From contig JADCGK010000117.1 of NCBI GenBank assembly GCA_020249045.1, positions 1 through 36,977 of the forward strand: 36,977 bases of DNA, in the 5' to 3' direction. Position 1 is the first letter of the stretch, and every line of letters begins with the position of its first letter. Below are positions 1 through 36,977 of this stretch, one piece after another. Source of the DNA: Azospirillum sp. GTDB taxonomy: Bacteria; Pseudomonadota; Alphaproteobacteria; CACIAM-22H2. Under the pieces are notes generated by a model that saw nothing but the letters and a program-made list of their open reading frames with translations, made no database searches and was not told the origin of the DNA. The position numbers and the translations under genes were made by a program.

Positions 1-212
1 ACGAGCGGCGCCTCGGGCGGCAAAACGCCGAGCAGGCGCACGCCCTCGTCGGCCTTGCGGCGCGCGGGGTCGCGTTCCTTCGTTTCGATTTCGCGGATGT
101 CGAGCGGGCCCAGCCCCGCCGGCGCGGGTTTCAGACGCTTGGCGTATTCGGCCACGAGCGCGTCTTCCGGCGCGCCGCGGGCCTTGCCGGCCGCGCAGAG
201 AACAAGTCGCAT
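1..212 (-). CDS. rlmH: 23S rRNA (pseudouridine1915-N3)-methyltransferase RlmH, N-terminal part (cut by window edge)
   Basis: Only the first 70 codons are in the window; the gene runs off the left edge. The ATG is at 212 on the minus strand. The protein begins MRLVLCAAGKARGAPEDALV and continues with a Y-A-K-R-L motif and an E-I-E-T-K-E-R-D segment, which is the N-terminal pattern of the RlmH (YbeA) SPOUT methyltransferase family. RlmH methylates pseudouridine 1915 in helix 69 of 23S rRNA on assembled ribosomes. The SAM-binding knot lies in the missing C-terminal half. The gene is last in the obgE-proB-proA-nadD-rsfS-rlmH series and starts 36 nt after the rsfS stop. Identification rests on the N-terminus plus the conserved rsfS-rlmH neighbourhood. 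Confidence 0.9.
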   Translation of the reverse strand, partial: MRLVLCAAGKARGAPEDALVAEYAKRLKPAPAGLGPLDIREIETKERDPARRKADEGVRLLGVLPPEAPL

Positions 213-248
213 GCGTTGCGGGCGGCCGAGCGGGCCGCCCCCGTTCCG

Positions 249-560
249 TCAGGCGCGCGCCGCCTCGGGCGCCGACCAATCGGCGCCCCACATCTTTTCG
301 AGGCCGTAATGGATCCGCGCTTCGGGACGGAACAAATGCACGATGATGTCGCCGCCGTCGATCAAGACCCAATCGCCCTGATCGGCGCCCTCGATGCGGA
401 TGCCCTTCAGACCTTTGGATTCGAGTTTTTCGACGAGGTGTTCTGCCATCGCCTGGATGTGACGGGCCGAGGTGCCGCTGGCGACGACCATGTAGTCGGC
501 GATCGCCGTGCGGCCGGCGAGTTCGATGACGACCGGATCGGCCGCTTTGTCGTCGTCCAA
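249..560 (-). CDS. rsfS: Ribosome silencing factor RsfS (Iojap family); true start probably upstream
   Basis: RsfS binds ribosomal protein L14 and blocks joining of the 30S and 50S subunits when nutrients are scarce. The frame shows the family core: DYMVVASGTSARHIQAMAEH, then the D-W-V-L-I-D-G-G-D-I-I-V-H-L-F segment and a Y-G-L-E-K-M-W ending. The only standard start codon is TTG at 560. That start would drop the in-frame segment T-V-L-K-L-V-E-K-S just upstream (561-587), which matches the usual first helix of the family. The frame stays open past 713 without ATG, GTG or TTG. Candidate alternatives are ATT at 659, preceded by GAGG about nine bases upstream, or CTG at 704. The coordinates given are therefore a minimum. 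The gene lies just after nadD (stop at 710-712) and before rlmH. Confidence 0.87.
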   Translation of the reverse strand: MDDDKAADPVVIELAGRTAIADYMVVASGTSARHIQAMAEHLVEKLESKGLKGIRIEGADQGDWVLIDGGDIIVHLFRPEARIHYGLEKMWGADWSAPEAARA

Positions 561-709
561 GGATTTTTCGACGAGCTTGAGAACCGTCTTTGGGGCGCCG
601 ACGGTCTTGCGCTTGGCAGTGGCGATCTTCGCTCTCCGGGGTTCGAAGTGACGAGGAATGCTCTTGCGCCTCGACCGCCGCCGGCCGCGCCGCCCCTGAT
701 CCAGAACCC

Positions 710-1336
710 CTAGCCCCGCCGCGACCGCGCGTTTCGGGCGCGCAATTCGGTGGCGGAGGCCGGGTGATGCCGGACGGGGAAGAACGTCCAGCCGGGTGGA
801 GCGAACGTCGCCAAGCGTCGCGCCCGTCGGGGCGCGACCCGGGCTGTGGATAACGCCCGCGCCGCCTTTCCGGCCAATGCTTTGCCATCATACGCGGGGC
901 GCGCGAAAACGGCAATGACCATCGTGTGAAATATCCGCCGCCAACCGCGCCAGCGATCGATCTGGCCGAGATTGTCGGCCCCCATCAGCCAGACGAAGCG
1001 GGTTTTGGGAAACCGCGCGCGCAACGCCGCCAGCGAATCGGCCGTGTAGCGCGTGCCCAATTCGGATTCGAGCGCCAGCGCGCGCAGCCGCCGGTCGCCC
1101 GCGCACACCGCGCACGCGCGCGCGAGGCGCGCCGCCAACGGCGCCATGTCCCGGCCGCTTTTGAGCGGATTTTGCGGGCTGACCAGAAACCAGATTTCGT
1201 CGAGCGCGAGACGCTTCAACGCTTCGCGGGCGATATAGACGTGCCCGTCATGCGCGGGATTGAACGATCCGCCGAACAGACCGACGCGCCGGCGAGGAGC
1301 CCGGCCGAGCGCGCGAAGCGGCAGGATCGCGTTCAC
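710..1336 (-). CDS. nadD: Nicotinate-nucleotide adenylyltransferase NadD
   Basis: NadD transfers AMP from ATP to nicotinate mononucleotide, giving deamido-NAD in NAD biosynthesis. The 208-residue protein has the nucleotidyltransferase signature G-G-S-F-N-P-A-H-D-G-H at residues 22-32, where the two histidines bind ATP phosphates. It also has a WLMGADNLGQIDRWRGW segment typical of NadD, and a C-terminal S-A-T-E-L-R in the place of the family's ISST-x-IR motif. The GTG start at 1336 is chosen because it overlaps the proA stop by four bases (GTGA), which implies translational coupling. Open frame continues upstream inside proA but is not protein-like there. The gene precedes rsfS, a standard neighbour. 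Confidence 0.94.
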   Translation of the reverse strand: MNAILPLRALGRAPRRRVGLFGGSFNPAHDGHVYIAREALKRLALDEIWFLVSPQNPLKSGRDMAPLAARLARACAVCAGDRRLRALALESELGTRYTADSLAALRARFPKTRFVWLMGADNLGQIDRWRGWRRIFHTMVIAVFARPAYDGKALAGKAARALSTARVAPRRARRLATFAPPGWTFFPVRHHPASATELRARNARSRRG

Positions 1337-2631
1337 GGGCGGGTCTGGCCGGATCCGCGCAGCACATATTTGTAGGTCGTCAGCTGCTCGGCGCCGACCG
1401 GCCCGCGCGGCGGCAACCGGCCGGTCGAAATGCCGATCTCCGCGCCGAAACCGAATTCCCCGCCGTCGGCGAACTGCGTGGAGGCGTTGTGCAGCACGAT
1501 CGCCGAATCGACGCGCTTGAGGAACAGATCGGCCGCGTCCTTGTCGCCCGCGACGATCGCATCGGTATGGTGCGAGCCGTAGCGGTTGATGTGCGCGATC
1601 GCCGCTTCGATGCCGTCGACGGCTTTGACCGCCAGGATCGCATCGAGATATTCGGTCGACCAATCCGCTTCCTTGGCCGCGACGATGCGCTTGTCGAGCT
1701 TGCGGACGTCAGCGTCGCCGCGGATTTCGCAGCCCGCCGCCAGAAGATCGTCGACGATCGCCGGCCCATGCGTGGGCAACGCCGCGCGGTCGATCAGCAG
1801 GGTTTCGGTCGCCCCGCATACCGACACGCGGCGCATCTTGGCGTTCATGACGATCTTGCGCGCCATGTCGATGTCGGCCGATTCGTGGATATAGGTCGCG
1901 CAAAGCCCTTCGAGATGCGCGATGACCGGGATGCGCGTTTCCTTCATCACCCGCTCGATCAGCGACTTTCCGCCGCGCGGGACGATCGTGTCGACGTAGC
2001 CGTCGAGTTTCAGCAGATGGCCCACGGCCGCGCGGTCGCGCGTCGGGATCAGTTGGATCGCGTCTTCGGGCAATTCGCTCGCCGCCAGGGCCGCGCGCAT
2101 CGCCGCGACGATCGCGGACGAGGATTCGAAGCTTTCCTGGCCGCCGCGCAGGATGCATGCGTTGCCCGATTTCAGGCACAACCCGCCCGCGTCGGCGGTC
2201 ACGTTGGGCCGGGCTTCGTAGACGATGCCGATCGTGCCGATGGGGACCGCCACGCGGCTGATCAGCAGGCCGTTGGGCCGCGTCCAACCGGCCTGGATGG
2301 AGCCCACCGGATCGGGCAACGCGGCGATGTCTTCGAGGCCCTTGGCGATCGCCTCGACCCGCTTGGGATCCAGGCGCGAGCGATCGACCATCGCGGCCGA
2401 GTTGCCTTGCTCGACGGCGAAGGCGACGTCGCGCGCGTTGGCGGCGAGGATGTCGTCGGTCGCCGCGCGCAGCTTGTCGGCCGCGGCGCGCAAGGCGGCG
2501 TTCTTGGTCTTGGTCGGCGCTTGCGCGAGTTCTCCCGCGGCCGCGCGGGCGCGCTTGCCCATATCGAGAATCGCGGCCTTCAAATCGGGCGCGTCGGCGG
2601 CGGGAACGGGGGCGGGGGCGGCTGGGGTCAT
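1333..2631 (-). CDS. proA: Gamma-glutamyl phosphate reductase ProA
   Basis: ProA is the second enzyme of proline synthesis. It reduces gamma-glutamyl phosphate with NADPH to glutamate semialdehyde, which cyclises. The 432-residue protein has the aldehyde-dehydrogenase-like fold of the family: G-I-V-Y-E-A-R-P-N-V at about 135-144, L-K-S-G-N-A near 153-158, V-P-R-G-G near 217-221, and the catalytic cysteine C272 in VSVCGATETLL. Length is normal, with a short alanine/proline-rich N-terminus. The ATG at 2631 lies 256 nt downstream of the proB stop. This is the only sizeable gap in the block, so proA may have its own promoter or a processed leader. The gene end overlaps nadD by 4 nt. Confidence 0.97.
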   Translation of the reverse strand: MTPAAPAPVPAADAPDLKAAILDMGKRARAAAGELAQAPTKTKNAALRAAADKLRAATDDILAANARDVAFAVEQGNSAAMVDRSRLDPKRVEAIAKGLEDIAALPDPVGSIQAGWTRPNGLLISRVAVPIGTIGIVYEARPNVTADAGGLCLKSGNACILRGGQESFESSSAIVAAMRAALAASELPEDAIQLIPTRDRAAVGHLLKLDGYVDTIVPRGGKSLIERVMKETRIPVIAHLEGLCATYIHESADIDMARKIVMNAKMRRVSVCGATETLLIDRAALPTHGPAIVDDLLAAGCEIRGDADVRKLDKRIVAAKEADWSTEYLDAILAVKAVDGIEAAIAHINRYGSHHTDAIVAGDKDAADLFLKRVDSAIVLHNASTQFADGGEFGFGAEIGISTGRLPPRGPVGAEQLTTYKYVLRGSGQTRP

Positions 2632-2887
2632 TTCGGGTCCGGTCGGTTCGGGCCGGCGATACGGATCGTCGGGAGCAACATGCCATGCCGGCCGGAGGGG
2701 CAGAAGCAAGCTATTCTTGCGTTCCGACGAAAAGCCGGACCGTGCCGCCCGCGGCGGTGCACGCGGCGCTGGGTCTTGGGCCCGGCGACGGGATCGACTC
2801 TCGGATCGAGGCCGCGCGCGAGGCTTGCCGCGGCACTTCGCCACCGTATCGCCCGCGAAGATCGAATGACGCCCGCGCGCATCGCGA

Positions 2888-5455
<2,568 letters not shown>

Positions 5456-5469
5456 GGCCCGATACTCCC

Positions 5470-5784
5470 TTAAGCGACCTTGATGTCGACGATACGCAGC
5501 GTCGTTTCGAACTGGCGATGGCCGTTCTTGCGGCGCGAGTTCTTGCGCCGACGCTTCTTGAAGACGATCACCTTCTCGCCCTTGCCCTGCTCGAGCACGG
5601 TGGCGGTGACCTTGGCGCCAGCCAGCGTCGGCGCGCCGACCTTGGCGGTGGCGCCGTCCACGACCATCAGCACGTCGCCGAGCTCGACCGTCTTGCCGGC
5701 TTCGGCCTCGAGCTTTTCGACGACGAGGACGTCGTTCTTGGCGACTTTGTATTGCTTGCCGCCCGTGCGGATGACTGCGTACAT
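5470..5784 (-). CDS. rplU: 50S ribosomal protein L21
   Basis: L21 is an early-assembling large-subunit protein that binds 23S rRNA. The 104-residue product starts [20 protein letters not shown] and has the basic [16 protein letters not shown] segment near residues 76-91, both diagnostic of L21. The length is normal. It is first in the rplU-rpmA operon, behind a recognisable sigma-70-type promoter at 5890-5917 and an untranslated leader of roughly 100 nt. Confidence 0.98.
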
Positions 5785-5889
5785 GACCGTTCTCCAGGTC
5801 TCGCGTATCCCAACCCGTTGGCGGGACGACGAAACCGCGCAAAAAACCGGCCGCGAGGGCCCGAAAACCCACGCGGCGTGAGGGCGCGG

Positions 5890-5917
5890 AATATACGCGC
5901 GTTCCCGAACCTGTCAA
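5890..5917 (-). promoter_or_regulatory. rplU: Sigma-70-type promoter of rplU-rpmA
   Basis: On the minus strand a consensus TTGACA (5912-5917) is followed after 16 bases by TATATT (5890-5895). This is an unusually good match in such GC-rich DNA. It points at rplU, about 105 nt upstream of its ATG. The leader contains a short GGCC/GGCC hairpin directly followed by six T residues (5841-5846 as A on the plus strand). That could be an attenuator-like element, but the stem is only 4 bp. Confidence 0.8.
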
Positions 5918-6017
5918 GCGCCCGGCGCACGCCGGCGGTTTCCGATACAACCCGCTGATATGACTTCTAAAATTAACTGGGGACAGCGCCTTCGGGGCTT
6001 GCTACACCCCGCCTTCC

Positions 6018-7010
6018 ATGGCCGATCCCGTCGCCCCGCCGCCCAGACGCTTGCTGCGTTGGGCTTGGATTCCGGTCACGCTCGTTGCGATCGGCGGGCT
6101 TGCATGGCTCGTGGATTGGCGGTCGGTCGGTCGGGAATTGGCGGCAGCCGATCCGGCCGATGTTGCCCTGATGATGGGCGTTTGGCTGGTTTGGCTCGCC
6201 GTGCGGCCGCTGCGCATGCGCACACTGGTGCGCGCGACCGGCCAGGGCGACGGGCTGACGCGCAACGATGCGTTCGGCGCGCATGCGGTGGGCATGGCGG
6301 TCAACAATCTGCTGCCGATGCGCGCAGGCGAAGTGGCGATGATTTGGATTCTGCGCCGTCGGGCGGGCGTGCCGGCGGGCAGCGGCGCGTCGGCCGTCGT
6401 GCTCGACCGGTTCTGCGATTTGCTCGGCGCGCTGGGCGTGTTGACGCTGGCGCTGGCCAATATGCCCGACCCGCCGGCGACGATCGAACGCGGCTTGCCG
6501 GTGTTCGTCGGCGCGTTGATCGCGGGCTTGGGCGCGCTGGGGGTGGTCGTGACGTTGCGCGCGCGGCTGGTCGGCGTCGCGGCGAGGTTCCTGCCGTCCA
6601 AGCTCATCGCCCCTTTGGGCCATTTGCTCGACGGGCTCGGCGTATTGGGCCGTCCGCGGGTGCTGGCGCAAGCGGTCTTGTGGACGGCGGCGATCTGGGG
6701 CCTCGCGTCGGTCTCGTTCTTCTTCGGCGTGCGCGCGGTGTGGGACGCGACGACGCCGGTCATGGCGATGTTCCTGCTGGGCAGCGTGGCACTCGCCTTC
6801 CTCGTGCCGGCCGCGCCGGGCGGCGTGGGCGTCTTCCACGCGGCGGCCGTCTTCGCCTTGGCGGTGTTCGGCGTGCCGGCCGAGGCCGCGCTCGCCTATG
6901 CGCTGCTGACGCACGCGCTGACCTTCCTTGCGTGCTTCGCGGTGGCATTCGCATGGGTGTTCCGCAACGGATTGGACCCGCGCATCCTGACCCGCCGGAT
7001 CGACGAATAG
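6018..7010 (+). CDS. UPF0104 / lysylphosphatidylglycerol synthase transmembrane-domain family protein
   Basis: This is a 330-residue, very hydrophobic polytopic membrane protein. Family features are A-V-G-M-A-V-N-N-L-L-P-M-R-A-G-E near residues 92-107 and L-V-P-A-A-P-G-G-V-G-V-F-H near 262-274. These are the two conserved blocks of the flippase-like domain (LPG_synthase_TM, UPF0104) also found in MprF. There is no attached aminoacyl-transferase domain, so a role in moving a lipid across the membrane is possible but unproven. The ATG at 6018 starts a short cytoplasmic proline/arginine stretch before the first helix. The gene is divergent from rplU, and tRNA-Ser follows on the same strand. Confidence 0.85.
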   Translation: MADPVAPPPRRLLRWAWIPVTLVAIGGLAWLVDWRSVGRELAAADPADVALMMGVWLVWLAVRPLRMRTLVRATGQGDGLTRNDAFGAHAVGMAVNNLLPMRAGEVAMIWILRRRAGVPAGSGASAVVLDRFCDLLGALGVLTLALANMPDPPATIERGLPVFVGALIAGLGALGVVVTLRARLVGVAARFLPSKLIAPLGHLLDGLGVLGRPRVLAQAVLWTAAIWGLASVSFFFGVRAVWDATTPVMAMFLLGSVALAFLVPAAPGGVGVFHAAAVFALAVFGVPAEAALAYALLTHALTFLACFAVAFAWVFRNGLDPRILTRRIDE

Positions 7011-7083
7011 CGGCACTTGCCCCGGGCGCGGTTCGGGGTTAGTTTCCCGGCCCTTCGAGATCGGGGACACGTTTCCCGCGCGC

Positions 7084-7173
7084 GGACAGGTGGCCGAGTG
7101 GCTGAAGGCGTCAGTCTCGAAAACTGATATACCGGCAACGGTATCGTGGGTTCGAATCCCACCCTGTCCGCCA
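7084..7173 (+). tRNA. tRNA-Ser(CGA)
   Basis: The 7-bp acceptor stem GGACAGG pairs with CCTGTCC, followed by G and an encoded CCA. The anticodon stem TCAGT/ACTGA carries the loop CTCGAAA, giving anticodon CGA (reads UCG, serine). A long variable arm (ATACCGGCAACGGTAT region) is typical of class II tRNAs. The T-arm contains GGTTCGAATCC. It ends 19 nt before the convergent stop of the pentapeptide-repeat gene. Confidence 0.97.
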
Positions 7174-7192
7174 GTTCTCGTTCCGACGCGGT

Positions 7193-8431
7193 TTAGGTTT
7201 TCGTGCCCGGCGGCAACTCGGCTTGTTCGAGCTTCGCCCCGGCGAATTTCGTGACCGTGGTGCGAGCGCCCAGCAAGCGCGCGAAGCGCAGATCCGCCCC
7301 CGAAAAATCCGCCGCGCGCAGATCGCAATCGGTCAAGTTGGCGGCGATCTTCCGCCCCGACGGCTTGCCGTCCGGCCCCACGATGTCGGCGGGAAACAGA
7401 CTGGCTTTGCGCAGCTTGCACCCGCGCAACGAAGCGCCCATCAGCACGACGCCGGAAAGATCGGCCCCGTCCAAAATCGCGCCGTCGAGCCGCGCCTTCA
7501 CCATCGTGGCGAGCACGAGGCGCGCGCCGATCAACGTCGCGCCCGACAGATCGGCGCCGTCGAACGCAGCGCCGGCGAGATCCGCCCCGTCCAGCGACGC
7601 GCCCTGGAGCCCTAGCCCGGCGAAATTCGCGCGCGCCCCCACGCGTCCGCCGGTGCGCATCCAATCGGCGTGATTGCGCAGCATGACTTTGAGCTTTTCG
7701 GGCGACATCGCGTCTTCGCTGGGGGCCGGCAGTTTGGCCGCCTCCATATTGGCGCCGTCGAACGCAGCACCCGCGATGTTGGCGTCGGAGAAATTGGCGC
7801 CGCGCAGGTCGCAGCCGACCATCCGCGTGCCGCACAGCGCGGCACCCTTGAAGTTCGCGTTGGCGAGCCGCGCGCCGGACAGGTCGCATCCGGTCAAATC
7901 GGCGCCGGCGAAGGAGGCGCCGTTCATCTCCGCTTCCGCGAAGCTGCTGCCGCCGAGCTGTGCGCCGGCGAAATCGGCGTTGTCGAGCTTGGCTTTGCTC
8001 ATGTCGACGCCGTCGAACGTCGCGCCGCTGAAGGACGAGGCGCGCGATTCCGAATTCACCTTGATCGACTTGCCGGGCCGGAAATCGGCGTTGCGCAGGT
8101 CGCACGCGTTGATTTTGGCGCGCTCGAAATTGGAACCGCGGCCATCCATCCGGCGCAGGTCGCAACCGACCAGCGTTGCCGCCACGAAATCGGCGCAAAA
8201 CGCGTCCACGTCGGAAAGATCGCAGCCGACGAGTTCGCTGCCGCGCAGCACGGCGTCGCCCATCAACGAGGCGGACAGGTTGATGCCGTTGAGCTTCAAT
8301 TCGGCCAGGTCGAGACCGCGAAAATCCGCGCGTTTGCCGCCCTGCTTTCCGAACAGGAAAGCCGAGTGACCCACAAGGATGGTCTTGAGGACGTCGGGCG
8401 GAACCATTGATATACAATTGCAGTCGGACAT
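7193..8431 (-). CDS. Two-lobed pentapeptide-repeat protein
   Basis: This 412-residue protein is built almost wholly of A(D/N)LxG-type five-residue repeats, which fold into a right-handed quadrilateral beta-helix. Two stretches break the pattern and resemble each other: LKTILVGHSAFLFGKQGGKR near 15-34, and L-K-V-M-L-R-N-H-A-D-W-M with G-A-R-A-N-F near 247-270. Each precedes its own repeat block (about 35-235 and 266-405), suggesting an internal duplication. Loops at 119-131 and 348-364 interrupt the helix. No signal peptide is visible, so it is probably cytoplasmic. The second Met (residue 9, ATG at 8407) is an alternative start. Functions in this family range from gyrase protection to scaffolding, and none can be assigned here. 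It lies 36 nt after the AlaX-like gene. Confidence 0.85.
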   Translation of the reverse strand: MSDCNCISMVPPDVLKTILVGHSAFLFGKQGGKRADFRGLDLAELKLNGINLSASLMGDAVLRGSELVGCDLSDVDAFCADFVAATLVGCDLRRMDGRGSNFERAKINACDLRNADFRPGKSIKVNSESRASSFSGATFDGVDMSKAKLDNADFAGAQLGGSSFAEAEMNGASFAGADLTGCDLSGARLANANFKGAALCGTRMVGCDLRGANFSDANIAGAAFDGANMEAAKLPAPSEDAMSPEKLKVMLRNHADWMRTGGRVGARANFAGLGLQGASLDGADLAGAAFDGADLSGATLIGARLVLATMVKARLDGAILDGADLSGVVLMGASLRGCKLRKASLFPADIVGPDGKPSGRKIAANLTDCDLRAADFSGADLRFARLLGARTTVTKFAGAKLEQAELPPGTKT

Positions 8432-8467
8432 CCGTCGCGCAAGCGTATACCGCGCGCGCAGAACCGG

Positions 8468-9169
8468 TCAGGCCAACGCCACGACGACCCGACGGTTGCG
8501 TTTGCCTTTGCTTTCGATTTTCTCGACCTTTACGGGACCGATCTCGCCGGTCTTCGCCACATGCGTGCCGCCGCAAGGCTGCAAATCGACGCCCGCGATG
8601 TCGAGCAGGCGGATTTTTCCGCCCCCGCGCGGCGGCTTGACCGACATCGTGCGAACGAGATCGGGCTTCGCGTCGAGCTCGGCTTCTTCGATCCAGCGCG
8701 GCGCGACCGGATGATCGGCCGCGATCAGGCGGTTGAGTTCGGCTTCGATCTTCTCTTTGTCGAAGACCACCTCGCCGGGGTCGAAATCCAGGCGCGAACG
8801 CTCGGCCCCCACCTGCCCGCCCGTCACGCCGGCCGGGATCGTCGCGCAGAGCAAATGCAGGCACGTGTGCATGCGCATATGCCGGTGACGGCGCGCCCAA
8901 TCGATCTCCGCCGTTACGGCGGCGCCCACCTGCGGCGGCGGCGCGTCGGGGGCCAGAACATGCAGGATGCCCGCCTCGCCCTTGCGCGTATCGACGACCG
9001 TCAACCGCGCGCCATCGGCCAGCACGAGGGCGCCGGTGTCGCCCGGCTGTCCGCCGCCCATCGGGTAAAAGACGGTGGCGTCGAGCACGACGCCCTCCGG
9101 CCCCACGGCCACGACCGTCGCCGGGCAGGCTTGCAGATAGGCGTCTTCGCGGAACAATTCCCGGGTCAT
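8468..9169 (-). CDS. AlaX-type alanyl-tRNA editing hydrolase
   Basis: This free-standing relative of the AlaRS editing domain deacylates Ser- or Gly-tRNA(Ala). Of 233 residues, GGGQPGDTG at 38-46 matches the beta-barrel part of the longer AlaX forms. The zinc site is seen as H101-x3-H105 in HTCLH, together with C199 and H203 in CGGTHV. No synthetase or C-Ala domain is present. An ATG exists at 9190, but the ATG at 9169 is preferred because AAGGA lies six bases upstream of it and the seven extra residues are not family-like. It is transcribed toward the pentapeptide gene and is divergent from the gene at 9338. Confidence 0.92.
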   Translation of the reverse strand: MTRELFREDAYLQACPATVVAVGPEGVVLDATVFYPMGGGQPGDTGALVLADGARLTVVDTRKGEAGILHVLAPDAPPPQVGAAVTAEIDWARRHRHMRMHTCLHLLCATIPAGVTGGQVGAERSRLDFDPGEVVFDKEKIEAELNRLIAADHPVAPRWIEEAELDAKPDLVRTMSVKPPRGGGKIRLLDIAGVDLQPCGGTHVAKTGEIGPVKVEKIESKGKRNRRVVVALA

Positions 9170-9337
9170 GCGTGGTCCTTTTTCTGACATGTGCGCGGGA
9201 TCGTCGGGTGCGGCCGCGCGGCGGTGTAGCGATCGGGGCGGGAAAATGCGGGCATGGACGAATTGGGCTCGTGGTATAAGCCCGATACTCTACCGCGTTT
9301 TTCCGGCCGATAGCACACGTCCGAAAAGGTCCGAGAC

Positions 9338-9862
9338 ATGGCCCGAACCGCCGATCCCCTCGCCGAGGCCGAGCGCTTCATGGCGGCACTGGACGAGAAA
9401 TCGGCGGCGGTCGATTCGGCGATCGCCGGGGCCCGCGCGGGGATCGCGCAGTCGGCCTTCGCCGCCTATAAAAAATTCTCCGACGCGATCGCCGATTTCG
9501 ACGGGTTTTGCATCCTGATCGAATACCGGATCAAGAAGGCTCCGCCCGGCCCCGCGCGCGCCTCGCTCGAAGCCCGGCTTTTGACCGCGCGAACGCACGC
9601 CATGTCGCGCATGCTCGCGGCGTCGATCGAACTGATCGGGGGGCTCGCCTCGCACAAGGAATTTCCGTTGGGGGCCAAAGAGATATTCTTGCGGGAATTG
9701 CGTTCGCTTTACGCCCTGAAGAACGCTTTGTCGCAGGAGCCTTACGCGAGCCAACTGGGCGCCGAGACGGCGCCCGACGTCGAACTCGCCGAGAAAATCC
9801 TGCGCGAAATCATCGATAAAGCGCCCGCTTTGCTGGAATTGACGCCGGCCAAGCCGGACTGA
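9338..9862 (+). CDS. Uncharacterised helical protein upstream of pseudokinase
   Basis: I do not recognise a family. The 174-residue product has no signal peptide or membrane segment and looks all-helical. It has charged amphipathic stretches: an alanine-rich helix from about residue 8 to 50, one around residues 75-110 and another at 145-165. The ATG at 9338 has AAAGG eight bases upstream. Codon composition is like the host background. It is followed after 110 nt by a membrane-anchored pseudokinase on the same strand and then a small membrane protein, so the three probably form one unit. It may be an adaptor or substrate for them, but that is inference from position only. Confidence 0.7.
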   Translation: MARTADPLAEAERFMAALDEKSAAVDSAIAGARAGIAQSAFAAYKKFSDAIADFDGFCILIEYRIKKAPPGPARASLEARLLTARTHAMSRMLAASIELIGGLASHKEFPLGAKEIFLRELRSLYALKNALSQEPYASQLGAETAPDVELAEKILREIIDKAPALLELTPAKPD

Positions 9863-9972
9863 AGGGCGGCACCGCGGGCGGGCCCAAAGTCTCCTTGACC
9901 ACGGCCCGTAACCCGTGAAACTCCATGGGGCGACGCGGGGCGGCAATTGCCGCGCCGCGGGAAAGCGGAGCG

Positions 9973-12015
9973 ATGGCCGAGGACGGCGAAATCGAGACGG
10001 AATCGGAGGCGCGGGTCGTCATCGGCGGCCGCGAAAGCGTCGCCCTGGGCGAACGCATCCGGATCCATCCCTCGCAAACCGTGCTCGACATGGCCGGGCG
10101 GCTGGCCGAGGCGTTCGCCGCAAGCGATTCCAACATGCCCGACAACCCGTGCGTGGCACTGGTGGCGCGGCCCGAGCAACTGCCGCGCGTGGGCGCGTGC
10201 ATGCAGCTTCGCGGGCTCGAACACGTGGGCGTTGCGAAACTGATCGATGCGGGCCCGGTGGCCTGGACCGACGGCACCCAGCGTTTCGCGATGGTCTACG
10301 AAACGCCCGCGGGGCCGCCGGTCTTGCGCAAGGGCAAACCGATCGAGCCCATCGATCCGCGCACCTTGTCGCGATCGTTCGTGGCGCCGGTCACCCAAGC
10401 GTTGGCCGAAATGAGCCGCCGCGGCGTGACGCACCGCGCGATCCGTCCCGACAACGTGTTTTGGTACGATTTCGGCAAGACCCGGCTGATGCTGGGTCCC
10501 GCCACCGTGGGTCCGCCGGGCGCGTTGCAGCCGGTGGTCTGCGAGTCCATGGAAATGGCGATGTGCGACCCGTACGGCAAAGGCGCCGGGACGGCCGGGG
10601 ACGACCTCTTTTCGCTGGGCGTGACGGTGCTGGCGCTGCTGCGCGGGGATTGGCCGCTCGCCGAGCTTTCGGACGAAGCGATCCTCGACAAGCGGCTGGA
10701 ACTCGGCAGCTGGGACGCGCTGGCGGAGAAATACAACCCACCCACCGAGCTCTACGATCTGCTGCGCGGCCTGCTGTGCGACGATCCGGCCGAGCGCTGG
10801 TCGCTGGCCACGGTCACGAAATGGGTCGACGGAACGCGCCCGCAATTGCCGCGCTTCACCATGCCCGGGCGGGCGCGCGAGCCGTTCATGTTCGAAGGCA
10901 AGCTGCTGCGCACCGGGCGCGAGATCGCCATCGCGATGGGAAAGAATCCCCAACCGGCCGCGACGATCATGCGCACGGGCTTGCTGCGCGACTGGGCGCG
11001 GCGGTCGTTGCCCGACGACGTGGCCGCGCGCAAAATCGACGCGATGTCCGGTCCGGGCAGTCAGGCCGGGCGCGACGGCGACGGCCCGTTGGTGGCGCGC
11101 GCGTGCATGGCGCTGGATCCGCTGGGACCGATCCGGGTCGGCAGCGTCGCGGTACGGCCGGACGGCTATGCGAGCGCGCTGGCGCGCGCCTTCATGGCCG
11201 ACAGGGCCAACTTGCCGGCGCTCGATGCCGCCATCCGCGCGGGCCTGCACATGGATTGGGGCGAGGCGCAGAAGGCCGCCCTGCCCAACCAGCGCGCCGC
11301 CCGGCGCATGACCGCCTTCGAGCGCTTGGGGCGCTGGGCGAACGAGGGCAGCGTGGGTTCGGGACTTGAACGGTGTCTTTACGAACTCGATCCGCGCATG
11401 CCGTGCCTGTCGCCGCTGTGCATCGACGGCTGGGTGGAGACCGCGGGCGACCTGTTGCCGGAAATCGACCGCGCGCTGGGCGAGGAGGCGGCGGCCAAGG
11501 AAGGTTTCGACCGCCATGTACCGGCCTTTTTGGCCGCGCGCGTGGCGGCCGACGAGGCGTCGCTGCGCGGGCTTTCGGGCGGCGTCGCGGACGAGGAGAC
11601 GCGGCTTGCCGCCTTGCGGCTGCTGGCCGAACTGCAGGAGACCTATCTGGTCGGCGCCTTGCCCAATCTCGCCCGCCAATGCGCCTCGCTCGTGCGCCCG
11701 ACGCTCGAACGCTATCAGCGCATTTCCACCAAGGAATACATCCGGACCCGGGCCGAGGCGGCGATCGCCCAGGGCGAACTGCGCGAACTCGTGCGCCTGG
11801 TCGACGACAAACTGGCGCTGGAGGCCGACCAGAAGGGCTTCAACTCCGCCAAGACCGAGTACACGGCCGCGTCGGAAAAACTGTCGAAGTCGGATATCGT
11901 GATGCTCGACCGCGCGCGGCAGGCGACGTATCGCGGTCGCGAAACCGCCGTCCTGGCCTCGGGATCGGTCGCGTTGGCGCTGTTCTTCATCGTGCTCGCC
12001 ATGCATCTCGGGTGA
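9973..12015 (+). CDS. Membrane-anchored protein-kinase-like protein (probable pseudokinase)
   Basis: The 680-residue protein has a eukaryotic-type kinase-like fold at about residues 35-290. The catalytic-loop position reads THRAIRPDNVFW (153-164): the HRD aspartate is alanine, while the later Asn is kept. No DFG follows (the region reads L-M-L-G-P). There is no clear glycine-rich loop or VAIK lysine. By contrast, the C-lobe structural motifs G-D-D-L-F-S-L-G-V (209-217) and D-D-P-A-E-R-W (270-276) are well kept. Phosphotransfer is therefore doubtful. The middle and C-terminal part (290-655) is helical and unrecognised, and the last 20 residues form one hydrophobic segment, so it is probably tail-anchored with the bulk in the cytoplasm. 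ATG 9925 is an alternative start adding 16 residues. The next gene begins 3 nt after the stop. Confidence 0.85.
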   Translation: MAEDGEIETESEARVVIGGRESVALGERIRIHPSQTVLDMAGRLAEAFAASDSNMPDNPCVALVARPEQLPRVGACMQLRGLEHVGVAKLIDAGPVAWTDGTQRFAMVYETPAGPPVLRKGKPIEPIDPRTLSRSFVAPVTQALAEMSRRGVTHRAIRPDNVFWYDFGKTRLMLGPATVGPPGALQPVVCESMEMAMCDPYGKGAGTAGDDLFSLGVTVLALLRGDWPLAELSDEAILDKRLELGSWDALAEKYNPPTELYDLLRGLLCDDPAERWSLATVTKWVDGTRPQLPRFTMPGRAREPFMFEGKLLRTGREIAIAMGKNPQPAATIMRTGLLRDWARRSLPDDVAARKIDAMSGPGSQAGRDGDGPLVARACMALDPLGPIRVGSVAVRPDGYASALARAFMADRANLPALDAAIRAGLHMDWGEAQKAALPNQRAARRMTAFERLGRWANEGSVGSGLERCLYELDPRMPCLSPLCIDGWVETAGDLLPEIDRALGEEAAAKEGFDRHVPAFLAARVAADEASLRGLSGGVADEETRLAALRLLAELQETYLVGALPNLARQCASLVRPTLERYQRISTKEYIRTRAEAAIAQGELRELVRLVDDKLALEADQKGFNSAKTEYTAASEKLSKSDIVMLDRARQATYRGRETAVLASGSVALALFFIVLAMHLG

Positions 12016-12018
12016 TCG

Positions 12019-12495
12019 ATGGCGATCCCGCGCACCTCGCTCGTCAAGCTCCTGCCGGCCGCGTGGTCGGCCGCCGGACTCGTGTTCGTGTCGCTGGTGA
12101 TCTTCCAGCCGACCTTGGCGATCTACATGCTGATCGCAGGTCTGCCGACGGCCGCGATCTTCATGATCGACGATGACCCCGAACAGCGCGGCGTTTTTTC
12201 CGTCGGTGCGCTCAACCTCGCGGGCACGTTGCCGTTCGTGCTGCTGGGGTCGATCGGCTATCTGCGTCAGCCGCCGCTCTGGACGGCGGCGGCCTATTTC
12301 TGGCCCTACGCGGGCGCGGCATTGGGAGCCGCGCTTTATTTCGGCGTGCCCATGATCACGCGGCACATCGCGCGCGTCGAGGAAACGCGCGAAAAACAGC
12401 GCTTGAGCGAGCGCCAGCAGGCATTGGTCGAGGAGTGGGGCCCGAACGTCTCCTCCGTCCAGCTCGATTTTTCGAACCGCGACGGGTTGGGCTGA
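12019..12495 (+). CDS. Small polytopic membrane protein paired with pseudokinase
   Basis: The 158-residue protein has about four predicted membrane segments: two close together at residues 10-50, one at 58-82 and one at 87-112. A charged cytoplasmic tail follows (113-158, rich in Glu, Arg and Gln, likely helical). I do not recognise a family. The ATG is 3 nt after the pseudokinase stop, so the two are almost certainly co-translated. Since both are membrane proteins, a complex is plausible but inferred. Confidence 0.75.
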   Translation: MAIPRTSLVKLLPAAWSAAGLVFVSLVIFQPTLAIYMLIAGLPTAAIFMIDDDPEQRGVFSVGALNLAGTLPFVLLGSIGYLRQPPLWTAAAYFWPYAGAALGAALYFGVPMITRHIARVEETREKQRLSERQQALVEEWGPNVSSVQLDFSNRDGLG

Positions 12496-12653
12496 TCCAG
12501 CACCCGCGCGGACGGACGGCGCCAATTCGCTTGCCAGCCCGGAAAGCCTGCGGTCTGATGTGTCCCAGGGGGCCACGGGGGGGACGAATTCCCGGGTCCA
12601 AATCAGCGGTCAGCGTGCGGACAAAAGTCACGCGCCCGCCACAGGAGGAACCC

Positions 12654-13646
12654 ATGCGCATCAATCGCCGTCACATGCTTTCCGGGATTTCCGCCGCCGG
12701 TCTGGCGTCGGGCCTTTCGCTGCCCGCGATCGGGCAGGCGCGTTATCCCAACCGACCGGTCACGCTCGTTTGTCCTTGGGGCGCCGGCGGCGGGACCGAT
12801 GCCACCGCCCGCATCGTCGCCGCGATCCTCGAAAAGGATCTCGGCCAACCGTTCAACGTCGTCAATCGCACCGGCGGCTCGGGCGTCGTCGGCCACTCGG
12901 CGATCGCCACCGCCGCACCCGACGGCTACACGATCGGCATGATCACCGTCGAGATCACGATGATGCATCATCAGGGTCTGACCGAGCTGAAGCCCGACAG
13001 CTACACGCCGCTCGCGCTGATGAACGTCGATCCGCCGGGCGTGCAGGTGAACGCCAACTCCCCGCACAAGACGATCAAGGAACTGGCCGACGCCGTCAAG
13101 GCGGCTCCGCCGGGCCGCATGAAGGCCTCCGGCACCGGCCAGGGCGGCATCTGGCACCTGGCGTTGATCGGCTGGCTGCAGGCGATGGGTCTGCGGCCCG
13201 ACCATGTCGCCTGGGTGCCGTCGAACGGCGCAGCACCCGCCATGCAGGATCTGGCGGCGGGGGGCGTGGACATCGTCACCTGCTCGGTGCCCGAGGCGAA
13301 AGCGATGATCGACGCCGGCCGCGCGCGCAGCCTCGCCGTGATGGCCCCGCAACGCAACCCGCAGTTCCGCGACGTGCCGACATTGAACGAAGCGTTGGGG
13401 ATCAACTATTCCGTCGGGGCGTGGCGCGGCATCGCGGCGCCCAAGGGAATCTCGGCGGACATCAACAACACCCTCGTCGCCGCGCTCAAGAAGGCCTACG
13501 ACTCCAAGGAATTCCAGGAGTTCATGGCCAATCGCGGGTTCGGCACGACCTGGGCCGATCCGGCGGGCTTCGCAGCCTATATGGCCGAAGGCGACCGTGC
13601 GATGGGTGCGGCGATGACGGCCGCGGGCCTCGCCAAGCGCGCCTGA
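12654..13646 (+). CDS. tctC: Tripartite tricarboxylate transporter substrate-binding protein (TctC/Bug family)
   Basis: This is a periplasmic binding protein of the TTT transporter family. The 330 residues begin with a signal sequence, N-R-R-H-M-L-S followed by a hydrophobic stretch and a cleavage region near A-I-G-Q-A (about residue 29). The paired arginines suggest possible Tat export. Mature features are Y-P-N-R-P-V-T-L-V at its N-terminus, W-G-A-G-G-G-T-D-A near 43-51 and the A-A-P-D-G-Y-T loop, all typical of Bug proteins. The ATG at 12654 has a strong AGGAGGA 4-5 bases upstream. The ligand cannot be read from sequence; carboxylates are usual. It precedes tctB and tctA. Confidence 0.93.
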   Translation: MRINRRHMLSGISAAGLASGLSLPAIGQARYPNRPVTLVCPWGAGGGTDATARIVAAILEKDLGQPFNVVNRTGGSGVVGHSAIATAAPDGYTIGMITVEITMMHHQGLTELKPDSYTPLALMNVDPPGVQVNANSPHKTIKELADAVKAAPPGRMKASGTGQGGIWHLALIGWLQAMGLRPDHVAWVPSNGAAPAMQDLAAGGVDIVTCSVPEAKAMIDAGRARSLAVMAPQRNPQFRDVPTLNEALGINYSVGAWRGIAAPKGISADINNTLVAALKKAYDSKEFQEFMANRGFGTTWADPAGFAAYMAEGDRAMGAAMTAAGLAKRA

Positions 13647-13665
13647 ACCGGAACGATCGAACGGG

Positions 13666-13698
13666 CGGCGGCCCGAGAGACTCCATCGCGGGCCGCCG
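13666..13698 (+). promoter_or_regulatory. Stem-loop between tctC and tctB
   Basis: A perfect 10-bp inverted repeat CGGCGGCCCG/CGGGCCGCCG (13666-13675 with 13689-13698) has a 13-base loop. No T-run follows, so it is not a classical terminator. Similar hairpins downstream of binding-protein genes often stabilise the upstream mRNA or cause partial termination, giving more binding protein than permease. That role is inferred here. Confidence 0.6.
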
Positions 13699-13728
13699 TC
13701 ATTCCATTTCGAACCTTCCGGAGTGCCC

Positions 13729-14217
13729 ATGCGCGTGCACGACACGCTGCTCGGACTCTTCTTCGCCGCGCTCGCCGTGGCGATCCTGATTCTGACGGCC
13801 GATTTCCCTTCGTTCCCGGGACAGAAATACGGTCCTTCGTTGTTTCCGCGGATCCTCGGCGTGGGCATCCTGGTCTGCGCCGTCGTGATCGCATGGCGCG
13901 GCTGGCGCGAGTCCCGCCGCACGGGCGGACGCCGAATCGTCGCCGTGGACGCCGCGTTCGCCGATCCGGGCAAGCTTGCGTCCTTTCTGTTGGTGCCCGC
14001 GGGCGTCGGGTTCTATCTGCTGGCCGCCGATCGGCTCGGCTTCATCCCCACGGCCTTCGCGCTGCTGGCGGGACTGTTCTTGTGGTTCCGCGTGCGGCCG
14101 CTTCCCGCGCTGGCGATCGCGGCACTGACGACTGGCCTGATGCAATGGTTCTTCGGCACGTTGATGCGCGTGCCGCTGCCGCGCGGCTTGTTCATGCAAC
14201 TGATCCACGGGGGCTGA
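13729..14217 (+). CDS. tctB: Tripartite tricarboxylate transporter small permease subunit TctB
   Basis: The 162-residue membrane protein has four predicted helices. The first is residues 5-25; F-P-G-Q-K-Y-G-P-S-L-F-P-R-I follows, a typical TctB loop. Helices follow near 42-58, 82-100 and 105-150. TctB is the 4-TM subunit that partners the 12-TM TctA and the periplasmic TctC. The ATG at 13729 has GGAG at 13719-13722; an in-frame GTG at 13723 is less likely. tctA begins 4 nt after its stop. Confidence 0.9.
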   Translation: MRVHDTLLGLFFAALAVAILILTADFPSFPGQKYGPSLFPRILGVGILVCAVVIAWRGWRESRRTGGRRIVAVDAAFADPGKLASFLLVPAGVGFYLLAADRLGFIPTAFALLAGLFLWFRVRPLPALAIAALTTGLMQWFFGTLMRVPLPRGLFMQLIHGG

Positions 14218-14221
14218 GGCG

Positions 14222-15712
14222 ATGTCGTCCGCGATCCTCGCCGCGTTCGGATTGGTCTTCGATCCTTACGTGCTGACCGTGATCCTTCTGTCGGCGATCT
14301 TCGGGCTGTTCGTCGGCGCGATGCCCGGATTGACCGCGACGATGGCGACGGCGCTGCTGGTGCCGGTCACCTTCTTCATGAGCCCGGTTCCCGCCCTGGG
14401 CGCCATCGTGACGGCGACGGCGATGGCGATCTTCGCGGGCGACATTCCCGCGGCCATGCTGCGCATGCCCGGAACGCCCGCTTCGGCCGCCTACACGGAC
14501 GAGAGCTATGCGATGTCGCGCAAGGGCCAGCTGGAGCTGAACCTGGGCGTCAACCTCGTCTTCTCGGTTCTCGGGGGGTTGATCGGCGTCCTGGTGCTGA
14601 TTCTGGCGGCGCCGAGCCTCGCCGAACTCGCGATCAATTTCTCCTCGTTCGAGTATTTCTGGCTCGCCTGTCTCGGCCTGACTTGCGCGATCTTCATCTC
14701 GACCGGCGATCCGGTGAAAGGCTTCCTGTCCTTGTTCGTCGGCCTCGCGATCGGTTGCATCGGCATCGATCCGGCCGCGGGATATCCGCGCTTCACCTTC
14801 GGCAACGTCGATCTGATGTCGGGCATCAATTTCATCCCGACGATGATCGGGGTGTTCGCCGTGTCCGAACTGATGCGCGGCGTGATGACCGTCGACCAGG
14901 CCGGCCGGCCCGTTCAGGAAAAGGTCGGCGCGCTGTTCCGCGGGCTGGGCGAGGTCACGCGCAAATACTGGACGAATTTCCTGCGCGGGTCGGCCGTCGG
15001 TACGCTGATCGGCGCGCTGCCCGGCGCGGGCGCCGACATCGCGGCGTGGGTGTCCTACGCGATGGCGAAGCGCTTTTCGAAGGAGCCGGAGAAGTTCGGG
15101 ACCGGACACATCGAAGGCATCGTCGAATCGACCTCGGCCAACAATTCGGCGATCGGGGGCGCTTGGATCCCGGCGCTGGTCTTCGGCATTCCCGGCGATT
15201 CGATCACGGCGATCGTCATCGGCGTCCTCTACATGAAGGGCATGAACCCGGGTCCGACGGTGTTTCTGGAGAACCCGCAGCTGATCTACGCGGTGTTCAT
15301 CATCTTCATCCTGGCCAATCTGCTGATGCTGCCGCTGGGCTACGCCGCCATCCGCGGCGCGCGGCATTTGCTGGCGATCCCGAAGAACGTTCTGCTGCCG
15401 ATCATCCTGCTGTTCTGCGTCGTGGGATCCTTCGCGATGACCAACAGCCCCTACGGCATCGTGCTGATGCTCATTTTCGGCGTCGTCGGCTGGTTGATGG
15501 AGGAGAACGGAATTCCCGTCGCCCCGCTGATCCTCGGCCTGGTGCTCGGCGAATTGCTCGAGCACAGCTTCATGACCTCGATGATCAAGTCGGACGGCGA
15601 ATTCCTGGTGTTCTTCCAACGGCCGATCGCGGGCCTGCTGGGGGCGCTGACGCTGACGACATGGGGCTTGATGCTGTGGCGGGGACTGCGACCCGCCCGC
15701 GCGGCAATCTGA
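14222..15712 (+). CDS. tctA: Tripartite tricarboxylate transporter large permease TctA
   Basis: This is the large transmembrane subunit of the secondary TTT carboxylate transporter. The 496 residues show the repeated TctA signatures: F-V-G-A-M-P-G-L-T-A-T-M-A near residues 29-41, and G-A-L-P-G-A-G-A-D-I-A near 262-272. Downstream are E-S-T-S-A-N-N-S-A-I-G-G near 302-313 and F-G-I-P-G-D-S near 320-326. Length and helix density are normal for the family. Genes tctC-tctB-tctA form one operon. No dedicated TctDE two-component pair is next to it; the convergent hybrid kinase downstream is of a different type. Confidence 0.96.
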   Translation: MSSAILAAFGLVFDPYVLTVILLSAIFGLFVGAMPGLTATMATALLVPVTFFMSPVPALGAIVTATAMAIFAGDIPAAMLRMPGTPASAAYTDESYAMSRKGQLELNLGVNLVFSVLGGLIGVLVLILAAPSLAELAINFSSFEYFWLACLGLTCAIFISTGDPVKGFLSLFVGLAIGCIGIDPAAGYPRFTFGNVDLMSGINFIPTMIGVFAVSELMRGVMTVDQAGRPVQEKVGALFRGLGEVTRKYWTNFLRGSAVGTLIGALPGAGADIAAWVSYAMAKRFSKEPEKFGTGHIEGIVESTSANNSAIGGAWIPALVFGIPGDSITAIVIGVLYMKGMNPGPTVFLENPQLIYAVFIIFILANLLMLPLGYAAIRGARHLLAIPKNVLLPIILLFCVVGSFAMTNSPYGIVLMLIFGVVGWLMEENGIPVAPLILGLVLGELLEHSFMTSMIKSDGEFLVFFQRPIAGLLGALTLTTWGLMLWRGLRPARAAI

Positions 15713-15722
15713 CCGGGACCGC

Positions 15723-17672
15723 TCAGGGCACCGCCGCACGCGCGACGTCGGGTGCCGGCCGCAGATCCGGCACGACCAAGGCGAAATCGGGCAGGTGCTT
15801 GCGCAATTCCTCGGCCAATTGGCGCAAGCGGAACGGCTTGGCCAGATGCCCGTCCATGCCCGCGGACCGGCAGCGCGCGACGTCGTCGGCGAAGGCGTTG
15901 GCCGTGCACGCGACGATCGGCAGCTTGCCGCGCGCACCGGGCAGGGCGCGGATGGCGGCCGCCGCACCATAGCCGTCGAGCTCGGGCATGTGCAGATCCA
16001 TCAAAATCAGATCGAAATCCTCGCGCGCGGCGATCTCCAGCGCCTGCCGCCCGTCCTCGGCCACGGCATACTCGACGCCGAGCCGATCGAGCATCGACAG
16101 AACGACGGCACGGTTGGTCTCGTTGTCCTCGGCGACCAGCACGCGCGCGCGCCGCCCGCCCGCGCCGGGCGCCAACGCCTCGACCTTGCGCGCGGCTTGC
16201 GCGACGGGCGCTTCTTGGACCTCGGGCATGTCGAGTTCGAACGCGAAGACGCTGCCCTCGCCCGGCGCGCTGTCCACCGTGATCGTTCCGCCCATGCGGT
16301 CGATCAGGCGTTTGGCGATGGCCAGGCCCAGCCCCGTGCCGCCGTACCGGCGCGTGATCGTGGCGTCCGCCTGGCGGAACTCGCGGAACAATTCCGGCAA
16401 CGCCGCAGGTGCGATGCCGATGCCGGTATCGACCACGCGAAAGCGCAAGACCGCCCGGCCCGCGCCGCGCGACACGACGTCCAAGGCCGCGCGCACCGTG
16501 CCCCGGGCGGTGAACTTGATCGCGTTCGACAGGAAATTGATCAATGCCTGCCGTACGCGCGCCTCGTCGCCCGCAACGAAGGCCGGCAGATTTGCGTCGG
16601 CCGCGGCTTCGAAGCGCAAGCCCTTGGCGGCGGCGGCCCCCGCGAAGCCGCCCGCCGCGCTTTCGAACAGCGCGCGCGGATCGAACGGCCGGCATTCGAG
16701 ATCCAGATGGCCCGCTTCGAGCTTGGAGAAATCGAGAAGATCGCCCAGCACGCGGGTGAGATGGTCGGCCGAATCCCGGATCGTGGCGGCGATCTTGCGC
16801 TGGCCGGGTACGAGATCGGTTTCGAGCAGCAGCGACGCCGAACCGATAACGCCGTTCATCGGGGTACGGATTTCGTGGCTCATCATCGCCAAGAATTGCG
16901 ACTTGGCGCGGTTGGCCGCGTCGGCCTGATCGCGCGCGAGGCCGAGTTCGGCCACGCGCCGCTCGATCTCGGCGGCCATGGTCGAAAAACTCTGCGCGAG
17001 TGCCGCGATCTCGTCGTCGCCGGGCGCGCTGGGGCGCACGCGATAGTCGCCCCGGCGCAGCGCGTCGGACGCGCGCGCGAGTTCGACGAGCGGCCGGGTC
17101 GTCGAGCGGTGCGCGAGCCCCAGCAGAAGCCCGCCGGCCAGAATCGCGGCCAGCGACACCCACAACGAACGCCAAAGCAACGCGGCGAACGCCTCGTCGA
17201 TCGCCGCAGCGGAGAAGCCGAAGAACAGATAGCCCAAACGCTGATCGGCGAACTCGATGGGCATCTCGAACAGCAACCGCGCGCCGACCGCCCCATTGGC
17301 GAGCCGCCCGTCCGACAAACGCCCCCCGGACTTGCCTTCGGCGACCGACGGCAACCCGTCGCGCTCGATCGTCCAGCCCGCGGCGGCCACCAGCCGGTCT
17401 TGCGCGTCGCACAGCACCAGATGCGCGAAGCTGCCGGCCGCCACCGATTCGCGCACGATCTGCGCGGCGGTGGCGTAATCGCGTTCGGCCAGCGGGGCGG
17501 CGAAAGTGGCGTTGAGGAAGGGCCGGTCGCTCGCCGCGCGCGCCGCGAGCTGGTTCAGCAGCGCCTCGCGCACCTGGATGGCGTGCGCGAAGGTCAACGC
17601 GGCGGCCGTGGCGACGATCGCGAGAATGCCAGCCGCGAAAATCCGGAACCGGAACGAGGTCCGCGCGAGCAT
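15723..17672 (-). CDS. Membrane hybrid sensor histidine kinase/response regulator
   Basis: The 649 residues comprise TM1 (9-31), a periplasmic sensor region (about 32-163), TM2 (167-187) and a HAMP linker (about 188-242). The DHp H-box [10 protein letters not shown] follows with phospho-accepting H266. The ATPase domain has N-box N383, G1 DTGIGI (415-420) and G2 GGTGLGL (444-450). The receiver (about 508-628) has acidic A-E-D, phospho-acceptor D559 in LILMDL, T590 and K612. No Hpt or output domain is present, so the phosphate must leave by another protein. The gene starts 23 nt after the PhnD-like binding-protein gene, which probably feeds its periplasmic domain. A stand-alone receiver at 24703-25170 is closely related to its receiver. 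Confidence 0.95.
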
Positions 17673-17695
17673 GGCGGGGCCGGTTCCCTTCCGGC

Positions 17696-18541
17696 CTAGC
17701 GCGCTGTCATGAAACCGCGCGTGGCGGCGACGGTATCGTCCAAGGCGGTCATTTCGGCGAGCGCCAGGGGGCGCACGGCCTGCACGCCCGCGCGGCGCAG
17801 GAACTCGCGGCCATCCTCGCTTTGCGGCAGGGCGAGGACGGCGGTGCGCAAATCGCGTACGTCGGCGTCGGGCAACGCGCGGGCGGTCGACAGCACGAAA
17901 CCCGGCACGCGGGCGAACTCGACGAGTTCCTCGAGCCGCGCGCGCAAATCGGGATGCACGGCCATCAATTCGCCGCGGCTCATCATTGCCAGCGGGGCTT
18001 CGCCGGTGCTGAGCAACTGGGCGAGGCTTTCGTCGTTGCGCGCGTGGATGGTGCGGTAGTCGCGATCGCGGACGAGCCCGCGCGCCTCCAGCCACGCCAC
18101 GCCCTTGAGTGCCACGAGCGACTGGGGGTTGGACAGCGCCAGCGTCTTGCCGCGCAGCTCGGCGACGTCGCCCACGCGGCGGTCCTTCCACATCACGAGG
18201 CAGCCGGGGATCCCCGGCTCATAGATCGCGAACGGGGCGAGTCCGTGATCGAGCTCGGCCAGCCGGGTGAGGTTGGCCGGCGCGATCGAAAGATCGTAGG
18301 CGCCGACGATCATACGCTCGTAGAACGCGCGGAAATCCGTCGCGGTCGCGATTTCGACGGGGCGGTTCAACGCGCGCTGCAACTGGTCGCGGAACGGCTG
18401 GTAATTGGTCAGGATAAGGCGCGCATTGACGTTGGGCACGACGCCCACCTGCAACGGCCGGGCTTGCGCGCGCGCGGGGATGGGGGCGGCCGCGCAAGCA
18501 GCGAGCAGCGCGAGCATCCGGCGGCGGGATGGTGCGGACAT
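17696..18541 (-). CDS. PhnD-like periplasmic substrate-binding protein, likely input for the adjacent hybrid kinase
   Basis: The 281-residue exported protein starts with S-R-R-R-M-L-A-L and a hydrophobic stretch ending A-R-A-Q-A near residue 27, a possible Tat signal. The mature part matches the phosphonate/phosphite-type binding family (PhnD-like): [17 protein letters not shown] near the N-terminus, Y-D-L-S-I-A-P-A-N at about 82-90, and [13 protein letters not shown]. No ABC permease or ATPase gene is nearby, and the next gene is a sensor kinase. It is therefore more likely a sensory binding protein than a transport component. The ligand is unknown. Its upstream region ends at the left attachment repeat of the island, 120 nt before the ATG. 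Confidence 0.85.
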
Positions 18542-18901
18542 GGGGCCCCTCGAGGAATGACCGCGTGGAGCTTAACCCGGATCGCGGCTTTGTCGCAAAA
18601 CTCGCGGCGGAGCGCACGCCGAGGGGCGGCGAGGCGGTCGGATCTTCGTAGTTGCGAAAAAATGGTGCCGCAGGTAGGGATTCGGCACTCCAGGCGTTAC
18701 CTCAGATTATCGTTGAGGGTTGACAGCAAGCCGGAAAAATATGGCTTTCCTAAAGGTCTAGTGTTGGAAGTGGGTACGCGCGACGGCGCGACGCAAGGCT
18801 CGGGCGGCGATCGCGCGTTTTCCACTCGACTTCGCGTTTGGCTCCGCTGCACCAACCAAATCGATGGGTTCAAATGACGAACGGACTCTAGTTCCAAACG
18901 G
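18542..18901. other. Intergenic stretch containing the island's left boundary
   Basis: No protein-coding gene is supported here. The first 115 bases (to about 18656) are GC-rich host DNA upstream of the PhnD-like gene. The run AAAAAA (18657-18662) and the attachment repeat (18661-18674) follow. Beyond that the base composition changes to mixed AT-rich island DNA. A TTGACA at 18720-18725 has no well-spaced -10 box, so I do not call a promoter. No integrase fragment is recognisable. Confidence 0.6.
18661..18674 (-). repeat. Left attachment-site repeat of genomic island (distal copy of tRNA-Thr 3' end)
   Basis: On the minus strand this reads CCTGCGGCACCATT, identical to the last acceptor-stem bases, discriminator, CCA and two following bases of tRNA-Thr at 24594-24607. 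Similarity extends a little further into the T-arm with one indel. It is followed on the minus strand by a T-run (18657-18662), as expected just after a native tRNA gene. The intact tRNA no longer has such a run, so this copy looks like the original chromosomal 3' end. Confidence 0.85.
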
Positions 18902-19543
18902 GTGAGTTCACGGGCTCAGGCCACCACGCTATCGAGCCCAAGATTAGGAGTGTATCTGGTAGCTGGTGGCTACAGAAAGCCACAAGCTCTTGCACTTTAC
19001 GTCTGGAACGCCCGAGTTTCTGAGGCATTCCAGTTCCCCCTCCATGTCGTAGAGGTCACGCTGAGAAATGCCGTCAGCCGGAGTGTGATTGACCGGTTCG
19101 GAGTGTCTTGGGATACATCGCCGGAGTTTCTGAGTATTTTAGATGAAAGTAGGCTTCCAACTTTAGAAAGAGCCCGAAGCCGCCTAAAGACAAAATACGG
19201 CCCTGGATACTCAGGGGATCAGTTCATAGCCGCGCTGCCGATGGGCATATGGGTCCATCTCCTAGAAGGCCGTTATCATGATTGTATTTGGCGAGAGCGG
19301 ATACGCGTTGCCTTCCCGAACTTGCCAAAATCCATATCAAGGAAAGGCGTGCAAAAATCTGTTTCTGACTTGGCTGAGCTAAGAAATCGCGTGGCTCATC
19401 ATGAGCCGATAATTGAGTACGATCTTTCTCTCCTTCATACAAAATCGATAAAGACTACATCCTGGGTTTGCAACAGAACTGCTGAATGGGCAGAGTCACA
19501 TAGTCGAGTTCAGTCTGTTCTCCGCGAGCGCCCGACACCCTAA
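18902..19543 (+). CDS. Abi family protein (Abi_2-like, HEPN-type)
   Basis: The 213-residue product matches the Abi-like pattern: L-S-S-P-R-L-x-x-Y at 10-18, A-L-A-L-Y-V-W-N near 29-36 and a V-E-V-T-L-R-N-A-V helix at 50-58. Near the C-terminus is LRNRVAHHEPI (160-170), containing R161-x4-H166, the HEPN nuclease signature. Abi_2 proteins are linked to phage abortive infection, and HEPN proteins are often RNases. The start is GTG at 18902, placing nine residues before the family's first block. No separate antitoxin gene is beside it. It lies in island DNA, convergent with the restriction gene. Its activity here is inferred from family only. Confidence 0.82.
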   Translation: MSSRAQATTLSSPRLGVYLVAGGYRKPQALALYVWNARVSEAFQFPLHVVEVTLRNAVSRSVIDRFGVSWDTSPEFLSILDESRLPTLERARSRLKTKYGPGYSGDQFIAALPMGIWVHLLEGRYHDCIWRERIRVAFPNLPKSISRKGVQKSVSDLAELRNRVAHHEPIIEYDLSLLHTKSIKTTSWVCNRTAEWAESHSRVQSVLRERPTP

Positions 19544-19600
19544 ACCCCTTCAGTAGTAGGGCGGTATACATAGCTTTGGCAGTTAGGGTTTCAAACGATG

Positions 19601-19618
19601 CGGGCGTTAAACCGCCCG
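19601..19618. terminator. Possible bidirectional hairpin between convergent island genes
   Basis: A 6-bp perfect stem CGGGCG/CGCCCG with a 6-base loop lies in the 92-nt gap between the convergent Abi and res genes. There is no strong T-run on either side, so terminator function is only suggested by position. Confidence 0.35.
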
Positions 19619-19635
19619 AAATGCAAAGCTGGATG

Positions 19636-22371
19636 TCACGCGCCGTCGTTTGGAAGTTGTTCGGCTGATGTGACGACCTGAAAATTCACGCCCAACGCCT
19701 GAAAATGACTGCGCCCACTCGTGATCTTTCGCCTCTCGTCGGGGCGGTACTTGCCTGGGTCAAGGGTGCTCTTCGTTTCACGGACGAGATAGAGAATCGG
19801 GGAACCGTCTCCTCGTTCGTGCATCACGACGGCCCAGTCAGGCTCGTACTTGCCCACTGGGGTATCTACCGAGAACCATTTCGGCAGCTTGATGTAGAGT
19901 TTGACGTCTGAGCGCTTCTCAAGCTTCAGGGCAAAGTCCCTCTCAATCTCCGAGTCGAACTCGATACCATCGTAAAGGGAGGTTCCGCCAACGCCACGAT
20001 CCTCGGTGCTTCGGACGATATAGTCTTCCCAACTTTCGATCTCGTCTTTGAACTGGGTCTGCTCATACCAAGTCCCGTCCTTTTCGTACTTGATGCCGTT
20101 CACGAGCTGGTCAGCAAGCTTCTCTTTGATAATGCTTACTGTCGCGGCAGCAAACTCGTGCGGATTGTCGAGTGCAGCTTGCTGGTTTGTTGTCTGTTGA
20201 TAGATGCTGAGGAGCGTCTTCCGGGAGAGCCGCATAGGCGGAGTGGTGTTTTCAAGGAGACCCTCCATTAGGGCAATAACATTTGGCACCGGATAACGGC
20301 CCGCCAGATCAATTGCGGTGCGCGCCCCGCTGGCAATGATGGGCTCGAATAGGTCCTCTGTTTTGTTGGCTTGCAGCTTCACTCGCTGGACCGTGATCCG
20401 AGGCTTACGGATCGAAGCCTCATTTAGTTCCGGCACTACTTCAGAGATGAGCTTGGCGCTATCAATCTCCACAGCATAACGCGTACGGTCCTTGATTTTG
20501 TCCCATAGCTCCTTGAATTCTGGCTTTGCTAGATAGGCTTTGCGAAGGGTGATGCTCGCTCGTTTCTTTTTGTTGGCGGGCCTCGGCGGAGCGCTGCCTT
20601 TACCGTAGGCATCCTCAATTTCTTTCTGTAGGCCATCAGCGAAACGCCTGTACGTTTCGCTGGCAACTACTGTGAGGACGTTGACTTGTTCGTCCCTGAC
20701 GCGCTCTCCGTCTTGCGTTACTGGCAAACGAACTCCGCGTCCAACTTGCTGCCGCCGCTCGGTATCGGTACCCACTTCCCGCATGGTGCAAATCTGAAAA
20801 ACGTTGGGATTGTCCCAGCCTTCGCGCAGCGCCGAATGCGAAAAAATAAATGCCACTTTATTAGATGGCTTGTCACCAAAAGAAAGCAGGTCTTCCTTGC
20901 CCTGCATAATGAGGTGGAAAGCTTCGCGCTGCGCATCACGCTCTTCCTTGGTCGTCGGGGCGTCCTTTTCTACCACAAGGGTTTGCCCCTTCTTCCTATA
21001 AGACGCGAAATAGGAGGCCTGAACTTCAAGCGGTTCCACGTCCTCCCAATCTGCGTACCTTTTTTTAATCTCGTTGAACTTTTTGATGAACAGCTTACGG
21101 ATGATCCCGTCATCACTTCGGAAGCTGTCAACCTTGTCGATAAAGAATAGCGAGAGCACCTTGATGCCCTTGTCCCTCAGACGAGTCTGCTTGCGAAAGT
21201 GTTCTTCGACCGTTGCAGCGATCTGGGCTTCAAAGATCGCCTCGCGATCAACGCCAGTAGTCTGGCCCTGCTTGAGTTCGTGGCCGTTGGTGAAGATGAC
21301 GCTTTCCTGCGTCATGTGATCTATTACGAAGCCCTCATACTCAGGTCGCCCAGTCAACTTCTCAAGATTGTGTGCGTTATCCTTGTCAGCCACGGCCTTT
21401 ATGGTGAGAACCTGCTCCTCGATCTTGCCCGTCCGCATGAGTTTCTGAACGGCGATCTTGGCGACAAATGTCTTCTTCTTTACCGTGATCTCATCTAGGC
21501 GAAGAAAGGGCAGGCTTGCATTGTCGGTTTCGACAACAGAGTCCACTTCTATCCGCTTAACCAATCCCTGCCGATAGGCATCGAAAGGTGTCAGCCGATA
21601 GATGACGTTGTAGGGGTTTTTATGCGTAGCGCTGTAGCGAAGCGCGACCAGTGGATTGAGGCTCGAAAGAGCTGCAATTGAAAGCTCGCTTTCCATTCGC
21701 TGCGGCTCGTCCAGGATCAGAATGGGTCGCGCTGCTTGAAGTTGAAAAATCGGCGGGTCCAGCCCCTCCTTCGATTGGCGAATGACAGTCGCAGCGCTTT
21801 TAAAAGCATCAATGGTCATCACCATGACTTCAAGACCATCGGACAGGGCAAACGTTCTGATCTGCCGCACGTCGCCCGAGTCATAAACGCTGAAGCGGTA
21901 AGGTGGGCTACCAAACAGTTCGCGGAAATGGGCCTCCGTATCTTTCAGAGTCTTGACTACGCCTTCGCGGATCGCCACAGAAGGCACCACGACGACAAAC
22001 TTACGAAAGCCATAGCGCTGGTAGAGGCGGTGTGCGGTGCGCAAATAGACGTAGGTTTTGCCCGTGCCTGTCTCCATTTCTACGGAGAGATTTGGGAACC
22101 GGACGGCGATCTCGCCACCTACTGCTTCGGTCTTGCCCACGATGAAGTGTAGGGCATCATCGACCGGTATTTCCTGCTCGGTCTGAACCTTCTTGAGGTT
22201 TTCGAGAAGTTGCTCTTCGGAAAGGTCAAGCCGGTTCGGGACGACTTGGAAGGTCGCGCCCGAAGGAATGGTGAGCTGGCTCGGCAGCGCCGGTTGGCCA
22301 TCAAAAATCGCCGTTGCAGCGTCGATGGCCTCGATTTGGTAGGTCTCGTTAGCGTCGAACTTGAACTTCAT
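19636..22371 (-). CDS. res: Type III restriction enzyme, Res subunit (helicase-nuclease)
   Basis: This is the DNA-translocating and cleaving subunit of a type III restriction system. It acts only in complex with Mod on two recognition sites. The 911 residues contain the SF2 motor: Walker A METGTGKT (99-106), motif II LILDEPQ (218-224), motif III S-A-T-H-K, and motif VI Q-Q-V-G-R-G-V-R-L-P. A C-terminal PD-(D/E)xK nuclease has D845 in P-D-W-A and E865-T-K867. All key residues are present and the length is normal, so it appears intact. The ATG at 22371 follows the mod stop by 3 nt, so the pair is co-transcribed. Composition is lower in GC than the flanking genome. Confidence 0.95.
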   Translation of the reverse strand: MKFKFDANETYQIEAIDAATAIFDGQPALPSQLTIPSGATFQVVPNRLDLSEEQLLENLKKVQTEQEIPVDDALHFIVGKTEAVGGEIAVRFPNLSVEMETGTGKTYVYLRTAHRLYQRYGFRKFVVVVPSVAIREGVVKTLKDTEAHFRELFGSPPYRFSVYDSGDVRQIRTFALSDGLEVMVMTIDAFKSAATVIRQSKEGLDPPIFQLQAARPILILDEPQRMESELSIAALSSLNPLVALRYSATHKNPYNVIYRLTPFDAYRQGLVKRIEVDSVVETDNASLPFLRLDEITVKKKTFVAKIAVQKLMRTGKIEEQVLTIKAVADKDNAHNLEKLTGRPEYEGFVIDHMTQESVIFTNGHELKQGQTTGVDREAIFEAQIAATVEEHFRKQTRLRDKGIKVLSLFFIDKVDSFRSDDGIIRKLFIKKFNEIKKRYADWEDVEPLEVQASYFASYRKKGQTLVVEKDAPTTKEERDAQREAFHLIMQGKEDLLSFGDKPSNKVAFIFSHSALREGWDNPNVFQICTMREVGTDTERRQQVGRGVRLPVTQDGERVRDEQVNVLTVVASETYRRFADGLQKEIEDAYGKGSAPPRPANKKKRASITLRKAYLAKPEFKELWDKIKDRTRYAVEIDSAKLISEVVPELNEASIRKPRITVQRVKLQANKTEDLFEPIIASGARTAIDLAGRYPVPNVIALMEGLLENTTPPMRLSRKTLLSIYQQTTNQQAALDNPHEFAAATVSIIKEKLADQLVNGIKYEKDGTWYEQTQFKDEIESWEDYIVRSTEDRGVGGTSLYDGIEFDSEIERDFALKLEKRSDVKLYIKLPKWFSVDTPVGKYEPDWAVVMHERGDGSPILYLVRETKSTLDPGKYRPDERRKITSGRSHFQALGVNFQVVTSAEQLPNDGA

Positions 22372-22374
22372 TGC

Positions 22375-24333
22375 CTACAGCACCTTCAGTCGGCATTGCA
22401 GGGCTAGGTTGGCGGCGAGTGTATCGGTGAGCGCCGTAGCCCGACAGATGAACAGATCGTTCTTCTTCAGGCCTAAGGCGAGCACGGCTTCAAGTGTAAG
22501 TGCGTCGTCAAGATTGATGGTGAAGCTCTGGCTCTTCTCGGTGTCCGTCACCCGCCAGAAATTTCCACCTTTGCTACCCTTAAAGGGATCCAGCTTGGCA
22601 GTAAGGCTATAGCCCTCACGAAGCGCCGCTTCCCAAACTACACCTTCAGGCTTCCAGCCTTGAACCAGCGTGTCTTGGAAAACCTCAAGCTGCTTAGCCA
22701 GTCCTTCCGCCGTCTTTTCGTCCAGACCTTTCCAAGGGGCGATGTGCGAGGGAGCCATTTTAAAGCACCTTAGGCCCGCTTTGTCGTTCTTATGCTCGGC
22801 ATTGGCCAGAACTCGACGTGCCCGCTCACGGGAAATGTCGGCAATTGTCTTCATACCCATAGCCAGTGAGTTATCGCTGGCCTCTGAGCCTGGAGCGATT
22901 CTCTCTGCCATCTGAACTGCGACCATTCGGCGCGGTTCTCCACCAGCCCTATTTGCCCTCATAACTCCATGAAATGTGGTGTTCGTTCCGGCGAAAAAGT
23001 CCAGCACTGTATCCCCTGGCTCAGAAAGATAGCTGACAAGCCGTTCAAGATCGGTATAGCTCTTCGGATTGTCGAAGACCTTCTTCTTGTCAAATATGTC
23101 TGCAAACTGCTGCGAAGCGGTCTGAGCGTAACTGAACGTCACGCTGTGCATTACTTGGCTGTCAGAGTCGAACAAATTTGACCGTACCGCTGGGACCGTT
23201 GTTTCGTCGGGGCCGAACACAATCCTGCCCTCTCGGCATACCTCTAAAAATCTTCTGCGAGTCGGATATCTCCACCCGCTAATCGGCAGCTTCACCGCTT
23301 TTCGTGTTTTCGGATGAGAAATCCTGTATCGAGGTCCACCGCCACCTGGCCAGTTTATATTGCCGTCGTCACGGTAGGGACCAAGTGCGTCTACCTTTCT
23401 GTACCTCGCCAAAGGTTGGCGCGGATCATCTTCTTTGTAGGTTTTGTAGAAGGCAAGAATGCCCTCTCGAACCTTGACCCAATCGTCGTCATATTCTTTT
23501 CGGAGGCGCTCGAATTCTGCACGTACCTCCTCAACACCTTCCTTTGGAGCGCGAAGGACAGTCTCGTGTTCTTTCAAATATGCGAGATTTCTGGCGTAAA
23601 CCACCATGTACTCGTGGCCGACAGAAAACATTTTAGCATCGTTCTTCCTATTTCTATCGTAGACTAGAATTGCAACCCTATTCTCTTCTCCAAAAACATC
23701 ATCCATCAATCGTTGAAGGTTAGCGCATTCACTATCATCGATGCTCACCACGATGAAGGCGTCCTCCCGCATGAGCTGCCGCGCGAGGCTTAGCCTCGGG
23801 AACATCATGGAGAGCCAAGCAGAATGTATGCGCCCTGAGCGTTCGGTTTGTGTCGAAGCGTAGTTGCCATCCCCATCCTTCTGACCAGTAATCCGAAGAT
23901 AGTGGTCTAAGGGATCAGCGAAATTGTCCGGATAAATAAAGTCTTCTTGCTTGTTATAAGGGGGATCTATGTAGATCAACTTCACTCGCCCAAAATACGA
24001 GCGGTAAAGCACCTTCAGTACTTCAAGGTTCTCGCCTTCGATAAAAACGTGCTGCGCAGCGTCAAAGTTGATACTTGTATCAGTATCAGGAACAAGGGTT
24101 GCGCGTGTAGGCGCCTGAAGCATAGCAATAGCGTCGCGCTTTCCGGCCCAGTTGAAAGTAAAGCGTTCCTGTCCAGTTTCCGCTGCCTCGCCCAGCAGCG
24201 ACTTCAGCGTGTCGAGATCGAACCGACCCTCAACGAACGACTCCGGTGCCGCCGCTTTTAAGCGTTGTAAGAGTTCTAGCCGTTGGTCCGGGCTTTCGGT
24301 GGCAACATGTTCGGGGTTCTGAATTTTGGTCAT
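22375..24333 (-). CDS. mod: Type III restriction-modification system methyltransferase (Mod)
   Basis: This N6-adenine DNA methyltransferase gives the type III system its sequence specificity and protects host DNA. The 652 residues have beta-class order: catalytic DPPY at 123-126 in Y-I-D-P-P-Y-N, a central region of about 230-420 expected to be the target-recognition domain, then the AdoMet motif D-F-F-A-G-T-N-T-T at 445-453. The usual form of that last motif is FAGSGTT, so G-T-N replaces G-S-G here. No simple-sequence repeat suggesting phase variation was seen in or before the gene. The ATG at 24333 gives the typical N-terminus. The 260 nt upstream to the tRNA hold no recognisable gene. Confidence 0.95.
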   Translation of the reverse strand: MTKIQNPEHVATESPDQRLELLQRLKAAAPESFVEGRFDLDTLKSLLGEAAETGQERFTFNWAGKRDAIAMLQAPTRATLVPDTDTSINFDAAQHVFIEGENLEVLKVLYRSYFGRVKLIYIDPPYNKQEDFIYPDNFADPLDHYLRITGQKDGDGNYASTQTERSGRIHSAWLSMMFPRLSLARQLMREDAFIVVSIDDSECANLQRLMDDVFGEENRVAILVYDRNRKNDAKMFSVGHEYMVVYARNLAYLKEHETVLRAPKEGVEEVRAEFERLRKEYDDDWVKVREGILAFYKTYKEDDPRQPLARYRKVDALGPYRDDGNINWPGGGGPRYRISHPKTRKAVKLPISGWRYPTRRRFLEVCREGRIVFGPDETTVPAVRSNLFDSDSQVMHSVTFSYAQTASQQFADIFDKKKVFDNPKSYTDLERLVSYLSEPGDTVLDFFAGTNTTFHGVMRANRAGGEPRRMVAVQMAERIAPGSEASDNSLAMGMKTIADISRERARRVLANAEHKNDKAGLRCFKMAPSHIAPWKGLDEKTAEGLAKQLEVFQDTLVQGWKPEGVVWEAALREGYSLTAKLDPFKGSKGGNFWRVTDTEKSQSFTINLDDALTLEAVLALGLKKNDLFICRATALTDTLAANLALQCRLKVL

Positions 24334-24593
24334 AGTCGTCTTTAGGCCGCGTCGGCTTTTTTGTCGAGACGAGCGCTGACAGCAGGCAAGGGGCGACGAC
24401 ATGCGTTCGTCGGCATAAACGTTTGAGACTGACGAGCGGGCGAGGCTTTGCCGCGCGAGTCGCCGCAATGAAACGCCATCGGCGTGCAGACCAGTTTACT
24501 GTTTGGCTTAGGGGCCGATGGCCTGCTGATGGCCTGGGCGGAAAATCTCCGGCCCGCCAACCGCACGGAAACCGATCTAACCTATTGATCTGG

Positions 24594-24607
24594 AATGGTG
24601 CCGCAGG
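24594..24607 (-). repeat. Right attachment-site repeat at the 3' end of tRNA-Thr
   Basis: This 14-bp copy is identical to 18661-18674. It overlaps the acceptor 3' strand, the discriminator and CCA of tRNA-Thr plus two flanking bases. Here the sequence beyond the CCA is CCAGATCAATAGG on the minus strand, with no poly-T tail, consistent with island DNA having replaced the original flank. Confidence 0.85.
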
Positions 24608-24670
24608 AGGGAATTGAACCCCCGACCCGCGCATTACGAATGCGCTGCTCTACCCCTGAGCTACTGCGGC
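24596..24670 (-). tRNA. tRNA-Thr(CGT), island integration target
   Basis: The acceptor stem GCCGCAG/CTGCGGC is followed by discriminator A and an encoded CCA. The anticodon stem GCGCA/TGCGC has loop TTCGTAA, giving anticodon CGT (reads ACG, threonine). The D-arm contains AGCTCAGGGGTAGAGC and the T-arm GGGGGTTCAATTCCC. The cloverleaf is intact despite the insertion at its 3' end. It lies 32 nt downstream of the receiver-protein gene on the same strand. Confidence 0.97.
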
Positions 24671-24702
24671 ACATCGACGGGGTGGTCGAAACGGCGCGGA
24701 AC

Positions 24703-25170
24703 CTACAGGAGGGCGGGGCCGGATGCAACTGTCCCCGAAACCGCCCCCGGCCCCCGGTCGGCCGCGTGTTTCTTCAATTCGTCGGCCAATTGGCGCAGCC
24801 GGACCGGCTTGGCGATATGCCCATCCATCCCGGCCTCCCGGCACCGGACGATGTCGTCGGGAAAGGCGTTGGCGGTGCAGGCCACGATCGGCACCTTGCC
24901 GCGGGCGCCGGGCAGCGCGCGGATCGCCTGGGTGGCGCCGTAACCGTCGAGCTCGGGCATGTTCAGATCCATCAGGATCAGGTCGTAATCCGCGCGCGCG
25001 GCGGCGGCCAGCGCCTCGACCCCGTTCTCCGCGATGTCGCACGCGACCCCCAACCGGTCGAGCATGGACAGCAGGACCGCGCGGTTGGTTTCGATGTCCT
25101 CGGCCACCAGCACGCGCACGCGCGCCGCATCGGCCATGACGTTCGCATCGGGAACCGGATCGTTCGTCAT
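24703..25170 (-). CDS. Stand-alone response-regulator receiver protein
   Basis: The 155 residues hold a single CheY-like receiver (about 18-138) with acidic A-E-D at 23-25, phospho-acceptor D68 in LILMDL, T99 and K121. There is no DNA-binding or enzymatic output domain; the last 17 residues are low-complexity. The stretch MPELDGYG and the following [10 protein letters not shown] are shared with the receiver of the hybrid kinase at 15723-17672. By hand alignment the two receivers differ at only about 27 of 120 positions. The ATG at 25170 overlaps the SDR stop (ATGA). It may exchange phosphate with that kinase or its downstream relay. Confidence 0.93.
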   Translation of the reverse strand: MTNDPVPDANVMADAARVRVLVAEDIETNRAVLLSMLDRLGVACDIAENGVEALAAAARADYDLILMDLNMPELDGYGATQAIRALPGARGKVPIVACTANAFPDDIVRCREAGMDGHIAKPVRLRQLADELKKHAADRGPGAVSGTVASGPALL

Positions 25171-25946
25171 AGCGCGCGCGTCATGCCCCCGTCGCAATCG
25201 ATCAGCGCGCCGTGGACATAGGCCATGCGCGGGCTGAGCAGCAGGCAGACCAGTTCGCCGATCTCCTCCGGCCGGCCGAAACGCGCGACTTTGAGGTCGG
25301 CAAGTGCTGCCTGGCGCGCCTCGGCCTCCGATACGCCTTTATCCTTCGCCGACTGGGCGAGCCGGCCCTTGAGGCGGTCCGTTTCGATCCAGCCCGGATT
25401 GATCGCGTTGACGCGGATGCCGTCCGCGGTCGCGGGCTGGGCGATCGCTTTGGTGAAGTTGTAGAGCGCCGCGTTGACCGAGCCGCCGATCGTGAAGTCG
25501 CCGGCCGCCGTGCGCCCGCCCGCGCCGACGATATTGACGATCGCCCCGCCCGCCGTCTTGAGCGCGGGCCACGCGGCGCGGGTCATGCGGACATAGCCGT
25601 GGAACTTGAGCGCGAAGCCGTCGAGAAAATCGTCGTCGGTCAGCGCCGCGAACGCGCCGCGCTTGGTGGCGCCCGCGTTGTTGACGAGAAAATCGAGCCG
25701 CCCGAACCGCGCGAGCGCGGCGGCGACGGCCTTCTCGGCCGCGTCGGGCGCACGCAGATCGGCCGCATGCGCGTAGGACTTCGTCTGACGCGACAGACGT
25801 TTGGCGTGCGCATCGATCTCGTCCGCCGAACGCGCCACCAGCAACGTGTTGACTCCCGCTTGCGCCAATTTTTCGGCGATCGCCAAACCGATGCCGCGCG
25901 ACGCGCCGGTCACCAACGCGGTTTTGCCGCCGATTTCGAGATCCAT
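25167..25946 (-). CDS. Short-chain dehydrogenase/reductase (SDR) of unknown substrate
   Basis: This 259-residue NAD(P)-dependent oxidoreductase has a Rossmann fold. Visible motifs are T-G-A-S-R-G-I-G (13-20) for cofactor binding, N-N-A-G (89-92), and Y162-x3-K166 in YNFTK. The segment between I-V-N-I and Tyr (GAGGRTAAGDFTIGGSVNAA) is longer than in classical SDRs. The usual catalytic Ser, 13 residues before Tyr, is glycine here; a Ser lies at 156. This extended loop recurs in a subgroup of bacterial SDRs. A R-V-N-A-I-N-P-G-W-I-E-T segment follows. The substrate cannot be inferred. The gene overlaps the receiver gene by 4 nt. Confidence 0.9.
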   Translation of the reverse strand: MDLEIGGKTALVTGASRGIGLAIAEKLAQAGVNTLLVARSADEIDAHAKRLSRQTKSYAHAADLRAPDAAEKAVAAALARFGRLDFLVNNAGATKRGAFAALTDDDFLDGFALKFHGYVRMTRAAWPALKTAGGAIVNIVGAGGRTAAGDFTIGGSVNAALYNFTKAIAQPATADGIRVNAINPGWIETDRLKGRLAQSAKDKGVSEAEARQAALADLKVARFGRPEEIGELVCLLLSPRMAYVHGALIDCDGGMTRAL

Positions 25947-26023
25947 CCGTCCGCACTCCCCTGGCCAGGACGGCGCGCACGATAGTGCGTTTCGCGCCGC
26001 GCGGGAAATGGCATAGTGAAACA

Positions 26024-26383
26024 ATGCGATTATGGCTCGCATTGGGGGCGGTGCACGGGTTCGTCGCGGTCGGGGCGGGCGCACTGGGCGCGCACGCGCC
26101 TGGGCTCGACGAGGCGGCGCAAGGCTGGGTGCGCACGGGGGCGCTTTATCAGGCGATTCACGCGCTCGCCTTGCTCGCGATCGCCGCGTCGGCGGAACGG
26201 CGCGCGACGCTGCGCTTGGCTTTCGCGGGTCTTGCCTTCTTCGCCGGCGGGGTCGCTTTTTCGGGCGGACTTTACGCGCGCGCGTTCCTCGGCCTCGACA
26301 TGGGCCCGGTCGTACCGGCGGGCGGTATGGCGTTCCTCGCCGGATGGACGTTGGTGTTCCTCGCGGCGTTCGGTCGGCGCTGA
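26024..26383 (+). CDS. DUF423 family small membrane protein
   Basis: The 119-residue protein has about four hydrophobic helices. It carries the DUF423 (YgdD-like) pattern: G-A-H-A near residues 22-25, W-V-R-T-G-A-L-Y-Q-A-I-H-A-L-A near 35-49, F-S-G-G-L-Y near 78-83 and P-A-G-G-M-A-F-L-A-G-W near the end. The function of this inner-membrane family is not established. The ATG at 26024 begins directly with the first helix. It is divergent from the SDR gene. A 189-nt gap without a recognisable gene follows. Confidence 0.9.
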   Translation: MRLWLALGAVHGFVAVGAGALGAHAPGLDEAAQGWVRTGALYQAIHALALLAIAASAERRATLRLAFAGLAFFAGGVAFSGGLYARAFLGLDMGPVVPAGGMAFLAGWTLVFLAAFGRR

Positions 26384-26572
26384 GCGCGGCATACAATGCG
26401 TATAGCCCCGCTACGGACGCAAAATTTACGGCGACGTCGCGCGGGCGACCGTTCGATCCCTGGCCTCCCGCCGGAGGTTCTGTTACAGTTTTCAAAGGAA
26501 ACGTCGGCCAAGCAAAGGGTTGCGGGTTCGGCGTGATTTTTCGCGTTCGGGTGGCGTGGGCACGCAAGAGCG

Positions 26573-27682
26573 ATGGACGGAGCCGTATCGAAATCGTTCT
26601 GGGCGCCGCCGACATTCGCCGAACGCGGCGCGTCCGTGCCGTTCACGACGCCGATCATCGTGGGCAGCCGAATTCGCGGGCGGCAAGACCGATTGGAACT
26701 CGTGGTGCCCAACCCTTCGGGCGCCAAGGGCAACTACATCCTGGGATGGAAGAGCCTGCCGGAAGTGTTTTCCCTGACGGTCCACGATCGGGTCCTGCAT
26801 CGTGCGCTGGACGAGGCAGGCGCCTCGACGCCGGAGGCCGTCCGCGCGTCCACGCTGCGCACGGCCGCGACGGGCCTCGCGGGCCCCGCGGCGGCAAAGC
26901 AGGCCAAGACGCTTTTGAAGGAACAGGAGGACGCCAAACTCCTGATCCAATTCTCGCTGTTGTCCGAAACCGTTTCGCAATTGTCGCAAGGCCAGCTCAA
27001 AATCACGCTCGCGCACGTGCAGAGCGAGGCGGGCCGCCAGCAGGCCAAGCTCATCCTCGCGCGCGTCGCGCATAAGGTTCAGATCGAAGGCAACGAGCTT
27101 TACGCGCGGATCGAAGCGTGGTCCGACGCCGTCGGCGCGATCGGCACGCCCAAGCTTGCCCGGCCCCCGCGCTTGCGCAAAATGCGCCAACGCATCGAGG
27201 AATTCGCGAACTCGATCGGCGGCTGGTCGGAGGTGGACAAATCCGAACACGCGCCGCTCGGCGGTCTCGCCAGTCTCGTGGCGCGCGAAACCTCGGCGCT
27301 CGCGGCCGAATCCTTCGCCGACGCCGATGCGTATCTCGAGAAATTGGACGCCACGTTCGGCAAGTGGGACAAGTCGCTGGCGAGCATTTCGGCGGCGGTC
27401 GAGCGCATTTCGTGGATGCTCGACGGTTGGGATCTGCTGATCGCCATGTGGGAAGAAGCGGTCATCAAGGCGCCGCACGAGCAGCAGGCCGTGGTGCAGG
27501 AGCTCGCGCGCATCCTGCCGATCATCCCCGAAGAGGAAGTCACGGGGCCGCGGCGCGAGAAGATCCGTTCGATCGGCGTGCAGCGGCGCAAACTCGTGAA
27601 GCCGATGGAGGATTGGGTCACCGGCACGATCGACGCGGATCTGCGCACGCGCCTCGAAAAATACAAGGCGAAGGCCGCATGA
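26573..27682 (+). CDS. Uncharacterised soluble helical protein, first of a coupled pair
   Basis: I recognise no family. The 369-residue product has no signal peptide or membrane segment. An N-terminal region (about 1-65) has beta character, with P-F-T-T-P-I-I-V-G-S-R-I and a D-R-L-E-L-V-V-P-N-P stretch. The rest is helical and charged, with possible coiled coils near 110-170 and 245-290, and a tryptophan-rich segment R-I-S-W-M-L-D-G-W-D-L-L near 280-291. The stop overlaps the next ATG (ATGA, 27679-27682), so the two proteins are made together and probably interact. Composition is host-like, so there is no sign of recent transfer. Confidence 0.78.
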   Translation: MDGAVSKSFWAPPTFAERGASVPFTTPIIVGSRIRGRQDRLELVVPNPSGAKGNYILGWKSLPEVFSLTVHDRVLHRALDEAGASTPEAVRASTLRTAATGLAGPAAAKQAKTLLKEQEDAKLLIQFSLLSETVSQLSQGQLKITLAHVQSEAGRQQAKLILARVAHKVQIEGNELYARIEAWSDAVGAIGTPKLARPPRLRKMRQRIEEFANSIGGWSEVDKSEHAPLGGLASLVARETSALAAESFADADAYLEKLDATFGKWDKSLASISAAVERISWMLDGWDLLIAMWEEAVIKAPHEQQAVVQELARILPIIPEEEVTGPRREKIRSIGVQRRKLVKPMEDWVTGTIDADLRTRLEKYKAKAA

Positions 27683-29100
27683 CGGACGTCAACAAATCGT
27701 TGGACGAGCTGTCGCAGCGGCTTTCCCAGATCCCGGAATCGACGTTGGTCGAGATGGTCTGGGCGCTGGAAGGCAAGCGCGTGGGCAATCACGCGGACCA
27801 GACCGCGCTGGGCTTGCTGGGCCAGTTCCGCCCGCGTCTTCAGGTCGTCCGGCCGGCGCGGCGCATGAGCGCCAAGCGCCTGTTCTGCATGCCTTTCGAG
27901 GACATGCTGACCAACGCGCCCAAGGCCCAATCGAAGATCATCGGCAAGATCGCGCGCGCGGTGATCGATCCCGCGTGGGATCTGCTGGTCGACAAGATCG
28001 GCCGCACGGAGATCGACCAGATCGAGGCCGAGATCCGCGCGCTGGGCAAGGCGCCGGCGTCGTGGCTGCCGCTGGGCCAACGGCTGTGGCCGCAATGCGC
28101 GCGCGAGATGCGCGATATCGTGACGCGCGCGGAAAAGAACGTCGCCTACCGCGCCGAAATCACGCCCAAGTTGGGCGGACCGGAGATGTATCTCGACTTC
28201 CAGGACATCGCCGACGTGATGGAGATCGCGGTCGAGATCCAAACCATGCGCGAGGGCCTGCCGCCCAAACCCATCGTCGCGCTGACCGACGACGACATCC
28301 AGGCCATCGGCAACACGGTGATGGCGGTCGATCAGCGCGTGCGCGCGCGCGCGCCGGTCGTCGTCTACGCGCTGGTCGCGCGTCTGGACCAGCCCACCGA
28401 GATCCTGTCGATCTTCGTGCGCGTCGCCGAAAAGGGCATGGCCGGCTCGACGGGCGAACTCGCCTCCATCACCACCGAGGTGATGGTGACCGACATGGAG
28501 CAGCGCTTCGAGGAAGTGCGCCGCGCGATCGCCGGCGGCGGCAACGAAGGCAAAGTCACGGCGCGCGAGGATCTGGCCAAGGAGATCGACCACCATCTCA
28601 AGGGCATCGCGCAGGGCCGCGAGCAGCTCAAGGGCCAGGCGGGCGCGGCCGCGGCGCGCCGGCTCGACCGCGTGCGCGTCAAACTCAAGGACGTCGTCAA
28701 CGCCAACATCATCGAGAACGCCAGCAAGGACATCGCCAAGGTCCTGGGCGACATCGGACGCCTGTCGAGCAAGGCAACCGGCGAAGGGGACATCGCCGAA
28801 ATGCAGATGGTCGAGGATCGTCTGCTCGCGTTGCAGCTGGCCGCCAAATACGCGGGCGATCTGGGCCTCGACAAGGAATTGAAGGACGAACTCAAGCGCG
28901 TCGAAACCCAGATCGACGGCCATACGGGCCGTTTCTTCACCGATTTGCGCATGCGCGGGTTGACCCCGGAGGATCGCGGGGGAGCGGAGGCGGAGCTTTA
29001 TTCGAGCGTGCGCATGCTCGAACTCGTCTCCGGCGCCGACAAGGCCGAAAAAACGCTGGTCGAGGGCCTGAACCTGATCGACGAAACGACGAAGGAGTGA
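27679..29100 (+). CDS. Uncharacterised soluble helical protein, second of a coupled pair
   Basis: The 473-residue, almost entirely helical cytoplasmic protein is not one I can assign to a family. The N-terminal part contains a conserved-looking block, R-R-M-S-A-K-R-L-F-C-M-P-F-E-D-M-L near 60-76, followed by G-K-I-A-R-A-V-I-D-P-A-W-D near 91-103. The second half (about 260-440) is rich in Glu, Lys, Arg and Asp and looks like long helices or coiled coil. There is no nucleotide-binding motif or membrane segment. It is coupled to the gene before it by a 4-nt overlap. Its stop is 5 nt from the convergent hemY stop. Confidence 0.78.
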   Translation: MTDVNKSLDELSQRLSQIPESTLVEMVWALEGKRVGNHADQTALGLLGQFRPRLQVVRPARRMSAKRLFCMPFEDMLTNAPKAQSKIIGKIARAVIDPAWDLLVDKIGRTEIDQIEAEIRALGKAPASWLPLGQRLWPQCAREMRDIVTRAEKNVAYRAEITPKLGGPEMYLDFQDIADVMEIAVEIQTMREGLPPKPIVALTDDDIQAIGNTVMAVDQRVRARAPVVVYALVARLDQPTEILSIFVRVAEKGMAGSTGELASITTEVMVTDMEQRFEEVRRAIAGGGNEGKVTAREDLAKEIDHHLKGIAQGREQLKGQAGAAAARRLDRVRVKLKDVVNANIIENASKDIAKVLGDIGRLSSKATGEGDIAEMQMVEDRLLALQLAAKYAGDLGLDKELKDELKRVETQIDGHTGRFFTDLRMRGLTPEDRGGAEAELYSSVRMLELVSGADKAEKTLVEGLNLIDETTKE

Positions 29101-29105
29101 CGGGC

Positions 29106-30443
29106 CTAGGCCTTGTCGCCCTCGATGACCTGAAGTGCCGGCGCAAGCCGCGCGGGCGGCGCCCAAGCGAGCTTGTCGAACGCCCCGCAACGGCCGCATA
29201 GCGCGCGCCATTCGGCGTGCGGATGTCCGCACGACCCGCAAGTCCACGCGGGATCGGCGGGCGCGTCGGCCGCGCGAGCGAGCCACGATTTAGCCACCGC
29301 CGCGTCCTCGCCCGACGCCTCGGCGATGCGCGCCATCAGGCGGCACAAGCCCGCGCGCGGTTCCCCGCCTTCGGCGAGGATGGCCGCCTCGGCGTGGCGC
29401 TTGGCCTCGCCCCACAATTCCGCGGCCAGCGCCGCCTCGGCCAAAGCGAAGTACGAATAGGCGTGGGTCGGCGCGAGCTTGGCCAGCCGCTCGGCCTGCT
29501 TGACCCATTGCAGCGCCCCGGCGACCGGCCGCGCGCGGCGATAGGCATCGATCAGCGCGGGGTGCGGCCGGCGCGCCCATTCCTTCTCGACCAACGCGCC
29601 CGCGGCCCGCGCCCGGCCGTCGCGCGCGTAAAGCAGCGCGAGTTCGACCGCGATCTCCGGCCGGTCCGGGGCCAGTTTGAAGGCGCGCTCGGCGGCGCGG
29701 ATCGCGGCGTTTCTGTCGCCCTTCGATTCGTGCAGACGCGCCGCCTCGTGCAGCACGGCCGCGCGTTTGACGTCGGCTTCCGCCGCGGGCAGCAGCTTGG
29801 CGCGGCGCGCGACGTCGATGGTGCGTTCGGCGTCGAGCCAATGTGCGCCTTTGGTTTCGAGGTCGATCAACGCGCCGGCGACCCACGTGGCGTCGGGCCG
29901 GATTTCGCGCGCGCGCCGGGCGAGATCGAGCGCGTCCGCATCGCGCCCTTCGCGCATGGCCAGCGCCACCAGCCCGCGCAACGCCGCGAATTCGGTTTCC
30001 GGGGAGGCGCGCATCGCTTCGAGATGCTTGCGCGCGCCGGCTTCGTCGCCGGCGAGTTGTGCCGCCTGGGCGGACAGCAGAAGCGAAGCGGGGGGCGCGC
30101 CCAGCAACCGGTCCGCGAGTGCAGCCTCGCGCAACGCGCGCGTGGGATCGCCCGCGGCGACGGCCACCAGCCCGCGCGTCAGCGCCGCGTAGCCGTGTCG
30201 CTCGCGCCGGGCGCGGCGCCACAACGCGAAGCGGCGCGGCGCGCCCGCGATCCAGCGCCAGGTCCGGTCGATCAGCACGATCGCGACGGCGCCCAAACCG
30301 GCCAGCAGCGCGAGCGCGCCGAACGAGGATTCGAGCCGCCAGCCCGCGAATTCCACGATCGCGCGGCCCGGCGTCGAGCCGAGCCACACGGCCAGCAGCA
30401 TGGCGGCCAGCGTCAGCGCCAGAAGCAGCAGAACCCGGCGCAT
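29106..30443 (-). CDS. hemY: HemY-type membrane TPR protein of the haem operon
   Basis: The 445 residues have two N-terminal membrane helices (about 4-22 and 40-62) with the short R-L-E-S-S segment between. A long TPR-like helical region follows (about 85-390). The end has a cysteine motif, C-G-S-C near 401 and C-G-R-C near 417, which could bind a metal as a small zinc ribbon. This is the proteobacterial HemY_N/TPR protein, not the Bacillus oxidase of the same name. Its exact role in tetrapyrrole synthesis is unresolved, and a scaffold is suspected. The start at 30443 lies 8 nt after the hemD stop. Confidence 0.88.
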   Translation of the reverse strand: MRRVLLLLALTLAAMLLAVWLGSTPGRAIVEFAGWRLESSFGALALLAGLGAVAIVLIDRTWRWIAGAPRRFALWRRARRERHGYAALTRGLVAVAAGDPTRALREAALADRLLGAPPASLLLSAQAAQLAGDEAGARKHLEAMRASPETEFAALRGLVALAMREGRDADALDLARRAREIRPDATWVAGALIDLETKGAHWLDAERTIDVARRAKLLPAAEADVKRAAVLHEAARLHESKGDRNAAIRAAERAFKLAPDRPEIAVELALLYARDGRARAAGALVEKEWARRPHPALIDAYRRARPVAGALQWVKQAERLAKLAPTHAYSYFALAEAALAAELWGEAKRHAEAAILAEGGEPRAGLCRLMARIAEASGEDAAVAKSWLARAADAPADPAWTCGSCGHPHAEWRALCGRCGAFDKLAWAPPARLAPALQVIEGDKA

Positions 30444-30451
30444 GCCCGCCC

Positions 30452-32185
30452 TCACCCGCCCGCGGCGAGCCGCGCGAGCGCGGCTTCGAGCGCCAAGCGG
30501 CCGCGCGCGGCGGTCATCCATTCCTGGGCGGGCGCGAGCCATGCCGGGCCGGGCGGATCGAGGGCGGCGAGCGCGCCGGCGAGATCGTCGACCGCCAACC
30601 GCGCTTCGGCCCGCGCCACGCGCGCGGCGGCGGAATCGCCTTGGACCTCGCCCACGCGGCGGATCGACAGATAACGCTGCGCGCGTTCCAGCGCTTCGGC
30701 GAGCCAGGGCGTGTCGGCTGCGGCTTCGAGCCGCGCGGCGCCGACCACGTCGTTGGCGACGGGGCCGAAGCGGCGGGCCAAACTCGCGCGCGTCTCCACG
30801 CCCGCTTGCTGGCCCGCGAGCTGGGCGAAGAGCGCCGCGGCCGTGTCCGGGGCGAGCGCGCGCGCGACGCGCAACTCCTCGGCGAACCCGCGCCCGGCCA
30901 AAGCGGCCTCGCGCAACTGGCCGACCGCGAGCAGGAATTCGGCGCGCCGGGTTTCCGCGCGGTCGCGTTCGCCGCCTTCGCGGATGGTCTGCGCTTCGCC
31001 GCGCAAGGACGCGAGCGTGTCGGCCAAGCGTCGGTTCTCGTCGGTCAGGCGGGCAATCTCGGCGGCGAGGCCCGCGATATCGGCGGGTGCGGGCCGCGCT
31101 TCGAGAGCGGCGAGCCGCGCTTCCAACGCCGTCGTATCGGCCCCGGGCGACGGGGCCCCAGGCGGCGGGGCCCCAGGCGGCGGGGCCAGGGACGGTGCGG
31201 GCCGGGACTCCACGCTCGCCAAGCGCCGGTCGAGTTGCGCCAGGCGCGCCTCGAGCGCGCGCACGCCAGGATCGGTCGCGGCACCGCCGGTCAGTGCCGA
31301 TTGCCAATAGGTCCAGCCAAGTGCCGCCAGCACGGCGACGACAAGCGCGGTCGCGAAGGCGCCGAGCGAGCCCGACCGTTTGGCGGGCGCGGCCGGCGGC
31401 TTTGGCGGGGACGGTTTGGGATCGGCGGCGGTCGGCGCAGGGTCGGGCATGCGGAGGGTCTCGTCGAGGGCATCGAGCAGCGCGGCTTCGGTGGGCTCGG
31501 CCGCCGCGACGGCGGATTTCCAGCGTGCGCCTTCCTCGGCGGCAACGTCGAGGGCGGCTTGGGACAAGCCGACCGCGCGCGTGGCACGCAGCGCGTCGAG
31601 CAGATCGGCGCGCTTGACCAGACGCACGAAGGTTTCCGCCGTACGCGGGGAGAAAAACGTGACGGCATCGATCGTGCCGTCGCGCAAGGCTTGCACGGCG
31701 GCGAAGGGCAGCGAGGTCGCGACATCCTGCCGGTAAAGCTGGACGCGTCGGACCTCGTATCCGTCCTTGCCGAGATCGCCCGCAAGATCGCCCGCCACGG
31801 CCGATCCGGCCGCATGCAGCAAAGCCCCTTCGGCGGGCGAAAGCTTGGCGCGCACCAGATCGGCCAGCGCGGCGACGTCGCCGCCCGCGCTGTGCACGCT
31901 TTGAAACCCCGCTTCGCGCGCGGCCTGGGCCGTGGCATCGCCCACGCAGAACGCCTCGCTCTCGTGCGGCGCGCCGACCCGCGCCCACGCGCGCACACCG
32001 TTGGCCGAGGTGAACAGCACCGCGCGCACCCCGCCCAGATCCACGCGCGCGGATTCGTCGAGCACGATTTCCAGCAGCGGTGCGGCGATCGCCGCATAGC
32101 CGCGCCGTTCGAGCGTCGTCGCGAAGGCTTCGGCTTCGCCGCGCGGCCGGGTGACGAGGACGGTCTTACGGCCCGCCCGGGTCAT
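30452..32185 (-). CDS. hemD: Fused uroporphyrinogen-III synthase HemD and HemX/mitofilin-like membrane domain
   Basis: This is one uninterrupted 577-residue frame. Residues 1-245 are HemD, which cyclises hydroxymethylbilane to uroporphyrinogen III: V-L-V-T-R-P-R-G at 9-16, L-F-T-S-A-N-G-V at 57-64, the L-Y-R-Q segment near 150 and T-F-F-S-P-R-T-A near 176-183. A proline-rich linker (246-272) leads to one membrane helix (about 275-295), a coiled-coil region (305-435) and a helical C-terminus resembling HemX/COG4223 mitofilin-like proteins. Alphaproteobacteria often encode the two parts separately; here there is no stop between them. The membrane part would tether the synthase. The ATG overlaps the hemC stop (ATGA). 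Confidence 0.9.
   Translation of the reverse strand: MTRAGRKTVLVTRPRGEAEAFATTLERRGYAAIAAPLLEIVLDESARVDLGGVRAVLFTSANGVRAWARVGAPHESEAFCVGDATAQAAREAGFQSVHSAGGDVAALADLVRAKLSPAEGALLHAAGSAVAGDLAGDLGKDGYEVRRVQLYRQDVATSLPFAAVQALRDGTIDAVTFFSPRTAETFVRLVKRADLLDALRATRAVGLSQAALDVAAEEGARWKSAVAAAEPTEAALLDALDETLRMPDPAPTAADPKPSPPKPPAAPAKRSGSLGAFATALVVAVLAALGWTYWQSALTGGAATDPGVRALEARLAQLDRRLASVESRPAPSLAPPPGAPPPGAPSPGADTTALEARLAALEARPAPADIAGLAAEIARLTDENRRLADTLASLRGEAQTIREGGERDRAETRRAEFLLAVGQLREAALAGRGFAEELRVARALAPDTAAALFAQLAGQQAGVETRASLARRFGPVANDVVGAARLEAAADTPWLAEALERAQRYLSIRRVGEVQGDSAAARVARAEARLAVDDLAGALAALDPPGPAWLAPAQEWMTAARGRLALEAALARLAAGG
31146..31190. repeat. 15-bp tandem repeat inside hemD-hemX fusion
   Basis: There are three adjacent 15-bp units of the form GGCGGCGGGGCCCCA (first unit one base different, third diverged at its end). 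They encode the P-G-A-P-P repeats at residues 335-350, within the predicted coiled-coil part. Copy changes would stay in frame, so the length may vary between strains. Confidence 0.75.
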
Positions 32186-33099
32186 GCGAAATATCCGGGG
32201 CCGGCGCGGCGCTTCAGCTCCTCGCCCGCGTCGCGCCCCATGCGTTCGGCGTCGGCGACCGGCCCTTCGCGGAACGTGGTCAGCAGATCCGTGCCGTCGG
32301 GCCGGACGACGAGCCCGTCCAACCGCAGCCGGCCGGCCGCGTCGATCGTGGCGAGCGCGCCGATGGGCGTGCGGCACGACCCGTCGAGCTTTTCGAGCAA
32401 CCCGCGTTCGGCGCGCACGGCGTCGTGCGTCGGCGCATGGTCGAGCGCCGCAAGGAAGCCGCGCGTGCGCGTGTCGTCCAAGCGGGCTTCGATGCCGATC
32501 GCCCCTTGGGCGACCGCGGGCAGCATTTCGGAAGGTTCGAGCACGGCGCTGACCGCGTCGGTTTTGCCGAGCCGCTTCAACCCCGCATAGGCGAGGAAGG
32601 TCGCGTCGGCCACGCCCTGTTCGAGCTTCGCCAGCCGCGTTTCCACGTTGCCGCGGAACTCGACGACCGCGAGGTCCGGGCGCTTGGCCTTGAGCTGTGC
32701 CGCACGGCGCAACGACGAGGTGCCGATCTTCGCCCCCCGGGGCAACGCGGCGAGGGACGCCGCCCCGCCGCGCGCGATCAGCGCGTCGCGCGGGTCCTCG
32801 CGCGGCAGCACGGTCACGATCCCGAGCCCGTCGGGCAGCCAGGTCGGCACGTCCTTCATCGAATGGACGGCGAGATCGACCGAACGGTCGAGCAACGCCT
32901 CCTCGATCTCCTTCGTGAACAGGCCCTTGCCGCCCGCCTCGGACAGGTTGCGGTCCTGAATCCGGTCGCCGGTCGTTTTGATCGTGACGATCGCGGTTTC
33001 GAGGCCCGGAAACGCCGCCTTCAACAAACGCGCGGTTTCGTTCGCCTGCCATAACGCAAGCGGCGAGCCGCGCGTGCCGATCCGCAAAATCCCCGTCAT
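32182..33099 (-). CDS. hemC: Porphobilinogen deaminase (hydroxymethylbilane synthase) HemC
   Basis: HemC polymerises four porphobilinogens into hydroxymethylbilane for the HemD step. The 305 residues show G-T-R-G-S-P-L-A-L-W-Q near 8-18, S-E-A-G-G-K-G-L-F-T-K-E at 53-64, H-S-M-K-D-V-P at 79-85 (catalytic Asp83), and G-T-S-S-L-R-R at 126-132. C242 in G-S-C-R-T-P-I-G-A carries the dipyrromethane cofactor. Length is standard. It is the first gene of hemC-hemDX-hemY, divergent from tsaD with 59 nt between the starts. Confidence 0.97.
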   Translation of the reverse strand: MTGILRIGTRGSPLALWQANETARLLKAAFPGLETAIVTIKTTGDRIQDRNLSEAGGKGLFTKEIEEALLDRSVDLAVHSMKDVPTWLPDGLGIVTVLPREDPRDALIARGGAASLAALPRGAKIGTSSLRRAAQLKAKRPDLAVVEFRGNVETRLAKLEQGVADATFLAYAGLKRLGKTDAVSAVLEPSEMLPAVAQGAIGIEARLDDTRTRGFLAALDHAPTHDAVRAERGLLEKLDGSCRTPIGALATIDAAGRLRLDGLVVRPDGTDLLTTFREGPVADAERMGRDAGEELKRRAGPGYFA

Positions 33100-33123
33100 G
33101 TTTCCCCGTATATCCCGAGAAGC

Positions 33124-33153
33124 TTTATCGCAAGGGAACGGTCGGCTACACAA
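33124..33153 (-). promoter_or_regulatory. hemC: Possible hemC promoter
   Basis: On the minus strand TTGTGT (33148-33153) and GATAAA (33124-33129) are separated by 18 bases and face hemC. Both boxes deviate from consensus, and the interval is the short shared region with tsaD, so this is a suggestion only. Confidence 0.3.
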
Positions 33154-33158
33154 GCGCC

Positions 33159-34178
33159 ATGACTTTGGTGCTGGGCATCGAGACGAGTTGCGACGAAACC
33201 GCCGCGGCGCTGGTCGATTCGGACCGGCGGATCCGCGCCCAGGCGCTGGCCAGCCAAGTGCGCGCGCACGCGCCTTATGGCGGGATCGTGCCCGAGGTCG
33301 CGGCGCGCGCGCATCTGAGCGTCCTCGAGGACCTCGTGCGCGAGACCTTCGCCCGCGCGGGTGCGGGCTGGGAGGAGGTCGACGCCATCGCCGCCACGAC
33401 CGGGCCCGGCTTGATCGGCGGGGTCATCGTCGGCGCCACTTTCGCCAAGGCCGCCGCGTTGGCGCGCGATCTGCCCTTCGTCGCCGTCAACCATTTGGAG
33501 GGCCACGCGCTGTCCCCGCGCTTGGTCGGCGATCTTCCCTTTCCCTACCTGCTGCTGCTGGTTTCCGGCGGGCATTGCCAATTGCTGATCGTGGAGGATG
33601 TCGGACGCTATACGCGCCTGGGCACCACGCTCGACGATGCGGTCGGCGAAGCCTTCGACAAGGTCGCCAAGCTGCTGGGCCTTCCCTACCCGGGCGGGCC
33701 GGCGATCGAAGCGCTGGCGCGCGAGGGCGACGGCGATCTTTTCGATCTGCCGCGCCCGTTGAAGGGCCGGCCGGGATGCGATTTCTCGTTCGCGGGGCTG
33801 AAAACCGCCGTGCGGCACTTGTGCGCCAAAGCGCCCGACGCGCGCGTCGCCGATATCGCCGCATCGTTCCAAGCGGCCGTCGCCGACAGCCTGGCCGACC
33901 GGACGCGCAACGCGATCCGTCTGTTCCTCGACCGCCATCCGCACGGCAAGCATCTGGTCGTCGCGGGCGGCGTGGCCGCCAATTCGGCGTTGAGGGCGCG
34001 GCTGTCGGACGTCGCGGCGCGCGCGGGCCTGACCCTGGCCGCCCCGCCGCCCGCTTTGTGCACCGACAATGCGGCGATGATCGCCTGGGCGGGGCTCGAA
34101 CGCTTCGTGCGCGGCGCGCGCGAGCCGCTGGATTATCCGTGCCGGCCGCGTTGGCCGCTCGATGCGAGGGCCGCATGA
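33159..34178 (+). CDS. tsaD: tRNA N6-adenosine threonylcarbamoyltransferase TsaD
   Basis: TsaD transfers threonylcarbamoyl to A37 of ANN-reading tRNAs (t6A). The 339 residues begin with L-G-I-E-T-S-C-D-E-T-A (5-15), a hallmark of the Kae1/TsaD family. Metal-binding H112 and H116 lie in N-H-L-E-G-H, followed by V-S-G-G-H-C and, near the C-terminus, V-A-G-G-V-A-A-N-S and C-T-D-N-A-A-M-I-A. Length is normal. Partner genes tsaB, tsaC and tsaE are not in the window. It is divergent from hemC, and its stop overlaps the gpsA start by 4 nt. Confidence 0.97.
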   Translation: MTLVLGIETSCDETAAALVDSDRRIRAQALASQVRAHAPYGGIVPEVAARAHLSVLEDLVRETFARAGAGWEEVDAIAATTGPGLIGGVIVGATFAKAAALARDLPFVAVNHLEGHALSPRLVGDLPFPYLLLLVSGGHCQLLIVEDVGRYTRLGTTLDDAVGEAFDKVAKLLGLPYPGGPAIEALAREGDGDLFDLPRPLKGRPGCDFSFAGLKTAVRHLCAKAPDARVADIAASFQAAVADSLADRTRNAIRLFLDRHPHGKHLVVAGGVAANSALRARLSDVAARAGLTLAAPPPALCTDNAAMIAWAGLERFVRGAREPLDYPCRPRWPLDARAA

Positions 34179-35185
34179 AAACCGCCGCCGTGATCGGGGC
34201 CGGCGCCTGGGGGACGGCACTCGCCCAGACGCTGGCGCGCGCGGGCCTCGCGCCCGCCTTGTGGGCGCACGAACCCGACACCGCGCGCAACATCGCCGAA
34301 ACCCGCACGAACGCCGATTTCCTCACGGACGTGGCGCTGGACCCGGCGATTTCGGCGACGAGCGACATTGCCGCGGCCATGGCGGACAAAGATCTGATCA
34401 TGTGGGTGACGCCCGCGCAGCACTTGCGCGCCACGCTTGCCAAGGCGGCGGCACATTTGCCGCCGGCCGCACCGCTCGTGCTGGCGACCAAGGGCATCGA
34501 AACGGGCTCGGGCCTGTTGATGAGCGAAATCGCCGCCGAACTCGCGCCCGCGCACAAGATCGCGATTTTGTCCGGGCCCAGCTTCGCGCGCGAAGTGGCG
34601 ACCGGCAAACCGACGGCCGTGACGCTCGCTTGCGCGGACGCCGAATTGGGCGCGCGACTCGCCGCCGCGATCGCCACCCCCAGCTTCCGCGTCTATCTGT
34701 CGGGCGACGTCGTCGGCACGCAGATCGGCGGGGCGGTCAAAAACGTGCTGGCCGTCGCCTGCGGCATCGTCGAGGGCAAGGGATTGGGCGACAACGCGCG
34801 CGCGGCGTTGATGACGCGCGGGCTCGCGGAGATGGTGCGCCTGGGTCTCGCCAAAGGCGGGAAACCCGAAACGCTGATGGGGCTCTCGGGCCTCGGCGAT
34901 CTGTCGCTGACCTGCAACAACGACCAATCGCGGAACATGCGCTTCGGCATCGCGCTCGGCGAAGGCCTGACGAAGGACCAAGCGCTGGCGCATCCGGATT
35001 TGGGGCTCGCGCGGGCGGCGGTCGAGGGAATCGACGGGGCCGAATCCGTCTCCGATCTCGCCCAGCGTCTGGGCGTCGACATGCCGATCTGCAACGCCGT
35101 CGACGCGATCCTGCATCACTACGCCGAGATCGATCCGATCATGGCCGCCCTGCTCGCCCGGCCGCTGAAGGAAGAACGCGCATGA
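34175..35185 (+). CDS. gpsA: Glycerol-3-phosphate dehydrogenase [NAD(P)+] GpsA
   Basis: GpsA reduces dihydroxyacetone phosphate to sn-glycerol-3-phosphate, the backbone for phospholipids. The 336 residues begin with the Rossmann motif G-A-G-A-W-G-T-A (8-15). I-L-S-G-P-S-F-A near 131-138 and G-G-A-V-K-N with catalytic K189 follow, then the substrate loop G-L-S-G-L-G-D-L. The ATG overlaps the tsaD stop (ATGA), and the gene's own stop overlaps the EVE gene start, so translation is coupled along the chain. Confidence 0.97.
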   Translation: MKTAAVIGAGAWGTALAQTLARAGLAPALWAHEPDTARNIAETRTNADFLTDVALDPAISATSDIAAAMADKDLIMWVTPAQHLRATLAKAAAHLPPAAPLVLATKGIETGSGLLMSEIAAELAPAHKIAILSGPSFAREVATGKPTAVTLACADAELGARLAAAIATPSFRVYLSGDVVGTQIGGAVKNVLAVACGIVEGKGLGDNARAALMTRGLAEMVRLGLAKGGKPETLMGLSGLGDLSLTCNNDQSRNMRFGIALGEGLTKDQALAHPDLGLARAAVEGIDGAESVSDLAQRLGVDMPICNAVDAILHHYAEIDPIMAALLARPLKEERA

Positions 35186-35595
35186 AGTACTGGCTGATGA
35201 AATCCGAGCCCGACGTCTATCCGTGGTCGAAGTTGGTGGCCGACGGCATCGGCCATTGGGACGGCGTGCGCAACCACACGGCCAAACTCAATCTGATGGC
35301 GATGCGCAAAGGCGACCGCGCCTTCTTCTACCATTCGAACATCGGCAAGGAGATCGTCGGCGTGATGGAGATCGTGGGCGAAGCCCATCCCGACCCGACC
35401 GCCGAGGAAGGTCCGTGGGTTCAGGTCTCGGTCAAGGCGCTCGCCCCCGCCGACCCGCCGCTCGGCCTTGCGGATGTGAAGGCGATGCCCGAACTCGCCC
35501 AAATGGCGCTGCTGAAGTATTCGCGCCTCTCGGTACAGCCCGTCACCCCGACCGAATGGAAGATCGTCTGCAAGCGGATCGGCGTGAAGGCGTGA
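35182..35595 (+). CDS. EVE domain-containing protein
   Basis: The 137-residue protein is a single EVE domain (PUA-like fold, relatives of human THYN1). Diagnostic features are the start [18 protein letters not shown], then W-D-G-V-R-N near 26-31, [12 protein letters not shown] near 41-52 and the G-V-M-E-I-V strand. EVE domains bind modified bases in nucleic acids, and some occur in restriction systems. This one sits in a housekeeping chain typical of Alphaproteobacteria, so a general role is likelier. The start overlaps the gpsA stop. Confidence 0.93.
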
Positions 35596-35942
35596 CCGTT
35601 CTCTGCCGCCTCGACGAGATTTCCGATCCCGGCGGCAAGGGGTTCGTGTTCGGCGAGGGCAAAGCGCGGCGCGAGATTTTCGTGATGCGCAAAGGCGGCC
35701 AGGTTTGGGGCTACGCGAATCGCTGCCCGCACGCGGGCATTCCGCTCGATTGGCAGCCCGACCAATTCCTCGACCCGTCCAAGACGCTGATCCAATGCGC
35801 CACGCATGGCGCCTTATTCGGCATCGAAGACGGGCTGTGCGTCGCCGGCCCCTGCAAAGGCAAATCGCTGACCCCGCTTTCGGTGCGCGTCGTCGAAAGC
35901 ACGCTCGAATGCCCAGCCGTGGTGTGGGACACGGACGGTTAG
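35592..35942 (+). CDS. Small stand-alone Rieske [2Fe-2S] ferredoxin-type protein
   Basis: The 116 residues contain the Rieske cluster ligands C-P-H at about 45-47 and C-A-T-H near 69-72, with 21 residues between the first His and second Cys. It has no membrane anchor, signal or oxygenase domain, so it is a soluble electron carrier or redox sensor of unknown partner. The GTG start at 35592 overlaps the EVE stop (GTGA), making this the fourth gene of a chain in which every junction is a 4-nt overlap. After its stop, a weak 6-bp hairpin (35943-35948 with 35965-35970) lies in the gap before acs. Confidence 0.9.
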
Positions 35943-36097
35943 CGCTGCCACGCGCCGAGATGTCGCAGCGCGAAGGGCGGTTTTCGGGTACCGGATCGGC
36001 TTGCCGCGCGGTGGGGCGCGGGATAAAACCTCGGCAGCGGATCGGGGATACCCCGGCCGTTCGACGCCTACGCAAAGAACACCCAGGGAGCCCGCCG

Positions 36098-36977
36098 ATG
36101 TCCGACGAATTGTTTCCCGTGCCCGCCGACTTCGCCAAAAAGGCGTGGGTCGACGAAGCCAAGTACAAGGCGATGTACGAGCGTTCGGTGAAGGATCCGG
36201 AGGGTTTCTGGGCCGAGCACGGAAAGCGCGTCGATTGGATCAAGCCCTTCACGAAGGTGAAGGACGTCTCCTACACCGGCGACGTGCACATCAAATGGTT
36301 CCACGACGGCACGCTCAACGTGTCGGCCAACTGCCTGGACCGCCATTTGGCCAAGCGCGGCGATCAGACCGCGATCGTGTGGGAGGGCGACGACCCGGGC
36401 GAGTCCAAGCACATCACCTATAAGGAAGCGCACGAGCAGACCTGCCGCATGGCCAACGTGCTGAAGAAGCACGGCGTCAAAAAGGGCGATCGCGTCACGA
36501 TCTATCTGCCGATGATCCCGGAGGCGGCCTACGCGATGCTGGCGTGCGCGCGCATCGGCGCCGTGCATTCGATCGTGTTCGGCGGCTTCTCGCCCGACTC
36601 GCTGGTCGGCCGCATCCAGGACTGCGATTCGAATTTCGTCATCACCGCCGACGAAGGCCTGCGCGGCGGCCGCAAGGTGCCGCTGAAGGCCAACGCGGAC
36701 GCGGCGGTCAAATCCTGCCCGTCGGTCAAGAAAATGCTCGTGGTCAAGCGCACCGGCGGCAACGTCGCCTGGGACGCGTCGCGGGATCTTTGGTGGCACG
36801 ACGAAGCGGCGAGCGTTTCGGCCGATTGCCCGCCGGTGGAGATGGGGGCGGAGGATCCGCTCTTCATCCTCTACACCTCGGGTTCGACCGGCAAGCCGAA
36901 GGGCGTGCTGCACGCCTCGGGCGGCTATCTCGTCTACGCGTCGATGACGCATCAATACGTCTTCGACTATCACGACG
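36098..36977 (+). CDS. acs: Acetyl-CoA synthetase, N-terminal part (cut by window edge)
   Basis: The first 293 codons of an AMP-forming acetate-CoA ligase are present, about 45 percent of the usual 650 residues. Seen are the Acs N-terminus (F-W-A-E-H-G-K-R near 47-54), [10 protein letters not shown] near 133-142, H-S-I-V-F-G-G-F-S near 158-166, and the ATP-binding loop [11 protein letters not shown] near residues 263-275. The adenylation core motifs and the acetylatable lysine region lie beyond the edge. The ATG at 36098 has GGGAG about nine bases upstream. A weak promoter-like pair (TTGCCG at 36001, ATAAAA at 36023) precedes it. Confidence 0.95.

Follow-up and report, generated by a model that had tools for sequence, protein, structure and literature searches.

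A tail-anchored pseudokinase paired with a four-helix membrane protein in Alphaproteobacteria

Which part of a three-gene locus in Azospirillum sp. is a conserved unit, and what would a kinase-like protein that has lost its catalytic residues do at the membrane? The locus lies in a window of 36,977 nucleotides, i.e., the whole stretch of DNA that was analysed (contig JADCGK010000117.1), and was brought up by a sequence-only reading as a possible membrane-bound signalling or scaffolding module.

Genes of the locus and their neighbours

As that reading had described, three reading frames follow each other on the + strand. The first, which heads the cluster in its own genus, encodes a 174-aa all-helical soluble protein (9338–9862). 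The second encodes a 680-aa tail-anchored pseudokinase (9973–12015, with the ATG at 9973; a longer reading frame starting at 9925 is also present), and the third a 158-aa four-helix membrane protein (12019–12495), which we term 4TM and regard as the probable obligate partner. Exactly 3 nt separate the pseudokinase stop from the 4TM start (TGA TCG ATG). The arrangement is not due to chance, since its proteins have full-length relatives, its genes are under purifying selection and the pseudokinase/4TM pair recurs in 125 of 374 Alphaproteobacteria.

The cluster is preceded on the opposite strand by an AlaX-like gene (8468–9190). Adjoining this tRNA-editing gene is a gene for a 412-aa pentapeptide-repeat protein with nine matched stretches (7193–8431, - strand). 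Directly downstream of the module lies a complete tripartite tricarboxylate transporter, tctC-tctB-tctA (12654–15709, + strand). The ancestral locus lacks tctCBA.

Kinase-like domain and loss of catalytic residues

Structure prediction of the 680-aa protein with AlphaFold2 from a 72-sequence alignment (pLDDT 90.6, pTM 0.84) yielded a kinase fold, and a kinase-like domain was delimited at about residues 20–290 (10030–10842, + strand) by AlphaFold2, VIA and hmmsearch. The predicted structure matched WNK3 with a VIA Z of 23.7 (257 aligned residues, rmsd 2.9) and the TYK2 pseudokinase domain with a VIA Z of 22. For the kinase-like domain, hmmsearch gave an E-value of 3e-12 against MK2, and the PF00069 match of the 680-aa protein (32.1 bits) lies just over the Pfam cut-off of 31.7; the same Pfam family was matched in 67 of 72 family members.

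Equivalent positions were set by a profile alignment with MAPKAP kinase 2, and residues were counted in 106 non-identical long relatives. The window protein has Val64 at the VAIK-lysine position, Ala156 at the HRD-aspartate position and Pro176 (10498–10500) at the DFG-aspartate position, i.e., none of the three residues of an active Ser/Thr protein kinase. The HRA motif noticed at residues 154–156 (10432–10440) was confirmed as H154-R155-A156. Within the family, the lysine position is occupied by Ile or Val in 97 of the 106 members and by Lys in one, and the HRD-aspartate position by Ala, Ser, Gly or Asn in 103, Asp in two and Lys in one. Glu (41 members), Asp (38), Pro (24) and Gln (3) share the DFG-aspartate position. 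The claim that DFG is missing thus holds for the window's clade, which has Pro, but not for the family as a whole, 79 of whose 106 members have one of the acidic residues Asp and Glu there. None of the 106 members has a glycine loop GxGxxG or an intact catalytic set; of the residues K/D/D, 65 members have none and 41 have a single one. Catalytic loss is a family-wide trait, with no clade among these members containing an intact kinase, and by these data the NCBI annotation of family members as 'serine/threonine protein kinase' is misleading.

Five residues, namely Asn161, Asp211 (alpha-F), Asp270, Arg275 and Trp276, are present in 106 of 106 members, which indicates that the fold is under constraint. 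Among pseudokinase pairs within the genus, dN is 0.03–0.15 versus a dS of 0.35–0.85, and all three genes show purifying selection (dN/dS well below 1). The earlier suggestion that the fold is kept for binding rather than phosphotransfer agrees well with these invariant structural positions and the lack of an intact catalytic set. Since the DFG position is acidic (Asp or Glu) in most members and Asn161 is found in all, the members with that acidic residue may bind a metal or a nucleotide. The same acidic residue could be cited for a still-active protein kinase with a non-canonical base, and some proteins without the HRD aspartate do retain low activity. However, the lysine, the glycine loop and the HRD aspartate were lost in concert, along with DFG in the clade of the window copy, and we consider residual kinase activity extremely improbable.

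C-terminal domain and membrane anchor

The C-terminal half had been called unrecognised, and so it proved: no convincing Pfam family was found for it in any of 72 members. Residues 297–612 (10861–11808) are predicted to form a helical domain without a known family, including two beta-hairpin plus helix units (about residues 300–345 and 386–430). Two strong signatures mark this domain. The first, nearly invariant among relatives, is GxGxERxLYELNPxxPCxS at residues 462–480 (11356–11412), or GxGxERxLYELNPxxPCxSP if extended to residue 481, and the second is DRHIAAF (513–519). E466, R467, Y470, C478, S480, D513 and H515 are invariant polar residues of the domain. A comparison of the C-terminal domain and the 4TM protein with PDB sequences gave nothing convincing, the weak matches to designed armadillo repeats spanning 22 residues.

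These invariant residues bear on an alternative in which the kinase pocket or the helical domain runs another reaction, comparable to AMPylation by SelO or glutamylation by SidJ. The many invariant polar residues of the C-terminal domain, Asn161 and the frequent Asp or Glu at the DFG position speak for such a repurposed catalyst; against it, the VAIK lysine and the glycine loop are missing, whereas SelO and SidJ retain the lysine (PMC12599244), the window's clade has proline at the DFG position, and the invariant residues may be structural. On balance, we regard a repurposed catalyst as unlikely.

The domain is followed by a predicted 67-residue helix (613–679) that enters the membrane, its transmembrane segment comprising residues 659–677 of 680 (11947–12003). 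Such a tail segment is present in 100 of 106 members, with a median of four residues beyond the 19 residues scored, and 85 members have no further hydrophobic segment. The pseudokinase is therefore best described as a predicted tail-anchored membrane protein with a single transmembrane segment at its extreme C-terminus, and the sequence-only reading was right in all parts of this description, i.e., the kinase fold, the anchor and the missing catalytic residues.

The four-helix protein and its co-occurrence with the pseudokinase

The 158-aa protein is predicted to contain four membrane helices, the last one extended as a long helix (pLDDT 90.8) whose cytoplasmic location we infer from the even number of membrane helices and the basic N-terminus. 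The conserved end of this helix carries the motif LxxRQxxLVxEWG (residues 129–141; 12403–12441), and P43, W140 and G141 are the sole invariant residues among 61 4TM sequences. A fold search with the 4TM protein returned no match (best E 1.5).

Both proteins were searched in 374 Alphaproteobacteria of at least 90% completeness, with weak matches of a generic kinase type and incomplete 4TM matches set aside. A single-protein scan of the genome contigs had given no matches, and a 28-row alignment was too divergent for patterns, while a narrower alignment was usable. A strong pseudokinase match was found in 125 of the 374 genomes, about a third. The 4TM protein was scored in 124 of these 125 and, after a second profile, in all of them, since in the sole exception (G310) the pseudokinase is directly followed by a divergent 4TM ORF. 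None of the 249 remaining alphaproteobacterial genomes has a 4TM protein without the pseudokinase, although these counts are not phylogenetically independent and common gene order accounts for part of them.

The 4TM gene lies directly downstream of 129 of 137 kinase ORFs, and within 700 nt downstream on the same strand for 132 of 145 pseudokinase copies. The other 13 copies either have their 4TM gene at another place in the genome or come from genomes in which a second pseudokinase lacks a 4TM gene of its own; an extra pseudokinase for which a second 4TM gene was not found occurs in five genomes (G112, G146, G228, G297 and G360). Loss of the partner was considered for the eight kinase ORFs that have no 4TM gene next to them, and dropped, as they are explained by a partner elsewhere, contig ends or frameshifts. 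Likewise, an apparent pseudokinase-4TM gene fusion in L103 turned out to be a frameshifted kinase tail. The partner was present in seven of seven named genomes probed for a split or damaged pair (Magnetospirillum fulvum and others, including one intact control), and in all checked genomes with non-adjacent pairs, from Magnetospirillum and others, the 4TM gene was located elsewhere in the genome. The whole pair is tandemly duplicated in L165 (G144:C2:120000-137000), G261:C80 and G327:C5, which is a further sign of its copying as a unit.

The two genes might nevertheless be mere neighbours that have independent functions and stay adjacent because gene order is conserved. In favour of this, they share an ancestral and stable locus, and the correlation of the distance matrices of 98 protein pairs (r 0.94, permutation maximum 0.11) is not corrected for the species tree, which confounds it. 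However, both genes persist once separated, which gene order by itself can hardly explain, pseudokinase paralogues located elsewhere bring their own 4TM gene, and no genome has the 4TM gene only. Mere neighbourhood is quite improbable on these grounds.

Distribution and ancestral gene order

In a phylum sample of 249 genomes, the carriers were Alphaproteobacteria only; one genome of another class gave a weak match (E 8e-26) confined to profile positions 67–396, mostly the kinase part. The few records labelled as other phyla fall within clades of Alphaproteobacteria and are most likely misassigned bins. Among the named carriers are Azospirillum, Magnetospirillum, Telmatospirillum, Skermanella, Thalassobaculum, Niveispirillum and SAR116, Azospirillum brasilense and Magnetospirillum being cultured, and small genomes of 1.4–2 Mb are also represented. 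The pair probably dates back to an ancestor of a large share of the class.

The ancestral locus has the order serC-serA-hisZ-purA-pseudokinase-4TM and is convergent with rpoH-rluD. The pair is located on large replicons in the Azospirillum sequences NZ_CP029830.1 (L055) and NZ_CP029356.1 (L056), in the latter between purA and rpoH, and is annotated in both as 'serine/threonine protein kinase' plus 'hypothetical protein'. In many genomes, ftsH is found roughly 10–25 kb from the pair on the same contig and strand. In two related genomes (L152:335-2827 and L153:4112-6649), ftsH is followed after 7 nt by the 4TM gene, the pseudokinase being elsewhere. A pseudokinase behind tilS, the usual ftsH neighbour, was observed in one of these two genomes (L121) and in G217 (L169).

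With purA and rpoH as ancestral neighbours and ftsH within about 10–25 kb, the client process might belong to heat-shock regulation or to the quality control of membrane proteins, which is a lead and no more. In its specific form, the pair would be a membrane quality-control regulator that tunes the turnover of FtsH or RpoH (sigma-32). The conserved gene order, the distance to ftsH in many genomes and the split pairs, with a 4TM gene behind ftsH or a pseudokinase behind tilS, are in its favour. However, the whole neighbourhood is an old gene-order block in which proximity by itself says little, and paralogues, the window copy included, reside at other loci. In addition, the window's own genome and most genomes with a pseudokinase encode HflC, the known FtsH modulator, which led us to reject the idea that the pair stands in for HflKC. 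Tuning of FtsH or RpoH is distinctly unlikely. The broader proposal of a class-wide alphaproteobacterial dead-kinase/4TM machine controlling membrane protein turnover or the adjacent heat-shock sigma factor is, in our estimate, a long shot.

Paralogous pairs and the helical gene

The genome of the window has four pseudokinase genes, each with its own 4TM gene. The window copy belongs to a genus-level clade of 11 (support 100), while the copy on contig C57 groups with genus copies that retain the purA/hisZ context (L052, L082). For the window pair and the C57 pair, pseudokinase and 4TM share their closest relatives. Contig C139 (G000:C139; L049, L050) holds two very divergent pseudokinase/4TM pairs 20 kb apart (16405–18324 and 36803–38719), which are 40% identical to each other and whose 4TM genes have diverged too far for placement.

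The 174-aa protein lacks a transmembrane segment and matches neither a Pfam nor an NCBIfam family. Elsewhere, relatives of it are found apart from the pseudokinase/4TM pair, at unrelated loci, and suggest no function; a tandem pair of relatives conserved in the genus occurs at L053:5588-6660, a locus without a pseudokinase. In its own genus, all 11 genomes carry the gene upstream of the window copy, and no other copy is preceded by it. Of the proposed three-gene module with conserved order, genes 2 and 3 stand as a conserved unit in other genomes, whereas the helical gene is a genus-level addition.

Comparison with known pseudokinases

A 2025 review of bacterial pseudokinases covers the ActPs1-3, GLW, CP1, DYD and DLHK families, EssB, SidJ and SelO, none of which, compared by description, has the present catalytic loop, C-terminal domain and partner (PMC12599244). 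A literature search found no description of the pseudokinase/4TM pair. EssB/YukC, the pseudokinase subunit of type VIIb secretion, resembles the present protein in having a dead kinase lobe, a single transmembrane helix and a role as non-catalytic scaffold of a membrane complex (PMC12599244). However, it is Gram-positive and encoded in a secretion locus, its catalytic loop entry is unlike HRAIRPDN, and neither an ERxLYELNPxxPCxSP helical domain nor a dedicated 4TM partner is described for it (PMC12599244). The structure matches listed for the 680-aa protein are active kinases, and EssB is not among the matches listed. No type VII secretion locus surrounds the pair, its neighbours being purA, rpoH, serA and hisZ ancestrally and the AlaX-like and TctCBA genes in the window.

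The GLW family, which is also proteobacterial with a C-terminal transmembrane region and degradation of all three catalytic motifs, differs in that GLW replaces HRD and LLLL/W replaces the lysine strand (PMC12599244). Membership was rejected, as GLW occurs in 0 of 106 members, where the loop reads H(R/G)(A/S/G/N)IRPxN. Among the families reviewed, GLW is the nearest in lineage and architecture, and it is the defining motif that sets it apart. The DLHK pseudokinases, which keep the HRD aspartate and have no transmembrane region (PMC12599244), fit in neither feature. The pseudokinase domain of MviN (ActPs3) with FhaA provides another membrane-linked pseudokinase that recruits a regulator, but MviN is a large actinobacterial transmembrane protein of peptidoglycan synthesis and recruits through a phosphorylated tail (PMC12599244). 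Active bacterial Ser/Thr kinases such as PknB and PknA, which supply the top Foldseek matches, share the kinase fold and the membrane tether, with the difference that their catalytic residues are intact. PknB has, beyond its transmembrane helix, an extracellular sensor that is absent from the window pseudokinase. Anti-phage defence was also considered and rejected: the matches were generic to the kinase domain (MADS6, MkoA, PD-T4-6), the NCBIfam match was far under its cut-off, and the locus is vertically inherited and housekeeping.

Proposed function of the pair

The most plausible reading, to which we assign a probability of roughly 60%, is that the pseudokinase and the 4TM protein form an obligate, non-catalytic two-subunit membrane complex acting as a scaffold or sensor. 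The 680-aa protein would be cytoplasmic, with its last helix as a tether to the inner membrane. The kinase lobe, presumably incapable of ordinary phosphotransfer, would constitute a protein-binding platform together with the helical C-terminal domain, and the 158-aa protein would be the dedicated membrane subunit. The long 4TM helix ending in EWG most likely packs on the juxtamembrane helix of the pseudokinase (613–655), a placement proposed from single-chain predictions, and would pass on or receive a membrane signal. In the window's genus, the pair was duplicated as a pair, the window copy gaining the helical gene, possibly for a soluble partner. As to the membrane-bound complex suggested earlier, the association with the 4TM protein is well documented by the gene pairs, and we infer from there the physical complex, its orientation and its role.

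Few bacterial pseudokinases have been described, and fewer have a known function. The present one is no relic, as about one in three of the Alphaproteobacteria sampled have retained it together with its 4TM partner, and the pair would offer a clean two-gene system for testing what a pseudokinase does at the membrane.
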